Part shown: in pieces, positions 1 through 64,000 of the stretch
Numbering within the stretch: the first letter of the stretch is position 1
Layout: each line of letters opens with the position of its first letter
Assembly (NCBI RefSeq): GCF_900112395.1
Contig: NZ_FOLN01000002.1
Span: 186,001 to 250,000 of the forward strand
Length of the DNA: 64,000 nucleotides
Direction of reading: 5' to 3'
Source of the DNA: Algibacter lectus
Lineage (GTDB): Bacteria > Bacteroidota > Bacteroidia > Flavobacteriales > Flavobacteriaceae
Notes under the pieces: generated by a model
Told to the model about the DNA's origin: nothing
Database searches by the model: none
What the model saw: only the letters and a program-made list of their open reading frames with translations
Translations under genes and position numbers: made by a program

Positions 1-319
1 TGTATTTGTCATTAGTTAGTTTATTTTTAATATTATTTAAGTTAGATAAATCAATATGGTCAATATCTAAAATCATAATATTGTTGTAAACATCCAAATT
101 CTCTAGTTTTCTACCATTTTTAAATGTTCCACAAAAAGTAACTATTGGTAATTTTATTTTTAATGTTTTATAAGAATCATAATCTTTAATGCTAGTAAAG
201 TATCTACATTTTTCTATAATATTCTTGTATTTACCTTCTTTTATATCAATGAGTTCATCCAATAAATTTGTTTGGACTATAGATTTTGTATAGAAGTTTT
301 GTAATCTAGAAACTTTCAT
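1..319 (-). CDS. VirE N-terminal / BT4734-like domain protein, partial (C-terminus beyond window)
   Basis: Reading the minus strand from ATG at 319 gives an open frame of 106 codons that runs off the left edge, so only the N-terminus is visible. It contains KLPIVTFCGTFKNGR (about residues 58-72) followed by NNIMILDIDHID (about 83-94). This matches the LP...GxF..R...LDID pattern of the BT4734-like/VirE N-terminal domain (Pfam PF08800). In Bacteroidota that domain is usually fused to primase/helicase-type regions in integrated elements. It is divergent from the reverse transcriptase and similarly AT-rich, so I infer a mobile-element context. The function of the missing part is unknown. Confidence 0.65.
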   Translation of the reverse strand, partial: MKVSRLQNFYTKSIVQTNLLDELIDIKEGKYKNIIEKCRYFTSIKDYDSYKTLKIKLPIVTFCGTFKNGRKLENLDVYNNIMILDIDHIDLSNLNNIKNKLTNDKY

Positions 320-351
320 ATTTAATGATAATTATTAAGTTATAAATATAG

Positions 352-359
352 TATATTTG
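352..359 (+). promoter_or_regulatory. -7 promoter box (TATATTTG) for the RNA-RT locus
   Basis: TATATTTG matches the Bacteroidota -7 consensus TAnnTTTG exactly. Transcription would begin 4-7 bases downstream, at about 363-366, which is the first base of the long-range stem of the candidate RNA. No clear TTTG -33 box is seen at the expected distance. Confidence 0.55.
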
Positions 360-363
360 ATAT

Positions 364-572
364 TAAGGCGTAGGCAAGAGTGAAGTTTACTTCATTATAT
401 TGAACAGGTATAAGAATTTATTCTTTAGGTGTTAGTAGCATTAACTATTTTTAGTTATAATCGAAGTCACTGAAACAATTTACGAGCCTAATAATCCTGA
501 TGCTTATGGTCTCTGCTAATTTGTATATTGGCAATGTATCTCAATCAAATTGAATACTACGCTTACGCCTTA
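364..572 (+). ncRNA. candidate structured RNA upstream of the reverse transcriptase
   Basis: TAAGGCGTAGGC (364-375) pairs with GCTTACGCCTTA (561-572) as a 12-bp stem with one G-U pair, enclosing about 185 nt. Inside are compact hairpins: 379-396 (7-bp stem, UUUA loop), 412-425 (5-bp stem, UUUA loop), 442-457 (TAACTA/TAGTTA, UUUU loop), and 518-551 (10 bp with a 3-nt bulge). The 5' end coincides with the start predicted from the TATATTTG box. The 3' end lies 7 bases before the RT ATG. Structured RNAs immediately upstream of an RT are known for retrons and for DRT2 and DRT9. This one is inferred from sequence only. All three forward frames contain stops. Confidence 0.6.
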
Positions 573-579
573 TTTTAAG

Positions 580-2346
580 ATGAAAAAGTTAGAAAATTAT
601 TATACTAATTCTGCGATAATTAAAATGCTCTGTAAACATAGAGCAGGAATATCTCATAAAAGACATAAGAAACATATGTCTAGAGATATTAGTCTTCATA
701 ATAGAACTAATAAAATTATTATTTCAAATAAAGATTTAGATTTTAAAACTATTCAACCTTTATTTCCTACACGTAGAAATTGGAAAAAATTAAGCCAAAA
801 AGAAAGATTAGACCCAAATAGACTAACTAATAGTTTAGAGAAAAATCAAATGAGGCTATGGAAGTCATATAAATTAGAAAAATATCTTGTTAATTTTAAA
901 AATAAAACGCCTGAAGATTGGTATATAAAATTATTGAAGTATTGTGATGAAATTAGAAAAAAAGTAAATGATATCTCAAAAGATAAATATATACTTAATA
1001 AACCTTCAATATTTCCTTTACCTAAATCTAATGAAAAAGGTAACTATATTTATAGACCAATTGCGAAATACACTTTAGAAGATAAAATAATTACTTCTTT
1101 ATTCTCTAAATACCTTACAATCAATTTTGATAGTGTTTTTTTAGATTGTTCATATGCTTTTAGAGCTAGAAAAAATGGTGCTGTACCAAATCACCACGAT
1201 TCAATTATTGAAATTTTAAAGTATCGAAAAAAGAATAAAAAAATTTGGGTCTCAGAATGTGATATACAAAAGTTTTTTGATACAGTTCAACATACACATC
1301 TGATTAAAATTTTTAATGAAACTATAAATGAATTATCTTTAAAAGGAATAAAAATATCTTCTAATGCAATTAAGTTGTTTTCATTGTTTTTAGATTCCTA
1401 TTCTTTTAATAATGATGTGCTTACTAAAAATAATACTTCAAAATATTTTAAAAAGAGTGGAGTGCCCGTTGGTCAATTTGGCTGGGTCGAAAAAGAACTA
1501 GTAGCTAATTATTCAAAAGATTATATTAAAGATTATAAAATAGGTGTACCACAAGGAAATGCTGTTTCTTGCTTTATTGCAAACTTGATACTGAATAATA
1601 TTGATAAAGCTGTAAAAGAAGTTGATAAAGACATTTTATATGTAAGGTATTGTGATGATATGGTCTTAGCACATAAAGATGTTAATATTTGTAAAAAAGC
1701 TTTAGAGGTTTATAAAGAAGGAATTAAAGAGAATTATCTACTTTATCACGAACCAAAAAGTTTTAAAAACTATAAAAATTCTGCAAATGACTTTTGGAAA
1801 GTTAAATCAAAAGAGCCATATTTTTTTGGAAATAAATATGTAGATGAGAAAAATATTCCTTGGCTTTCTTTTGTAGGTTATCAAATAAATTATAAAGGAG
1901 AATTAAAAGTTAGAAAAAGTTCTATAAAAAAAGAAATTAGTAAACAAATTGAAGAAACACAAAAGATTTTAGTTTCTTTAGGTCTAGATAAAGACAGGAA
2001 ATTACCTGATATTAATAAATATTCAAGAAAAACAGTTAATCAAATTGTTTTTAGCTTACAACAACGTTTAATATCAATGTCAGTTGGAAGGGTTACTATA
2101 TATAATTATAATAAAAACCTAGAACAAGGACTTTGTTGGACTAATGGCTTTCATTTACTGAATGAAAATAAAATTGTTTTAAAGCAATTAAAAGAATTAG
2201 ATAAAAGAAGAGAACAGCAGATTCTATACTTGAAAAGAATTATTTCACATTTAGATATAGAAACAAATGATGTAGATGATTTACCTAAATATATGGAAGA
2301 ATTATATTTTGGAGTTCCTTATAGCTATTTCAACCATATTAAGTAA
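580..2346 (+). CDS. reverse transcriptase, defence-associated/unknown-group (DRT/UG) type
   Basis: A 588-residue RNA-directed DNA polymerase if started at ATG 580. A TTG at 550 lies inside the candidate RNA stem and was not chosen. Palm motifs are complete: RPIAKYTLEDKI (RT1), YAFRARKNG (RT2), CDIQKFFDTV with catalytic D228, GVPQGNAVS (Q325-G326), YVRYCDD with catalytic D359/D360, and FVGYQINYKGELKVR (RT6/7 region). About 145 residues precede the palm and about 140 follow it. No maturase, endonuclease, nitrilase or protease domain is recognisable. QGNAVS argues against a diversity-generating RT, and the length argues against a retron RT. The gene is visibly richer in A+T than the housekeeping genes to the right. 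Anti-phage function is inferred from the family. Confidence 0.8.
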   Translation: MKKLENYYTNSAIIKMLCKHRAGISHKRHKKHMSRDISLHNRTNKIIISNKDLDFKTIQPLFPTRRNWKKLSQKERLDPNRLTNSLEKNQMRLWKSYKLEKYLVNFKNKTPEDWYIKLLKYCDEIRKKVNDISKDKYILNKPSIFPLPKSNEKGNYIYRPIAKYTLEDKIITSLFSKYLTINFDSVFLDCSYAFRARKNGAVPNHHDSIIEILKYRKKNKKIWVSECDIQKFFDTVQHTHLIKIFNETINELSLKGIKISSNAIKLFSLFLDSYSFNNDVLTKNNTSKYFKKSGVPVGQFGWVEKELVANYSKDYIKDYKIGVPQGNAVSCFIANLILNNIDKAVKEVDKDILYVRYCDDMVLAHKDVNICKKALEVYKEGIKENYLLYHEPKSFKNYKNSANDFWKVKSKEPYFFGNKYVDEKNIPWLSFVGYQINYKGELKVRKSSIKKEISKQIEETQKILVSLGLDKDRKLPDINKYSRKTVNQIVFSLQQRLISMSVGRVTIYNYNKNLEQGLCWTNGFHLLNENKIVLKQLKELDKRREQQILYLKRIISHLDIETNDVDDLPKYMEELYFGVPYSYFNHIK

Positions 2347-2547
2347 ATAAATATATGTTTTATCAGGTGCTAATTACTACCATAACTGAGATAATATTAA
2401 GAACCTCGATCGCTCAATTTGAAGAGTAATATATTATAGTGTAAAGTACATGGAATGATTATAAATTAAATATTTTCTCATTTAAGAGTTTGGATAAATT
2501 AATATAATTTACACATTTGCAAATGAAACCAAAATCTTAATTATATC

Positions 2548-2967
2548 ATGAAAAAGTTCCTACTTATAATGTTTCTTACCTCTTTATCTTTTAGCTGTAT
2601 AGATAAAGAAACTCAAAGAAAAAACGATGAAGCGGCACAAATTCAATTCGAGATTGAGTCTGAACAAAAATTTCCAAGTTCAAATATTGATGCCAAAGGC
2701 TCTTATAGAAAAAGAATTTTACATTCTGGTTATGAAATTAATTTTGAGATTATTAACAAAGCTAAATTTACAACTTATAAAGATCTTGTAATACAGCTTT
2801 CTTATTATTCAAAAACTAAAACATTACTTCATACAGAGAATATGAAAATTTACGAAATATTAAAACCTAACCAAGTTTTAAAAATAGAAAAAAACACAAA
2901 AGGCGGTAATATCGAAAATACTAAAACTTTAGGTTGGAGATGCATTAGCGCTTTAATAGTAGAGTAA
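2548..2967 (+). CDS. small lipoprotein, unknown function
   Basis: A 139-residue protein with a type II signal peptide (MKKFLLIMFLTSLSFSC, cysteine at 17) followed by a charged, soluble domain. Residues about 50-135 look beta-rich (GYEINFEIINKAKF, YKDLVIQLSYYSKT), compatible with a small immunoglobulin-like fold of the kind seen in flavobacterial hypothetical lipoproteins. A possible promoter is TTTG (2489-2492) with CACATTTG (2512-2519). It is monocistronic and ends just before a strong terminator. I do not recognise the family. It may or may not belong to the accessory patch. Confidence 0.6.
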   Translation: MKKFLLIMFLTSLSFSCIDKETQRKNDEAAQIQFEIESEQKFPSSNIDAKGSYRKRILHSGYEINFEIINKAKFTTYKDLVIQLSYYSKTKTLLHTENMKIYEILKPNQVLKIEKNTKGGNIENTKTLGWRCISALIVE

Positions 2968-2991
2968 TTTATATAAAAAAAGTAACTCAAA

Positions 2992-3024
2992 TAAAAAAGG
3001 TACTCAATCTGAGTACTTTTTTTT
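2992..3024 (+). terminator. rho-independent terminator after the lipoprotein gene
   Basis: GTACTCA (3000-3006) and TGAGTAC (3010-3016) form a 7-bp stem with a 3-nt loop, preceded by an A-run and followed by eight T residues. It can work on both strands. Confidence 0.85.
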
Positions 3025-3057
3025 ATGCTAATATTACTTACGTCAGAAATTATATTA

Positions 3058-3172
3058 TTATTCAATACTTTCACATCCAAACACCAATCCCCAACCAAGT
3101 AATGTTCCATCACTTTCTACGACCAAAGGCTGCATCAATCGTATAGTTTGTACTTTTGTAAATACAAATTAT
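3058..3172 (-). pseudogene. possible remnant of an enolase-superfamily gene
   Basis: On the minus strand an open frame without a start reads TKVQTIRLMQPLVVESDG then TLLGWGLVFGCESIE before a stop. It resembles the N-terminal VxxDG..GWG segment of mandelate racemase/fuconate dehydratase-like enzymes. Only about 37 codons survive, so this may be chance. The stretch also carries the promoter of the plus-strand nucleoside hydrolase. Confidence 0.2.
3151..3168 (+). promoter_or_regulatory. -7 box and overlapping dyad before the nucleoside hydrolase
   Basis: TACTTTTG (3151-3158) fits TAnnTTTG, putting the start near 3163 with a leader of about 32 nt. TTTGTA (3155-3160) and TACAAA (3163-3168) form a dyad on that start site, so it may be an operator. 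Confidence 0.4.
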
Positions 3173-3194
3173 TTCAGCAATTATAGAAAGCTAC

Positions 3195-4178
3195 ATGCAA
3201 CAACAACATCATAAACTCAATATATTTAAGAGCGTAAATTTCAATAAAGGGATTTACGTTTCTTTGTTTCAATTAATACTTCTAGTTTCCGTTTTTACTC
3301 AGGTTACAGCAGGCGCACAGATAAAAGACAACCGTTTACCCATTATTATTGATGCCGATACCGCTAATGAAGTAGACGATCTTTATGCTATAGTGAGAGC
3401 CATTAAAGAACCAAGTTTTAATATTTTGGGGATTACTTCGGCACAGTTTCATACATCGCCATTGGCAACCGAAAACACCGTACAAGAAAGCCAAGATATT
3501 AACGAAAAGATACTGAACTTAATGGGGGATTACAGCATTCCGCTACCACTAGGAAGCAATGTACCGATAACCAATAATACAGAACCAGCGAGTTCTCCGG
3601 CATCAAACTTCATTGTTAAAATGGCGCATAAATTGCCCGCTGGCGAAAAGCTAAACGTGGTTGTTTTAGGATCGAGCACCAATGTGGCGAGTGCTATTTT
3701 AGAAGATCCATCGATTATAGAAAAACTAAAAGTGCATTATCTTGGTTTTTGGCATACCGTGGAAACCAACACTTATAACAAAAAGGAATTCAATACAGGC
3801 AACGACCCAAAAGCGGTGGATATTCTACTAAATACCAAAGGTCTAGATTTGAGTATCATGACGGCAACAACCAGCCAACACTTGGTGTTTACTAAAGCAG
3901 AAGTAGATGCGCAATTAAAAAACAAAGGTGGCATTGCCGATTATTTAATAAACCGTTGGGACACCTACGAGCGTTGGTGGACCAAAGACGATCCGGAAAA
4001 GAAAAGCTGGATTATGTGGGATGTTGCTATTATTGAAGCGCTCGCACATCCAGAATTATCGAAAATTGAGACCTTTTTAACACCTCCAGAAAACACACCT
4101 CGCTTAATAAACATCCATACCAAAATAGATATAGACCTTATGAAAACGGATTTCTGGCAAAGCTTAAATAAAAAATAA
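3195..4178 (+). CDS. secreted/periplasmic nucleoside hydrolase (IUNH family)
   Basis: A 327-residue inosine-uridine-preferring nucleoside hydrolase. It cleaves the N-glycosidic bond of nucleosides to base and ribose. The calcium/ribose-binding DADTANEVDD is at residues 53-62, directly after an N-terminal hydrophobic segment (about 18-42, ending TAGAQ) that looks like a signal peptide with an extended n-region, so the enzyme is probably exported. The central VVVLGSSTNVASAI fits the family LGPLTNLA segment. Length is typical. Three bases after its stop a kinase gene begins, suggesting a two-gene salvage operon. Confidence 0.85.
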   Translation: MQQQHHKLNIFKSVNFNKGIYVSLFQLILLVSVFTQVTAGAQIKDNRLPIIIDADTANEVDDLYAIVRAIKEPSFNILGITSAQFHTSPLATENTVQESQDINEKILNLMGDYSIPLPLGSNVPITNNTEPASSPASNFIVKMAHKLPAGEKLNVVVLGSSTNVASAILEDPSIIEKLKVHYLGFWHTVETNTYNKKEFNTGNDPKAVDILLNTKGLDLSIMTATTSQHLVFTKAEVDAQLKNKGGIADYLINRWDTYERWWTKDDPEKKSWIMWDVAIIEALAHPELSKIETFLTPPENTPRLINIHTKIDIDLMKTDFWQSLNKK

Positions 4179-4181
4179 CCT

Positions 4182-5150
4182 ATGTATTTAGATATTAATA
4201 GTTCCATTTTAGATTTTGAGACGTCTTTAAATACCATGGGGTTTTTAGACCTAAAACAAGAACGTATTCTTTCTATAGAAAAGCCTGGTGAGGGCAACAT
4301 GAATGTGGTGCTTAGAATCCGTACCAATACGCGGTCTTTTATTGTAAAACAATCGCGTCCGTTTGTTCAAAAATATCAAGATATTACGGCACCTATTGAG
4401 CGTATCGATGTGGAGTTTCAGTTTTACAAAGCGATTACCAATAAGGCTATTGCGCCACATATTCCTAAAATACTAGCTTATAATGCGGATAATTATTTGC
4501 TTATTCTGGAAGATTTAGGCGATTGCCAAGATATGTCGTATCTCTATGAAGATAGAACAATGCCCAGCTCGCAACTGCATGAACTTATAGATATTGCCGC
4601 GGAAATTCATAAATCTAAACCAACGGCATATCCTCAAAATATGGACTTGCGTTTGCTTAACCATCAACACATATTTGTTTTGCCTTTTTTAAAGGATAGC
4701 GATTTTCATTTAGATACCATTCAAAACGGACTTCAGGAATTGGCTTTAATTTACAGAAATGATGCCGCTTTAAAAATAGAGATTGCAAAGGTTGGCGAGC
4801 AATATTTATCTAAAGGTGATACGCTTTTGCACGGCGATTATTATCCTGGAAGTTGGATGACGAAGGCAAACCATACCTATGTGATTGATCCGGAATTTAG
4901 TTTTATGGGTTTTGCCGAATTTGATATTGGCGTTATGGCAGCACATACTATTATGATCACCATGAACATCGATTGTTTAGAAAGCATAAAAAATAGATAC
5001 CCAAAAACCTTGAACGCCAATTTGCTTGCCAAAGTTGCCGGAATAGAAATTATGCGTAGATTAATTGGTTTGGCACAATTGCCTTTAAAAAGATCGATTG
5101 AAGAAAAAAAGTCACTTTTAGAAATGGCACGAACGCTTATTTTGAATTAG
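4182..5150 (+). CDS. APH-fold small-molecule kinase, similar to methylthioribose kinase
   Basis: A 322-residue aminoglycoside-phosphotransferase-fold kinase. The nucleotide-binding GEGNMNVVLRI loop is near residues 31-41, the Brenner motif LLHGDYYPGSW has HGD at 217-219, and the metal-binding VIDPEFSF has D236. HGD..PGS with IDPEF is more like methylthioribose kinase than like antibiotic kinases. No signal peptide. It follows the nucleoside hydrolase by 3 bases, so a plausible role is phosphorylating the sugar released from a nucleoside. Substrate is inference; a homoserine or choline kinase-like role cannot be excluded. Confidence 0.7.
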   Translation: MYLDINSSILDFETSLNTMGFLDLKQERILSIEKPGEGNMNVVLRIRTNTRSFIVKQSRPFVQKYQDITAPIERIDVEFQFYKAITNKAIAPHIPKILAYNADNYLLILEDLGDCQDMSYLYEDRTMPSSQLHELIDIAAEIHKSKPTAYPQNMDLRLLNHQHIFVLPFLKDSDFHLDTIQNGLQELALIYRNDAALKIEIAKVGEQYLSKGDTLLHGDYYPGSWMTKANHTYVIDPEFSFMGFAEFDIGVMAAHTIMITMNIDCLESIKNRYPKTLNANLLAKVAGIEIMRRLIGLAQLPLKRSIEEKKSLLEMARTLILN

Positions 5151-5343
5151 AGATATCTAGATTTAATTTTTTCAGTAAAAACATCGAATTTCGTCGTTCG
5201 CTGAGAATCGCGTATTTGAAAAAACTTTAGTCCTTGTACAGAATATTCAATTTATGCGAAACATGAAAAATAGCTGTTTTTAGTTCCTAAAAGAGAAAAA
5301 AATTCGAATTTGGTATCTCGCGGAAATAAACTTACTATTTTCA

Positions 5344-5351
5344 TACATTTG
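5344..5351 (+). promoter_or_regulatory. -7 box TACATTTG just before the AraC-type gene
   Basis: TACATTTG fits TAnnTTTG exactly. The ATG begins only 4 bases after it (5356), so transcripts would be nearly leaderless, or translation may start downstream, for example at the Met codon at residue 21. Confidence 0.4.
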
Positions 5352-5355
5352 TAAT

Positions 5356-6234
5356 ATGACACATGATTTACCTAAAATAGAATTTAAATCAGCTTTTGAA
5401 TTAGATATTGAAGTCATGACCTTTGCCGAAACTTTTGAAAAGTTAGGTTTATCTACAAGTCATGATCCGTTTTCATCACATAGAATTTTATTTCATCTTA
5501 TCATCATTGTTACCAAAAACACTTATGAGCATGTTGTCGATTTTAAATCTTACACCTTAGTTGAGGGAAGTTCTATCTTTATTTCTAAAAATCAAATCCA
5601 TCATTTTAATAAAGAACTGATAAACGCGGAAGGCTATTGTATTATTTTTAATAGTTCGTTTGTAGATAAATCACATTATTTATTAAGCACTTTAAATTTA
5701 AATCGGTTATTTAATTACCATATTGAAACACCCGTAATTCACCAAAGTAAAACCGATCATGATAACCTGATTAGTACAGCACATAATTTGCGTAATGAGT
5801 ATATGTTCTCTAATGGTTTTGGCAAGTCGCAAATATTAAGTAACCTGCTTAATGTTTTACTACTTAAGGCAGAACGGACCAAAGAAAACCAATCTGTTAA
5901 AGACATTAATATGCATTGGTTAGAGAAATTTACCGCATTTAAAGATATACTTGAAGATGAGTTTGCAAATACTAGAAGTTCAAGATATTATGCTTCAAAA
6001 TTATTTATTTCTTATAAGTTTCTAAACGATATTGTTAAGACGCTTACTGGCAAGACTGTAAAAGCGTTTATAGACGATTTTGTAATTATTGAAATTAAGC
6101 GCTACCTAGTTACAACCTCACTTTCTATTAAAGAAATAAGTTATAAAACCGGCTTTGAAGAACCTGCAAATATGGGTAAGTTTTTTAGAAAAAACACAGG
6201 CTTTACACCACTTAAATTTCGGAATAAAACATAA
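5356..6234 (+). CDS. AraC family transcriptional regulator
   Basis: A 292-residue regulator with an N-terminal cupin-like sensing domain (about 20-170, with LVEGSSIFISKNQIHHF typical of AraC-type effector domains). The C-terminal double helix-turn-helix covers about 190-290. The second HTH contains LSIKEISYKTGFEEPANMGK and ends KNTGFTPLKFRN, the classic AraC signature. It lies just upstream of a metallo-beta-lactamase-fold lipoprotein and ABM-like genes on the same strand, so it may control them. No effector can be named. Confidence 0.9.
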   Translation: MTHDLPKIEFKSAFELDIEVMTFAETFEKLGLSTSHDPFSSHRILFHLIIIVTKNTYEHVVDFKSYTLVEGSSIFISKNQIHHFNKELINAEGYCIIFNSSFVDKSHYLLSTLNLNRLFNYHIETPVIHQSKTDHDNLISTAHNLRNEYMFSNGFGKSQILSNLLNVLLLKAERTKENQSVKDINMHWLEKFTAFKDILEDEFANTRSSRYYASKLFISYKFLNDIVKTLTGKTVKAFIDDFVIIEIKRYLVTTSLSIKEISYKTGFEEPANMGKFFRKNTGFTPLKFRNKT

Positions 6235-6334
6235 ATACAAGGTTACACTTTTACCTTTTTTATCATCATTTTGATTAGCTTAATACTGCGGCGCTAATGC
6301 ATCTTTGCAGTATAATTATTAATCTAAAAATAAA

Positions 6335-7294
6335 ATGATGAAATCTTTCAAATTAAAATTTATGGCCATTATTGTTTTGGCTATCACTATTGTCTCTTGT
6401 AATAATGATGACGATTCTAATGCTCAAAAAACAGTTGATTTTGGAACTGCACCGTCAAGCTCCATGATAACTTTGGGCACTGTAGATGTTATTACAGAAA
6501 ACACAGTAAGATACCACACGCTTAATTTTGATACCGCTCCATACACAGTAACTATTGTAGAAACAGAAAATACTGTTGTTTTAGTAGATTTAGGACCTGC
6601 ACCAGTTTTTGCAGACGAACTAAAAGCTTATGTAGATGCTATTAATAAACCTGGTGCTGTAATAATTACTCACAACCACGGCGATCATTATGGTGGTGCT
6701 GGAAATTTTGCAGATTTAGATTTTTATGCTGAAAGTACTGTGGCTACACAATTAAACAGTACAGCAGACTTTACAAGCTTGCATCCTAATGCGGTTATTG
6801 GGGTGAGCGATTTTCAAGAAATAGGCGATTTAACTTATGTTTTTGATAAAGTATCTAACGCAGAAACTGGAGAAAACGGTTATGTTTATAATGCTGCGCA
6901 TAAAGTTCTTTTTGCTGGAGACCTTATTTACAATCTATCGCATCCATATTTAAGAGAATACACGCCAAATAGTGGTGATGATGAAATTGATAACTGGATT
7001 GCTGGTTTAAATGTATTGAAAGCCAACTTTGCAGATTACAACCATATTTTTGTTGGTCATAATGGTTCTCGTGCTGATGTTGAAACGTCTATCGACGAAA
7101 ACATCGACTATTTACAAAATGCACAAGGCCTTATAAAAGGTACACAAACTACTACTGGTGGTGGCACAGCGACAACAAACCAAGAGGTAATTGACGAGCT
7201 GGAAGTATTGTACCCTAACTATTTAGATGGTGGTCTTTATTTATCGTTACCTGATGCGTTCTTCCCTGGAGATACAGGAGCAGATTGGTTTTAA
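6335..7294 (+). CDS. metallo-beta-lactamase-fold lipoprotein hydrolase
   Basis: A 319-residue protein with a lipoprotein signal (lipobox IVSC near residue 22) and a metallo-beta-lactamase fold. The zinc-binding HNHGDH is at residues 113-118, FAGDLIYN supplies the later metal-bridging aspartate, and VGHNGS the last histidine. Two ATGs are adjacent (6335, 6338). The protein probably sits in the cell envelope and hydrolyses an ester, lactone or similar bond. It precedes two ABM-like genes by 51 bases, so co-transcription is likely. Substrate unknown. Confidence 0.85.
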   Translation: MMKSFKLKFMAIIVLAITIVSCNNDDDSNAQKTVDFGTAPSSSMITLGTVDVITENTVRYHTLNFDTAPYTVTIVETENTVVLVDLGPAPVFADELKAYVDAINKPGAVIITHNHGDHYGGAGNFADLDFYAESTVATQLNSTADFTSLHPNAVIGVSDFQEIGDLTYVFDKVSNAETGENGYVYNAAHKVLFAGDLIYNLSHPYLREYTPNSGDDEIDNWIAGLNVLKANFADYNHIFVGHNGSRADVETSIDENIDYLQNAQGLIKGTQTTTGGGTATTNQEVIDELEVLYPNYLDGGLYLSLPDAFFPGDTGADWF

Positions 7295-7345
7295 TACCAA
7301 ACACCAAATTTATTACCCCTACATTAAATTTAAAACACATTAATT

Positions 7346-7732
7346 ATGAATATTAAATTAATAGCATTTGCAATAATAGGTTTACTAGTTAGTAGTTGTA
7401 GTAATACAAAATCTGTTTTAGAAGTAACAACCTTTAAAACAAAATCACTAAACAACATATCTGTTTTTAATAAGCTTGATGCTGAAGTTGAGACTAATTT
7501 TACAGCAAAACAACCAGGTTTTATTAAGCGCCAAAGTGGAATAAATGAAAATGGAGAATATGTGGTTTTGGTATATTGGGAATCTCTTGAAAACGCTAAA
7601 GCGTCTATGGAAAAATTTATGACTGATCCCTCTGTAGCCAAATATGCTTCTATGATTGATGGAGTTTCCATGAAAATGTCGCGCTATCATATTGAAGATG
7701 ATTTTAATGCGGCTCACAGTAATTTTGTTTAA
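7346..7732 (+). CDS. ABM-like (antibiotic biosynthesis monooxygenase fold) lipoprotein
   Basis: A 128-residue protein with a lipobox (GLLVSSC, cysteine near 18) and a small alpha/beta domain containing GFIKRQSGINENGEYVVLVY, a pattern of the dimeric ABM/ferredoxin-like fold. It is closely related to the next gene (NENGEYVVLVYW versus NENGEQIVVVYW), so the pair arose by tandem duplication. ABM-fold proteins include quinone-modifying and stress proteins; the activity here is unknown. Confidence 0.65.
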   Translation: MNIKLIAFAIIGLLVSSCSNTKSVLEVTTFKTKSLNNISVFNKLDAEVETNFTAKQPGFIKRQSGINENGEYVVLVYWESLENAKASMEKFMTDPSVAKYASMIDGVSMKMSRYHIEDDFNAAHSNFV

Positions 7733-7735
7733 GTA

Positions 7736-8026
7736 ATGTCTTTTAAAACTAAAGCAGATATCGACATGAAGGCCTTCGATAAAACCAATAAAAACGTAGA
7801 AAACGTATTCACATCTAAACAAGATGGATTTTTACAACGTGTTACTGGTGTAAATGAAAATGGCGAACAAATTGTTGTAGTGTATTGGGATAATAAAAGC
7901 CATTCTGATGCCGCTTTACAACCTTTTATGAACAACAAAATTTCTAAGGAATTTATGGGCATGATGGATCAATCTTCAATATGGATGGGTCGCTATCAAA
8001 AAATTAAACCAGAGCTTGAATATTAA
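7736..8026 (+). CDS. ABM-like protein, cytoplasmic paralogue of the preceding gene
   Basis: A 96-residue protein homologous to the C-terminal domain of its neighbour but without a signal peptide (starts MSFKTKADIDM). It begins 3 bases after the neighbour's stop, so translation is probably coupled. DGFLQRVTGVNENGEQIVVV is the conserved core. Having one lipid-anchored and one soluble copy suggests action in two compartments, or that the second copy is a recent duplicate that lost its signal. Function unknown. Confidence 0.6.
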   Translation: MSFKTKADIDMKAFDKTNKNVENVFTSKQDGFLQRVTGVNENGEQIVVVYWDNKSHSDAALQPFMNNKISKEFMGMMDQSSIWMGRYQKIKPELEY

Positions 8027-8096
8027 AGAGCATCTGAAAGTAGCATGAAGGGATATCAACTTGGCTTTGGTATTCCTTCTTTTTAAAAGAAAAATT

Positions 8097-8726
8097 ATGA
8101 TAAGTTCACAACAAAATCAAATAAACACCACCATAAACGGGCTCTTTGAAGATTCTAAATTCGATGTGGTAAACATTATGAAAGGTGTGGCAAAAAGCGT
8201 TTTTAGACCCATGCAACCTTTGGATTTTAAAGATGCCTATTTGTCTATTACAAAAACACAAGGTGAAGGCTTGATAAACTTAATTGAAGATAATAACCTT
8301 AAAAACATTGTTGAGTTTGGAACATCCTTCGGGATTTCTACTCTGTATTTAGCGCAAGGTGTACTTGAAACAGGCGGCCGCGTTATCACTACAGAGTTAC
8401 TCGAATCGAAAGCTAAAAAAGCCATTAGTAATTTTAAAAGCGCAGGTGTACACAACCTTATTGATGTTAGAATTGGAGACGCCATGGAAACCTTAAAAAA
8501 CCATGACGAACCTATTGATCTATTATTGCTAGATGGTTGGAAAGACTTGTATTTACCACTTTTCCAGATGCTGGAACCTAATTTCCATAACGGTACATTT
8601 ATCTATGTCGATAATGCAGAAATGGCCGAGTCTAAAGCCTTTTTAGAAGTGATTAGTCAAAATAAAGCGTATAAATTGCAGTCTCTATTTGGAGAAAAAG
8701 TAGTATTAATAACAGTTAAAAAATAA
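8097..8726 (+). CDS. class I SAM-dependent methyltransferase (O-methyltransferase type)
   Basis: A 209-residue methyltransferase if begun at ATG 8097; an in-frame TTG at 8061 would add 12 unlikely residues. SAM-binding motif I is VEFGTSFGISTLYLA (about 67-81), TTELLESKA is motif II, and DLLLLDGWKDLY (about 139-150) resembles the catechol-O-methyltransferase-like metal-site region. The Rossmann core fills the whole protein. It continues the AraC-linked cluster, 70 bases after the ABM-like gene. Substrate not predictable. Confidence 0.75.
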   Translation: MISSQQNQINTTINGLFEDSKFDVVNIMKGVAKSVFRPMQPLDFKDAYLSITKTQGEGLINLIEDNNLKNIVEFGTSFGISTLYLAQGVLETGGRVITTELLESKAKKAISNFKSAGVHNLIDVRIGDAMETLKNHDEPIDLLLLDGWKDLYLPLFQMLEPNFHNGTFIYVDNAEMAESKAFLEVISQNKAYKLQSLFGEKVVLITVKK

Positions 8727-8733
8727 ATATATT

Positions 8734-8934
8734 ATGAGTCAAGTATCAAATTGCCCAACATGTGGAGGCAAATCAAAAATAAAAGAAACAAATGGTGTTA
8801 CCACTTATCAAGCACTTCAAGATGAAGACGTTTTGAAAAAAGTAGGACAATTAAAAAAAGCTATGAAAACATTTAAAGCTAAAGCAGAAAAACTTGAAAA
8901 AGACCTAGAAACTTTAAAGAACAGTCAAAAATAA
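8734..8934 (+). CDS. small zinc-ribbon/coiled-coil protein
   Basis: A 66-residue protein with one CPTCGG knuckle at residues 8-13 and a strongly charged helix (about 35-66, KKAMKTFKAKAEKLEKDLE) that looks like a short coiled coil. Only one Cys pair is present, so zinc binding would need dimerisation. It starts 7 bases after the methyltransferase stop, suggesting it is the last gene of that transcript. I do not recognise a named family. Confidence 0.6.
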   Translation: MSQVSNCPTCGGKSKIKETNGVTTYQALQDEDVLKKVGQLKKAMKTFKAKAEKLEKDLETLKNSQK

Positions 8935-9014
8935 GAAGCTTACAAAATAGAGTAAGATGTAAGTTTTCTGAACTTTATAACGTTTCAGATAAATAAAGGT
9001 AGTTGGCTTTTAGA

Positions 9015-9045
9015 TTGGTTAGCCGTTTTTAAATTCTTAAATTTG
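9015..9045 (+). promoter_or_regulatory. promoter (TTG / TAAATTTG) for a small membrane protein
   Basis: TAAATTTG (9038-9045) is an exact TAnnTTTG box, with ATTGG (TTG at 9015-9017) 20 bases upstream as a partial -33 box. The predicted start near 9050 rules out the TTG codon at 9043 as the translation start of the next gene. Confidence 0.45.
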
Positions 9046-9063
9046 GGTAAAACCCTTAAAAAC

Positions 9064-9240
9064 ATGCTAACACTATTTAATACATTCATTTTACAATTAC
9101 CCATGGGAACACCAAACCCCGACGATAACCAACCATTAGATTTATCTGATCCGTTTGAGTTGATTGTGTTTATTGTTTTACCCGTTTTAGCGGTTTTCTT
9201 TTATATACTTTGGAGAAAGAAACGAAAGGATAAAAACTAG
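9064..9240 (+). CDS. single-pass small membrane protein
   Basis: About 58 residues from ATG 9064, or 45 from ATG 9103 (MGTPNPDDNQP). The acidic, proline-rich N-terminus (NPDDNQPLDLSDPF) is followed by one transmembrane helix (IVFIVLPVLAVFFYILW) and a very basic tail (RKKRKDKN), predicting an N-out/C-in topology. Small proteins of this layout are common in flavobacteria and have no established function. The upstream promoter places the start after about 9050. Confidence 0.55.
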   Translation: MLTLFNTFILQLPMGTPNPDDNQPLDLSDPFELIVFIVLPVLAVFFYILWRKKRKDKN

Positions 9241-9264
9241 TTTAATAAATAAAATAGCGGTTTA

Positions 9265-10002
9265 TTATTTAAGGATAGGTTGTAAAACCTCCCACACATT
9301 CTTAGCCAATATTTTATGACCTGCTTTTGTAGGATGAATGCCGTCCGATTGATTTAAATCTGGAATACCGCCAACATCTTCTAATAGAAAAGGCACTAAA
9401 TGTAAGTTGTTTTCTTTAGCTAAATCGGGAAACATGTTTTTAAACGCTGTAGTGTAATCTTGTCCCATATTAGGCGGAATTTGCATACCAGCTAAAACAA
9501 TAATAGTCTCTGGATATTTGGTCTTTACTGCATCTATAATAGTTTGTAAGTTGGCTTTAGATTGGTCTAAAGGCACACCACGTAAACCATCATTAGCACC
9601 CAATTCTAGAATAAAAATGCTAGGTTCTTCATTTAAAACCCAGTCAATTCTATTTTTTCCGCCAGAAGTGGTTTCACCGCTAACACCCGAGTTTACAATG
9701 CTATACTCTAAACCCAAAGCATCTATTTTATTTTGAATAATACCTGGGAATGCATCATCAACATCTTCCAAACCATAACCAGCTGTTAAGCTATCTCCGA
9801 AAAATACTATTTTTTTAGAGCTTGTGCTTTTGGTGGTTTCAACTTCAGTTTCTGGCGCAGTTTCAGCTGAATCCATAGTATTTTTAGAAGCATCTTGTTT
9901 ACAAGACAATAAGAATAGTAGTACGTAAAAACAACAAAATTTTAAGAAAACCTTTTGAGTTCTATTGTTGATATTTATTATCAATTGTCTATTTTTCAAC
10001 AT
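9265..10002 (-). CDS. SGNH/GDSL arylesterase-lysophospholipase, TesA-like lipoprotein
   Basis: A 245-residue enzyme with a lipobox (LFLLSC, about residues 29-34) and all SGNH blocks: FFGDSLTAGYG (block I, nucleophile Ser), GVSGETTSGG (block II), ELGANDGLRG (block III with Asn) and DGIHPTKAGH (block V with Asp and His). It hydrolyses short-chain esters or lysophospholipids in the envelope. It is divergently transcribed, 34 bases from an ABC ATPase-permease pair. The same tesA/ybbA-ybbP arrangement occurs in E. coli, which supports the assignment. No signal for regulation seen. Confidence 0.9.
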   Translation of the reverse strand: MLKNRQLIININNRTQKVFLKFCCFYVLLFLLSCKQDASKNTMDSAETAPETEVETTKSTSSKKIVFFGDSLTAGYGLEDVDDAFPGIIQNKIDALGLEYSIVNSGVSGETTSGGKNRIDWVLNEEPSIFILELGANDGLRGVPLDQSKANLQTIIDAVKTKYPETIIVLAGMQIPPNMGQDYTTAFKNMFPDLAKENNLHLVPFLLEDVGGIPDLNQSDGIHPTKAGHKILAKNVWEVLQPILK

Positions 10003-10036
10003 CGGGATTTTTTAGTAAAAACATTAAATAAGCGTC

Positions 10037-10726
10037 ATGTCAAATATATTAAAGATTAATGATTTAGAGAAAACTTATACCAGTGGTTCTAAAAAATTAA
10101 CAGTAATTAGCAATATCACTTTTGAAGTAGAACAGGGGAGTGTTTTCTCTATTGTAGGACCTTCAGGAAGTGGAAAAACCACGCTTTTAGGTTTGTGTGC
10201 AGGTTTAGATTATCCAACCTCAGGAAGCATAGAATTATGCGGTACGGCTTTGCATGATTTAAATGAAGATGAACGCGCCGCTTTACGAAATAAAGAAGTT
10301 GGTTTTATTTTTCAGAATTTTCAATTACTACCCACTTTAACGGCATTAGAAAATGTGATTGTTCCTTTGGAATTGCAAGGCGAAAAAAACGCTTCTAAAT
10401 TTGGTATTGCTTTATTAGAAAAAGTAGGTTTGGGAGATCGTTTACATCATTATCCATCGCAATTATCGGGTGGAGAACAACAGCGTGTTGCTCTGGCGCG
10501 TGCTTTCTCTAACAAACCGTCTATTTTATTTGCCGATGAACCTACAGGGAATTTAGATGAAGAAACTGGTGAAAAGGTGATTCAATTACTCTTTGAACTT
10601 AATAAAGAAGCCGGAACGACTTTGGTGATTATTACCCACGATTTAGATTTAGCAAACCGCACCCAACAAATTTTAAGATTGAAAGGCGGTAAGATTATTT
10701 CAAACGAAAAAACAAGCGCAATTTAA
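10037..10726 (+). CDS. ABC transporter ATP-binding protein (YbbA/LolD-like)
   Basis: A 229-residue ATPase of the MacB/LolD class. Walker [10 protein letters not shown] lies near residues 41-49, the signature [14 protein letters not shown] near 142-155, and Walker [15 protein letters not shown] near 165-178. This group powers extraction or mechanotransmission rather than import. Its stop overlaps the permease start by one base (TAATG), so the two subunits are coupled. Divergent TesA-like esterase next door suggests lipid or lipoprotein handling. Confidence 0.9.
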
Positions 10727-13264
10727 TGAGTAAGATCTATTCAAAACCGAATTTTCAATGGCTTTTAAAAATGGCTTGGAGAGATGGAAAAGCCAGTCTT
10801 TCTAGGTTATTGCTTTTTATGGCTTCCATAATATTGGGGATTGCTGCAGTGGTTTCCATCCAATTATTTAGCGATAATTTAAAGCAAAATATAAAGCTAC
10901 AATCGAAAGCCTTAATGGGTGCCGATTTTGTAATTGATAGCAAACAAAAACCTACCGAAAAAACACAAGCCATTATAGATTCTTTAGGTGCCGATGCATC
11001 TGAAGTTAACTTTGTGTCTATGGCCGCTTTCCCTAAAAATAACGGCACAAAATTAGTAAAAGTGAGAGCGATTGAAGGCGCATTTCCTTTTTACGGAAAT
11101 ATCACAACCACACCAAAAGATGCAGGTGCTACTTACCAGAACTTAGGTGGCGCATTAGTTGATGCCACATTACTTTTACAATATAAAATAATACCTGGAG
11201 ATTCTATTAAAATAGGAGAGTTAACCCTACCTATTATTGGTGAATTAAAAGCCATTCCGGGTAGTACAGCTATTTCATCTTCTGTGGCGCCAACCGTTTT
11301 AATTCCGTTTCGTTTTTTAGATGAAACCGAATTATTGCAATATAGGAAGTAGAAAAGAATATCAATACTTTTTTAAAGATCCGAAAGCTAATTTAGACGA
11401 TTTAAAGAAAACATTAGAACCCGTTCTTGAAGCGGAAAACGCAGATATTGACACACATATTAGCACGAGCAAACGTTTAGGCAGACGCTATGATAATGTG
11501 AGTCGATTTTTAAATTTAGTCGCTTTTATAGCGCTTTTATTGGGTTGTATTGGTATTGCAAGTTCTGTGCATATCTATATTAAAGAAAAGCTAAAAAGTG
11601 TTGCTGTTCTAAAGTGTTTAGGAGCTTCTAGAAAACAAACCTTTTTAATTTATTTGTTGCAAATTATTAGCATTGGACTTATTGGAGGTTTAATAGGCTC
11701 AGGAATAGGAACGGCATTGCAATATGCATTTCCTTATATTTTACAAGACTTTTTACCTTTTAGTGTTGAAATTTCTATTTCGGCGCAGCCTATAATTATG
11801 GGGGTTACTTTAGGGATTTTAATGTCGGTTTTATTTGCTTTATTACCTTTATTAGGGACTTGGTATGTATCGCCTTTAGAGGTTTTAAGAGGCTCGGAAG
11901 ATAATCTTCAAAAACCTAAAAAAGCGAGAATTGCCGTTATGTTCGCCATTGCTCTTTTTATCTTTTTGTTTGCGTTTTGGATGCTAAAAGATGCCTTAAA
12001 TGGATTATTTTTTACCGTCGGAATTTTTATCACAGTTGCTATTATGGCTGGGATAGCGCAGATATTTATTAAATTAATTAAAAAATATTTCCCGAGTTCT
12101 TGGAGTTATACTAAACGTCAAAGTTTATTGAATTTATTCCGACCAAACAACCAAACCATGGTACTGGTATTAGCGATTGGACTAGGGACATTTTTAATAA
12201 GCACGTTGTATTTTACCAAAGATATTTTATTGGCTAAAACCACTATAGAAAACAAGCAAAATGATGCCAATATCATTTTAATGGATGTTCAAAAAGAACA
12301 GGAAACGGCGCTTTTAGAGACTTTTAAAAGTAAAGGCTTGGAGGTGATTAATAACATTCCGATTATTACAATGCGCATGCATAGTATTCGTGGTAAATCA
12401 GTAAATGAAATTCGCCAAGACACCACTATTAAAATGCGTAAATGGATTTTAAACCGAGAGCTTAGAGTAACTTATAGAAATGCTTTGGTAGATACCGAAG
12501 AAATTTTGGAAGGTGAATGGACAGGTAAAATGGAACCCGGAAACCCCATCTATATCTCAATAACAGACAATATTGCCAAAGATGCTAATTTGAAAATAGG
12601 GGATGCCGTTGTTTTTAATATTCAGGGTGTGCTTAAGGAAACCGTTGTTGGTAGTATTCGTAAAGTGGATTGGAGCAGTATGAAAATAAATTTCAATGTT
12701 TTATTTCCGGTAGGTGTTTTAGAAAATGCACCAACTTTTAATGTCATGACGACGCATGTACCAGATGAAGAAAGTTCAGCTGCTTTGCAAAGCGATTTGG
12801 TTCAGAAATTCCCGAATGTTACTATTTTAGATTTACGACAAGTGTTTACCATTGTTGAAGATATTCTAGATAAAATATCATGGATTATTAATTTTATGGC
12901 CTTTTTTAGTATTCTTACTGGTTTTATTGTACTTATTGGTTCTGTTAGAAATAGCAAATACCAACGTATAAAAGAAAGTGTGTTACTGAGAACTTTAGGA
13001 GCAAAAAGTAAGCAAATTTTACAAATTACGGCTCTAGAATACTTTTATTTAGGTGTTTTAGGAAGCTTAACAGGAATTTTATTGGCTTTTATTGGTAGCC
13101 AATTATTAGCCACGTTTTTATTTAAAGAACCGTTTGTACCATCGGTAATTCCGTTTTTGGTTTTTCTGCCAAGTATTACGTTTTTAGTTGTTTTGGTTGG
13201 ATTAAGTAACTTAAAATCTGTATTAAAAAGTCCACCTTTAGAGGTGTTGAGGAAGGAAGTATAA
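10726..13264 (+). pseudogene. FtsX/MacB-type ABC permease (YbbP-like), interrupted by a +1 frameshift
   Basis: Two overlapping frames, 10726-11352 (208 codons) and one continuing to 13264, together encode a YbbP-like permease of about 845 residues. The first frame ends FLDETELLQYRK-stop, while the second resumes with IGSRKEYQYFFKDP. Skipping T11341 after CAA (11338-11340) restores LLQ-IGSRKEYQ, the expected family sequence. The N-terminus has one membrane helix and a MacB-like periplasmic domain, the middle and C-terminus two FtsX domains (about 260-400 and 720-845, RTLGAKSKQIL and VLKCLGASRKQT coupling motifs). Either a real inactivating insertion, a slippage site, or a sequencing error. Confidence 0.75.
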
Positions 13265-13280
13265 TTTTAATAAAAGTAAA

Positions 13281-13336
13281 CTACCGCCGTATTATTGTGC
13301 TCATTTTACAAAGCAACAATATGAGAGAAGCGGTAG
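13281..13336. repeat. nested inverted repeat in the 516-base spacer after the permease
   Basis: CTACCGC (13281-13287) pairs with GCGGTAG (13330-13336), and inside it CTCAT (13300-13304) pairs with ATGAG (13321-13325). There is no T-run, so it is not a typical terminator. The rest of 13337-13630 shows no gene or clear signal. Confidence 0.4.
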
Positions 13337-13630
13337 AATACAAAATATATATTTAGTATCCCATTTTGCTAAGAATTACTTTTAATTTGGTTTATTTCAT
13401 TCTAATGTACTGTACATTAAAAGTGACAGGGATTTCTTATCTGAAATAAAAGTAATATTTAATTCTAGCTTAAAAATTGTGTTTCGCTAAGTTGAGTTTT
13501 AATTGTGGTGAGTGGCGGAAAAGTGTCGACGGTTACTGATAGCAAATTGATGTTTTGAAGGCTATTTCTTAACGCAGATCATGAAGTGCACTCTTATTTT
13601 CGATTAAAAATAATTTTAACAGATAGTTTT

Positions 13631-13763
13631 AGCCCTGATAGCAGCGGCATCCTTTTTTGTGTTATTTAATAGGACTAAACGTAGGTTGAAGAAAAGGGTT
13701 TTAGATTTAGAACAACCTTAAGGTTATCTACAAAAAAGATATAGCGAATAGCAGGAAATAGCT
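13631..13763 (+). ncRNA. structured RNA element, possibly the Flavo-1 motif
   Basis: The 5' half AGCCCTGATAGCAGCGGCAT and the 3' half ATAGCGAATAGCAGGAAATA flank a central stem TTTTTTGT (13653-13660)/ACAAAAAA (13730-13737), extended by ATC (13649-13651)/GAT (13738-13740). CCTG (13634-13637) pairs with CAGG (13752-13755) and AGC (13631-13633) with GCT (13761-13763). From memory, this AGCCC...GCGGCATCC...TAGCAGGAAATAGCT pattern recurs in flavobacterial intergenic regions and may be Rfam Flavo-1; that identity is unverified and the strand is a guess. It lies between convergent genes. Confidence 0.55.
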
Positions 13764-13780
13764 TCTAATAACTATTGTTT

Positions 13781-14560
13781 TTATTGCTTTTCGCTTAAAT
13801 ATTTCCAGTAGCGTTTGGGTACATGTTGAATGTGGAGTTTCATGTTTTTTCGCGACTTGATGTTTGTGCTTTTAAAATAGTCTTGCCACAGTTGTTGAAA
13901 CTCTAATTCAATAGGTGCGAAAAATTCTGTTGATGTTTTAGAAGGATCAAAATTACGATCGAGTTCGAGGCTAATAAGTTCTACGGACTCTAAATTGTAA
14001 TAAATGCCATATTTTCGGCTTAAGTCGTAAATAAGCCATTTTTGATCTGCATAGCGTTTTTCGAAATGTCTTTTTATTAAAGGTAAAACATTGAAATCGG
14101 GTTCTATATTTGCAAAATAAATACCGTCTTTGGTGAGTTTAAACCTTACAAAAGCTTCCATTCTATGTTTTTCTCGACTTACATTTTTAGTGAGTTTTGA
14201 AAGTTGTAAAATATGAACGTTTCCAAAATCTGAGGCAACGTTGTTTTTAGATTGAAATACATATAAAATAGCTTGGTATATAGTGTTTTCTACGGTTGGT
14301 TTTTCGCTTAAAAAGGCATAGTAAAAGCGTTGCAACTCATTGGCAGACATTTTCTTTTTTAAACCCGCCCAAACCCGGTTTGCTTTATCTGGTTCAGTAT
14401 TAACCAAATCCCAATTCCCGAACATAGGCTCCTGGAAATGCTTTTCTTTAACGATAGAGACTGCTTTTAATTTCATCTCATACGCCATAAAAACGCAAGT
14501 TAAAAACCCATCGAATGTGCCATCGTAAACTAAAGTTGTTTCCATAGTAATGCTATCCAA
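13781..14560 (-). CDS. TIGR03915-type protein paired with a radical-SAM DNA repair enzyme
   Basis: A 259-residue protein with the hallmarks of the family annotated as probable DNA metabolism protein (TIGR03915, SAM_7_link): N-terminal TTLVYDGTFDGFLTCVFMAY, central EAFVRFKLTKDGIYFANIEP and IYDLSRKYGIYYNLESVEL, and a C-terminal LHIQHVPKRYWKYL. It overlaps the upstream radical-SAM gene by 8 bases, so the two are translationally coupled. In this family the partner is thought to work with the radical-SAM protein in DNA modification or repair, but the chemistry is not established. Confidence 0.85.
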   Translation of the reverse strand: MDSITMETTLVYDGTFDGFLTCVFMAYEMKLKAVSIVKEKHFQEPMFGNWDLVNTEPDKANRVWAGLKKKMSANELQRFYYAFLSEKPTVENTIYQAILYVFQSKNNVASDFGNVHILQLSKLTKNVSREKHRMEAFVRFKLTKDGIYFANIEPDFNVLPLIKRHFEKRYADQKWLIYDLSRKYGIYYNLESVELISLELDRNFDPSKTSTEFFAPIELEFQQLWQDYFKSTNIKSRKNMKLHIQHVPKRYWKYLSEKQ

Positions 14561-15815
14561 AGAGGTTTAATTGGTTACTAAGCATTGATGTGTACTTGCT
14601 TTTAGAGTTTTGAAGTATTAAACCTTTAATTTTTTCTGGAGTGAGATCACGCTTTTCAAATTGATTTGAAGCACAGACCATAAAATATTGCGCCCGATTG
14701 AAAGCAACGCCAATAGCTTTTAAATGATCCCAGTTAAGTTGCCTGTAGCGCCTTGCATTTAAAATTTTAAAAACCGATTTCATGCCTAAACCAGGAATTC
14801 TAGCAAGCATGCGTTTATCGGCTTTATTGATATCTACGGGAAATTCATGCATATTACGCAGTGCCCAACCTAATTTAGGGTCGATATCTAGATCTAGACT
14901 TTGGTTTTGTTCGTTTAAAATTTCTTCAATATTAAAGCCGTAAAAACGCAGAAGCCAATCGGTTTGATACAATCTATTTTCTCGCAACATCGGGACAGGT
15001 GTGCCAATTTGCGGTAATCGCGTATCGTAACTAATAGGGACATAACCCGAATAATAAACCCGTTTTAAATTAAAGTTTTTATAAAAATAATTGGATGTGT
15101 ACATGATTTGCATATCATTCTCGCCACTTGCTCCAACAATCATTTGCGTGCTTTGTCCGGCAGGAGCATATTTGGGTGTGCTTCTTATTATTTTCTTTTC
15201 ACTTTTATATTGAATGATTTCATTTTTAACCTTTTCCATGGGTTTTATAAAATCGGCTCTATTTTTATCAGGTGCTAAAAGTTTAAGACCTTTTTCGGTT
15301 GGAATTTCAATATTAACGCTTAACCGATCGGCGTACAAACCAGCTTCACGCATTAACTCATCGCTCGCTCCGGGAATGGATTTTAAATGAATGTAGCCAT
15401 TAAAATTCTCTTCTAATCTTAATTTTTTAGCCACAGCCACTAAGCGTTCCATAGTGTAATCGGCACTTTTAAAGATACCAGAACTTAGAAACAAGCCTTC
15501 AATATAATTACGTCGGTAAAAATTCATGGTTAAATCCACCACTTCCTGAACCTTAAAAGCAGCACGTTTAATGTCGTTACTTTTACGAGTAACGCAATAG
15601 GCACAGTCAAAAATACAATGGTTGGTTAGTAAAATTTTTAATAAGGAAACACAGCGACCATCTTCTGTATACGTATGACAAATTCCGGAAGCCGAGGCAT
15701 CACCTAATCCTTTGTTTTTATTAGTTCTGTTACTCCCGCTAGAGGAGCAAGAAACATCATACTTTGCAGCATCTGCAAGGATATTTAGTTTTTCTTGTAC
15801 ACGTTGAAAAGACAT
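14553..15815 (-). CDS. radical SAM protein, putative DNA modification/repair (TIGR03916 type)
   Basis: A 420-residue radical SAM enzyme. The [4Fe-4S]-binding CIFDCAYC uses C67, C71 and C74, and a further Cys-rich N-terminus (C23, C46, C55) precedes it. The C-terminal third carries a helix-hairpin-helix DNA-binding motif (ADKRMLARIPGLGMKSVFKI, about 332-351), consistent with acting on DNA. This is the layout of rSAM_link_UDG proteins, which are linked to uracil-DNA glycosylase-like partners. Its gene is divergent from a LexA-like regulator with a 158-base spacer, suggesting damage-responsive control. Confidence 0.88.
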   Translation of the reverse strand: MSFQRVQEKLNILADAAKYDVSCSSSGSNRTNKNKGLGDASASGICHTYTEDGRCVSLLKILLTNHCIFDCAYCVTRKSNDIKRAAFKVQEVVDLTMNFYRRNYIEGLFLSSGIFKSADYTMERLVAVAKKLRLEENFNGYIHLKSIPGASDELMREAGLYADRLSVNIEIPTEKGLKLLAPDKNRADFIKPMEKVKNEIIQYKSEKKIIRSTPKYAPAGQSTQMIVGASGENDMQIMYTSNYFYKNFNLKRVYYSGYVPISYDTRLPQIGTPVPMLRENRLYQTDWLLRFYGFNIEEILNEQNQSLDLDIDPKLGWALRNMHEFPVDINKADKRMLARIPGLGMKSVFKILNARRYRQLNWDHLKAIGVAFNRAQYFMVCASNQFEKRDLTPEKIKGLILQNSKSKYTSMLSNQLNLFG

Positions 15816-15956
15816 TAGGAGGTGTTTAATTTGAAGCCCAAAGATACAATCTAATCAAATATAAAATGAATAATTTTGATAAAAAACCTCATATTAGTTA
15901 TAATTAACATCTCATTATATGATATATAAATATTTATTGTTTAAATTAGTGCTCTG

Positions 15957-15969
15957 AAACCAATGGTTT
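15957..15969 (+). promoter_or_regulatory. candidate operator dyad before the S24 regulator
   Basis: AAACCAATGGTTT, a 13-base dyad (AAACCA/TGGTTT around one base), lies 4 bases upstream of the ATG at 15974 in the spacer shared with the radical-SAM gene. It is well placed for autorepression. Confidence 0.4.
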
Positions 15970-15973
15970 AATT

Positions 15974-16573
15974 ATGAATCGTATTAAAGAAGTATTAGAA
16001 ATAAAAGGCATAAAGCAAACTTGGCTCGCTACAAAGCTCAATAAGAGTTACAATATGGTGAATTCTTATGTGCAGAACAGAAGGCAGCCTAGTCTAGAAA
16101 TGCTATTTGAAATAGCAAATCTATTGCAAGTTGAAGCCAAAGAATTACTGGACGCTAGCCCATTGGTATCAAAAGAATCTAACAGCAGTGATACTGTAGA
16201 AATCCCGTTGATTGGTTCCGTAGCTTGTGGCTTACCTATTTATGCTGAAGAAAATATTGAAGCAAAAATTTCCATCTCTAAGACATTGGTTAAAAATGTA
16301 AGTGATTATTTTCTTTTAAGAGCTTCTGGTGATTCTATGAATAAAAAAGGTATTACTAGCGGAGATTTACTGTTAATAAAACAACAGCAAGTTGCTAACC
16401 ATGGCGATCTGGTGGTTGCTTTAATTGATGATGATGCTACCGTAAAAGAGTTTATAGATAATGGAGATACTATTGTATTAAAACCACATTCTACAAATTC
16501 GAAACATCAACCTATAATTCTAACTACGGATTTTAGAATACAAGGTATTGTTGAAAAAGTAATAAAATTATAA
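15974..16573 (+). CDS. LexA-like XRE/S24 transcriptional regulator
   Basis: A 199-residue protein with an N-terminal XRE helix-turn-helix (residues 3-60, IKQTWLATKLNKSYNMVNSY) and a C-terminal S24 autoprotease domain. The scissile bond is probably C85-G86 in SVACGLP, the nucleophile S122 in ASGDSM, and the general base K159 in ATVKEF. All parts needed for RecA-stimulated self-cleavage are present, so it likely represses damage-inducible genes. Canonical LexA has a winged helix, not XRE, so it is closer to phage-type repressors. It sits opposite a DNA-repair radical-SAM gene. Confidence 0.85.
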   Translation: MNRIKEVLEIKGIKQTWLATKLNKSYNMVNSYVQNRRQPSLEMLFEIANLLQVEAKELLDASPLVSKESNSSDTVEIPLIGSVACGLPIYAEENIEAKISISKTLVKNVSDYFLLRASGDSMNKKGITSGDLLLIKQQQVANHGDLVVALIDDDATVKEFIDNGDTIVLKPHSTNSKHQPIILTTDFRIQGIVEKVIKL

Positions 16574-16777
16574 TAGGGAAGAGGCTTATAAAAGAAAAGC
16601 CTGCGCTATTAATTAGTAAAAAAAACATTTTTGAGCATTGAAAACGCTCATTTAATATGAAATTTTATTTCTATTATAACTTAAATCAATATTAAAATAA
16701 TTATAATCAATTGTATATATCCTTAATGTATCTTTTGTTTAATTATATTTATATAGAAATAAACAAAATGCAAAACT

Positions 16778-17005
16778 ATGGAATTGATTAACGAAGCAAT
16801 TGAGTTTGAAAACGCGAAAATGAGTAACATGTCTACAAGTGACAGAGTAGTTGCATCGCGAGAAGCAAAGCGTTTAATACTCGCCTTAAACGAAATTTAC
16901 AAGAAGTCTAAAGATACTAGCGTAATGGATATCATGAAGCGCTTAACTGAAAAGAAGAAAAAAATTGAAAAACGTTTGAAAGGTAGACCTGAACCTGCTT
17001 TTTAA
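16778..17005 (+). CDS. small conserved alpha-helical protein, unknown function
   Basis: A 75-residue, strongly charged helical protein: SDRVVASREAKRLILALNEI (about 23-42) then a lysine-rich second helix ending KRLKGRPEPAF. No cysteines, membrane segment or signal peptide. It stands alone between the S24 regulator and a perfect terminator. I recognise no family domain. Confidence 0.6.
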   Translation: MELINEAIEFENAKMSNMSTSDRVVASREAKRLILALNEIYKKSKDTSVMDIMKRLTEKKKKIEKRLKGRPEPAF

Positions 17006-17040
17006 ATTATTAAATTTAAAGTAATCGTTACAAAATTGAT

Positions 17041-17079
17041 ACCCTATTGTAGAAATTCTACAATAGGGTATTTTAATTT
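17041..17079 (+). terminator. rho-independent terminator
   Basis: ACCCTATTGTAGAA (17041-17054) and TTCTACAATAGGGT (17056-17069) form a near-perfect hairpin with 14-base arms, followed by the T-rich ATTTTAATTTT. Confidence 0.85.
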
Positions 17080-17107
17080 TATAATAAAAAGAGTAAAAGA
17101 TTTATAT

Positions 17108-17115
17108 TAATTTTG
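17108..17115 (+). promoter_or_regulatory. -7 box TAATTTTG
   Basis: An exact TAnnTTTG match 31 bases before the TTG start codon of the DUF6642-like gene. It supports a transcript beginning near 17120. Confidence 0.4.
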
Positions 17116-17145
17116 TGTTTTAAATACCTTCATAAATTCTGAGAT

Positions 17146-17745
17146 TTGTTAGAAAAAAGACAACAATTACCCCAAGAACAATTAATAGATACCGATTATT
17201 TCATTTACTGTTTAGAAGCGGTTGAAGATGTAGAAGTCGATACCGTTACTGAAGCTCAAAAAAAATTAGATCAATTAACCACGCAATATGGTGTAGCTAG
17301 TATTTATAATACTTGCGACACCATTGAAGGATTAGAAGACAACTTAAACGCCTTGGTTTTAGGTGATCATAATTTTAAAGACTACGAAATAATTTACTTG
17401 GTTATTACAGGTGAAGCAAATAGTATTTGTTTAAACGACTATTACTATAGTTTACAAGAAATTGCAGAAATTTTTGAAGGACGATTAGATGGAAAGATTT
17501 TACATTTTTCCAACGCAAAAGTTTTAGATTTAGACGAAGAAGAAGCTCAATACTTTATAGATATCACTGGAGCAAGAGGTATTTCAGGGTACGGTAATGC
17601 CTCTAATGGAATTACTAGCTCAAGTCTGGATATTGCATTCTTTAACCTATTTAACGAAGATGATAACATGCTAGATGTTGTGGAAGAATTACATCAAAGA
17701 CATTACAAACTTTGTAAACTACTTGATTTTAGATTGTATTATTAA
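17146..17745 (+). CDS. DUF6642-like protein, UUG start
   Basis: A 199-residue soluble protein resembling DUF6642 proteins: FIYCLEAVEDVE at the N-terminus, NTCDTIEGLEDNL, YEIIYLVITGEAN, and FIDITGARGISGYG. The only methionine codon in frame is near residue 176, and an in-frame TGA at 17140-17142 lies just before TTG 17146, so TTG is the only plausible start. Acidic overall. Monocistronic, with its own -7 box. In some DUF6642 members this segment looks caspase-like (LxxHG, xxSGY), but the catalytic residues are not clearly present here. Function unknown. Confidence 0.6.
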   Translation: MLEKRQQLPQEQLIDTDYFIYCLEAVEDVEVDTVTEAQKKLDQLTTQYGVASIYNTCDTIEGLEDNLNALVLGDHNFKDYEIIYLVITGEANSICLNDYYYSLQEIAEIFEGRLDGKILHFSNAKVLDLDEEEAQYFIDITGARGISGYGNASNGITSSSLDIAFFNLFNEDDNMLDVVEELHQRHYKLCKLLDFRLYY

Positions 17746-17835
17746 GGTGAGGGGTTTTTAACATTATATCATTTTCTTTATTTTTTTCTTGACAAATGTT
17801 TCTCGACGATGTTAATGAAACTCGTATGGAATAAC

Positions 17836-19062
17836 TTAATTCTGTGTATAGTTTACAACCAAAGTTCCATTTATTAGTCTGTTTTCATTATCAATACCAC
17901 TAAAAACACCTTCTTGTGCACCACTTGCATCTTTCAAAAAATAGGTTTTAATATAGATATTTACACGCTCCAGCGCTATAATACCCGAAAAACCAAACCG
18001 GAAATTTATCACAGAGCCTTTATTAATTAATTCAAAACGGTCTTTTTCAATGTATACATTTTCGGTTAAAGTAATAATCTGATAATTTGTTGGTAAAATT
18101 TTAAACTTTAAAGTCTCTTTAAAACCAGTGTCAAAATTAAAAGTTAAGTCATAAGTTCCAGCCAATTTGCCATACAAAGAGGCGTATGGGCTTTTACTTG
18201 ATAATTCTAAGGCGTTTCTGGCAACAATACTATTATTAACAATGCGCTTGTTTCTAATTTCTAAAGCAATATATGGCGGAATAAACGCCGATTTAGATTC
18301 TAATTCCATAATCTGTTTGCTTTCACATTTTTCAAGAATGGAACGTCCTGCAACAGAATTAGTGAAAATATCGAAAGTACAATACGTACCTATAAGATAA
18401 TTTAGGTGTGAAGGTGATTTATGACCTATATAATAAATCTCGCTGGCACCATCAATATACCTTTCTCCAGAAAGTGTATTGGTTTTTATGGTAATGGTAT
18501 CTCCCTGACGTTTTATACTTCCATTACTATAATGTTCTCTAAAAGTACCATCATCTAAAGGATATATAAAAATATGTTGAATGGTTTTCCAGTTATTAGA
18601 TATGATGGTTTGGCCTTTTAATATAGTGTCGTCTTCACCAAAATAGTAGTTAACGTAGTAATAGGTGATATCCTCGGTATCCTTATAAACTAAATCATAT
18701 TGCTTTTCATATTCAATATCAGATGTTTTATGCGCATCCAAAAAAAGTTTAAAATCTTCATAACCTAAATAAAGTAAAATAATGTCTTTGTAATATTGGT
18801 TAAGCTTAATTAAGAGCTTACCTTTTTCAAACTGCCTTGATTTATCATAGAGGTATTTTCCGTTAATAAACTCCGATCCAATATCTTCAAAATCTTGCTT
18901 CAGGTTCGGTTTTGTATCATTATAAGCACCATAACCGTATAATTGTAATGCTTTAGGAAGTTTAACCAGTTGATGCTTATTCATAAAGGTTTCATGAACC
19001 TTATCAAGCATTATTTTGAAGTATTCTGAGGTTAAAACTAGTGATGATTGGCTCGTTTTCAT
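17836..19062 (-). CDS. uncharacterised 408-residue cytoplasmic protein
   Basis: No signal peptide or membrane segment. Residues about 1-110 are helical and contain KLPKALQLYGYGAYNDTKPN and IILLYLGYEDFKLFLDAHKT, which looks like a small helical adaptor or DNA-binding-like module. Residues about 125-408 are beta-rich, with a probable internal duplication (LNYLIGTYCTFDIFTNS versus LYGKLAGTYDLTFNFDT). Flavobacterial proteins with a helical head and a beta-rich sensor-like body exist, but I cannot name the family. It stands alone, divergent from the TonB receptor gene by 122 AT-rich bases. Confidence 0.55.
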   Translation of the reverse strand: MKTSQSSLVLTSEYFKIMLDKVHETFMNKHQLVKLPKALQLYGYGAYNDTKPNLKQDFEDIGSEFINGKYLYDKSRQFEKGKLLIKLNQYYKDIILLYLGYEDFKLFLDAHKTSDIEYEKQYDLVYKDTEDITYYYVNYYFGEDDTILKGQTIISNNWKTIQHIFIYPLDDGTFREHYSNGSIKRQGDTITIKTNTLSGERYIDGASEIYYIGHKSPSHLNYLIGTYCTFDIFTNSVAGRSILEKCESKQIMELESKSAFIPPYIALEIRNKRIVNNSIVARNALELSSKSPYASLYGKLAGTYDLTFNFDTGFKETLKFKILPTNYQIITLTENVYIEKDRFELINKGSVINFRFGFSGIIALERVNIYIKTYFLKDASGAQEGVFSGIDNENRLINGTLVVNYTQN

Positions 19063-19184
19063 AAATTCCTATTTATTCTTTGAAATTATTAAAAATATTT
19101 TTAATAATTAAAATTAATAATAATTAATATTTGAAAATTACTTTTATGGAAACGAAACAATGCTTTTAACTAATAATTTATAAA

Positions 19185-21539
19185 ATGAAACAGACTATAT
19201 TATTGTTATTTCTTTTGATAACAACGTTATCCTTTTCGCAAATTACCGTATCAGGTAATGTGACAGATAATAATGGAGAGCCGATAGCAGGAGCCAATGT
19301 GATTGTAAAAGGGACTTCTAAAGGGGTTATTTCAGACTTCAATGGAAACTTCCAAATTAGCACAACATCAAACAATACTATTTTGGAATTCTCATTTCTT
19401 GGATTTGAAAATCAAGAGGTTAAAGTGGATGGAAAAAGTATAATAGATATTATCTTAATTGAATCTTTAGAATCTTTAAATGAGGTGACAATTCAAGGGT
19501 TCTCCGGCGTTATTGGTAAATCTAGAAAACGTACAGAAAACATTCAAACTACAGCGGAATCTGTAACAGCTTTAAATAGTGAAGGTATTGAGAGTGCAGG
19601 TATTACAGATGTGAGTTCATTTTCGGCTTTGGTACCCAATTTAAAATTTAATTCGGCACAAGCGGTAGGTTTAAACTTTATAACAGTGAGAGGAATTCCT
19701 CAGGTTAGGGGAGGCGATGCACCTTTAGCTTTTGTTATAGATGGTGTAACTATTCCAGATCCAAGTTTGTTAAGTCAGGAGTTGTACGATTTAGCTTTAG
19801 TAGAAGTCGTTAAAGGACCTCAAGGAGCATTATATGGAAAAAACGCTATTGGTGGCGCCATAAATATTTATACAAAAGAGCCAACAAATAAAATGTCTAA
19901 TCGCGTTAAATTTGGCGTTGGTAATGGTGGGAATCTCCAAGCACAATTTGTGTCTTCGGGAGCTATTAAAGAAGATAAAGTCTTCTATCGTTTTTCTACA
20001 CAATACAAAAATTTTGATGGCCTATTAACCAATGAATTCCTAGATAAAAAAGTAGATTTCTCTGAAGATTTTAATATCAGAGGTCAAATAAAAGCAAGGG
20101 TTACAAATAATTTTACAATAGGAGCAACCTTTCAACATTTTAATATAGATGGCGGTGCCACTTATTATTCGGTAAATCCAATTGGTACAGATGGAGAATT
20201 TACAGGAGGTGTTCTTAATCCAAATCCTTCGGAAGGAGATAATGTTATTGTATCAGATGTTTTAGGACGTTCTGATATGAAAAATAATTATGGAAATATT
20301 AAGATGGATTACAATCTAAAAGGAGCAAACCTGCAAAGTATTACCTCTTTTAATAAAGTAGACCGCTCTACAATTGGCGATTTAGATTTTTTAGAACTTG
20401 ATGGATTAACACAAGGGGAAGAAATTACTACGAAAACATTTAATCAGGAATTAAGGTTAAGCAATACAAATACCGACACTAAATTCGATTGGAGTTTAGG
20501 TGGTTTTTATCAGAATATTAAAAAAGATGTCTATCAAAACGGAACTACTGGAGTTGATTTTGGTGGTCCGGATGCATACGATACTGCAGATTACGTTAAT
20601 GAAACGAATACCGTAGCCTTATTTGGATTTGGAGATTATAAAATTACAGATAAGTTTACTATTTCTGCCGGTTTTAGATACGACATAGATAAATTTAGTC
20701 AAGTAGACGATTTATTTGTTACTAGTTCTGAAAGAGACAATAATGAATTTCAACCTAAAGTATCATTGTCTTACCAAGCTTCAAAAAAGGTATTGTTATA
20801 CGCAAATTATGGTAGAGGTTATAGAAATGGCGGTTACAATGCAGACCTTACCGATTTATTTAATAGAGAATTTGACGATGAAACATCAGACAACTACGAA
20901 TTTGGATTCAAAACAACCACATGGAATGATCGTTTAATCTTTAATGGCTCTGTGTTTTCTTCCAAATTAACCAATCAGCAACAATATATTTTAGACCTAA
21001 ATACTTTTATTGCTGGAGTCTATAATTATGATGAAACCAAAGTTTTTGGGTTCGAGTTCGAAACGCGTGCGCGCTTAACAAACTACTTAGATGTTTTTGC
21101 AAGTTTTGGATCTTCTGATGCCGAAATTGTGGAAGGTGGAACTACTGGAGGAACAGATGGAACTACAACAGACAACTCAAATTATAATGGCAACAAAACA
21201 CCGTTTGTCCCTGTAAGTACCTTTGGGATAGGTTTAGAATCTTCATTTAACATTACCGATAGCGTCAAGTTTAATGGATTTATAAACCTTGATACAACAG
21301 GAAAAACATACTATCATGAAAGTAATTTAGCAAAGCACACAACAGATGCTTATTCTTTATTAGATGCCAGAATAGGGTTTTCTTATAAAAACTGGAAGCT
21401 TGATATTTGGGGCAAAAACTTAACAGATAAGCAGTATTACCAAGAATTTTCACCAGGAGAATTTGTTGGTAGTCCGGATGATGTGGCGTGGAGAGGAAGA
21501 CCATTATCTATTGGAACAGCAATTTCTTTGAGGTTTTAA
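19185..21539 (+). CDS. TonB-dependent outer-membrane receptor
   Basis: A 784-residue receptor. Signal peptide residues 1-18 (ends TLSFSQ), a carboxypeptidase-like regulatory domain about 20-92 (VSGNVTDNNGEPIAGANVIV), a plug about 110-220 (ITVRGIPQVRGGDAPLAFVI and VEVVKGPQGALYGKNAIGGA), and a beta-barrel to the C-terminal phenylalanine (SIGTAISLRF). The length and lack of a SusD neighbour indicate a solitary receptor, not a SusC. It is followed by a NicX/M29-like enzyme and an NCS1 permease, suggesting uptake of a nitrogen heterocycle rather than a glycan. Confidence 0.9.
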   Translation: MKQTILLLFLLITTLSFSQITVSGNVTDNNGEPIAGANVIVKGTSKGVISDFNGNFQISTTSNNTILEFSFLGFENQEVKVDGKSIIDIILIESLESLNEVTIQGFSGVIGKSRKRTENIQTTAESVTALNSEGIESAGITDVSSFSALVPNLKFNSAQAVGLNFITVRGIPQVRGGDAPLAFVIDGVTIPDPSLLSQELYDLALVEVVKGPQGALYGKNAIGGAINIYTKEPTNKMSNRVKFGVGNGGNLQAQFVSSGAIKEDKVFYRFSTQYKNFDGLLTNEFLDKKVDFSEDFNIRGQIKARVTNNFTIGATFQHFNIDGGATYYSVNPIGTDGEFTGGVLNPNPSEGDNVIVSDVLGRSDMKNNYGNIKMDYNLKGANLQSITSFNKVDRSTIGDLDFLELDGLTQGEEITTKTFNQELRLSNTNTDTKFDWSLGGFYQNIKKDVYQNGTTGVDFGGPDAYDTADYVNETNTVALFGFGDYKITDKFTISAGFRYDIDKFSQVDDLFVTSSERDNNEFQPKVSLSYQASKKVLLYANYGRGYRNGGYNADLTDLFNREFDDETSDNYEFGFKTTTWNDRLIFNGSVFSSKLTNQQQYILDLNTFIAGVYNYDETKVFGFEFETRARLTNYLDVFASFGSSDAEIVEGGTTGGTDGTTTDNSNYNGNKTPFVPVSTFGIGLESSFNITDSVKFNGFINLDTTGKTYYHESNLAKHTTDAYSLLDARIGFSYKNWKLDIWGKNLTDKQYYQEFSPGEFVGSPDDVAWRGRPLSIGTAISLRF

Positions 21540-21601
21540 ACTAAGAAATAAAACCGCTAAGTATATTATTTTATACAATATTAATTATGTTGAATTAGTA
21601 A

Positions 21602-21629
21602 GGGGGAATGCATTATTCCCTCTGTTTTT
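21602..21629 (+). terminator. terminator-like hairpin between the receptor and enzyme genes
   Basis: GGGGGAAT (21602-21609) pairs with ATTCCCTC (21615-21622) with one G-U, followed by TGTTTTT. It lies 10 bases before the next start codon, so it may reduce rather than stop read-through. Confidence 0.5.
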
Positions 21630-21638
21630 ACAAAAATC

Positions 21639-22682
21639 ATGATAGAAAATTTACAATCAAAAATAGCAAGAGTATCCAAAATATTAATAGAAGATATGTT
21701 TCAAGTAAAACCCGGAGAAACAGTCGCTATTACAGCAGATTTACCGTCTGATAGAGCTATTGTAGATGCCTTCGCGGCAGCTACTTCTGTAGCCGGAGGA
21801 ATACCAATGATTATATTGGTACCAAGAGCAGAACAAGAAAGTCAGGCAGGAATGCCTTATTGGCCTTCAGAAGCTTTAACAGCTGCTTTATGTAAAGCCG
21901 ATGTTTGGATTGAAGCAAATTCTATGGTGCTATTGTATTCCGACATTTGGGAAACTGCCATGCGAGATAACAAAAAACTACGCTATTTAATTATTGGAAA
22001 TAGCTCTATAGAATCATTGGATCGCATATTTACAGGTTTTGATATTCAATCATTAAAACAATTACTTACTAAAACGCGAGAAAAAGTATTAGCTTGTAAC
22101 ACCGTTAAAATTACAAGTAAAAATGGGACTAATGTGTCCTATGACATTGATTTAAATTATGCTTTTGATATTGATGATGGCGATTATTCTAAACCAAAAT
22201 TTGGAACAGCTCCAGGTTTTGTAAACATTGTTCCTAAAATAGGAAGTATGAACGGTACTATTGTTTTTGACTTTTTACAGAACGGAGAACAAGGAAGCCC
22301 CTTAGAATTTGTTATGAAGCATAGTGAGATTGTTGATGTAAAAGGGGAGAAGGAAGCAGCAGAAAAATTTAAAACATACTTAGGCTCTTTTAATGATCCA
22401 AATATGTATAAAATATCTCATAATATGCTAGGTTTGAATCCTAAAGTAACTACATTAAGTGGAGATGTAGCGGAAGATGAACGTATTTGGGGAGGCGCTG
22501 ATTTTGGTTTTGGACATACAAGTCCAATGGATATGCCGCCATTAGGGCAAGTTGCAAAATCTCATTTTGATGGTGTGGTAACTAATGTGAGTGTTTTTTT
22601 AGATGATATTCAGATATTTGATAATGGCGTAGTTTGTCATCCAGATTTAAAACCATATACTCTTAATCTTTTAAAAAATTAA
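21639..22682 (+). CDS. M29-superfamily metalloenzyme, NicX (2,5-dihydroxypyridine dioxygenase)-like
   Basis: A 347-residue protein of the aminopeptidase T/NicX fold. The peptidases carry Glu in the ELGIGLNP motif; here the equivalent is SHNMLGLNP with H261. Downstream lie H293 (GFGHTS) and H309-F-D311 (SHFDG), giving H-x47-H-x-D, close to the H-x52-H-x-D iron-ligand pattern reported for NicX, the ring-cleaving dioxygenase of nicotinate catabolism. I therefore favour a metal-dependent ring-opening or hydrolytic enzyme over a leucyl aminopeptidase. It abuts an NCS1 permease gene with no gap and follows a TonB receptor. Substrate unknown. Confidence 0.65.
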   Translation: MIENLQSKIARVSKILIEDMFQVKPGETVAITADLPSDRAIVDAFAAATSVAGGIPMIILVPRAEQESQAGMPYWPSEALTAALCKADVWIEANSMVLLYSDIWETAMRDNKKLRYLIIGNSSIESLDRIFTGFDIQSLKQLLTKTREKVLACNTVKITSKNGTNVSYDIDLNYAFDIDDGDYSKPKFGTAPGFVNIVPKIGSMNGTIVFDFLQNGEQGSPLEFVMKHSEIVDVKGEKEAAEKFKTYLGSFNDPNMYKISHNMLGLNPKVTTLSGDVAEDERIWGGADFGFGHTSPMDMPPLGQVAKSHFDGVVTNVSVFLDDIQIFDNGVVCHPDLKPYTLNLLKN

Positions 22683-23939
22683 ATGGAAGATAATAATAAT
22701 CAATACGCAACCACAAAAGTTCAACCAAAAGACTTTGTATCAGGTTGGGTTGTTGGTTTCATTATTGCGAGTACAGGATTATCAGTTTCTACACTATTTT
22801 TAGGTTCAGAAATTGCACTCAATCTAGGCCTTAAGCAAGCGCTTATAGCATTTGGTGTTTCTACATTTGTGTTAACTATAATGTGTATGGCAACCACATT
22901 AATTGGTAATCGATCTAGGTTATCAACTTACATGATTCTACATTTTAGTTTTGGAGAATATGGAGCTAAAATTGTCAATTTTATTTTCGGTGTTACATTA
23001 ATTGGTTGGTTTGCAGTAGCCATAGAGTTATTGGCAATTGCCATTTATGATACTTCAATTAGTACTTTTAACTTTGTTGTATCAAAGGCGCTTATCATTA
23101 TCGTAACTAGTCTATTTATAACCATTACAACAGTTTATGGCTTACGTAGTATTGAAAAGCTTGCCAATTTTTCTATTCCAATTTTAACAGCGTTTTTAGG
23201 GTATGTTTTTTACCGCTCTGTTGCAGATTTAGAAAGTCTATCGCAACTTTTCGACTATGTTCCAAAAGAAAATTCAATGACTCTTTTTGAAGCAATATCT
23301 ATTTTAATAGGTGCTGCGGTTTTATTTCCTGTATTAATGGCAGATTTTTCTAGATTTATAAAAACAGATAAACAAAGTTTATTTTCAGTATTGGGTTTAA
23401 CCATTGGTACACCTTTGGCCTATATGCTTAGTGCTGTACCATCTATTCAAACAGGTGAAGTCGATATTATTAAAATAATGGAACAATACAACTTGGTAAT
23501 TCCTGCGTTTTTATTATTGTTTATAGCGACTTGGAGCACCAATGCTACTAATTTATATTCCGCAAGCCTAACGTTTTCTACAATCAACAAAAATTGGACG
23601 TTCAAAAAGGTAGCTATTGCATCTAGTTTATTCGGAACTATATTGGCATTGCTAGGTTTTGCTACCTATCTTTTTGATTTTCTTGAATTCTTAGGAATTC
23701 TAGCACCATCAATATCTTCAATATATTTTATTCATTTCTTTTGGATTAAAAAGCAGAAGTATAATCTAGAAGATATAAATAAATGGGAATTTCCAGCATT
23801 AATAAGTTGGATACTAAGCTCTATTATTACTGTTTTTACGTATTTAGAGGTTTTTCAATTAACACATGCGTATTTTATAGATTCATTTGTTCTTGGTGGA
23901 TTAATCTATGTGATTTTAGAAAGGAAGCGCATTTTCTGA
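22683..23939 (+). CDS. NCS1-family nucleobase/cytosine-type permease
   Basis: A 418-residue membrane protein with about twelve transmembrane helices. The N-terminus (KDFVSGWVVGFIIASTGLSV) and first helices fit the CodB branch of the nucleobase:cation symporter-1 family, and the TWSTNATNLYSASL segment (helix 8 region) is a typical NCS1 feature. It starts on the base after the stop of the NicX-like gene, so the two are translated together. Substrates of the family include cytosine, hydantoins and pyridoxine-like rings; the operon suggests an N-heterocycle imported from the periplasm. Confidence 0.85.
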   Translation: MEDNNNQYATTKVQPKDFVSGWVVGFIIASTGLSVSTLFLGSEIALNLGLKQALIAFGVSTFVLTIMCMATTLIGNRSRLSTYMILHFSFGEYGAKIVNFIFGVTLIGWFAVAIELLAIAIYDTSISTFNFVVSKALIIIVTSLFITITTVYGLRSIEKLANFSIPILTAFLGYVFYRSVADLESLSQLFDYVPKENSMTLFEAISILIGAAVLFPVLMADFSRFIKTDKQSLFSVLGLTIGTPLAYMLSAVPSIQTGEVDIIKIMEQYNLVIPAFLLLFIATWSTNATNLYSASLTFSTINKNWTFKKVAIASSLFGTILALLGFATYLFDFLEFLGILAPSISSIYFIHFFWIKKQKYNLEDINKWEFPALISWILSSIITVFTYLEVFQLTHAYFIDSFVLGGLIYVILERKRIF

Positions 23940-24015
23940 AATTTTAGATTTGGCGAGCTTTGGATAATTATTCGCTGATATTTGTTATTTTAATAAATCG
24001 AGCTCTTGGTAGCGG

Positions 24016-24233
24016 CTATTTTACATAACGGCTAATTATAGATACAATAGTATAAAATTATAGCTTACGAATTTTAACAAACATCATCACGTAAAACAGC
24101 TGTTACATAAATGCTGACGATATAGACCTAAAGGCACTATATCCGCATTTATGTAAAATAGAACAGAAACAGTTCTATTCGCCGTTTCAAGCATATAATA
24201 TATTTGTACTATAATTAATATTATGTAAAATAG
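24016..24233. repeat. cluster of dyads and a repeated TTATGTAAAATAG motif
   Basis: The 367-base spacer between convergent genes holds TTATGTAAAATAG as an inverted copy (24016-24028) and direct copies (24150-24162 and 24221-24233). It also has AACAGCTGTT (24095-24104, perfect palindrome), a nested hairpin TTACATAAATGC (24103-24114)/GCATTTATGTAA (24145-24156) with inner GATATAG/CTATATC, and an AATAGAAC/GTTCTATT hairpin (24157-24179). No coding capacity is evident. It may be a miniature mobile element or a structured RNA. Confidence 0.5.
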
Positions 24234-24306
24234 AATGTTTTAAACCATACTCTAGTATCTTTCAAACTACACATAAAATATAGAAAACACGAATAACGAA
24301 ATCCTG

Positions 24307-26451
24307 TTAAGCCACATTCATTTGTATAATATCTTTAAGTTGAGCTTTACCAATAGGTTTATTAACAATACCATTCATGCCAACGGCCATGCATTGTTCC
24401 TTAACTTCACTAATTTCTAAAGCCGTTAACGCAACAATATTACAATCTGGTTTAAAAGATTTTATAGTTTTAGAGGCTTCAAAACCATTCATTAAAGGCA
24501 TATTGATATCCATAAGTATTAAATCGAAATCGTCCGTTTTACAGCGTTCTACAGCTTCTAATCCATTATGTGATATAGTGCAAATGTGCCCAATAGAAAC
24601 AATAAGTTTATTGGTAATCATTTGGTTTATTTTATTGTCTTCTACAACTAAAACCTTTAATGGCTTCTTTCTATTATGTAAAGTACTTTTAGCAATAACA
24701 TCCGGCGTAGCAATTTCACAAGGAATTACAAACGAAAATACACTACCCAAACCAAGTGCGCTATCTAATTTGATTTTGCCGCCTAAGGTTTCTACATGGC
24801 TTTTCACAATAGATAAACCAAGACCAGAACCAAACGATGTATTTTCTTCTATGGCTTGTTTAAAATTTTCGAATATTAACGTATGGTTTTCATTAGCAAT
24901 ACCAATACCAGTATCTTCAACTTTAAATTCTAAATAGTCGATATCACTATCTGTATTTACAAGGGCTACGCTAACATCTATTCTTCCTTGATTTGTGAAT
25001 TTTATAGCATTAGAAATTAAGTTATCTAAAATTTCGGTAAGTTTTAAGCTGTCTAAATAATACAAATTATCTATAGCAGCCGGCATATTTAAAACCAACT
25101 CATTATCTTTTTCTTTAGCAGAATAATTAAGTGAATTTATAAGGTCGCTTATTAAAACTTGTAGATTAATAATTGTTTTTTTCTCCGCTACCCTATCCGA
25201 TTCAATTTCGGTAATTCGTAATATTTTATTAACCAATTCGTGTAATCTATTCCCAGAAAACTGTAAGGAATTAATTAAGTTCTTGTGTTCTACACCTAAA
25301 GTTTTATCATCGGCTAACATTGAAGTTATCCCCATAACACCGTATAAAGGTGTACGTAACTCATGACTTATATTACTCAGTAATTCCGATTTTAAATTCG
25401 TTAAATGTTCGGTTTTAGATCGTACAGCTTCAAGATCTTTTCGTCTTTGTTTATCTTTAAAAGAATGCACAAGAAAAAGCATTAACAGAAAAAATAAAAC
25501 AAATGAAACTACAATAGCCGTAATAATATTATTTCTAGAATTAGAAGTTTCGGTTTCTAATTGCGCCTGTGTAATTTCTTTTTGATATTCACTAAATTTA
25601 AACTGCGCATTTAGATCTTCTAATTTTAATCGTTTTTCGGTGTTAAAACTTAAATCCTTATAAAACTGCTTATTTTTTAACGCCTCTATTGCCGCCGTAT
25701 AATTGTTTTGGGCTTCAAATATTTCATATTGTAAATTGTAGCTATCTATCAATTCAGGATATAAATCTTCTTTTTTAGCAATTTGAATAACTTTTTCTAA
25801 ATACGTGTTAGCGGTATCAAATTCCAGTTTCTGTTTATTATAAAGTCCTTCTAAGTAATATAATGTTGCTATATAAACAGGATCGTCAATATCATTATCA
25901 GTTAAGGTTTTAGTAGCAGACTCTAAATAAGGTAAGGCGTCGTCAGTTTTGTTAAAATCTAAAAACAAACCCGCCATGTTTAAATGCCAAGCAGCAATAT
26001 TATCAGGGTTACCATGTTTTTCAGCATAAACAAAGGCCTCGTTATAATGTTTAATAGATTTATCTAAGGTGCTTTCATCTTTAGAATAAACGCTTCCTAA
26101 ACCGTTTAAGGCCGAAGCAATAATGTAATCGCTTTCTAATTCTCGACCAAATTTAAGGGTTAGTAAAAAGTATTTTTCAGCACTTTCATCATCATTTAGC
26201 ATTTGATATGTAGTTGCCAAACTATTATAAGCCCGAGCTTGCTTTTCTGTTGTATTAGAAATGTTTGCTAATTTTACAGCAATAATAGAGTACTCTAACG
26301 CTTTTTCGAAGTTAGATCCAAAATTTTCTTTACGAGCCAAATCTATCAATACACTTATGCTATCGCCCACCTTTTTTGTTTCATTTTGAGGTTGACCATA
26401 GCTAAATATAAAGCTAAGCATTAATAAGATGACAAATAAAGTTCTATTCAA
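24307..26451 (-). CDS. hybrid sensor histidine kinase with TPR sensor and receiver domain
   Basis: A 714-residue protein: signal peptide (1-19), periplasmic tetratricopeptide repeats (about 40-270, including AYNSLATTYQMLND and ALNGLGSVYS), a transmembrane helix about 310-332, then HisKA with phospho-acceptor H363 (SHELRTP), HATPase with NLISNAIKFTNQG, DTGIG and GSGLGLSIV, and a C-terminal receiver with D648 (LILMDINMP). TPR-type hybrid kinases are typical of Bacteroidota. No cognate regulator is adjacent, so the phosphate probably passes to a partner elsewhere. The upstream spacer (259 bases) is AT-rich. Confidence 0.92.
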   Translation of the reverse strand: MNRTLFVILLMLSFIFSYGQPQNETKKVGDSISVLIDLARKENFGSNFEKALEYSIIAVKLANISNTTEKQARAYNSLATTYQMLNDDESAEKYFLLTLKFGRELESDYIIASALNGLGSVYSKDESTLDKSIKHYNEAFVYAEKHGNPDNIAAWHLNMAGLFLDFNKTDDALPYLESATKTLTDNDIDDPVYIATLYYLEGLYNKQKLEFDTANTYLEKVIQIAKKEDLYPELIDSYNLQYEIFEAQNNYTAAIEALKNKQFYKDLSFNTEKRLKLEDLNAQFKFSEYQKEITQAQLETETSNSRNNIITAIVVSFVLFFLLMLFLVHSFKDKQRRKDLEAVRSKTEHLTNLKSELLSNISHELRTPLYGVMGITSMLADDKTLGVEHKNLINSLQFSGNRLHELVNKILRITEIESDRVAEKKTIINLQVLISDLINSLNYSAKEKDNELVLNMPAAIDNLYYLDSLKLTEILDNLISNAIKFTNQGRIDVSVALVNTDSDIDYLEFKVEDTGIGIANENHTLIFENFKQAIEENTSFGSGLGLSIVKSHVETLGGKIKLDSALGLGSVFSFVIPCEIATPDVIAKSTLHNRKKPLKVLVVEDNKINQMITNKLIVSIGHICTISHNGLEAVERCKTDDFDLILMDINMPLMNGFEASKTIKSFKPDCNIVALTALEISEVKEQCMAVGMNGIVNKPIGKAQLKDIIQMNVA

Positions 26452-26653
26452 GCTAAATTTATTTAATTTCCTTGGTTAAGGTATCGATATAATTTATGAA
26501 ATGCAAAATACCGACATATTATCTTACGAACCAATTAATTATCGGTTTTTGTACGCTTATTAATTATTTAACACATTTCATCCGTTTTTCTCATCATTAT
26601 TGGCATAATTGTTGAAATTATAAATGTTAAAGTACTGTTATGTAACGTTTAGC

Positions 26654-26688
26654 TTTAGTCTACGACTAAAAAAATAATCTTATATTTG
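26654..26688 (+). promoter_or_regulatory. promoter with adjacent dyad before the DedA-like gene
   Basis: TATATTTG (26681-26688) is an exact -7 box, 22 bases before the ATG. TTTAGTC-TAC-GACTAAA (26654-26670) is a perfect 7-bp dyad in the -33 region, a plausible regulator site. Confidence 0.45.
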
Positions 26689-26710
26689 CTAGCCCAAAAT
26701 TTTATCAAAA

Positions 26711-27328
26711 ATGAAACCGGATCCAAAATCAAAAGCGAAGAAATCTAAATTCAAGCTTTTACATCAATACTACTCTTACACAGGGTTTTACAGCTTTGTT
26801 TGGCAAGCAGTAAAGAAGGCTTTACCGTATATTATTGGTATTGTTATTTTGGTATATGTGGTGAATCATTTTTTTGATATCAACAAAACACTAACGCATT
26901 TAACAGAAATACTTCCGGCTTACGGTGTTTTAAGTTTCTTTTTTGTTTCAGAAACACTTTTAGGCTTGGTACCACCAGAAATTTTTATTGCCTGGGCAGG
27001 TAAAATGTATAGTCCGTGGTTTTATTTAGGTGTTTTAGCTGTTTTATCTTACGGTGGCGGTTTAGTCTCTTATTGGATGGGACGTACTATTACTAAAATT
27101 CCATCGGTACATAATTACATTGAAGTAAAAATGGAAAAGCAACTTAAAAACTCAAAAAAATGGGGTGGCTTTTTAATTATGGTTGGAGCTGTATTGCCTC
27201 TACCCTTTTCTATTGCTTGTTTGGCAGCCGGAATTATCGAATTTCCGTTTAAAAATGTCATGCTTTTTGGTTCGCTTAGATTTATCCGTTTTGCGCTTTA
27301 TGGCATTCTTATTTTTAGTGCGCTTTAA
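26711..27328 (+). CDS. DedA/VTT-domain (YqaA-like) membrane protein
   Basis: A 205-residue integral membrane protein. After a basic N-terminus (KPDPKSKAKKSKFK) come about five hydrophobic segments. FFFVSETLLGLVPPEIFIAW (about 76-95), GGGLVSYWMGRTI and the later GAVLPLPFSIACLAAG are typical of the VTT/SNARE-associated family, which includes lipid scramblases. It has its own promoter and is followed 105 bases later by another promoter, so it is probably monocistronic. Likely role: membrane lipid homeostasis. Confidence 0.8.
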   Translation: MKPDPKSKAKKSKFKLLHQYYSYTGFYSFVWQAVKKALPYIIGIVILVYVVNHFFDINKTLTHLTEILPAYGVLSFFFVSETLLGLVPPEIFIAWAGKMYSPWFYLGVLAVLSYGGGLVSYWMGRTITKIPSVHNYIEVKMEKQLKNSKKWGGFLIMVGAVLPLPFSIACLAAGIIEFPFKNVMLFGSLRFIRFALYGILIFSAL

Positions 27329-27410
27329 TAGGGTTTTGCTTTAACGAATTTCACCTTCTATTTATCTTATTTTTAACGATTATTATGAAGGGATTACAAC
27401 TTTAGAACCT

Positions 27411-27418
27411 TATTTTTG
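27411..27418 (+). promoter_or_regulatory. -7 box TATTTTTG
   Basis: An exact TAnnTTTG match, 15 bases before ATG 27434. It indicates that the TTG at 27416 is not the start codon of the following gene. Confidence 0.45.
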
Positions 27419-27433
27419 CTGAAAATTTACAGT

Positions 27434-27724
27434 ATGTTTTCATTATTAAATATTTTCAGAATTGTAGCCTTTTTAGAAGGTGTATCTTATCTTCTTTTAT
27501 TATTTATTGCTACTCCAATTAAATACATCTCCGGTAATCCTGAATACGTAAAACTTTTAGGAATGCCTCACGGAATGCTTTTTATTGTCTACATTATTTT
27601 AGCTTTTTTAATTAAAAGTGACATGAAATGGACTAGCAAAACATTTTTAATTGTGCTTGTAGCTTCTGTTATTCCTTTTGGAACTTTTTATGTTGAAAGT
27701 AAACTTTTAAAACCAACGGTTTAA
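27434..27724 (+). CDS. DUF3817 small membrane protein
   Basis: A 96-residue protein with three hydrophobic helices. FRIVAFLEGVSYLLLLFIATP (first helix), PEYVKLLGMPHGMLFIVYI and IKSDMKWTSK are the signature parts of the DUF3817 family (YdzA-type). The stop codon overlaps the start of the next gene (TAATG), so it is translationally coupled to a mechanosensitive channel. Function unknown; an accessory to the channel is possible. Confidence 0.8.
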   Translation: MFSLLNIFRIVAFLEGVSYLLLLFIATPIKYISGNPEYVKLLGMPHGMLFIVYIILAFLIKSDMKWTSKTFLIVLVASVIPFGTFYVESKLLKPTV

Positions 27725-28968
27725 TGAGTGGTTTAAAACATAAACTTTATGACTATTTAATTTTAAGTGGTTTTACCGAAAACTCTGCCAAGTATCTAAA
27801 TATGCTTGCGCTATTAATTGCGCTATTAATAGCCGTGTTTATTATAGATTATGTAACACGAAAAATACTAGTAAAAACCTTTGCTCAGTTTGCTTCGGTA
27901 TCTAAATCTAATTTTGACGATTTATTGGTTGCCAATAAGGTGCCTCGCAATATAGCGCACATCATTCCGCTACTTGTGGCTATTAGATTTGTGCCTGAAG
28001 TATTTGGAGATTTTCCAACTTTTGAAGATGTTTTTGAGCGTGGCTTAGAAGTTTTTGCCATTATTTTAATCCTTTGGATTGTTAGAAGCTCACTTAATGC
28101 TTTAAAAGACTACCTAAAAACCTTACCACGTTTTAAAGACAAACCTATTGATAGTTACATACAGGTTTTCATGATTTTCTCTTGGCTAGGTGGTATAATG
28201 TCGGCTATTGCCATTTTAACAGGTATTGAATTTATAAAATTTGTTACCGGTTTAGGCGCTATTTCTGCAGTAATTATACTTGTTTTTAAAGATACTATTA
28301 TGGGCTTTGTTGCTAGTATTCAAGTATCTATTAACGATATGGTGCGCATTGGCGATTGGATTACTTTTGAAAAATACGGAGCCGATGGTGATGTTATCGA
28401 AATTAATTTAGCCACTGTAAAAGTGCAAAACTTTGATAAAACGATAACTACGATACCAACTTATGCTTTAATTTCCGATTCGTTTAAAAACTGGCGTGGG
28501 ATGACGAATTCTGAAGGGAGACGTATTAAACGAGCGCTTTATATTAAGCAAACTGGTGTTAAATATTTAACCGATGCTGATGTTGAAAAACTAAAAGGTA
28601 TCCATTTAATAACGTCTTATTTAGAAGGCAGACAAGCAGATATCAAAACTTACAACAACGCGAATAACGTTGATAAAAACCTACTATTAAACGGACGTAA
28701 CCTTAGTAATTTAGGTGTTTTTAGAAAATATATAGACACTTATTTAAAGCAGCACTCTGCGGTAAATAAAGATATGATGATTATGGCTCGCCAATTGGCA
28801 CCAACTACTCAAGGTATTCCATTAGAAATTTACGCTTTTAGTAGCGATAAACGTTGGGAAAACTACGAGTATATTATGTCGGATATTTTCGATCATCTTA
28901 TAGCAGCTCTACCCTATTTCGATTTAGAAATTTTTGAGTTGCCAAGTCATGGCAGTTTTAAAGCTTAG
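27724..28968 (+). CDS. mechanosensitive ion channel, YbdG/MscM-like MscS family
   Basis: A 414-residue channel with about five N-terminal membrane helices and the MscS pore/beta domain at about 170-260 (GLGAISAVIILVFKDTIMGFVA is the pore helix, VRIGDWITFEKYGADGDVIE the beta-domain). The soluble insert and the C-terminus ending YFDLEIFELPSHGSFKA match the YbdG class of about 415 residues, which protects against mild hypo-osmotic shock. Coupled to the DUF3817 gene by a 1-base overlap. A terminator follows at 29041. Confidence 0.88.
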   Translation: MSGLKHKLYDYLILSGFTENSAKYLNMLALLIALLIAVFIIDYVTRKILVKTFAQFASVSKSNFDDLLVANKVPRNIAHIIPLLVAIRFVPEVFGDFPTFEDVFERGLEVFAIILILWIVRSSLNALKDYLKTLPRFKDKPIDSYIQVFMIFSWLGGIMSAIAILTGIEFIKFVTGLGAISAVIILVFKDTIMGFVASIQVSINDMVRIGDWITFEKYGADGDVIEINLATVKVQNFDKTITTIPTYALISDSFKNWRGMTNSEGRRIKRALYIKQTGVKYLTDADVEKLKGIHLITSYLEGRQADIKTYNNANNVDKNLLLNGRNLSNLGVFRKYIDTYLKQHSAVNKDMMIMARQLAPTTQGIPLEIYAFSSDKRWENYEYIMSDIFDHLIAALPYFDLEIFELPSHGSFKA

Positions 28969-29040
28969 ACTAACAAAGACTATATTTTATAAACTATATA
29001 TTGCTGCGTAACCAGTAATTTCACTTAAAAAAAGTAAAAA

Positions 29041-29080
29041 AACGCTATTAGATTTTAAAAAATTTAATAGCGTTTTAAAA
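29041..29080 (+). terminator. rho-independent terminator after the YbdG-like gene
   Basis: AACGCTATTA (29041-29050) pairs perfectly with TAATAGCGTT (29065-29074), preceded by AAAAAA and followed by TTAAAA. It lies 15 bases before the next ATG. Confidence 0.75.
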
Positions 29081-29094
29081 GTTATTATTATTTC

Positions 29095-30006
29095 ATGAAA
29101 AAAGTTATTTCTCTCATATACTTACTTGGTGTTTTTCAATCTTTAACCGCTCAAAATAAAACCGAAATAAAACAAAAACTAGACTCTTTAGCCAACGTTT
29201 ACAAGGAATACAGACTAAATAATCAGTTACAAAAAAAACGATTTGAAGCCACAATTACTTCAGAAAAATGGGATAGTATCAATTTCGATCCTTATAGAAA
29301 TGACATTAAAATTCAACCTTTCGAAATTACATTTTCAGATAGTACCTACACCTCACCTATCGATGGTAAAAAAGTCATTACATCGCGTTATGGTTGGCGC
29401 AGAGGTCGTGCCCACCAAGGTATAGATATTGATTTAGTTACCGGAGATTCTGTTCGCACTATGTTTGATGGTATTGTGAGGTTTGCAAGATATAGCTCTG
29501 GACATGGACGTATTGTAATTGTACGTCATTATAATGGCTTAGAAACAGGTTATGCCCATTTATCGGAATATCAAGTAAAAGCCAATGATACCGTTTCTGC
29601 CGGAGATATTATAGGTATTGGTGGTAAATCAGGAAATGCAAGAGGGAGCCATTTACATTTAATTACAAGTTATAAAGGCAATTACATAAACCCAGAATAT
29701 TTATTCGATTTCTCGGAAAGTAACGCCGTTAGAAACGAAAATTTATGGGTGACTAAAAAATGGGTAACGGCTCAATATCATGGTTCTAAACGACAAACTG
29801 AATTAGAACTTCTAACCACTAAATCTTTAGCAGAGGCTAGCCATAAAGAAGATAACAGAAAAAAAATACACGTGGTTAGGAGTGGTGAAACACTATCTGG
29901 TATTTCTGATAAATATAGAATTTCTGTATCTAGACTTTGTAAAACGAATTCCATAAGAAAAACGAGCCTCTTAAGAATAGGACAAAAACTAGTTGTTAGT
30001 CTATAA
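29095..30006 (+). CDS. M23 peptidase with C-terminal LysM domain
   Basis: A 303-residue secreted peptidoglycan endopeptidase. Signal peptide 1-19 (GVFQSLTAQ). The LytM/M23 catalytic domain spans about 95-205, with HQGID supplying the first zinc-ligand His and Asp and SHLHL the HxH pair. A LysM peptidoglycan-binding domain closes the protein (about 259-303, HVVRSGETLSGISDKYRISV). The complete metal site predicts an active enzyme. Likely role: cell-wall remodelling. Convergent with the pentapeptide-repeat gene. Confidence 0.9.
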   Translation: MKKVISLIYLLGVFQSLTAQNKTEIKQKLDSLANVYKEYRLNNQLQKKRFEATITSEKWDSINFDPYRNDIKIQPFEITFSDSTYTSPIDGKKVITSRYGWRRGRAHQGIDIDLVTGDSVRTMFDGIVRFARYSSGHGRIVIVRHYNGLETGYAHLSEYQVKANDTVSAGDIIGIGGKSGNARGSHLHLITSYKGNYINPEYLFDFSESNAVRNENLWVTKKWVTAQYHGSKRQTELELLTTKSLAEASHKEDNRKKIHVVRSGETLSGISDKYRISVSRLCKTNSIRKTSLLRIGQKLVVSL

Positions 30007-30010
30007 TTAC

Positions 30011-30033
30011 TTAAAAAACAACTTGTTTTTTAA
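30011..30033. terminator. AT-only dyad between convergent genes
   Basis: TTAAAAAACAA (30011-30021) and TTGTTTTTTAA (30023-30033) form a symmetric hairpin around one base between two convergent genes. It could end transcription on either strand but has little GC. Confidence 0.45.
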
Positions 30034-30048
30034 TAGAGATACACCTTT

Positions 30049-31095
30049 TTATCGTCTTAAAATCATTGGTTTTTTAAGCTTAGAAGCTTGATAATAAAAA
30101 ACGCTATCAATTTTATAGGTTTCAAACAGTTCTGCTGCACCTCTAATTTTAAGCTTATCTCTTATATGTAATAACCAATCGGCGCGATCTACTTTTACGC
30201 TATCTAAAACCACATTGGTTAGGTTTGCTCCTTTTAAATTTGCTCTAATTAAAAAGGCTCCTGTTAAGTTAGCACCTTCTAAATTGGCATTAATTAAATT
30301 TACATCGTCCATATCTACATGCGATAAATTGGTGTTTTTTAAGCTGGCATTTTGTAAATCAACATTCATTAAATCAGATCCAGATAAGTTGGCTTCATTC
30401 AAATTAATATCCCTTAAAGTAGCGCCTCTTAACTTAGCATTCATTAATTCCGATTTAGTAAAATCACTTTCCTGTAAAATTTCATCTACAAAAAACGATG
30501 ACGAAATTTTACTTTTACACAACGAAATAAGTAACTGTCCACGCTCTGGACTAATAGGCTCATCAATAAGCTTATCGCCTACCATGTATCTATACGGTTT
30601 CATGGCGCGGCTTAAGCCAATAATTCGTCCTGCCAAAGTATTAGAAAGCCTAGAAGAACTGCTATTTTTTAATTCGCTATTTACATCACTTAGAACCTCG
30701 CCCATAATAAACATTTGAGTAGAACGACGAGACGCCTCAGCTAAATGTGTTTGAGTTTCTATTTTACTATTCTGAATTTTTAATAAATTGTTTTGGTAAA
30801 ACATTAAAGTTGTTGGCAAAATAGCCAACAATAAGCCAATAACGCCAATTCGGGTAATACGCCTAATTAAACTCGCTACAAGGTTAGATGTGGTTTCTAT
30901 TGATATTTTATGTTGCTGATTAAATTCGTTAATAGAATTATAAATACTCTTTTTAAGATTTTTACCAGCAATTAGAGTACCAACAAACTTAAAAATACCG
31001 CGCTTATTAGATCGTTTTTTTTTAGAATCTAGTTTTTCGAGACGTGCCTTTAGGCGTTGATTTTCTCGTAATAAGTCGTCAATATGTTCACTCAT
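30049..31095 (-). CDS. pentapeptide-repeat membrane protein
   Basis: A 348-residue protein: charged coiled-coil start (LRENQRLKARLEKLDSKKK), one transmembrane segment (IGVIGLLLAILPTTLMFY, about 93-110), then a soluble part with about 18 pentapeptide repeats of the A(D/N)LxX type at about 215-305 (NLEGANLTGAFLIRANLKGA). Pentapeptide repeats form a right-handed quadrilateral helix used in protein contacts. No catalytic motif is seen. A CAAATTTA box (minus-strand TAAATTTG) lies 39-46 bases upstream. Function unknown. Confidence 0.85.
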   Translation of the reverse strand: MSEHIDDLLRENQRLKARLEKLDSKKKRSNKRGIFKFVGTLIAGKNLKKSIYNSINEFNQQHKISIETTSNLVASLIRRITRIGVIGLLLAILPTTLMFYQNNLLKIQNSKIETQTHLAEASRRSTQMFIMGEVLSDVNSELKNSSSSRLSNTLAGRIIGLSRAMKPYRYMVGDKLIDEPISPERGQLLISLCKSKISSSFFVDEILQESDFTKSELMNAKLRGATLRDINLNEANLSGSDLMNVDLQNASLKNTNLSHVDMDDVNLINANLEGANLTGAFLIRANLKGANLTNVVLDSVKVDRADWLLHIRDKLKIRGAAELFETYKIDSVFYYQASKLKKPMILRR

Positions 31096-31133
31096 TTTTA
31101 AGTTTTGGGGGTTAGTTATTTTTCGGTAGAAAA

Positions 31134-31141
31134 CAAATTTA
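31134..31141 (-). promoter_or_regulatory. -7 box TAAATTTG for the pentapeptide-repeat gene
   Basis: On the minus strand 31141-31134 reads TAAATTTG, an exact TAnnTTTG match, giving a leader of about 35 nt. The remainder of the 319-base spacer holds this and the opposite promoter at 31380; I see nothing else in it. Confidence 0.45.
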
Positions 31142-31379
31142 CTGCTTTAAATTTAATTGAACTTCATTTCTGTTTTCGCAGAGTTTATTGTTTTTAATAA
31201 GTAGTCTATAAATGCTTCCTTTATTATTAGTTAAAACCTTTCCCTGCAATATAAATAATCTTTTTATCAAAAATCGACACAAACATATTTTCATCGACGA
31301 AATACACTTTTAAATAGGTGTATCTACGTATAAACACGATTAAGTACAAATTTAAACGATTTAACGCAATCTGTTTCGC

Positions 31380-31387
31380 TATGTTTG
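31380..31387 (+). promoter_or_regulatory. -7 box TATGTTTG
   Basis: An exact TAnnTTTG match 27 bases before the start codon of the tail-collar protein, giving a leader of about 23 nt. The -33 region is weak. Confidence 0.45.
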
Positions 31388-31414
31388 TCGCTTATTAACC
31401 ATAACCAAATTTAA

Positions 31415-32071
31415 ATGATGAAATTAAAAATTAAAATTACCGGATTATTCCTAATCTGCTTACTATCTACATTTAACAGTTTAGCCCAACAGGAAACTTT
31501 TCTTGGGGAAGTAAAAATGTTTGCAGGTAATTTTGCTCCCCGAGGTTGGGCACTTTGTCAAGGACAGTTATTACCAATATCACAAAACGATGCATTATTC
31601 TCAATTTTAGGAACTACGTACGGCGGAGATGGCAGAACTACTTTTGGCTTACCAGATTTGCGTGGTAGAGTTGCTATGGGACCTGGTAATGGTCCTGGAT
31701 TGTCTACTTATAGAGAAGGATCTAAAGGAGGAAGAGAAAATATTACTTTAACTGTTTCAAATATGCCTTCTCACAATCATACCGCTACATTTACCCAAAC
31801 ATCCGGTGTTTCAACTACGCCTGCCGTTGCGGAAGAAGCAAACTCAGATGATCCTACAAATAATAGTCTAGCAATTCCTAGTATTGGAGGAGCTAACAAA
31901 ATATATAGTAGTGATACTCCTGATGCGAACTTATCAAATGGAAATGTTAACGTCGAAGGAAATGTTAATATTCTTAATAACGGAAACCAACAGCCTTTTG
32001 ATATTAGAACTCCTTATTTGGGTATTAATTATATAATTTGTCTTCAAGGCATATACCCATCACGCAGCTAA
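31415..32071 (+). CDS. secreted phage tail-collar domain protein (microcystin-dependent-protein type)
   Basis: A 218-residue protein with a signal peptide (1-25, ending NSLAQ) followed by a tail-collar domain: EVKMFAGNFAPRGWALCQGQ (about 30-49), ISQNDALFSILGTTYGGDGR, TFGLPDLRGRVAMGPG, and a C-terminal GINYIICLQGIYPSR. Such domains trimerise in phage fibres and occur in secreted bacterial MdpB-like proteins. It is followed 25 bases later by a large T9SS-exported protein, so the two are probably co-expressed on the cell surface. No phage genes are nearby, so it is not a prophage remnant. Function unknown. Confidence 0.85.
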   Translation: MMKLKIKITGLFLICLLSTFNSLAQQETFLGEVKMFAGNFAPRGWALCQGQLLPISQNDALFSILGTTYGGDGRTTFGLPDLRGRVAMGPGNGPGLSTYREGSKGGRENITLTVSNMPSHNHTATFTQTSGVSTTPAVAEEANSDDPTNNSLAIPSIGGANKIYSSDTPDANLSNGNVNVEGNVNILNNGNQQPFDIRTPYLGINYIICLQGIYPSRS

Positions 32072-32096
32072 TTAAATCAACACAAATCTTTAAAAT

Positions 32097-34556
32097 ATGA
32101 AAAACAATTACACATTAAAGTTTTTAAAAATAACATTGTTATTTTTTGCTCTGTCACTTACAAGTTTGCCTGTGTTTTCTCAAACTGTGTTAACTGAAGG
32201 TGATATAGCTTTTACACGTATCAATATAGATGATGAAACACTCTCCTTTGTTCTTTTAGTACCAATAGCTAATTCAACTAAATTTATAATAACTGATGAA
32301 GCATGGAACGGAAGTTCTTTAGATGCTATTGAATCCTCGATTGAATTTACAGCTACATCAGATTTTTTAGCAGGAGAAGAAATTTCTATTGATACAAATA
32401 TCTTAAGTTTTACTTCTTCAGGTTCCGGAACAGCCTCACTTTTAAGTATAGGCGCTTACAGTCCAATTAATGGAAATATGTTGGGAGCTGCAGGTGATAA
32501 TCTTTTTATTTATCAATCTACAGGAATACCTACAGCGACTGATTTCGTGGCTGGTATTAATGCAAATAGCGGTGTAATGGGATCTCCCGGAAATGCGTGG
32601 AGTACTTCAACTAGTAGCTCAAACTCACTTTTGCCAAACGGTTTAACTAATGGTACAGACGCTTTAGGTCTTTTTCCAAATGGAGGTGCACAACCAGAAT
32701 TTGATAACGCACGTTATATGCCTACATCATTGCACACAGGTGATAAAGCTACAATTCTAGCTTCTATAATGGATCTTTCAAATTGGGAGTTTGATAATGA
32801 TGTGCCTTTTCCTGTATCTTCAGCTACATTTAACGTTACAGTGCCTTGTACAGAGCCAGATATACCCACCATTAGTTATGCTCCGGGAACTATTTGTGAT
32901 GGAAATAGTGCTTTACTAAATATTTCTGGTGATTTAAATGATGCCACAACATGGTATGTCTATACAGGTTCTTGTGGAGGCACATTAGTTGGTACAACAA
33001 CAGGCTCAAGCATTATTGTAACACCAACCCCACCAAGTACAACCTATTATGTTAGAGGAGAAGGTGGCTGCGCTACTGCAGGCTCATGCGGTAGTGTAAC
33101 AATTACAACCACGCCACGTGAAGACGCTTCTTTTAGTTATAGCGCTACTGCTTATTGTGCTGATAGTTCTGACCCTACTCCTACAATCACTGGAGTATCT
33201 GGAGGTACTTTTACATCTTCAGGAGGATTATCATTAAATGCTACTACAGGTTCTATTGATGTATCAGCTTCCACGCCTGGAGCCTATACTGTAACTTATA
33301 GCACTTCTGGTTTATGTGATGGATCAGAAACTGCTTCTGTTACAATAAATACTTTACCAACAGTAACCTTTACAGCTCCTGAAGACCTATGTTTGGATGC
33401 TGGCATTCAAGCTGATTTAGGTGGTGGAACAGCTACTGGAGGTGTGTATTCTGGTACTGGTATTACTGACGATGGTAATGGAATGACTTATTCTTTTGAC
33501 CCAGCTGCCGCTGGTGTTGGAATTCATACTATAACATATACGTTAACCAATGCTAATGGATGTACAAATGCTGTTAGCGACGATATTGAAGTTACTAATA
33601 CCGATGCCCCTAGTGTTGATATTATTACTGTTGGTTTAACAGGAGATTGTGCTGAATTGAGTACTGGTTTCACTAAAACAGATATTCTAAATGGTAAAAA
33701 CGTTTATATATCTAATTTAGACAATTTTCCTCTTGCAGTTGGTTTTGACGGCACAAAATGGGTTTTATTCGCTATGGACATTGAAAATACAGGATTTGAA
33801 AACACGAGTGTTCCTGCGGGGTTAACTCCTCCACTAACAGGATGGGTTCCAACTCAATGTTTTGACGGCACGATGGATATCTACCTAGGAGCATATGTTT
33901 GCCACGGAGGTACTATTGCAGACTTATCATTGCTTTTCTCTGAAGATAATATAAAAATTTATGTTGATGCTACTACAGAAACTCCTCTAGCAGAAACAGA
34001 CTTAGTCATAAATGGAAATCAATACTATATATCAAAAACAATTAATGGTTGTGAAAGTGATAGATCTGTGATTGAAGTAACCGTAGGCTCTGAAATTAAT
34101 AATGAGGCAACATTAAATGCGGGAGTAATAACAGCAACACAATCTAATGCATCATACCAATGGTTTGCTTGTACTGGTGAAGGCGATGAATATTTAGATG
34201 GTGAAACAGGTCAAAGTTTTACAGCTACGGAACCTGGAGATTACAAAGTATGGGTTTCTGTTTTAGGCTGTTCAGTAGAATCTACATGTATTACCGTATC
34301 TACTCTAGGAACAACGGAGATTACTGATAATAAATCTAATTTTTCAATGTATCCAAACCCTAGTTCTAGCCAAGTGAAAATTAAATCTAGTTTAGGAGGT
34401 CAATTTAAAATTATTAATCAATTAGGACAAACTGTAAAATCATTCAATGCAACAGCAACCATTGAAACTACAGTGTATGTTGGAGACTTAAGCGAAGGTA
34501 TGTACTTTGTGCAAGGCACCGATGGCGCTTCTGAAAAGCTAATGATTAAAAAATAG
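32097..34556 (+). CDS. large secreted Ig-like protein with T9SS type A sorting domain
   Basis: An 819-residue exported protein: signal peptide 1-29 (PVFSQ), an N-terminal beta-rich domain about 30-255, then tandem Ig-like or PKD-like modules with paired cysteines ([39 protein letters not shown]-like spacing) to about residue 500. An SprB-like [19 protein letters not shown] module (about 680-735) and a C-terminal type IX sorting domain (about 745-819, [16 protein letters not shown] and [19 protein letters not shown]) complete it. Acidic and low in Lys/Arg, as usual for surface proteins. Likely adhesin or surface-layer component. Confidence 0.85.
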
Positions 34557-34580
34557 TTAATATACATTTTAAACAAGCAT

Positions 34581-34622
34581 AAAAAAAGCGTGAATTCTAG
34601 TTTAGAATTCACGCTTTTTTCT
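34581..34622. terminator. bidirectional rho-independent terminator
   Basis: AAAAAAGCGTGAATTCTA (34582-34599) pairs with TAGAATTCACGCTTTTTT (34603-34620) around a 3-base loop, between convergent genes. It serves both the Ig-like and the metalloprotease genes. Confidence 0.9.
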
Positions 34623-34655
34623 TTTAATAATGTTAAGCTTATTAAAGCATCGCTC

Positions 34656-37088
34656 CTACTTAGGATCTAAAATAGTATTAATACGCTCTAAACAATCTTT
34701 ATAGTGGTATTTTGTTGTAGTGTCAGTAGAACGATAAGATGCGTTAATAACAATCTTTTTTAACACAGATAATTCTCCTCTTGCCAAAGCTCTAACATCT
34801 GACGGTTCTGTCATTAAAAAAGCCATACGCTCAATATATGCACGTTGTAAATTACGACGATAGATATCTACATTTTTTGTCGCGTTAGCTTCTATCCAAA
34901 GTCCTTTACGAACATCTTGTAGTAACTCTAAAGCAGAATAATTGTTTGCGTCTATAGTTTCATGATCAATTAAACGTTCTAAAATCTCGTGACTCAATAA
35001 TTTATTTAAAAAACTACTTTGGTATTTACCTAAACGCGCTGTGTAACCTTCATAATCTGTTCGGCTTAAAAGTTCTTTTTGAACTAACCAACTCGGTGTT
35101 GTAAATGCATTTTCATGTAACCATTGTACGGATGCTTTTTGAGTTTCTTTAGGTACAGCTTCAAACGGAATACCAGACTGGTTCGGGTTAATTAAATTCT
35201 CATGTACACCTCCAACATTGGTTAATACATGACTGATATAACGACGCCACGCTCCAAATAACTCATCATATAACTCCTCTAAATCATCGTAATCATTAGT
35301 AACATCACTAGTCCATTCTGGTAAATGAATAGAAACATATTTTAAGTTTTTAAGCGCATAAGTACTCGCTTTTATAGCATCGTTTCCTATATCTTCTGTT
35401 TGTGATGTAGGGTCAAAACGGCTTCTTTGTTTTCCGAAGATATATTTTGGGTCACCAGCTTTTTCAAGAATCCAACCATCTAGAGTTATTAGTTCTGCCT
35501 CTGGAGTATTGGCCTCTGGAATAACACGGTATCCCCAGTTAATAGCATAATCATCATAAGCTCCTAATTTTCTAATAAATCTAATATTTTCATCACCAGG
35601 TTGGGCAATATAATTATAACGCGCATAGTCCATAATAGTAGAAGCAATGCCGTTCTTTTGTGTAAAATCTCCATTTCTATAGCTTTCAACATCATAAGCT
35701 TTACTTGCACTCATATTATGCGGTAAACCTAAAGTGTGCCCTACTTCGTGAGCTATTACCATTTTCATCATTTCACCAATATCTTCTTTCGGTGTATTTA
35801 AAGTTCTAGCCGCAGGATTAGCCGCGCCCGTTTCAATTAAATATCGATTTCTATACGATCGTAAATGGTTATGATACCAAATAATGTCACTTTCAATAAT
35901 TTCTCCTGTCCTCGGGTCCGATACGCTTGGTCCCATAGCGTTTCTAGTTGTGCTCGCTACATAACGTATTACAGAATAACGAATATCTTCTGGACTAAAA
36001 TCTGGATCTTCTTCTTTACTTGGCGGATCTTTAGCTATGATGGCATTTTTAAAACCAGCTTTCTCAAAAGGACCTTGCCACAGCTCTACGCCTTCTTTAA
36101 TATATTTACGCAAGTTTTCTGGTGTAGCCGGATCTAAATAATACACAATAGGTTTAATAGGTTCTACTAATTCACCACGATCATAAGCTTCTGGATCTTT
36201 AGGTTCCATACGCCATTTACGAATAAAAGTTTTAGTATCAGACTTTAATGCTTCACTGCCATAGTCTACGTGATCTAGAGTAAACCAACCCACGCGGTCA
36301 TCTGAAAAACGAGATTGCATAGGTTTTTCTGGTAACAAAATCATAGATTGATTCATTTGTAAGCTTATAGACTCACCACTTCTAAAAGATGGTGGTGCAG
36401 ATGCATTGTAAGTCATATCTTGTACCACTTCAATATTCTCGGGAAAACTCTTAACACTGTTTATAAAACTTCTAGAAGCGTCTAAATTTTTTACCTTATA
36501 TTCACTACGCATATAAGACGGTAAACCACTTATGGCTTTAACATCACTAGTATAAAACTTAGTAACATCTACAACTATTGCTGTAGAATCTTTGCTAAAC
36601 GCACTAATGTCAAAAGCAAATAATGTAGGTTCGTAATTATTAGATTTAACCGAAATGCTAATTGGTAACTCTTCATTAGCTACCGAACTATAAGATTTCT
36701 CTTTAATCAGTATTTTATTTTGAAAGCGCTCCCATGTTACTAAACGCGAATTGGTTTTAGTTCCCGCATTAACATAGCCATCGCCCATATTGGTTGGCAA
36801 TTTCGAAATTCTACTTACTAGAAGCATATCTTTCCCTAAGTGTTCCATAGGAATTTCAAAAAAATACGATTCTCCAACTTGGTGTGTTTTAAATAAACCA
36901 TCATCTGAAATGGCACTTTTAGTAATTACCTCGTTGTAGGGTTTTATTTTTCCCTCTTTTTTCTTTTCAGGAGGTTTAGATATTTCACTTTTATCTTTTT
37001 TATTCTTTTTCCGTTTAGATTGAGCGTAGTTGCTTGTAGAAGCCAAGCACATTATTAATGATAAAGTTACAAGTATTATTTTTTTCAT
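34656..37088 (-). CDS. secreted zinc-dependent metalloprotease (DUF5117/DUF4953 type)
   Basis: An 810-residue protein with a signal peptide (1-22, STSNYAQ) and a Lys/Glu-rich linker. The DUF5118/DUF5117-like region spans about 45-380. The metzincin zinc-site helix IAHEVGHTLGLPHN is near residue 446, matching HExxHxxGxxH. The C-terminal DUF4953-like part follows (about 500-800). There is no T9SS sorting tail, so it is likely periplasmic. This is a widespread Bacteroidota family with unknown substrate. It is monocistronic, ending at a bidirectional terminator. Confidence 0.88.
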   Translation of the reverse strand: MKKIILVTLSLIMCLASTSNYAQSKRKKNKKDKSEISKPPEKKKEGKIKPYNEVITKSAISDDGLFKTHQVGESYFFEIPMEHLGKDMLLVSRISKLPTNMGDGYVNAGTKTNSRLVTWERFQNKILIKEKSYSSVANEELPISISVKSNNYEPTLFAFDISAFSKDSTAIVVDVTKFYTSDVKAISGLPSYMRSEYKVKNLDASRSFINSVKSFPENIEVVQDMTYNASAPPSFRSGESISLQMNQSMILLPEKPMQSRFSDDRVGWFTLDHVDYGSEALKSDTKTFIRKWRMEPKDPEAYDRGELVEPIKPIVYYLDPATPENLRKYIKEGVELWQGPFEKAGFKNAIIAKDPPSKEEDPDFSPEDIRYSVIRYVASTTRNAMGPSVSDPRTGEIIESDIIWYHNHLRSYRNRYLIETGAANPAARTLNTPKEDIGEMMKMVIAHEVGHTLGLPHNMSASKAYDVESYRNGDFTQKNGIASTIMDYARYNYIAQPGDENIRFIRKLGAYDDYAINWGYRVIPEANTPEAELITLDGWILEKAGDPKYIFGKQRSRFDPTSQTEDIGNDAIKASTYALKNLKYVSIHLPEWTSDVTNDYDDLEELYDELFGAWRRYISHVLTNVGGVHENLINPNQSGIPFEAVPKETQKASVQWLHENAFTTPSWLVQKELLSRTDYEGYTARLGKYQSSFLNKLLSHEILERLIDHETIDANNYSALELLQDVRKGLWIEANATKNVDIYRRNLQRAYIERMAFLMTEPSDVRALARGELSVLKKIVINASYRSTDTTTKYHYKDCLERINTILDPK

Positions 37089-37449
37089 AAGGAAAGAGTT
37101 AGATACATAATCTTTAAAAATAAAAAATTAATACCATTAGCACTTTTTTTTTCACAAAATTTTAAGGCAAATTAATATTACAATTACGGATTTATTATTT
37201 TGAAAAGCTTTTAGTTAGAATTTAATATTAAAAAGCAAAACATTTACTAGTTTATCATGACTAATATTTTCGAGTTTCTCACAGCAACTTCTCCATATTT
37301 CCATATTACATCATTCAAGTAAATAACCTGTCATCACTTTAAAAACCAATAAGTTATTAAATTAAGTTAGAAACAATATAAATTTCTTACTAATTCTCAT
37401 TTCTATAATACTTTATATAAGGATTACTTCTCTATCACCCCCAATTTTA

Positions 37450-37457
37450 TATCTTTG
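37450..37457 (+). promoter_or_regulatory. -7 box TATCTTTG
   Basis: An exact TAnnTTTG match 50 bases before ATG 37508. The other bases of the 419-base spacer 37089-37507 are AT-rich and show no gene, repeat or RNA that I can recognise. Confidence 0.4.
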
Positions 37458-37507
37458 CATTTTACGCTATAGTCAACACTATAGACACTTTATAAATTTA
37501 AAGATGA

Positions 37508-38338
37508 ATGAATAAACATTTAAATATAAAAACAATTTGCTTTGTAGGTTTAGCCTATATATTGTGTTTTCAGGTAAAAGCACAAGGTGTAGATTTTTTA
37601 TTTAACGAAGAGTTAAACACTTTAATGACTCAAAAAGAAGGCGGTTCTCCTTATACTTTTGAAATAATTAGTGTTGTTTATACAACTGTAGGTGAAAAAC
37701 CAACAACTAAACGTTTAACAACTTTCTATAAAAAAGCTTTAGCATTTACTAACAAAGCCAAAGCTGATAGCACACGAATAGCTAACCTAAATAAAGAATC
37801 AAAACTTACACCTGCCGTTAAAAAAGAAATCACAGATGTTAACAATCGATTAAGAATAGCGCGAAGAACCTTAAAGTCAGTAAAAAAATATGAAATTGTA
37901 CCAAGCCAAGTTTCTGTTGGAAAGTATAATAAATATAAAATAAGAAGAAGTGTTTTTAAACCAGAAAACATCTTTGTAGGTGCATTTAAAAATTTAGGTT
38001 CATTTTATGTTACTAAAAGTATAGATGGCTATAATGAGAGAGACTTAATTTCTGTTGCTAACGCGAAAAGCAATAATTTAACAAGTGAATACTTTCTTTT
38101 CGAAAATCAATTTGTTCTAATTGAAAATATTCAAACCAAGGTTGTCTATATGGTTTACCCAGATTTTTTAGAGAAATATGCCATTAATAAAATAGCAGCT
38201 CAAGAAAAGTATAAGGGTAAAATTAGTTTACCTAAAAAGGAATACATCCATGATTACGATAAAAAGATAGACTCTATAATTATAGATTATAATTACAAGG
38301 AATATAGTCGATCTATAAATATTAAAAATAAATTATAA
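37508..38338 (+). CDS. secreted hypothetical protein
   Basis: A 276-residue protein with a signal peptide (about 1-25, ending FQVKAQ). The mature part starts with FLFNEELNTLMTQ, has a lysine-rich helical middle (KKALAFTNKAKADSTRIANL, KEITDVNNRLRIARRTLKSV), and a beta-rich end (YFLFENQFVLIENIQTKVVY). Very basic. No family recognised. It has its own promoter and terminator, so it is monocistronic. Confidence 0.6.
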   Translation: MNKHLNIKTICFVGLAYILCFQVKAQGVDFLFNEELNTLMTQKEGGSPYTFEIISVVYTTVGEKPTTKRLTTFYKKALAFTNKAKADSTRIANLNKESKLTPAVKKEITDVNNRLRIARRTLKSVKKYEIVPSQVSVGKYNKYKIRRSVFKPENIFVGAFKNLGSFYVTKSIDGYNERDLISVANAKSNNLTSEYFLFENQFVLIENIQTKVVYMVYPDFLEKYAINKIAAQEKYKGKISLPKKEYIHDYDKKIDSIIIDYNYKEYSRSINIKNKL

Positions 38339-38396
38339 AGATTGGATGTTCCAAAATAAATATGCGATACATATTTAAAACCTAAAATAATTATAT

Positions 38397-38436
38397 AAAA
38401 AAAACCTGTTAAGAAATTTCTTAACAGGTTTTTTTT
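38397..38436. terminator. bidirectional rho-independent terminator
   Basis: AACCTGTTAAGAAA (38403-38416) and TTTCTTAACAGGTT (38417-38430) form a perfect hairpin flanked by A and T runs. It lies between convergent genes and ends the leu operon on the minus strand. Confidence 0.9.
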
Positions 38437-38458
38437 ATATAATTGAGGTATTAACTCT

Positions 38459-39517
38459 CTAGATATTTGCAGCTAAAAAGTCACCAACTTCTTTAGTACC
38501 GTAAGCTTTTCCGCCATCGGCTAAATCTTCAGTAACAATACCTTCAGCTAACGCTTTGTTTACAGCATCTCTAATAACTTTTCCTTCTTCTGGTAAGTTA
38601 AAGGCAATTTCAAACATCATGGCTGCCGATAAAACCATGGCCATTGGGTTCGCAATATTTAATCCAGTTGCCTGTGGGTAAGATCCGTGAATAGGTTCGA
38701 ATAAAGCAATATCAGATCCCATAGATGCCGATGGCATTAATCCCATAGATCCAGAAATAACTGAGGCCTCATCCGTTAAAATATCACCAAATAAGTTTTC
38801 AGTAATTAAAACATCGTAGCTATTTGGCCATTGTACTAAACGCATAGCAACTGCATCAACCAACTCGTAACTTACTTCAACTTCAGGATAATCTTTTTCC
38901 ATAGCCTGAACAGTTTCTCTCCACAAACGAGATGTCTCCATAACGTTAGCTTTATCAACACAACATAATCTTTTAGAACGTGTCATTGCTAATTCAAAAC
39001 CTTTTTTAGCCAAACGTTGTACTTCAACACGTGTATAAACACAGTTATCAAAAGCCGTTTCACCACCATCTCTTCTACCTTTTTCTCCAAAATAGATTCC
39101 ACCAGTTAACTCACGTAAAAACACTAAATCTGTTCCTTCAATACGCTCTTGTTTTAAAGGTGATTTATCTAATAAAGACGGAAACGTAAACGTTGGTCTT
39201 AAATTAGCAAATAAGCCCAATTGCTTACGCATTTGAAGTAAACCATTTTCTGGACGTACTTTTGCCGAAGGATCATTATCAAAACGAGGCAAACCAATAG
39301 CTCCAAATAAAACAGCATCCGAAGCCAAACAAACTTGGTGCGTACTGTCTGGGTAAGGTTCTCCAACCGCATCAATAGCAGCAGCACCTGTTAATGCTGG
39401 CTTCCAAGTTATTTCATGTCCAAATTTTTGCGCAACCGCTTCACTAACTTTTTGTGCTTGCTCCATTACTTCAGGTCCAATACCGTCACCTGCTAAAACT
39501 GCAATATTAAATTTCAT
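38459..39517 (-). CDS. leuB: 3-isopropylmalate dehydrogenase
   Basis: A 352-residue NAD-dependent dehydrogenase that oxidises and decarboxylates 3-isopropylmalate to 2-ketoisocaproate in leucine synthesis. LAGDGIGPEVM is at the N-terminus, NGLLQMRKQLGLFANLRP and RELTGGIYFGEKGR bind substrate, and LFGDILTDEASVISGSMGLM and FEPIHGSYPQATG form the metal and NAD regions. Full length. It is the last gene of the leuC-D-A-B operon, separated from leuA by a repeat element. Confidence 0.95.
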   Translation of the reverse strand: MKFNIAVLAGDGIGPEVMEQAQKVSEAVAQKFGHEITWKPALTGAAAIDAVGEPYPDSTHQVCLASDAVLFGAIGLPRFDNDPSAKVRPENGLLQMRKQLGLFANLRPTFTFPSLLDKSPLKQERIEGTDLVFLRELTGGIYFGEKGRRDGGETAFDNCVYTRVEVQRLAKKGFELAMTRSKRLCCVDKANVMETSRLWRETVQAMEKDYPEVEVSYELVDAVAMRLVQWPNSYDVLITENLFGDILTDEASVISGSMGLMPSASMGSDIALFEPIHGSYPQATGLNIANPMAMVLSAAMMFEIAFNLPEEGKVIRDAVNKALAEGIVTEDLADGGKAYGTKEVGDFLAANI

Positions 39518-39556
39518 CTTTATTAATTTTAAACTTTAAATTCTATTTATTTTTTT

Positions 39557-39702
39557 GGCGTTTCTTTTTGCTCATCCCTGTGAAGTGTAGTACCAAAATA
39601 AGTTTTGAAGTACACTTGTCAGCATCGCAAAAAGTCGGACTTTCACTACTCACTTCCTCCTACCGTCGGCGAGCTCAAACAAACCGTTCAATCCTTAACG
39701 CG
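39557..39702 (-). repeat. intergenic repeat element between leuA and leuB
   Basis: The 242-base gap inside the leu operon holds a GC-richer block running from GGCGTTTC (39557) through AAAGTCGGACTTTCACTACT to TTAACGCGGG (ends about 39704), with GCGTT and AACGC as inverted ends. From memory, blocks of the form GGCGTT...GTCGGGCTTTC...AACGC recur in Bacteroidota intergenic DNA; no coding function is apparent. Family identity and strand are unverified. Confidence 0.5.
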
Positions 39703-39759
39703 GGTCTGTCTACAATGTTTCTGTATAGCGTTAACAGTTTCAGTTTACAATAAACTCAT

Positions 39760-41280
39760 TTAGCTCACCACTATATTCATCATCTTTTCAGTAGCCTTAA
39801 TTGCCGAAACTGTTTGATCGGAATCTAAACCACGTGTTTTAAATTCTTTTTCAGCACTTTTCCATGTAATAATGGTTTCACAAAGTGCATCCGAGTTACT
39901 TCCAGGTGGTATACGTACTGCATAATCCACTAATTTAGGTAACTTTAATTGTTTCTGTTTAAAAACACTTTTAATAGCATTCATAAACGCATCAAATTGG
40001 CCATCGCCATGAGCGCTTTCTTCAAAAACTTCGTCGTTTATAGTAAGTGAAACCGTAGTTGTAGGTTTTAAGCCCATAGCATGCGTTAGCACATATGCGT
40101 TCACTTTCACTTTTTCCTCATAACTTCTGTCTAAAACATCCGAAATAATATAAGGTAAATCCTCCTTGGTAACTACTTGTTTTTTATCGCCCAACTCAAT
40201 AATACGTTGGGTTACTTTTTTAAGATCTTCACCATCAAGCTGAAGTCCTAATTCTTGTAAATTCTTCTGTATGTTGGCCTTTCCAGACGATTTCCCTAAG
40301 GCATATTTTCGGGTTCTCCCAAAACGTTCAGGCATTAAATCACTGAAATATAAATTGTTTTTATTGTCACCATCTGCATGTATTCCGGCAGTTTGCGTAA
40401 ATACATTAGCCCCAACAACAGGCTTATTAGCAGGAATCATAAAACCAGAAAAGGTTTCAATCAACTTACTAATGGTATATAAAAAATTCTCATTTACACC
40501 AATTTCTACATCGGGCATAAAATCGTTAATAACAGCAACAGTACTAGCCATTGGCGCATTTCCTGCACGCTCACCCATACCATTAATTGTTAAATGCAAA
40601 CCATCTGCTCCGGCTTTTAAACCAGCCATAACATTGGCAACACCTAAATCGTAATCGTTATGTGCGTGAAAATCAAAATGTAAACTCGGGTATTTATCTT
40701 TAATTTCTTTTACAAAATTAAAAGATTCCTCTGGTGTTAATACGCCTAAAGTATCAGGAAGCATAACGCGCTTTACAGGTTGTGTTGATAAAAACTCTAA
40801 AAATTCAAAAACATAAGCTTTAGAGTTTCGCATACCATTACTCCAATCTTCTAAATAAATATTAGTTTCAATACCGTGTTCTGTGGCTTGAATAATATTT
40901 TCTTTAATTTCTATAAAGTGCTGATTTGGAGTTTTTTTAAGCTGATGTGTTAAATGGTTTAACGAACCTTTAGTTAATAAGTTTTGAACCTTTGCTCCTG
41001 CTTCTAGCATCCAATTAATAGAGATCCCTTTATCAACAAAAGTTAAAACTTCAACAGCATTTAAATAGTTGCTTTCCTTAGCCCAAGCTGTAACATCCTT
41101 AACCGCCTGAAGTTCACCTTGCGACACACGTGCCGAGGCAATTTCAATACGGTCTACTTTTAGTTCTTCTAATAAAAGTTTAGCTATAGTGAGCTTTTCA
41201 GAAGCAGAAAACGACACGCTCGAGGTTTGTTCACCATCGCGCAATGTCGTATCCATTATTTCAATTCTTTTTACTTCCAT
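39760..41280 (-). CDS. leuA: 2-isopropylmalate synthase-type enzyme (LeuA/CimA family)
   Basis: A 506-residue DRE-TIM metallolyase. The catalytic DTTLRDGEQ is at residues 10-18, the metal-binding HAHNDYDLGVAN near 205, and NGMGERAGNAP near 233. A C-terminal LeuA regulatory-dimer domain covers about 370-500, so feedback control is expected. It condenses acetyl-CoA with a 2-keto acid. The YLEDWSNGM motif also occurs in citramalate synthases, so a CimA activity is possible, but its place between leuD and leuB favours leucine synthesis. It starts 4 bases after leuD ends. Confidence 0.82.
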   Translation of the reverse strand: MEVKRIEIMDTTLRDGEQTSSVSFSASEKLTIAKLLLEELKVDRIEIASARVSQGELQAVKDVTAWAKESNYLNAVEVLTFVDKGISINWMLEAGAKVQNLLTKGSLNHLTHQLKKTPNQHFIEIKENIIQATEHGIETNIYLEDWSNGMRNSKAYVFEFLEFLSTQPVKRVMLPDTLGVLTPEESFNFVKEIKDKYPSLHFDFHAHNDYDLGVANVMAGLKAGADGLHLTINGMGERAGNAPMASTVAVINDFMPDVEIGVNENFLYTISKLIETFSGFMIPANKPVVGANVFTQTAGIHADGDNKNNLYFSDLMPERFGRTRKYALGKSSGKANIQKNLQELGLQLDGEDLKKVTQRIIELGDKKQVVTKEDLPYIISDVLDRSYEEKVKVNAYVLTHAMGLKPTTTVSLTINDEVFEESAHGDGQFDAFMNAIKSVFKQKQLKLPKLVDYAVRIPPGSNSDALCETIITWKSAEKEFKTRGLDSDQTVSAIKATEKMMNIVVS

Positions 41281-41283
41281 TTT

Positions 41284-41880
41284 CTAGAAAGGACGAGATT
41301 CAGTAAATGCCTCTATCTCGCTTTTCATGTTTTGTAAATAGTCGATATCATCAAAACCATTTAACATATTGTCTTTCTTATAACCATTAATATCAAAACT
41401 TTCTTTCGTTCCAGAAGAAAGTAATGTAATAGTTTGTGCTTTTAAATCAATTTCAACTTCCGTTTTTGGATCTGCATAAACAGCTTCAAAAATTTCATTA
41501 GAAAATTCTGGGCTAATTTGCACAGGTAATACTCCAATATTTAAACAGTTATTTTTAAAGATATCTGCAAAGAAACTAGATACTACACAACGAAAACCAT
41601 AATCGTAAACCGCCCAAGCAGCGTGCTCACGAGAAGAACCAGAACCAAAGTTCTTTCCTCCTAATAAAATTTTTCCTGTGTAAATTGGGTTATTTAATAT
41701 AAAATCTTCTTTTGGTGTATTATCACCATTATATCTCCAGTCACGGAATAAATTATCTCCAAAACCGTCACGAGTGGTCGCTTTTAAAAAACGAGCTGGT
41801 ATAATTTGATCAGTATCTACATTCTCTATTGGTAACGGTACTACGCTACTCGTTAATGTTGTAAATTTATCGTATGCCAT
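41284..41880 (-). CDS. leuD: 3-isopropylmalate dehydratase small subunit
   Basis: A 198-residue subunit if started at MAYDKFTTL (41880); an upstream ATG at 41928 adds 16 atypical residues (MAACCPLNTG). The swivel domain shows VDTDQIIPARFLKAT, KNFGSGSSREHAAWAV and FFADIFKNNCLNIGVLP. With LeuC it isomerises 2-isopropylmalate to 3-isopropylmalate. Between leuC and leuA on one transcript. Confidence 0.93.
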   Translation of the reverse strand: MAYDKFTTLTSSVVPLPIENVDTDQIIPARFLKATTRDGFGDNLFRDWRYNGDNTPKEDFILNNPIYTGKILLGGKNFGSGSSREHAAWAVYDYGFRCVVSSFFADIFKNNCLNIGVLPVQISPEFSNEIFEAVYADPKTEVEIDLKAQTITLLSSGTKESFDINGYKKDNMLNGFDDIDYLQNMKSEIEAFTESRPF

Positions 41881-42016
41881 TTTTTTAATATTCAGTTTGC
41901 CAGTATTCAGTGGACAGCAAGCTGCCATAAACTGACGATTATTTTTTTATTCTTTTATAAAATCAACATATTGTTCAGTTTATTAACTTAACAACTGTTG
42001 ACTATACACTGCCAAC

Positions 42017-43411
42017 TTATAGTAAATCTCTAGGGTCTGTAACTACGCCTGTAACTGCTGCAGCTGCTGCAACTAACGGGCTCGCTAACAATGTTCTAGA
42101 TCCTGGTCCTTGACGACCTTCAAAGTTTCTGTTTGATGTACTTACCGCATATTTCCCAGCAGGAACTTTATCATCATTCATTGCTAAACAAGCAGAACAT
42201 CCTGGCTCTCTTAATACAAAACCAGCTGTTTCAAAAATATCTAGTAAACCTTCTTCTTTAATTTTAGCTTCAACAATGTGAGAACCTGGTACTAACCATG
42301 CCGTAACATTATCTGCTTTTTTGCGTCCTTTTACAATAGAAGCAAATGCACGGAAATCTTCAATACGTCCGTTAGTACAACTTCCAATAAATACGTAATC
42401 GATTTTCTTACCGATCATAGATTCATTTTCTGCATAACCCATATAAGCTAAAGACTTATCATAAGTAGACTTTCCTCCTTCTACAGATTCTGCAGATGGT
42501 ATATTTTTAGAAATTCCCATACCCATTCCCGGATTTGTTCCGTAGGTAATCATTGGCTCAATATCTGCTGCATTAAATACTAATTCTTTATCGAAAGTAG
42601 CATCTTCATCAGTTTTTAAAGTTTTCCAATAGGTCATTGCTTTATCCCAATCGGCTCCTTTTGGAGTCATGGCACGACCTTTAATATATTCAAATGTTTT
42701 TTCATCTGGAGCAATCATACCACCACGTGCACCCATCTCGATAGATAAGTTACAAACCGTCATACGACCTTCCATAGTCATGTTTTCAAAAACATCCCCA
42801 GCATACTCAACAAAATATCCAGTAGCACCAGAAGTTGTTAATTGAGAAATAATGTATAAACCAACATCTTTAGGCGTAACACCTTTACTGAGTGGCCCAT
42901 TAATGCTAATACGCATTTTTTTAGGTTTTGGTTGCATTATACATTGTGTAGTAAGCACCATTTCTACTTCTGAAGTACCAATACCAAAGGCAATAGCTCC
43001 AAAAGCACCGTGAGTAGATGTATGAGAATCTCCACAAACAATAGTTGCTCCTGGAAGTGTAATACCGTTTTCTGGTCCTACAACGTGAACAATACCATTA
43101 TTTTGGTGACCTAATCCCCAGTGACTAATACCGTATTGATTAGCATTATCTTCTAAAGTTTTTAACTGATTAGCAGATAACGGATCTTCAACAGGTAAAT
43201 GCTGATTAATTGTTGGTGTATTGTGATCGGCAACAGCAAATGTACGGTCTGGGTACAATACACTTAAGCCTCTACTTTTTAAACCTACAAAAGCTACAGG
43301 ACTTGTAACTTCGTGAATTAAGTGACGGTCTATATAAAACACATCTGGTCCATCTGCAATGTTTCGCACAACATGCGAATCCCACACTTTGTCAAATAAT
43401 GTACTACTCAT
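42017..43411 (-). CDS. leuC: 3-isopropylmalate dehydratase large subunit
   Basis: A 464-residue aconitase-family enzyme binding a [4Fe-4S] cluster. [20 protein letters not shown], the cluster cysteines in [12 protein letters not shown] and [11 protein letters not shown], and [16 protein letters not shown] are all present. First gene of the leuC-D-A-B operon, with a strong promoter 50-80 bases upstream and no visible leucine-codon leader peptide, so control is probably by a DNA-binding regulator rather than attenuation. Confidence 0.95.
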
Positions 43412-43436
43412 AAAAAATTTAAATTTTTGTATTAAA

Positions 43437-43490
43437 ATAGCTTTAAAGCTATAAGAGTAACAAATTTAGAGTTTATTACAGTATTTCAAA
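43437..43490 (-). promoter_or_regulatory. leu operon promoter with palindrome at the start site
   Basis: On the minus strand TTTG (43490-43487) is followed after 18 bases by TAAATTTG (43468-43461), matching both the -33 and -7 Bacteroidota boxes. Just downstream, ATAGCTTTAAAGCTAT (43452-43437) is a perfect 16-base palindrome overlapping the first transcribed bases, a good candidate operator. Confidence 0.6.
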
Positions 43491-43612
43491 ACTTTATAGT
43501 CCTTAGTTACTTTATTTTTATAAAATCACCAACGGAACCGATATAATTTGAATTTAATGCAATGAAATCTTAAAAATGATTATAATTTTTAAAAGAATAT
43601 TAAGGCTAGATT

Positions 43613-43996
43613 TTATAACCTATCGGCTACATATTCAATTTCTGTTTTACCATGTGGTAATGCTTTACCATCAGGCCCAATATTAACCATTACAATGTTT
43701 GAAATTGTTATAATAGTTTCTCGCGTCATTTTATTTCTAACCTCTGCTCCTAACACCAATGAAGCCCTTCCAAATTTTACAACGTCGATACCAATTTCTA
43801 CAATATCACCTTGCTTTGCCGACGATTTAAAATCAATTTCACTCATAAATTTTGTTACCACTTTTTGGTTCTCTAATTGAATAATAGAATAAATAGCAGC
43901 TTCCTCGTCGATCCACTCTAATAAACGACCGCCAAACAATGTACCGTTGGCATTTAAATCTTCGGGTTTAACCCATTTTCTAGTATGAAATCTCAT
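43613..43996 (-). CDS. hotdog-fold acyl-CoA thioesterase (YciA-like)
   Basis: A 127-residue thioesterase. VKPEDLNANGTLFGGRLLEWIDE (about 9-31) contains the NxxGTxFGG..L.WiD catalytic motif of YciA/BACH-type acyl-CoA hydrolases. Full length for the family. It releases free fatty acid and CoA in the cytosol. It lies upstream of leuC on the same strand but behind leuC's own promoter, so probably separate. Confidence 0.88.
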   Translation of the reverse strand: MRFHTRKWVKPEDLNANGTLFGGRLLEWIDEEAAIYSIIQLENQKVVTKFMSEIDFKSSAKQGDIVEIGIDVVKFGRASLVLGAEVRNKMTRETIITISNIVMVNIGPDGKALPHGKTEIEYVADRL

Positions 43997-44112
43997 ATTT
44001 TATATCTTTAATTTTTAGTTCTTTTTATAAAATAAAGGTACTCTAAAAATCAGCATTAAAACAACCATTTTAATTACTCTTACTTATTCTAGTATGTGTT
44101 TTTATTATTAAC

Positions 44113-45000
44113 TTAAAATAAGGATTGCTGTTTTTCTTCATTCGGAATATTTAAAGCATATCCTAACTTTTCGTTAACCTGTTTTATAAAATATGCTGAA
44201 AGCAAAGGCGATTCTTCTTCAATGTTTTGATGAATGAAAAAATCGACTTCTTTAACACCTTGTTCTTTCCAAAGTTTTAAACGCTCAATCCAATCGTCTA
44301 ATCGTTCATAATCCGAAGGATGATTAGCTCCAACATAGCGCACAAAAGCTGTAGAATTAGTTAATCGCATGTGCATTAAATCGCGACGCCCAGCGGTATC
44401 TACAATAACATTAGAAATATTAAAGTCTTCTAAAAGTTGATACAAGGCATCCGCAATCACTTTGTCGTTATACCAATCGCTATGCCTAAATTCCATCGCT
44501 AAAGGAATGTTTTTAGGCCAGTTTTTAGCAAAAGCAACCACTTTATCAAAATCTTTAGGAGTGAAATTACTATGCATTTGTAAAAAAACAGTGCCTAGTT
44601 TTTCTTTTAAATGCGATGCATTGTATAGATATTGATCAACGACGCCTTCAACATTTTGTAGGCGTTTGTAATGACTAATTTCTTGATTCAACTTCGGAAA
44701 AAACTTAAACCCTTCTGGTGTTTTATTATACCAGGTTTCAAATTGTTCCGCAGGAAAAATGCGATAAAATGTAGCGTTTAGTTCTATAGAATTAAATTGC
44801 GAAGCATAATATTTAAGTTCATCTTTTGTACCACGAGGATAAAACCCCTTAAGATCTCCCCTATTCCATTTTGCACAACCTACATAAATATCTGGCATAT
44901 TATCATCCTTTACCGTATTTAAAATGCGCTTAGTATCTATATGATCTTGGGGTAAGGTAAAATCAATAGTATCAGGATTTGTAACACTGCCAAATTTCAT
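44113..45000 (-). CDS. DUF72 domain protein
   Basis: A 295-residue protein of the DUF72 (YecE) family with a TIM-barrel-like fold. IYVGCAKWNRGDLKGFYPRG (about 37-56), QFNSIELNATFYRIFP, HSDWYNDKVI and the C-terminal DFFIHQNIEEESPLLSAYF are family landmarks. The usual FVG(TS)SG start and DxRH..FN core are recognisable. The biochemical function is not established. Monocistronic. Confidence 0.88.
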   Translation of the reverse strand: MKFGSVTNPDTIDFTLPQDHIDTKRILNTVKDDNMPDIYVGCAKWNRGDLKGFYPRGTKDELKYYASQFNSIELNATFYRIFPAEQFETWYNKTPEGFKFFPKLNQEISHYKRLQNVEGVVDQYLYNASHLKEKLGTVFLQMHSNFTPKDFDKVVAFAKNWPKNIPLAMEFRHSDWYNDKVIADALYQLLEDFNISNVIVDTAGRRDLMHMRLTNSTAFVRYVGANHPSDYERLDDWIERLKLWKEQGVKEVDFFIHQNIEEESPLLSAYFIKQVNEKLGYALNIPNEEKQQSLF

Positions 45001-45151
45001 GTAAAACGTTGTATTAATGCGGTTTAAAAAGATGTAAAATAATGAGATTATAAAGATAAAAATATTAAATGTTAATAACCTCGTGAATAATTAAAATACA
45101 CAAATACTATTACAGCCCTAATAATTTCTACCTTGAGTAAAAATCAAAACT

Positions 45152-45568
45152 ATGAATTCAAGAGACTTTAATTTGAAGAGTATTCGTCCAGAGATTTTAA
45201 CAGCAACCATTAATGATGCTATGAGCAGCGAGGAGCGTTTCCAAAACCTAGTACTTCGGCCATGCATTAAGATGCAAAACGATTTACTTGTTGCTGCTTT
45301 TAGAAATTACATTATAAAGCATAAATCGGTTTTTTATGGTTTAACACTCGATAAACGTATGGAATATATTGAAAATGCCATTCAGAAAAACATGAAATTC
45401 AGAAACTCTCTAAAAGGCATGATTATCGGTGTTTTTACTGTGGAAGAATATTTAATTTATACCGAAAATTCATCGGCGCTAAACAAACGCATGATGAATA
45501 TTGTAAAAGATAGACTTTTAAGCAATATTCAACTTTTTGATAAACCGGAATTACTAACTGCTGTTTAA
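45152..45568 (+). CDS. conserved flavobacterial protein, unknown function
   Basis: A 138-residue, all-helical soluble protein. LKSIRPEILTATINDAMSSE, NLVLRPCIKMQNDLLVAAF and KMRNSL-like FRNSLKGMIIGVFTVEEYL are the conserved blocks. Relatives in flavobacterial genomes are sometimes labelled glyoxalase, but I see no metal-binding residues to justify this. Single gene, divergent from DUF72. Confidence 0.7.
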   Translation: MNSRDFNLKSIRPEILTATINDAMSSEERFQNLVLRPCIKMQNDLLVAAFRNYIIKHKSVFYGLTLDKRMEYIENAIQKNMKFRNSLKGMIIGVFTVEEYLIYTENSSALNKRMMNIVKDRLLSNIQLFDKPELLTAV

Positions 45569-45648
45569 CTAAATTTTAAGCGTTATCTTTTTATTTATTT
45601 TAAAATGAAATAGATAAAATGTAATGCCTTTTGTTTTGGAAACGTAAA

Positions 45649-47046
45649 TTAGGTTTTAATTATTTTTAAGTTTTCTTTGTTATCGATATTTAGAAAATAA
45701 ATTCCGGCTTTAAAATTACTTAAATCTATTTTTACGCTTAAAGAATTTTCGTTTTTAGATAGTAAAAGTTGACCGTTAATAGAATACACATTTATATTTC
45801 TGTATCTTGATGTTGTAAATGAAATGTTTAGATCATTTAAAACGGGATTTGGATAGAAACTAAAAGAGTTTTGAGTATCAGCTTCAGTACCCAAAGTATT
45901 GTTTGAAATTGCATTATACATGTTTCCTGATAATGCAAACATATAAATAACTCTTAAAGTAGCTCCAAAATAGGCATTTGTAGGTTGGTTTTTTAATTCG
46001 GAATAACCATTATTTACAAAATTTTGATTAGATGCAGACATCGCTGCTGCGGCGTACGCTCCTGTAAAAGTGGGGTCTTTATAAGATATATCTATAGCAA
46101 CGCCTTGTTGAGAATAGCCTGGGTAAATTTGATTAAAACCACCTTGAGCATTTACAAAATCATTACATAAAGAAGCGTAATTAAGAGCTTTCGAACCTCC
46201 ATACCATATATAGTCTAAAGCTATTCGCCAAGGTGTTCTAGCCGCATCATAATAATAAGATTTCCCTTCATCGTAAGCCCAGGACACTTCATTTGAATAT
46301 GTTCCATCAACCTTACACCAATCTGAAACTAAATTATAAGATGCATTGTTGTTAGATAAGTTGGCATTTAAAATATCATAACTTTTATCGCTTACAGCCT
46401 CCCAAAAGGCAACATCATTAGAATAAGTTCCAAAAACCTTAAAATATCCAGGTGATAAATAAGAGGGATTGGTATTGCTCGACCCGCCCCAAACATCTCC
46501 AGGTTTTAGAACGTAAGTACCATTTTCTATTTCGTGGTTTTTAATGGCGTTTATTAAAGTTAAAGCATTTTCTTTATAATCTAAATCACCTAAACTGCCC
46601 CATTTTTTATCTGCAACAATTAAAGCGTAAGCGGCATCTAATTCTGCATCAGATGCTCCGTTAAAACCAATAACGGTTGAACACTCACTAATTTTCCAGT
46701 TCATCACACCATTATTATTAGAGAAATCCTTATAATACAGCCATAAACCATCGAATAATTCCTTGTCATTGGCATAAACAGAAAGCAACATACCGTATCC
46801 AATTCCTTCAGATACAGTTTCTGATGGCGTATCAAATTTTATACGGTAGCGTCCATTCACGCAAGTTTCTGCAAAAGTATTTCTCCAGGCAAGGTAGGCA
46901 TCATAAATATCACTAGACCCTATGTTTGTAGGTTGAACTCCATAACTATAATCAGAATTAACAAAGTTAACCTGATTTATTTGTGAAAAAGAGCTAAGTG
47001 ATGTTATTAAAATAAAGCAAATTGATAGTAAGTTTTGGTTTTTCAT
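45649..47046 (-). CDS. secreted glycoside hydrolase family 8 enzyme with T9SS sorting domain
   Basis: A 465-residue protein with a signal peptide (1-22, LSSFSQ). The GH8 catalytic domain spans about 30-375. The general acid is probably E80 in TVSEGIGYGML, followed by the family stretch GASDAELDAAYALIVADKKW (about 135-154). The C-terminus (about 395-465) is a type IX sorting domain (FSFYPNPVLNDLNISF, FKAGIYFLNI). Members of GH8 hydrolyse beta-1,4 glucans, xylans or chitosan, here at the cell surface or outside. No polysaccharide-utilisation neighbours are seen. Confidence 0.9.
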   Translation of the reverse strand: MKNQNLLSICFILITSLSSFSQINQVNFVNSDYSYGVQPTNIGSSDIYDAYLAWRNTFAETCVNGRYRIKFDTPSETVSEGIGYGMLLSVYANDKELFDGLWLYYKDFSNNNGVMNWKISECSTVIGFNGASDAELDAAYALIVADKKWGSLGDLDYKENALTLINAIKNHEIENGTYVLKPGDVWGGSSNTNPSYLSPGYFKVFGTYSNDVAFWEAVSDKSYDILNANLSNNNASYNLVSDWCKVDGTYSNEVSWAYDEGKSYYYDAARTPWRIALDYIWYGGSKALNYASLCNDFVNAQGGFNQIYPGYSQQGVAIDISYKDPTFTGAYAAAAMSASNQNFVNNGYSELKNQPTNAYFGATLRVIYMFALSGNMYNAISNNTLGTEADTQNSFSFYPNPVLNDLNISFTTSRYRNINVYSINGQLLLSKNENSLSVKIDLSNFKAGIYFLNIDNKENLKIIKT

Positions 47047-47152
47047 ATGTTTAGGGCTTTTAAATAAACATATACGCCTAAACTAATAAAAAAGATTATG
47101 TTTTTCGAATTGAATCAAAAAAATGAATACTCTCCTTATTTCACCTAATTAA

Positions 47153-47836
47153 TCAATCTTCTATTAATGAAACTCCATTTAAATCAGTAGTTAATACATC
47201 GCTCATATAATCAAAATACGGACGAATTATTTTAAAAGCAGAACTTACTTCGTTTATAAAATTAGAATCTAAAACTTCGGCATCGGTATATTTTTTAATA
47301 AAAATATATTGTTTCTTCTTTATTAAATCGATCGCCTTATCTTCTTTATTAAACCCGCGTGGTGCCGTTTTCACTTCGTCACCAACAAAGCCTCCCCAAG
47401 TTGTTTTAAACGTTTTATCGTTAATAATATCACGAATCTCAGAATCGTCCATTTCGAATTCTTTTCTAATTCGCATTAAATCGGCCGGAGCTGGATCCCA
47501 AAATCCGGTCGCTATAAAACTCTCGTTATTTGGTTTAATCTGTACATGATAACCACCACGCAATCTAGGTTTTACTCTATGGTAAGAACCGCTAAAATGC
47601 GTTTTATATGGAAGTTTATTTTTAGAAAACCTAACATCTCTGTAAATTCTAAAAATTTTCAGTTTATCGATTTCATCATGTGCATTTAAAGCTTCTAAAA
47701 GCGCATTATAAAATACTTTTATATCTTTTTGAACGGATTGAAACTCTAGTTTATGCTCTCCAAACCATTCGCGGTTATTATTTTTTTCTAATTTTTTTAA
47801 ATATGTAAAAGCCGCTTTCGGCACAGAAACACTCAT
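47153..47836 (-). CDS. DUF2461 domain protein
   Basis: A 227-residue protein if begun at MSVSVPKAAF (47836); an ATG at 47863 adds nine residues. It has the DUF2461 (TIGR02453) blocks: FTYLKKLEKNNNREWFGEHK, KIFRIYRDVRFSKNKLPYKT, GGYHVQIKP and DPAPADLMRIRKEFE. Family function is unknown; it is widespread in bacteria and fungi. Monocistronic. Confidence 0.88.
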   Translation of the reverse strand: MSVSVPKAAFTYLKKLEKNNNREWFGEHKLEFQSVQKDIKVFYNALLEALNAHDEIDKLKIFRIYRDVRFSKNKLPYKTHFSGSYHRVKPRLRGGYHVQIKPNNESFIATGFWDPAPADLMRIRKEFEMDDSEIRDIINDKTFKTTWGGFVGDEVKTAPRGFNKEDKAIDLIKKKQYIFIKKYTDAEVLDSNFINEVSSAFKIIRPYFDYMSDVLTTDLNGVSLIED

Positions 47837-47924
47837 ATATATTACTTTACTTTTATTGAACATCTAAAATACAAAAAACCCCAAATGAATCGGGACTTTT
47901 ATTAATAACTTACATGGTTATTCA

Positions 47925-48479
47925 TTATAGTTTTACTGGTTTGTATGAAACCATTTCTATACGATCAGAATTGGCATTGTAATATTCTACAACAAACTCA
48001 CTTTTCTCGGTTAAGTAACCAATACCGTTATATGTTTCTCCTTTTACAATATAACTCCCAGGATTTTTTGTGCTCCACGCTTTACCAACAACCACAAATT
48101 CATTATCATTATTATCAAAAATAATATTGAATCCGCCGTCACTAGGCGAAAATTTAAAGCTTTTATCATTGCTTATATAGTGTGTCTCTTTAGATAATAA
48201 ATCGTAATCGGGATCTAAATCATCATCTACCATCACCATGGTCTCAATCTTTTTAGTTGTTGCAACACGTTGTTGATCTACCTTTTCTTTATCATCCAAA
48301 GCCAATTCCACGTTAGATGTTTCTCGAGAAATAACTTTAAGTTTACTTTCCGTAACTTCTTCGCCATTATTGTATTTAACCGTTTTTTCAATAGTTTCTT
48401 GTTTTACTTCTATGGGTTTTTCTTGTGCCATGGATGTACCACAAACCAGCAGTACAAACATGTATATATAATTTTTCAT
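47925..48479 (-). CDS. secreted hypothetical protein
   Basis: A 184-residue protein with a signal peptide (1-18, LVCGTSMAQ) and an acidic, repetitive N-terminal half (KQETIEKTVKYNNGEEVTES). The second half looks beta-stranded (FKFSPSDGGFNIIFDNNDNE, GEAWSTKNPGS-like). No family recognised. Upstream spacing suggests it is transcribed alone. Confidence 0.55.
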   Translation of the reverse strand: MKNYIYMFVLLVCGTSMAQEKPIEVKQETIEKTVKYNNGEEVTESKLKVISRETSNVELALDDKEKVDQQRVATTKKIETMVMVDDDLDPDYDLLSKETHYISNDKSFKFSPSDGGFNIIFDNNDNEFVVVGKAWSTKNPGSYIVKGETYNGIGYLTEKSEFVVEYYNANSDRIEMVSYKPVKL

Positions 48480-48534
48480 TGTTTTTATTTTTAATAATTT
48501 GAATTAATAATTTATCACGGATGATAAATCCACT

Positions 48535-49443
48535 CTAGTTGTTAGAGAATTCATTCTGCTTAGCTACTTGCTCTCCTTCTACAGATAATTTGTTATCAAA
48601 TTGTAACGTTCTAATAGGGAACGGGATGTTAATTCCAGCCTTATCGTAAGCTTTCTTAATTGCTATAATAGCCGATGTTTTTGCTCTATATTTTTCAAGT
48701 AAACTTTCAGAATCAATCCAAAATCTACATAAATAATTAATAGAACTTCCTCCAAATTCTTCATAATAAAACTCAACATCATCTGCACTTTCTACTTGGT
48801 CAAAAGTTTCTGCTATAGTTTGTTTTGTTAATCTTTTTACTTCTTCCAAATCAGATTCATACCCAACACCACAATTTAATGCGACACGCATTCTGGTTGT
48901 TAAAGAATAATTTTTTAAAGGATTTTCTAAAATCATTTTATTAGGAAGAATCACAATATTATTATCGGCTTCCTTTATAACAAACTCTTTTAAATTTATA
49001 TCCATTACCTCTCCAGAATGGCCATTGGTTTCTACCCAATTTCCAATTTGAATTTTCTCTCTAAACGAAAGAGATATACCAGCAACCGTATTACTTAGCG
49101 TATTTTGTAATGCTAAACCAATAGCTAAACCAGCAACACCTGCTGTAGCTAATAACGAGGTTAACGTTTTACTTAAATTAAGTATCCCTAAAGAGATATA
49201 TAAACCTATTAGCACTACAACTACTGCAGCAATCCGAGACATCATTTTAGAAACAGAGTCTTGTTTTACTCTTTTTGAAATAATTTTATACGTAAAATTA
49301 TTAACATATTTCGCTACAAAATATGCAGCTACTGATACTAAAATTGCTAGTGCTATATTTGGTAAATAATGTATTATGGTTGCAAACCAACCCTCTAATT
49401 TTGTTACAAGGCCATCAAAAGCCTCACTAAATGCTGTATCCAT
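48535..49443 (-). CDS. mechanosensitive ion channel MscS
   Basis: A 302-residue channel with three N-terminal membrane helices. The third holds the pore sequence TSLLATAGVAGLAIGLALQN. The cytoplasmic beta domain follows (VAGISLSFREKIQIGNWVET, DINLKEFVIKEADNNIVILP) and an alpha/beta vestibule (about 180-290). It is the size of classical MscS (about 286), unlike the YbdG-like channel at 27724. It opens under membrane tension to release solutes. Confidence 0.9.
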   Translation of the reverse strand: MDTAFSEAFDGLVTKLEGWFATIIHYLPNIALAILVSVAAYFVAKYVNNFTYKIISKRVKQDSVSKMMSRIAAVVVVLIGLYISLGILNLSKTLTSLLATAGVAGLAIGLALQNTLSNTVAGISLSFREKIQIGNWVETNGHSGEVMDINLKEFVIKEADNNIVILPNKMILENPLKNYSLTTRMRVALNCGVGYESDLEEVKRLTKQTIAETFDQVESADDVEFYYEEFGGSSINYLCRFWIDSESLLEKYRAKTSAIIAIKKAYDKAGINIPFPIRTLQFDNKLSVEGEQVAKQNEFSNN

Positions 49444-49502
49444 TTTTGTAAATATTTTTTTTTATGATTTATTAATTAATTTTTAAGAAAAATTAACAAA
49501 AC

Positions 49503-50009
49503 TTAAATAGCCTCCGCAGATTCAGGATGTGCAATTTCAGATGGCTTTTTTGTCCACGCCTCTAACATCCAACTTGTTTTTTCAAGTTCACAAATGTAAG
49601 CACCAATTAAATCTGCAGTTCCTTCATCGGAAGCTGTTTCTGCTTTTTCCATTACTTTCCCCATTTGTTCTAAAAGTAATTTGTGATCATTTAAGGTTTC
49701 TAAAACCATAGCACGATCGGATTTTAGTACGGCCTTTTCCTTTATAGTTGAAGATTTAAGATAATCTTCCATTTGGCTCATTGGGTGATAACGCAGCGTT
49801 AAGATACGCTCTGCGATTTCATCAATTTTAATACGAGCATCATTGTACATATCTTCAAATTTTTCATGTAAATCGAAAAAATTTCTTCCAACAATATTCC
49901 AATGGTTGCTTCGTAATTTTTGATAATAAACGTGGTAGTCAGCTAATAAAATATTCATTTCTACCACCACGGGTAATACTTCTTCATCGTTCATTTTTAA
50001 ATAGCTCAT
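49503..50009 (-). CDS. dps: Dps family ferritin-like protein
   Basis: A 168-residue protein of the Dps/ferritin superfamily. The inter-subunit ferroxidase site residues are visible: H36-type LRSNHWNIVGRNFFDLHEKFEDMYNDARIKIDEIAERI, with the His, Asp and Glu spacing of Dps. The C-terminus ends helically without a DNA-binding lysine tail. It oxidises iron with peroxide and stores it, protecting DNA in stress. Own transcript. Confidence 0.9.
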   Translation of the reverse strand: MSYLKMNDEEVLPVVVEMNILLADYHVYYQKLRSNHWNIVGRNFFDLHEKFEDMYNDARIKIDEIAERILTLRYHPMSQMEDYLKSSTIKEKAVLKSDRAMVLETLNDHKLLLEQMGKVMEKAETASDEGTADLIGAYICELEKTSWMLEAWTKKPSEIAHPESAEAI

Positions 50010-50160
50010 AATTTATTGTTTGTGTTCCCACTCAATATAAGGGCTATATAAAAATTGTCAAGTGCTTTAACAGGCTTTAACGGTATTAAGATTTATTTAA
50101 CTTAAATTATGTTAAATAAAACCCAAAAAGTTAAATTAATTAAGAAGAAAAGATTATAAA

Positions 50161-50940
50161 TTAATCTATAAAATCGATGTTTTTTAGAATTAAACCAGAT
50201 GCTGGAGCGATATAATTCATTTTAATATCATTATCAGGTTTTAAACTATCCTTTATGTCTTGAAGTGTTAATTTACCTTTACCTAAATCTATAAGCGTTC
50301 CCATCATTAAACGAATTTGGTTTCGCATAAAACCTTTGCCTTGTACGCGTAGAATATAGGTTTTTTTAGGAAAATAATTAGCAGTATATAGTGTGTTTTC
50401 TACCAATTCACACAGCATAATTTCACGTGTGTAGATACCATTATCGGTAGGTTTGTAGCAGTACGTTTTTAAATAATTCTCACCTTCGAATAATTTCGCA
50501 CCTTCTTTCATTAGCTCAATATCCAACTCATCAAGAATAGTGGTCATTATAGGCGCGCAGAACGGATGACATTTTTCGCCATGAGCAAATAAATATAAAT
50601 ATTCTTTAATTTTAGAATTCTGAATAATATTGAACTTCGCATCAACTTCCTTAATATCTAAGGCGCGAATATCTTGAGGCAAATTACGATTAAAGAGCTC
50701 TAAAAAAGCAGATAGATCTTCAATAGGTTCAAATAAAAACAACTCTATTGCTGCACATTCTGCAGACACCATAGCATCTGTTCTACCAGAACTTAAACTT
50801 TTAAAACGTTTACCTTCTAAAATAAAATTAAACGTTCTATCTACCATTAAATGTAACGTTTTCACGTCTGGCTGTTTTTGCCAACCATGAAAACGATAGC
50901 CCAAATATTGAATGGTAATTAAATAAAAATATTTTTTCAA
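50161..50940 (-). CDS. TruA-family tRNA pseudouridine synthase, diverged paralogue
   Basis: A 259-residue TruA-fold protein. YLGYRFHGWQKQPDVKTLHL begins the family pattern; the catalytic aspartate lies in SSGRTDAMVSAECA (about residues 50-63). Canonical TruA has GRTDAGVHA, so GVH has become MVS here, marking a distinct subgroup. GKGFMRNQIRLMMGTLIDLG is the second conserved block. It begins 10 bases after hisIE and is probably on the his transcript. E. coli/Salmonella truA is the old hisT gene, whose loss derepresses an attenuated his operon. Whether this enzyme modifies tRNA-His is inference. Confidence 0.75.
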   Translation of the reverse strand: MKKYFYLITIQYLGYRFHGWQKQPDVKTLHLMVDRTFNFILEGKRFKSLSSGRTDAMVSAECAAIELFLFEPIEDLSAFLELFNRNLPQDIRALDIKEVDAKFNIIQNSKIKEYLYLFAHGEKCHPFCAPIMTTILDELDIELMKEGAKLFEGENYLKTYCYKPTDNGIYTREIMLCELVENTLYTANYFPKKTYILRVQGKGFMRNQIRLMMGTLIDLGKGKLTLQDIKDSLKPDNDIKMNYIAPASGLILKNIDFID

Positions 50941-50950
50941 AAGGAACGGT

Positions 50951-51544
50951 TTACTTGTGTCTGCCTACTAATTCCTTTTCAATATCTTTTAACGTGAAGC
51001 CTTTAGCTTGAAGCAACATCAGGTAATGAAACATTAAATCAGCAGATTCGTATAAAAACAACTCATCGTTATTATCCATAGCCTCAATAACCGTTTCTAC
51101 AGCCTCCTCGCCTACTTTTTGTGCCACTTTATTAATGCCTTTTGCAAACAAACTCGCTACATAAGATTTTTGAGTATCCTTATTAGCAACACGTTCGGTT
51201 ATAACATCTTCTAAAGTTGAAAAGAACCCGTAATTAGATTTGTTTTCTTCTTTCCAACACGTATCAGTTCCGGTGTGGCAAGTTGGTCCAACAGGATTTA
51301 CTTGTATTAAAAGAGAATCGTTATCACAATCGTTTTTAATATCGACTACATTTAAAAAATTACCACTTTCTTCACCTTTAGTCCAAAGACGTTGTTTGCT
51401 TCTGCTAAAAAAAGTAACTGTCTTAGTTTCTAAAGTTTTCTCGTAAGATTCAGCATTCATATACCCCAACATCAATACATTTTTTGTTGTTGCATCTTGA
51501 ATAATTGCAGGTACTAGTCCGTTACTGTCGTATTTAATAGTCAT
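50951..51544 (-). CDS. hisIE: bifunctional phosphoribosyl-AMP cyclohydrolase/phosphoribosyl-ATP pyrophosphatase
   Basis: A 197-residue fusion. The N-terminal HisI half (1-105) has VLMLGYMNAESYEKTLET, FFSRSKQRLWTKGEESGNFL, DCDNDSLLIQVNPVGPTCHT and the zinc-binding cysteines. The C-terminal HisE half (about 110-197) has SYVASLFAKGINKVAQKVGE and EAVETVIEA. It catalyses steps two and three of histidine synthesis. Last his gene of the operon; a short CTGAA-type palindrome separates it from hisF. Confidence 0.95.
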   Translation of the reverse strand: MTIKYDSNGLVPAIIQDATTKNVLMLGYMNAESYEKTLETKTVTFFSRSKQRLWTKGEESGNFLNVVDIKNDCDNDSLLIQVNPVGPTCHTGTDTCWKEENKSNYGFFSTLEDVITERVANKDTQKSYVASLFAKGINKVAQKVGEEAVETVIEAMDNNDELFLYESADLMFHYLMLLQAKGFTLKDIEKELVGRHK

Positions 51545-51563
51545 AATAAATTTTTATAGGTTA

Positions 51564-51578
51564 CTGAATTAGATTCAG
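51564..51578. repeat. palindrome CTGAA-N5-TTCAG between hisF and hisIE
   Basis: CTGAATTAGATTCAG is a dyad with 6-base arms around TAG. The same CTGAA-N5-TTCAG form flanks the GIY-YIG gene further up the operon. Confidence 0.5.
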
Positions 51579-51586
51579 CATGACGA

Positions 51587-52342
51587 CTAAAGTCGTACTT
51601 CGATATTATTTGCTTTTAATTCTTTTTTTAATTCAGGAATTGGAATTTCACCAAAGTGAAAAACACTAGCAGCCAAAGCCGCATCCGATTTTCCGATTTC
51701 AAAGGTATCAATAAAATGTTGAACATTACCCGCACCTCCCGATGCGATTATCGGAATATTCAAGCTTTCTGATAATTTAGCTAAAGCTTCATTAGCAAAA
51801 CCGTTTTTTGTGCCATCATGATTCATTGATGTGAATAAAATTTCACCTGCACCACGAGTTTCAACCTCTTTTGCCCATTCAAATAAATCAATATCCGTTG
51901 GAATACTTCCACCAGCTAAATGCACTTTCCATTGTCCGTCCACTTGTTTAGCATCGATAGCGACAACCACACACTGACTTCCAAATTTATTTGATAACTC
52001 GTTTACTAATTCAGGACGTTTTACTGCCGATGAATTTATTGATACCTTATCTGCACCACAGTGTAAAAGCTCGTCTACATGCTCTACAGAAGAAATCCCA
52101 CCACCTACTGTAAACGGAATATTAACTTGTTCTGCAACACGTAAAACCATATCTAACGTGGTGCCACGACCTTCTAAAGTCGCCGAAATATCCAGAAAAA
52201 CAAGTTCGTCTGCACCAACATCGGCATATTGTTTTGCCAATTCTACCGGATCTCCAGCGTCGCGTAAATCTACAAAGTTCACACCTTTTACAGTACGACC
52301 GTTTTTAATATCTAAGCAAGGAATTATTCTTTTTGTAAGCAT
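51587..52342 (-). CDS. hisF: imidazole glycerol phosphate synthase, cyclase subunit
   Basis: A 251-residue TIM-barrel enzyme. Catalytic aspartates lie in [18 protein letters not shown] (D11) and in [13 protein letters not shown] (about D130), and phosphate-binding loops in [10 protein letters not shown] and [13 protein letters not shown]. It pairs with HisH to convert PRFAR plus ammonia into imidazole glycerol phosphate and AICAR. Confidence 0.96.
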
Positions 52343-52403
52343 TATTTTTAATGTTGTTGGTTTTTAGTTGTTCACTATCAATAAATAACCTTCTAAAAAC
52401 GGA

Positions 52404-53132
52404 TTAGGATTTATTTAAAATGAAATCCTCTAATTGTTTTAAGCTTATTTTATTCTCGTAAATGGCTTTCCCGATTATGGTGCCTTCGCAGCCTAATTCG
52501 GCTAATTTTGGTAATTCGTCAAAGGTTGAAATACCTCCACTTGCAATTAATTTTATATTTGGAAGCTGTGCTAACATTTTTTCATACAAATCGAAAGACG
52601 GACCTTCTAACATACCATCTTTAGCGATATCGGTACAAATAACATACTGCACACCATCTTTTTGATAATTTTGAACAAAGGGAATTAAATCTTCATCAGA
52701 TTCTTCCAACCAACCACTAATAGCAATCTTTTCGTTATTGGCATCTGCTCCTAAAATGATTTTATCTGAACCAAATTTGGATAACCAATTTTTAAAAATA
52801 TCAGGTTGTTTTACCGCAATACTACCACCAGTAATTTGACCAGCACCAGATTCGAATGCAATTCGTAAATCGTCATCCGTTTTTAAACCACCACCAAAAT
52901 CAATTTTTAAACTCGTTTTAGAAGCTATTTCTTCTAAAACTTTATGATTTACAATATGGCTAGCCTTAGCACCATCTAAATCTACTAAATGTAAAAACTC
53001 AATACCATGAGCTTCAAACTGTTTAGCGATTTCTAAAGGATGCTCATTATATATTTTTTTAGTGTTATAATCACCTTTTGAAAGTCGTACACATTTGCCG
53101 TCTATAATGTCTATTGCTGGTATTATTCTCAT
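52404..53132 (-). CDS. hisA: phosphoribosylformimino-5-aminoimidazole carboxamide ribotide isomerase
   Basis: A 242-residue TIM barrel homologous to HisF. The N-terminal [18 protein letters not shown] carries the catalytic base Asp, [12 protein letters not shown] and [13 protein letters not shown] bind phosphates, and [15 protein letters not shown] holds the second aspartate. It converts ProFAR to PRFAR. The 61-base spacer to hisF shows the A/C-rich leader common to this operon. Confidence 0.96.
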
Positions 53133-53194
53133 TTTTTTTGGTTACTTGTTGTTGGTTATTTGTTTTACTCCGTTGTAATTACCTAGGATGTAAA

Positions 53195-53776
53195 CTAAAG
53201 GTCCAAAAAGTTTTGTAAAATTTTAGCGCCTTCGGTTCCACTTTTTTCTGGATGAAATTGTACACCATAGAAATTATTGTGTTGTAAAGCCGATGCATAA
53301 TTTAAGCCATAATCGGTTTTTGCAATGGTTTCATTACAATGCTCAGCATAATAACTGTGCACCAAATACATGTATTCGTTGTCTTTAAGACTTTTGAATA
53401 AATCGGATTTTAAATCTTTAATCACATTCCAACCCATGTGCGGTACTTTTACAGAATGATCAAAACGTTTTACATCGGTTTGAAAAATGCCTAGTCCTTT
53501 GGTATTACCTTCTTCTGTGGTTTTACACATGAGTTGCATACCTAAACAAATGCCTAAAACAGGTTGTTTTAAAGTCGGAATTAAATCGGCTAAACCACTT
53601 TCTTCTAACATTTTCATGGCAGAACTTGCTTCTCCAACACCTGGGAAAATAATTTTATCGGCCGCCAAAATTTCTTCAGGATCGTTCGATAAAATAGCAT
53701 CGACACCTAAGCGTTTAAAAGCAAACTGTATGCTTTTTATATTTCCAGCTCCGTAATTTATTATAACTAATTTCAT
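53195..53776 (-). CDS. hisH: imidazole glycerol phosphate synthase, glutamine amidotransferase subunit
   Basis: A 193-residue class I amidotransferase. The nucleophile Cys is in GICLGMQLM, and the His-Glu pair is in GVQFHPEKSG. IINYGAGNIKSIQFAFKRLG begins the protein and FPGVGEASSAM is the oxyanion-loop region. It supplies ammonia to HisF. A 19-bp inverted repeat lies in the gap upstream of its start codon. Confidence 0.96.
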   Translation of the reverse strand: MKLVIINYGAGNIKSIQFAFKRLGVDAILSNDPEEILAADKIIFPGVGEASSAMKMLEESGLADLIPTLKQPVLGICLGMQLMCKTTEEGNTKGLGIFQTDVKRFDHSVKVPHMGWNVIKDLKSDLFKSLKDNEYMYLVHSYYAEHCNETIAKTDYGLNYASALQHNNFYGVQFHPEKSGTEGAKILQNFLDL

Positions 53777-53791
53777 TTTCTTGTTGTTCGT

Positions 53792-53843
53792 TTTTGGTTT
53801 TTAGTGGATGATTATACTAATAACCATCCACTAAAAACCAAAA
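53792..53843. repeat. 19-bp perfect inverted repeat between hisB and hisH
   Basis: TTTTGGTTTTTAGTGGATG (53792-53810) is exactly complementary to 53825-53843, with a 14-base loop that can itself pair TTAT/ATAA. There is no T-run that would make it a normal terminator on the operon strand. In mRNA it would form a very stable stem just upstream of the hisH start. Confidence 0.7.
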
Positions 53844-53848
53844 CCATT

Positions 53849-54982
53849 TTATAACATCCCTTTTGTACTCGGCAAAAACATTTTGTTGGAATCGCGTTTA
53901 ACCGCCATTTTCATTGCTTTTGCGAAGGCTTTAAAAATACCTTCTATTTTATGATGCTCGTTTACGCCTTCGGCCTTAACATTTAAATTACATTTAGCAC
54001 CATCGGTAAACGATTTAAACAGGTGGAAAAACATTTCAGTTGGCATATCACCAATTTTTTCACGTTTAAATTCCGCATCCCATTCTAACCAGTTTCTACC
54101 ACCAAAATCCACAGCTACTTGCGCTAAACAATCATCCATTGGTAAACAGAATCCGTAACGCTCAATACCTAATTTATTACCTAGAGCTTTATTGAATAAC
54201 TCCCCTAAAGCAATCATGGTATCTTCGATAGTATGGTGTTCATCAACATTTAAATCACCATCTACTTTAACTGTTAAATCCATAGCACCATGACGCCCAA
54301 TTTGATCTAACATATGATCGAAAAACGATAAACCCGTATTAATATCATTCTTACCAGAACCATCTAAATTCAACTTAATATAAATTTGAGTTTCATTGGT
54401 GTTTCTCGTAATTTCTTGAACGCGATCTTCTAGTTTTAAGAAGTTATAAATAGCTTCCCAATCGTTACTTTCTATAGCTATATAAGGGTCTAGCGCTTCA
54501 CGCTTCACCGTAATTTCATCAGTTCCTAAGTGCGTTTCATCATTAATGAAAATGCCTTTGGAACCAAGGTTTTTAGCTAATTCAATATCTGTTAAGCGAT
54601 CACCAATTACAAACGAATTTTCTAAATCGTAATCATCTGAAAAGAACTTGGTTAATAATCCGGTGTTTGGCTTTCTTGTTGGTGCATTATCTTTAGCGTA
54701 AGTTTCATCGATATAAACTTCTTTAAAATCGATGCCTTCATTTTTGAATGTACTTAATACAAAATTGTGAATTGGCCAGAATTTCTCAGAAGGATTATCG
54801 GATGTTCCCAAACCATCTTGGTTGGTTACCATGATAATTTCGAAATCTAATTCTTTACAAATCTTACCTAAAAATTGAAATACTTTCGGATAAAAAACCA
54901 GTTTTTCAAATGAATCTACTTGTTCGTCTGCCGGCTCCTTAATTAAGGTGCCATCACGATCTATAAATAATACTTTTTTCAT
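53849..54982 (-). CDS. hisB: bifunctional histidinol-phosphatase/imidazoleglycerol-phosphate dehydratase
   Basis: A 377-residue fusion. The N-terminal HAD phosphatase (1-165) has [23 protein letters not shown] and [16 protein letters not shown]. The C-terminal IGP dehydratase (about 185-377) has [45 protein letters not shown] and [19 protein letters not shown] with the manganese-binding histidines. It performs steps six and eight of the pathway, as in enterobacteria. Confidence 0.96.
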
Positions 54983-54996
54983 ATAACTTGTTATAA

Positions 54997-55015
54997 CCCT
55001 GAATTTATTTCAGGG
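54997..55015. repeat. palindrome downstream of the GIY-YIG gene
   Basis: CCCTGAATTTATTTCAGGG has 7-base arms around a 5-base centre and follows the end of the GIY-YIG gene, 5 bases away from its stop codon. Confidence 0.6.
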
Positions 55016-55019
55016 TCTT

Positions 55020-55316
55020 TTAATTAATCATGATACTTTTTAATTCTGGATTGGCTTCTTTTATTAAATTCCATTTCCATTCTTTATGCCAATTTTTTAA
55101 TTGTTTCTCCCTTGCTTTAGCCTCTTTTTTTTCAAAAAATGCTTCAAAATAAATTAAATCGGTCACATTATATTTCTTAGTAAATAATGCTCCGCTTCCT
55201 TTTCGATGTTGATTAACTCGTCTTTCTAAATTATCAGTATAACCGATATACAACACCGTTCTATTTTTATTTGTTAAAATGTAACAGTAATATATTTCAT
55301 TTGAACAAACCTCCAT
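55020..55316 (-). CDS. stand-alone GIY-YIG endonuclease-domain protein
   Basis: A 98-residue GIY-YIG (URI/UvrC-type) nuclease domain. YYCYILTNKNRTVLYIGYTD gives the YxY...YIG core, LERRVNQHRKG has the catalytic Arg, and EKKEAKAREKQLKNWHKEWK has the family Glu and helix. It interrupts an otherwise normal his operon between hisB and hisC, and is bracketed by palindromes of the CTGAA-N5-TTCAG type. Such genes are common insertions in flavobacterial genomes. The role, selfish mobility or repair, is unknown. Confidence 0.85.
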   Translation of the reverse strand: MEVCSNEIYYCYILTNKNRTVLYIGYTDNLERRVNQHRKGSGALFTKKYNVTDLIYFEAFFEKKEAKAREKQLKNWHKEWKWNLIKEANPELKSIMIN

Positions 55317-55333
55317 CTTTCATTTATTAAGTT

Positions 55334-55350
55334 CCTGAAACAAGTTCAGG
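55334..55350. repeat. palindrome upstream of the GIY-YIG gene
   Basis: CCTGAAACAAGTTCAGG has 6-base arms around ACAAG. It shares the 13-mer TGAAACAAGTTCA with another copy at 56439-56451. Confidence 0.6.
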
Positions 55351-56389
55351 ATTTCGAAAGTAATAAAAGATTTTTTATTAATTCCTCATTCTCCTCCTTA
55401 ACTCCAACGGTAAATCTCAAACACTCTTCACAACCAAACTGCGTGGTCCTATTTCTAACAACAACCCCTTTTTCTACTAGTTGATTATAACGTTTTGTAG
55501 CATCATCGACCTTTGCTAAAATAAAATTAGCATCAGATGGATATATTTTTGAAACAAAAGAAACATTCTCTAGCTCTAAAGCTAGTTCTGTTCGTTCCTC
55601 AAGAATACTATTAATTTGATTTTTGGCTAAATCACTGTCTTTCAAAAGCTCAATGGCTTTCTTCTGACTTAATTCATTAACATTATACGGCGGCTTAATG
55701 GTGTTTAAAACAGCAATTATTTCTTCGGAAGCATAACAAATCCCGAGTCTAATTCCAGCCATACCATAAGCTTTTGAAAGCGTTTGAGTAATGACTAAAT
55801 TAGGAAATTCTTCTAAACGTGTTAACCAACTTTTTTCAGTTGAAAAATCGATATACGCTTCATCAATAACCACTAAACCTTTAAATGCTTTCAATAATTT
55901 TTCTACAGACTCCGTTGAAAAGCTATTCCCTGTTGGGTTATTTGGTGAACATAAAAACAACACTTTACTATTCGTATCGCTCGCTTCCAAAATGGCATCA
56001 ACTTTAGGTTGAAAGGTTTCCGATAAATTAACTTTACGAATTTCAACAGCATTCAAATTCGCTAAAACCTCATACATACCATAAGTTGGCGGTAAAGAAA
56101 TCACGTTATCTTGATGCGGCTCACAAAAGGCTCTAAAAATTAAATCGAGTACTTCATCACTTCCATTCCCTAAAAGAATATGTTTTGCTGAAACCCCTTT
56201 AATTTCTGATAAAATGGCTTTCACCCCTTTTTGTTGCGGATCAGGATAACGATTTACACCGTTATTATACGGGTTTTCGTTAGCATCTAAAAACACCATA
56301 GCATCACTGTTCCCTTGAAACTCATCTCTTGCAGACGAGTACGGCTTTAATGCTTTTATGGTTGGCCTTATTAAATTTTGAATGTTCAT
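55346..56389 (-). CDS. hisC: histidinol-phosphate aminotransferase
   Basis: A 347-residue PLP enzyme if started at MNIQNLIRP (56389); an ATG six codons upstream is less likely. Substrate and PLP motifs: NENPYNNGVNRYPDPQQ, LGNGSDEVLDLIFRAF, LFLCSPNNPTGN, VVIDEAYIDF, and TLSKAYGMAGIRLG with the PLP lysine. It transaminates imidazole acetol phosphate. Its stop overlaps the palindrome preceding the GIY-YIG gene, so its C-terminal codons lie within the repeat. Confidence 0.95.
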   Translation of the reverse strand: MNIQNLIRPTIKALKPYSSARDEFQGNSDAMVFLDANENPYNNGVNRYPDPQQKGVKAILSEIKGVSAKHILLGNGSDEVLDLIFRAFCEPHQDNVISLPPTYGMYEVLANLNAVEIRKVNLSETFQPKVDAILEASDTNSKVLFLCSPNNPTGNSFSTESVEKLLKAFKGLVVIDEAYIDFSTEKSWLTRLEEFPNLVITQTLSKAYGMAGIRLGICYASEEIIAVLNTIKPPYNVNELSQKKAIELLKDSDLAKNQINSILEERTELALELENVSFVSKIYPSDANFILAKVDDATKRYNQLVEKGVVVRNRTTQFGCEECLRFTVGVKEENEELIKNLLLLSKS

Positions 56390-56438
56390 TATTGTGCTAC
56401 ACTGCATTTATCACAGCGTCTAATTATTTGTGTTTTGC

Positions 56439-56451
56439 TGAAACAAGTTCA
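56439..56451. repeat. half-degenerate copy of the palindrome (TGAAACAAGTTCA) before hisC
   Basis: TGAAACAAGTTCA occurs between hisD and hisC, identical to the core of the palindrome at 55334-55350 (55336-55348). Confidence 0.5.
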
Positions 56452-56460
56452 ACAACTTAT

Positions 56461-57744
56461 TTATTTTAAATCTTTTAATCGAATAGAAACAGCGTTCTTA
56501 TGAGCTTGTAAACCTTCTGCTTCTGCCATTAACTCAATAGTTTCACCGATATTTAAAAGTCCTTCTTTAGATATTTTCTGAAACGTCATTTGCTTTAAAA
56601 AACTATCTAAATTCACACCCGAATATGCTTTACTAAATCCGTTAGTTGGTAAAGTATGGTTAGTTCCTGAAGCATAATCTCCTGCACTTTCTGGTGTATA
56701 ATCACCAATAAAAACAGAACCAGCATTGCGAATACCATCAACATAAAAGTCATTAGCTTCAGTACAAATAATAAAATGTTCTGGGCCGTAATCATTTATC
56801 ATCTCTAAGGCAACTTCATGATTTTCAACATAAATTAGCTTAGAATTAGCAATCGCTTTTTCTGCAATCGCTTTACGCGGAAGTACTTCTAATTGCTTCT
56901 CAATTTCAACAGAAACCTTTTCAATAATATCATTTGAAGTTGAAACCAAAATAACCTGACTGTCCGTACCATGTTCAGCTTGACTTAACAAATCTGAAGC
57001 AATATAAGCTGCATTTGCGCTCTTATCGGCAACAACCAATAACTCACTTGGTCCCGCAGGCATATCTATAGCCACACCGTGTTTGGTTGCTAACTGTTTA
57101 GCCACGGTTACAAATTGATTACCAGGTCCGAAAATTTTATAAACCTGAGGTATACTTTCTGTTCCAAAAGTTAAACCAGCAACAGCTTGAATACCACCAA
57201 CTTTTATGATTTTAGTAACACCACATAAATTTGCCGCAAACAAAATTTCTGGCGCCAACTCCCCTTTTTTATTTGGAGGAGAACATAAAACAATCTCTTT
57301 ACAACCTGCAATTTGTGCTGGAACTGCCAACATTAAAACCGTTGAGAATAAAGGCGCTGTTCCGCCAGGAATATACAAACCTACTTTTTCAATAGGTCTT
57401 TTTTCTTGCCAGCACGATACACCGTTTGTTGTTTCTACTTCAACTTTCGATGTTTGCTGTGCCCTATGAAAAACTTCAATATTTTGTTTTGCTTTTTTAA
57501 TGGCATTTTTAAGTGGTTCTGCAACTGTTTTTACAGCCGCTTCAATCTCTTCGGTAGATACAATATTCGATTCTAAGTCTACACCATCAAAACGAGCGGT
57601 GTATTCTTTAATTGCTGCATCACCACGATTTACAACGTCTTTAAACACGCTAGTTACTGTGCCTTCAATATCGTTAACCGTTTGGGTTGGACGTTTTAAA
57701 ATTTCCGACCAATCGCTTTTATTTGGATTGTTTATTATTTGCAT
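56461..57744 (-). CDS. hisD: histidinol dehydrogenase
   Basis: A 427-residue NAD- and zinc-dependent enzyme that oxidises histidinol to histidine in the last two steps. Landmarks are KVGLYIPGGTAPLFSTVLML, VGGIQAVAGLTFGTESIPQV, IFGPGNQFVTVAKQLA, DLLSQAEHGTDSQVILVS (metal and catalytic His) and AGDYASGTNHTLPT. Standard length. Follows hisG by 51 bases containing a TTTCCGTT/AACGGAAA dyad. Confidence 0.96.
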   Translation of the reverse strand: MQIINNPNKSDWSEILKRPTQTVNDIEGTVTSVFKDVVNRGDAAIKEYTARFDGVDLESNIVSTEEIEAAVKTVAEPLKNAIKKAKQNIEVFHRAQQTSKVEVETTNGVSCWQEKRPIEKVGLYIPGGTAPLFSTVLMLAVPAQIAGCKEIVLCSPPNKKGELAPEILFAANLCGVTKIIKVGGIQAVAGLTFGTESIPQVYKIFGPGNQFVTVAKQLATKHGVAIDMPAGPSELLVVADKSANAAYIASDLLSQAEHGTDSQVILVSTSNDIIEKVSVEIEKQLEVLPRKAIAEKAIANSKLIYVENHEVALEMINDYGPEHFIICTEANDFYVDGIRNAGSVFIGDYTPESAGDYASGTNHTLPTNGFSKAYSGVNLDSFLKQMTFQKISKEGLLNIGETIELMAEAEGLQAHKNAVSIRLKDLK

Positions 57745-57761
57745 ACTCTTACATTTTGAGA

Positions 57762-57779
57762 TTTCCGTTTTAACGGAAA
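57762..57779. repeat. palindrome TTTCCGTT-TT-AACGGAAA between hisG and hisD
   Basis: An 18-base inverted repeat with 8-base arms between hisG and hisD. It belongs to a different sequence class from the CTGAA palindromes. Confidence 0.5.
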
Positions 57780-57795
57780 TAGAAAAACAAATTAA

Positions 57796-58653
57796 TTAAA
57801 GCACCATTTTTTCAATTGGACAAACTAAAATACCTTGTGCGCCATTTGCTTTTAGGCCTTCAATAATATTCCAGAAATCGTTTTTCGGGATTACCGAGTG
57901 TACAGAACTCCATCCTTCTTGCGCTAATGGCAATACCGTTGGACTTTTCATTCCTGGTAGTAATGAAATAATAGCGTCTAATTTATCGTTTGGTGCATTT
58001 AAAAGCACATACTTAGAGTTTCTTCCTTTTAAAACCGATTGAATTCTAAATTGAATGGTATCTAAAATAGCTTGCTTTTCTTCACTTAAAACTGGCGAAA
58101 CCGCAAGTACTGCTTCCGAAGTTAAAATCGTTTCAACTTCTTTTAAATTGTTTTTAAACAGTGTACTTCCACTAGAAACAATATCGCAAATAGCATCGGC
58201 TAAACCAATATTTGGTGCAATTTCTACAGAACCATTAATAATATGAAGGTTTGCTGTAATACCATTTTTCTTTAAATACTGTTGTACTGTATTTGGGTAA
58301 GATGTTGCAATACGCGTACCATCTAAATCTTTAACACCATTGTAATCGGCGTCTTTTGGCACAGCAATACAAACGCGGCATGAAGAAAAACCTAATTTTT
58401 CAACCACATTGATACCTTCTCCTTTTTCAATTAAAACATTCTCTCCGATAATAGCGGCATCTACAACACCATCTTTTAAATATTGAGGAATGTCTCCATT
58501 TCTTAAATAAAACACTTCTACAGGAAACCCTTTAGCCGAAGCTTTCAATTGGTCTTTACCGTTATCGATAGAAATACCGATATCTTTTAGAAGCGCCATT
58601 GAGTCTTCGTTTAAACGTCCTGATTTTTGTACTGCAATTCTTAAGTTACTCAT
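57796..58653 (-). CDS. hisG: ATP phosphoribosyltransferase, long form
   Basis: A 285-residue enzyme started at MSNLRIAVQKSGR (58653). An open frame continues 23 codons upstream, but that part overlaps the attenuator. It catalyses the first, committed step of histidine synthesis. Catalytic domains 1-205 include KGFPVEVFYLRNGDIPQYL, DAAIIGENVLIE, and DAICDIVSSGSTLFKNNLKE (the PRPP loop). The C-terminal ACT-like domain (about 210-285, LPGMKSPTVLPL, HSVIPKNDFWNII) indicates histidine feedback inhibition. Also controlled by the upstream leader. Confidence 0.95.
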   Translation of the reverse strand: MSNLRIAVQKSGRLNEDSMALLKDIGISIDNGKDQLKASAKGFPVEVFYLRNGDIPQYLKDGVVDAAIIGENVLIEKGEGINVVEKLGFSSCRVCIAVPKDADYNGVKDLDGTRIATSYPNTVQQYLKKNGITANLHIINGSVEIAPNIGLADAICDIVSSGSTLFKNNLKEVETILTSEAVLAVSPVLSEEKQAILDTIQFRIQSVLKGRNSKYVLLNAPNDKLDAIISLLPGMKSPTVLPLAQEGWSSVHSVIPKNDFWNIIEGLKANGAQGILVCPIEKMVL

Positions 58654-58692
58654 TTTATTTGGTTTATGAGTTTGAAACAATCTCGTTGGTTT

Positions 58693-58730
58693 TAAAAAAA
58701 TAAACCCGCTTGATTGGCTCAAACGGGTTT
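58693..58730 (-). terminator. his operon attenuator (terminator in the leader)
   Basis: On the minus strand AAACCCGTTTGA (58730-58719) pairs with TCAAGCGGGTTT (58713-58702) with one G-U, followed by ATTTTTTT. It lies between the leader-peptide gene and hisG, so transcription can stop before the first structural gene. Confidence 0.85.
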
Positions 58731-58760
58731 AAATATATGTTGATTTTATTCAATACATTT

Positions 58761-58814
58761 TCACTTCGCCTGAGAGCAAATTTGAAAATGATGATGGATT
58801 TGAATAAAAGTCAT
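58761..58814 (-). CDS. hisL: his operon leader peptide
   Basis: ATG at 58814 opens a 17-codon frame MTFIQIHHHFQICSQAK ending TGA (58763-58761), with three consecutive CAT histidine codons (58796-58788). It lies upstream of a terminator and hisG on the same strand. Leader codons can pair with later sequence: CATTTTCA (58790-58783) with TGAAAATG (58763-58756), and TTTTATTCAA (58809-58800) with TTGAATAAAA (58753-58744). A ribosome paused at histidine codons would break these stems. This is the expected architecture for histidine attenuation. Confidence 0.85.
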   Translation of the reverse strand: MTFIQIHHHFQICSQAK

Positions 58815-58836
58815 GTCTTTTGTTTTTATAACGTTA

Positions 58837-58869
58837 CAAATATGCAAAATATATGTTTAAAACGCCAAA
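58837..58869 (-). promoter_or_regulatory. putative his operon promoter
   Basis: On the minus strand TTTG (58869-58866), a 21-base spacer, then CATATTTG (58844-58837), one mismatch from TAnnTTTG. The predicted start (about 58832) lies about 18 bases before the leader-peptide ATG. The rest of 58870-58988 shows nothing else. Confidence 0.4.
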
Positions 58870-58988
58870 TTATTCAGAATTAAATTTTCAACATTTATAC
58901 TTTCCTTAGTTTTATTTAAAAAAGATTAATTAATCTTCAAAATAAGGTTTAAAATACTGAGTTGTTTAATCCATACTGCTCATTTTAA

Positions 58989-59801
58989 TTATTGATTTCC
59001 TAAAATAATAGGTAATCCACTATCACCAGAACCAATAATAATAGTTTTACTGTTTGGAGATTCTGATAATTTTACTGTAGCTTCAATACCTTTATCCTGA
59101 AGTATTTTATCTGTAAGCGATGCACTTAAAATTCTATTTGCATCAGCCTTACCTTGCGCTTCAATAATTACTTTTTCTGCTTCTTTTTTCGCGGTAACTA
59201 ATCTAAACTCGTATTCTAAAGATTCTTGCTCTTGTTTAAGCTTGCGCTCAATAGCATCTTTAATAGTAGTTGGTAGTTTTACGTTTTCTACAAGCACACG
59301 TTTTACATTTACAAACTGACCATCTAACTCGTTTCTTACTTCTTCCAAAATCTCTAATTCAATAATATCCCTTTTACTAGAATATAATTGCTCTGGCGTA
59401 TAACGCCCTACAACACTTTTTGCTGCCGCATTAATCGCTGGGTTTAAAAGCTCACGAATATAATCTTCACCTTTTGTTTGTATTAAATTACCTAAGTTTT
59501 TAAACTCTGGCTGAAACCAAATTGTTCCGCTTACAGTAATATCTAAACCATTTACAGAAAGTACATTCATGTTTTCTGAAATAGATTGCTGGCGTACCTT
59601 TTGAACAATCATATCGTTCCATGGTGCTACAATATGGAAACCTTCACCATAAGTATGTTCCGTATTAACACCACCTCCTAAAGGCTCAAATAAAACACCA
59701 CCTTCACCAGGACCAATGGTTACTAAAGATTTTGATACAACTATAATTAGTACAATTATTCCAATAATAAAGGGAAATGCAATTTTTGGTAATTTTTCCA
59801 T
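58989..59801 (-). CDS. prohibitin family (SPFH/Band 7) protein
   Basis: A 270-residue protein with one N-terminal membrane anchor (FIIGIIVLIIVVSKSLVTI) and an SPFH domain (about 25-190: GEGGVLFEPLGGGVNTEHTY, VSGTIWFQPEFKNL, VGRYTPEQLYSSKRDIIELE). A coiled-coil helix (about 185-230, EQESLEYEFRLVTAKKEAEK) follows. It closely resembles mitochondrial prohibitin and probably forms a large ring in the inner membrane as a scaffold for proteases. Divergent from the universal stress gene. Confidence 0.9.
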   Translation of the reverse strand: MEKLPKIAFPFIIGIIVLIIVVSKSLVTIGPGEGGVLFEPLGGGVNTEHTYGEGFHIVAPWNDMIVQKVRQQSISENMNVLSVNGLDITVSGTIWFQPEFKNLGNLIQTKGEDYIRELLNPAINAAAKSVVGRYTPEQLYSSKRDIIELEILEEVRNELDGQFVNVKRVLVENVKLPTTIKDAIERKLKQEQESLEYEFRLVTAKKEAEKVIIEAQGKADANRILSASLTDKILQDKGIEATVKLSESPNSKTIIIGSGDSGLPIILGNQ

Positions 59802-59961
59802 ATTTAATTTTTTATTTAGTTCTCAAAGATAAGGTATTTAAACAGGTTTAACGAATTAAAAACCAATTATAGACACCACAAATCAAGTGTTAAAACTATA
59901 GCTAATTCCTTCTAAAATTCTTAATTTTAATCTAGATTTTACACCCTAAAACTATAATGTT

Positions 59962-60762
59962 ATGAAAACAATTATCATATCATCCGATTTCTCGGAAGAA
60001 GCACAAAATGCAACCTTATACGCCATACAAACCGCTAAAAAAGTTAAAGCTAAACTGGTGCTTTTTCATTTACATATTTTATCTATACATGTTGTGCAAT
60101 CTAGATTGCCTTACAAAAACATATTACAATCTATAGATTACGCAAAAACCAAAATTGAAAACCGTGCTAAAAAACTTTCTGAAACTTACGGTATTGAAAT
60201 TAAGGTGGATTTCGCCATGGGAGAATACTTTAAACAACTGCAGCGCTCTATTGAAGAACATCATGCCGATATGATTATTATGGGTATGCATACAAAAACC
60301 ATAGAAGGCGATTTATTAGGCAGTACAACCTCTGAAGCAATTAATAAAATTCAAATTCCTATTTTGGCTGTGCCAATAAAAGCGAAATTTACAAGTATCG
60401 ATAAAATATTATTCGCTTGTGATTTGGATAAAGGATTAACATCTAATATCTTAAAAGAAATTAAGAAGACTACTAAAAAGTTTGATGCCGAACTGAGAGT
60501 GTTTCATGTAAATAATAAAATATCAGAATTAGAAAGCAACGTTGAAATTTTAAAACCATTAGAAGAAGTCTCATATTATTACAAAAACGTGCAATCTGAA
60601 GCTGTTATAGACGAAATAAGAAACGAAATGCTAGAATACAAACCCGATATCCTAATTATGGTGCCTTACGAGTACGGCTTCTGGTCTTCGTTAATTCATA
60701 AAAGTAAAACACGTATTATGTCTTCTGGATTAGATATTCCATTATTATCAATACGAGGATAA
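59962..60762 (+). CDS. two-domain universal stress protein
   Basis: A 266-residue protein with two UspA folds. The first (1-138) ends with DMIIMGMHTK..GDLLGSTTSEAINKIQIPIL, close to the G-2x-G-9x-G(S/T) ATP-binding motif. The second (about 145-266) lacks that motif (DILIMVPYEYGFWSSLIHKS) and is probably non-binding. Typical of flavobacterial stress proteins. Ends at a strong terminator. Confidence 0.88.
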   Translation: MKTIIISSDFSEEAQNATLYAIQTAKKVKAKLVLFHLHILSIHVVQSRLPYKNILQSIDYAKTKIENRAKKLSETYGIEIKVDFAMGEYFKQLQRSIEEHHADMIIMGMHTKTIEGDLLGSTTSEAINKIQIPILAVPIKAKFTSIDKILFACDLDKGLTSNILKEIKKTTKKFDAELRVFHVNNKISELESNVEILKPLEEVSYYYKNVQSEAVIDEIRNEMLEYKPDILIMVPYEYGFWSSLIHKSKTRIMSSGLDIPLLSIRG

Positions 60763-60783
60763 TACATCTCAAAGTTTTAATAT

Positions 60784-60833
60784 AAAAAAAGGAGTGAAAC
60801 TTCAATTAAAATGAAGGTTTACTCCTTTTTTTT
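60784..60833. terminator. bidirectional rho-independent terminator
   Basis: GGAGTGAAACTTCA (60791-60804) pairs with TGAAGGTTTACTCC (60812-60825) with one mismatch and one G-U, flanked by A and T runs between convergent genes. Confidence 0.85.
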
Positions 60834-60836
60834 CAA

Positions 60837-62870
60837 TTAAATGAGACCTTTATATTTACGTAAAAACCACTCTGCAGAAAGCGCCAATGCAATAATAGCC
60901 AATAAGTACTTCCAATCTATTAACGGACGACTCGTGTTATGGCTTTTTTGAATAGGCTGATAGCGATCATCACTTAATAAATCTGTAATTAAACCTTTAT
61001 GGTTATCAATGAAATAACTCTCACCATTACTATTTACAGCCAATTGTTTTAATTTTTTAGAATTTGCATTTAAAAATTGCTGCTCCACATTGTATTCTAG
61101 AATTTGAAAACTACCAGATTTCGATAGGTTTTCTTTTGACGTACGAACAGTAAAACTATATTCTGAAGGCGGTAAACTACTTAAATCTACTTGATAGTTA
61201 TTATTTTTAAGAATAAAAGGAAACGTTTTTTCTTCTTTTGAAAGCTTATCAATTAGCTTTATCTGAAGACTTTCGCGCGTATCGAAAATAAAATTCTTGT
61301 CAAAAAACTCAGCTTTAATAACAATATTTCCACTTCCATTATAAAAAGATTCATAATCAACATTTAAACGATTTCTCTTTTTATTTGAAGCTAAATATTG
61401 AATAATCTTCCCAAGGAAATCATCAAATTCATTAAACGATTTTGAATTTAAAAAACTCTGCGAACGCCATTTCCAGATATTCTCACCAAAGAGAATAGCT
61501 TCTCGCCTTCCTCCTGTTTCCAACGTTACAAATAACGGTTCTTGAGTTGAAATACCATTAACATTTTTATATAAAATAGTTTCAAACGGCACCGTAAAAA
61601 CAATCGATCCATAATTTGATTTTAATGGCGGAAACGATTCAAAATTAATATCATCTACTAAAAAAGACGTGTAATTTAAATTTAATTGAGCCTGATAATT
61701 TTCTGTTTGACCTGTTATTTCATGATCGTAAGTTGTATTGTTTTTATTCAGAAAATCTAAATCAGTATTACTTCCTTCTATTATAAATTTATTCTTGTTT
61801 TCAGCATTCAACTTAGTAATCAGCTCTTTAAACTTATTGTTCGGCTGATACAATATAACTAATTGAAAGTCATTTATTTTTGAAACAAATTCATTTGGCT
61901 CAAAAAACGAAACTGTACTACGCTCATTACTTTCTATACTTTTTTTAAGACTCCCCAAATCTGGATGCGAAAACGTAGAAACTACAGCAATATTGTTTTT
62001 TTGATCGATAACTTCTACAGCGAAATTCTTGTAATTATTAACCTTATTTTTTTCGTTTTCTATTGGAACTAAATATGCTTTATAAGCACTAACCCCTACT
62101 TGAGAAGCTGGTAAATTAAAATTAAGAAGTGCTGAATTATTGTTTTTTGAAAAAGACACGTTTTGAGAAAACACGGTAATATTACCTTGCTTTACAACAA
62201 ACTTAGAAGTTACATTAGAGTTTCCGCTGTAAACCACAATGGCTTCTCCCGGAAATTTATTTTTTAAATAAGCATACTTATTAACGTTTAACTGCTGGAT
62301 TTTTAAATCGACATACGTAATAGTATCACCTAATATTATTGAGTAAACAGGCTGCTTATAAGTATTGCTCGCAAACTCATAATCGTTCCCTAATGTTTGA
62401 TTTCCATCGGAAATTAAAACTGTTGGTGCATTACTTGTTTTATAAATTTGCGACAACTGAGTAAAGGCTTCATTGATGTTCGATTGCTTTTCTGTAAAAG
62501 TAAGAGAATCGGAAGCTTTAAAGGTTTCTCCAAAAGTGTAAAAGGAAAGATTAAATTTGTTTTTTAATTCTGAATTTTCAGAAATTGTTTCAACTAAAGT
62601 TTTAACCTTTTCACTTTGATTAAGATGTTTTATAGAATTCGAATTATCTACAGCGATAACCAAGTTTGGCTTTTCTGTAGTAAACGTAGTTTGGTTGAAT
62701 TTTGGATTTATTAATAAAATAAGAATTGAAAATATACTAATAAATCGCAAAAAAGCGAAAAGCATGTTCAATTTAGACATGCTTTTCCTTTTATTGATAT
62801 ACTGAAACAGAGCTAATGAAAGCGCTACTATTCCAGCGAGTATAATGTATAATAGAGTTTCTGAACTCAT
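60837..62870 (-). CDS. membrane-anchored protein with a von Willebrand factor A-like domain
   Basis: A 677-residue protein with two N-terminal transmembrane helices (about 5-24 and 36-55) and one at the C-terminus (ALALSAEWFL region, reading LLAIIALALSAEWFLRKY). The periplasmic or cytoplasmic body starts with a vWA domain: VIAVDNSNSIKHL holds the MIDAS DxSxS (D75-S79), and TVLISDGNQTLG its distal aspartate. Members of this Bacteroidota family resemble BatA-type proteins with a gatase-like middle. Their role is unknown, perhaps envelope assembly. Monocistronic, downstream of fabG. Confidence 0.82.
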   Translation of the reverse strand: MSSETLLYIILAGIVALSLALFQYINKRKSMSKLNMLFAFLRFISIFSILILLINPKFNQTTFTTEKPNLVIAVDNSNSIKHLNQSEKVKTLVETISENSELKNKFNLSFYTFGETFKASDSLTFTEKQSNINEAFTQLSQIYKTSNAPTVLISDGNQTLGNDYEFASNTYKQPVYSIILGDTITYVDLKIQQLNVNKYAYLKNKFPGEAIVVYSGNSNVTSKFVVKQGNITVFSQNVSFSKNNNSALLNFNLPASQVGVSAYKAYLVPIENEKNKVNNYKNFAVEVIDQKNNIAVVSTFSHPDLGSLKKSIESNERSTVSFFEPNEFVSKINDFQLVILYQPNNKFKELITKLNAENKNKFIIEGSNTDLDFLNKNNTTYDHEITGQTENYQAQLNLNYTSFLVDDINFESFPPLKSNYGSIVFTVPFETILYKNVNGISTQEPLFVTLETGGRREAILFGENIWKWRSQSFLNSKSFNEFDDFLGKIIQYLASNKKRNRLNVDYESFYNGSGNIVIKAEFFDKNFIFDTRESLQIKLIDKLSKEEKTFPFILKNNNYQVDLSSLPPSEYSFTVRTSKENLSKSGSFQILEYNVEQQFLNANSKKLKQLAVNSNGESYFIDNHKGLITDLLSDDRYQPIQKSHNTSRPLIDWKYLLAIIALALSAEWFLRKYKGLI

Positions 62871-62927
62871 TAAAATTTTTGATGTGTTTTGATGAAATTC
62901 CCTCTTGCGAGAAAATGGAAAATTATT

Positions 62928-63674
62928 TTAAGTTAGCATTCCGCCATCAACATTTAATGTTTGCCCTGTAATATAAGCAGACATATCACTCGCTAAAAAC
63001 ACACAAACATTTGCGATATCTTCTGGAGTTCCTCCACGTTTTAATGGAATACCTGCTCTCCATCCTTTCACGACTTCTTCATCTAATTTAGCTGTCATTT
63101 CAGTTTCAATAAAACCTGGAGCAACTACGTTACTTCTAATGTTTCTTGAACCTAACTCTAAAGCTACAGATTTAGAAAAACCAATAATACCAGCTTTTGA
63201 TGCCGCATAATTGGTCTGCCCAGCGTTACCTTTAACTCCAACAACAGAACTCATGTTAATGATAGAGCCTTTACGTTGTTTTAACATGGTACGTTGTACC
63301 GCTTTCGTCATGTTGAAAACCGATTTTAAGTTCACCTCAATTACAGTGTCAAAATCATCTTCACTAATACGCATTAATAAATTATCTTTAGTGATACCTG
63401 CATTGTTTACAAGAATATCAATACTTCCAAACTCAGCAACTACATCTGCCGCTAATTTTTGAGCATCGTCAAAATTTGCAGCATTACTTTGGTAACCTTT
63501 AGCTTTTACACCAAGTGCAATTAAATCTTTTTCTAATGCATTAGCTGCTTCTACAGACGAACTGTATGTAAACGCTACATTTGCACCTTGTTGTGCAAAA
63601 ACTTCGGCTATACCTTTCCCAATACCTCTACTTGCACCAGTAATTATGGCCGTTTTTCCTTCTAATAATTTCAT
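62928..63674 (-). CDS. fabG: 3-oxoacyl-[acyl-carrier-protein] reductase
   Basis: A 248-residue short-chain dehydrogenase. The NADPH-binding TGASRGIGKGIAEVF is at residues 12-26, NNAGITKDN and NMSSVVGV hold the structural Asn and catalytic Ser, and YAASKAG has the Tyr and Lys. The C-terminal ITGQTLNVDGGM is typical of FabG. It reduces 3-oxoacyl-ACP in fatty-acid elongation. A minus-strand TATATTTG box (63826-63819) is the likely promoter. Confidence 0.92.
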   Translation of the reverse strand: MKLLEGKTAIITGASRGIGKGIAEVFAQQGANVAFTYSSSVEAANALEKDLIALGVKAKGYQSNAANFDDAQKLAADVVAEFGSIDILVNNAGITKDNLLMRISEDDFDTVIEVNLKSVFNMTKAVQRTMLKQRKGSIINMSSVVGVKGNAGQTNYAASKAGIIGFSKSVALELGSRNIRSNVVAPGFIETEMTAKLDEEVVKGWRAGIPLKRGGTPEDIANVCVFLASDMSAYITGQTLNVDGGMLT

Positions 63675-63818
63675 GTATTTACTTATTATTTTTACTTGCC
63701 ATTTTTTTAAGACTCTAAATAAACAGGTTTTAACCGCTTATTTGCTTCTAAAATGGATTATAAATTTTTAGTTGATTTCTAACTCTGTCAATGATTATTG
63801 TTAACCTTTAACCAAAAT

Positions 63819-63826
63819 CAAATATA
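63819..63826 (-). promoter_or_regulatory. -7 box TATATTTG upstream of fabG
   Basis: Minus-strand 63826-63819 reads TATATTTG, an exact TAnnTTTG match, giving a leader of about 140 nt. Confidence 0.4.
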
Positions 63827-63849
63827 AGAATTCCTATTATAACTGCACA

Positions 63850-63890
63850 TAAAAAAAGCCGATAGGTTAAAAAACTTATCGGCTATTTGT
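63850..63890 (-). terminator. rho-independent terminator for the gene at the right edge
   Basis: AGCCGATA (63884-63877 on the minus strand) pairs with TATCGGCT (63864-63857), extended by A-T and G-C pairs to about 12 bp, then TTTTTTT. Confidence 0.8.
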
Positions 63891-64000
63891 TTACATTTTT
63901 AATTTTTCTGTCTTTTCATAATTAAACAGATAATCTACATCCATTTCTTGGACTTTACCAAGCTCTTTTAAAGCTTTAAAATCGATGTCTTTTTTATTTC
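63891..64000 (-). CDS. 3' end of a minus-strand gene, product not recognised
   Basis: The minus strand from the right edge reads 35 codons in frame to TAA at 63893-63891: NKKDIDFKALKELGKVQEMD then VDYLFNYEKTEKLKM. It is immediately followed by a terminator, supporting a real gene end. Too little is visible to name a family. Confidence 0.55.
   Translation of the reverse strand, partial: NKKDIDFKALKELGKVQEMDVDYLFNYEKTEKLKM

Follow-up and report, generated by a model that had tools for sequence, protein, structure and literature searches.

A conserved structured RNA upstream of a UG39 reverse transcriptase in Algibacter lectus, a candidate template

The UG39 locus and its relatives

The window, a stretch of 64,000 nucleotides of the Algibacter lectus genome (contig NZ_FOLN01000002.1, positions 186,001 to 250,000), opens with the first 106 codons of a divergent VirE_N (BT4734-like)-PriCT2 gene on the reverse strand (1–319), followed by a structured RNA (364–572) and the gene of a UG39 reverse transcriptase (RT) of 588 aa (580–2346); these last two and all further features given below lie on the forward strand. 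The RT was assigned by the PADLOC profile RT_UG39 (PDLC03778, E 1.8e−174, profile positions 2–537 of 541), which reached 579.7 bits as against 97 for Drt9, the next PADLOC profile (E 2.7e−28), and 61.9 for UG17. Pfam RVT_1 was matched as well (5.1e−17), and the group II intron, Drt3a, Drt2 and retron RT matches found with other libraries were all below cut-off. The YCDD active site lies at 1648–1659 and a C-terminal Ser582-Tyr583 at 2323–2328; all 22 aligned UG39 RTs that reach the end carry the C-terminal motif [PA][YF]SY[YF].

Profiles were also run on 23 UG39 RTs, all of which were matched by Drt9, Drt2 and UG17, and 22 by Drt3a. The general RT and Cas1-associated profiles and those of the uncharacterised types UG4, UG23 and UG19 matched 23/23 as well, and this equal frequency, together with the 100 bits obtained with the group II intron RT model (cut-off 300), leaves a kinship with Class 2 systems unproved. 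A group II intron was set aside on the score of that model, though a comparison with the sequences of solved structures put a group II-type RT (5hhj, 7.2e−13) first, ahead of the DRT9 RT (9ioa/9nlv, 8.5e−12). The AlphaFold model of the RT (three sequences) had a pLDDT of 32. Elsewhere in the same genome (L006, C29:78918–78961), 44 bases match RT positions 1675–1718 with 86% identity, perhaps as part of another RT gene.

The full partner gene encodes 320 aa and reaches about window position −640 in its own genome. The full protein was matched by PADLOC RTasVirE-PriCT2 (PDLC03818, E 1.2e−109) and by Pfam BT4734-like_N (5.1e−26); PriCT_2 was below the cut-off here (0.0016) and passes it in the partner of locus L011. 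The motifs DID, SPS..G.K and LD.SG.D..RLC were kept in all of the 19 aligned partners; the partner is predicted to be an archaeo-eukaryotic primase-polymerase (AEP). Motif II of AEPs is usually sxH, which makes the K in SPS..G.K unusual. DID corresponds to AEP motif I (PMC5862659). DbCAPP, a VirE_N protein, is reported to be both DNA polymerase and primase, with a polymerase activity that is abolished by mutation of D86 and D88 (PMC8211822); by motif and place, rather than by an alignment of the two proteins, these residues would correspond to D85 and D87 of the partner. CAPP_B/DbCAPP, a CRISPR-associated primase-polymerase, likewise consists of a VirE_N catalytic domain with a small C-terminal part (337 aa vs. 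320 here), but CAPP_B is adjoined by CRISPR genes and the partner by a UG39 RT.

UG39 RTs are rare: matches with E 1e−60 or better were obtained in 2/397 genomes of the family, 5/395 of the phylum and 8/395 of the order and, by the same criterion, in 10/173 and 6/299 genomes of two genera and in 1/128 and 5/163 genomes of other sets, all of these sets overlapping. No relative was found in phage records and viral contigs, and one was found on plasmids. The study covered 25 loci, including those of Wenyingzhuangia gilva (L001), Mesonia oceanica (L002) and a Thiospirochaeta plasmid (L015). In a midpoint-rooted tree of 24 RTs (without L015), three groups, each on one side of a branch, were distinguished, i.e., clade A with seven loci including the window (support 100/99), clade B with 15 (100/100) and clade C with L004 and L010 (99/98). 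The partner gene lies beside the RT in 23/25 loci; it is divergent in clade A, it lies upstream on the same strand in clade B, where the 5' arm of the RNA's closing stem overlaps or comes after its end, and it was looked for and not found in the two loci of clade C. In both of these, an RNA-like fold is present and UUCGA is repeated near the RNA 3' end. Interrupted RT frames were seen in L015 (split CDS, on the plasmid) and in L010 and L028 (in-frame stops), which suggests decay. The one genome to which L021 and L019 belong has, besides a full UG39 RT, a second, 5'-truncated copy by a transposase-like ORF (by eye).

The structured RNA and its conservation

The RNA is delimited by a closing stem (P1) of 12 bp, including one G-U, between a 5' arm at 364–375 (TAAGGCGTAGGC) and a 3' arm at 561–572 (GCTTACGCCTTA), with a U-rich stretch after the latter. 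Four nucleotides upstream of P1 lies a promoter-type box, TATATTTG (352–359), of the form TAnnTTTG, the Bacteroidota promoter consensus, and the RT start codon (ATG, 580) follows 7 nt after the stem. A sequence-only reading of this DNA had described the same stem, the same box and the same distance to the ATG, all of which were confirmed when the sequence was read again. From this layout, the start and the 3' end of the RNA would be placed at the borders of P1. TAnnTTTG occurs 100 times in the window against 111 expected, so the pattern alone is not above chance. In 7/7 clade-A loci, however, a TAnATTTG box stands 3–4 nt upstream of the assigned stem start; among the 18 loci outside clade A, TAnnTTTG was absent from the 60 nt upstream of the stem except in L018–L020, where it is found 40 nt away. 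As clades B and C have no box beside the stem, the RNA there would need processing.

The fold of 361–576 has an energy of −50.3 kcal/mol with P1 present (z −2.56, 1/200 shuffles equally good). The sequence-only reading had placed four compact hairpins within the stem, two of them with a UUUA loop; all four can be drawn, but both UUUA hairpins are missing from the minimum free energy (MFE) structure. The first, SL-A (380–395), appears in the centroid structure, and the second, SL-B (412–425), was drawn from the sequence. With arms picked by eye, SL-A is retained with changed pairs in L009, L025 and L026 and in weaker form in L024, and analogues of SL-B were seen by eye in L009 and L026. A small hairpin AACUA/UAGUU (443–456) is part of the MFE structure and reads AACAA/UUGUU in the alignment with L001, i.e., with one compensatory pair. 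It is followed by SL-C (484–513, arms picked by eye), whose loop carries a tract of 7–8 U in L009, L024 and L026 that is absent in the window, and by a boundary-type hairpin (515–532), the sequence of which differs in L001 and L002, where an alternative stem can be drawn. Of a possible extra hairpin at 536–557, the alignment shows the upper half retained in L001 and a broken form in L002.

P1 of the window scored 28.8, a value matched by 0/100 mononucleotide shuffles and above the best equivalent helix upstream of any of the window's 49 other ORFs with a length of 150 aa or more (maximum 27.8), which served as controls. Across the UG39 loci, the helix search was confined to the 45 nt that precede the RT and yields some helix at every locus; in 24/25 cases the best one was the long-range stem of the folds or of the reading by eye, closing 3–24 nt ahead of the RT. 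For L004, the helix search and the MFE structure give different stems. Per-locus scores were reached by 0 to 23 of 100 shuffles (25 loci), so many of the stems are non-significant when taken singly. Compared as groups, the 15 lineages had a mean helix score of 25.0 vs. 17.5 for the 49 control ORFs (Mann-Whitney p = 6.4e−8), with 20/25 loci above the 90th percentile of the controls and six above their maximum. Folding energy was lower than that of shuffled sequences in 15/15 lineages, with z from −0.77 to −4.18, several of these being modest.

A covarying stem in homologous loci, on which the sequence-only reading had made its RNA depend, was found in clade A: 95.9% of the cells of P1 are paired, both sides have changed in 5/11 pairs, and the covariation score of 0.398 compares with 0.137 for shuffled alignments (reached by 0/500) and with at most 0.238 for slid versions of the stem. 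The count of further pair types was not above that of the shuffles (204/500). In clade B1 (eight loci, five helices), 8/24 pairs were doubly changed vs. 2.5 expected (0/500), with variation on one side only in the closing stem. An RNA model built from these eight loci recovered all of them in a search of 197,741 bases, and its best match outside the training set fell at the right place in L025, a clade-A locus, with a weak E of 0.074; no match was found to the window RNA, to the other clade-A RNAs, or in the rest of clade B, clade C and L015. In a swapped-arm test, P1 was equalled in 0/20000 permutations, SL-A by none of the 120 orders except the true one and SL-C by 4/120, but the arms had been picked for pairing and the test is thereby biased, so that the argument rests on the covariation in clades A and B1 and on the comparison with control ORFs. 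Some bias attaches to these as well, as the structures counted were taken from the same alignments and the window is closely related to L001 and L002.

Sequence conservation was followed in L001 and L002. Positions 364–500 are identical at 133/137 bases (97.1%) in L001 and equally in L002, and the whole of 364–572 at 92.6% (L001) and 84.1% (L002), the latter value being lower because of a 17-base insertion. The corresponding identities are 81.4–82.4% for the RT gene (third codon positions 65.6% and 68.4%), 78.6–86.2% for the partner gene and 69–75% for the gap before the box. With the covariation, the conservation above that of silent sites, the box in 7/7 clade-A loci and the stem in 24/25 loci, a functional structured RNA belonging to the UG39 RT is well supported. 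DNA similarity to L001 and L002 extends from about −630 to 2346 (query −9999 to 8000), i.e., over partner, RNA and RT and no further, and the cassette therefore probably moves as a unit. Directly before the RT of L002, the 3' arm of the stem seems to be partly duplicated, with 17 extra bases.

The template question and other readings of the RNA

We infer by analogy, as the best inference available, that the RNA is the template of the UG39 RT, because the profiles of DRT9, DRT10 (UG17), DRT2 and DRT3a are among the best DRT matches of this enzyme. The reading that we consider probable is thus that of a noncoding RNA (ncRNA) of about 209 nt at 364–572, with a promoter of its own, which would be the RNA partner of a Class 2-like UG39 RT and be copied by it. 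The sequence-only reading had gone further and spoken of the template RNA of a new RT system: the structured RNA of the RT holds by covariation and conservation and a role as template is probable by analogy, but "new system" is too strong, since RT_UG39 and the VirE-PriCT2 partner are both catalogued in PADLOC.

A speculative template candidate of the A-B-A' form, CAAU-GUAUCU-CAAU, was picked at 532–545 within a conserved stretch, with the boundary-type hairpin directly upstream; hairpins upstream of template candidates were also seen by eye in several other loci. Positions 531–552 are identical at 22/22 bases in L001 and 21/22 in L002, but the hairpin region 508–532 at only 68–71%, as expected for a template beside a boundary hairpin. 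The A-B-A' test in the window gave p = 0.38 with a 45-nt stretch and 0.71 with 35 nt, CAAU was not the longest direct repeat found there, and the mean probability of being unpaired was 0.33 for bases 533–546 vs. 0.44 for the interior, i.e., they are more paired. Among the 17 loci, L004 (AUUCG repeated) and L022 (AGUAUC repeated) each reached p = 0.001, and the sum test gave p = 0.002 with 45-nt stretches and 0.68 with 35-nt ones, a dependence on stretch length that arises from the L004 and L022 repeats lying partly beyond the 35-nt stretch. The search for a template motif common to the whole family was negative: with one mismatch tolerated, no 7-mer occurred in more than seven of 13 lineages, which 94/100 shuffled sets equalled, and in the 17 loci including close relatives TCAGTAT reached 11, equalled by 5/100.

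The structure could instead act in cis, as a 5' leader that serves autoregulation or stability of the RT mRNA and is left uncopied. The end of the structure 3–24 nt before the RT start in 24/25 loci is leader-like, and an RT that binds its own leader would also give rise to covariation and conservation; as related DRTs use an RNA at the equivalent place as scaffold and template, and 364–500 is conserved base by base, beyond the pairs, we hold the leader to be unlikely. A product of the DRT9 kind, for which the U tract in the SL-C loop of L009, L024 and L026 would template poly-dA, gains from the fact that the DRT9 template is a conserved U tract. No such tract was found at that place in the window, L001, L002 or clade B, so it is not a general template, and a homopolymer maker appears very improbable. 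For retrons, too, a long-range stem is drawn just upstream of the RT, and retron RT profiles do match weakly. The scores, however, are 38.2 bits for RT_II-A, the best retron profile of PADLOC, and 45.3 bits against a cut-off of 235 for that of NCBIfam, far from the 579.7 bits of UG39, and no Rfam 15 family was matched by the window RNA (E up to 5) or by the corresponding stretches of ten relatives (E up to 0.5), though this does not by itself prove the absence of such an RNA; an msr-msd RNA that is partly copied, with the RT-DNA joined to it, can hardly be expected here.

Relation to known systems and proposed working

For the RNA as template, the closest parallels are found among Class 2 systems, in which a structured ncRNA beside the RT is reported to be copied repeatedly in part (PMC12632851, PMC13174585, PMC12483538); copying of an ncRNA is described for DRT9, DRT10 (UG17), DRT2 and DRT3a (PMC12632851, PMC13174585). 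Class 2 defence RTs are said to make unusual DNA from small RNA templates, and a link has been drawn between them and the origin of telomerase (PMC12632851). DRT10 resembles the UG39 locus in combining an RT with an ncRNA (137 nt in Eco3; PMC12632851) whose large stem-loop bears four smaller ones, in a conserved C-terminal Ser/Tyr, in having one partner gene, and in that its UG17 profile matches all 23 UG39 RTs. It differs in its SLATT partner, upstream of whose gene the ncRNA lies (PMC12632851), the partner here being VirE_N-PriCT2, and in its A-B-A' template, a form that was significant in 2/17 of our loci, the window not among them. DRT9 (UG28) is the best named DRT profile after UG39, has its ncRNA immediately upstream of the RT and primes from a C-terminal Tyr, to which the C-terminal Ser-Tyr of UG39 may be compared, but its U tract is universal, none being so here, and the partner here is primase-like (PMC12483538). 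An RNA-templated RT paired with a second polymerase is known from DRT3 (PMC13174585) and an RT fused to a primase-polymerase from DRT7 (PMC13213688), from which the present locus differs in that a separate VirE_N-type protein, a predicted primase-polymerase, is encoded next to the RNA.

No description of the UG39 RNA was found among the matches listed for the open-access literature, which did not include the survey defining the UG types, and the UG39 RT, a catalogued type, was not found to be characterised in the searchable papers. The main text of the DRT10 preprint (PMC12632851) mentions neither VirE nor PriCT nor UG numbers starting with 3. With its boundaries and structure now given, the conserved UG39 RNA adds a further Class 2-like candidate type, and the locus appears to bring together an RT that works from an RNA template and a predicted primase-polymerase encoded by a gene of its own.

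In the working that we propose, the RNA would be transcribed from its own promoter and fold round the RT as a scaffold, and a short segment towards the 3' end, after the boundary hairpin, would be copied repeatedly into repetitive single-stranded cDNA. Priming is reported to start from the C-terminal Tyr in DRT9 and from a C-terminal Ser or Tyr in DRT10 (PMC12483538, PMC12632851), and would here probably start from the hydroxyl of the conserved C-terminal Ser-Tyr. VirE_N-PriCT2 may then act on the cDNA, either in making a second strand or in sensing. A more specific form, in which tandem-repeat ssDNA would be made from a telomerase-like A-B-A' RNA template in a protein-primed reaction, with VirE_N priming the second strand where present, is tentative and seems rather doubtful; the predicted repeat units differ by locus (AGATACATTG in the window, GATACT in L022, CGAAT in L004).

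The likely purpose of such a system would be phage defence. The cassette of the window is flanked by a response-regulator-like ORF (by eye) and a short ORF without family match. Some relatives have defence-type genes as neighbours: in a scan of eight proteins besides the partner, HEC-01A was found in L013 (E 2.1e−135), and an OLD-like ATPase gene lies beside the RT of L004.
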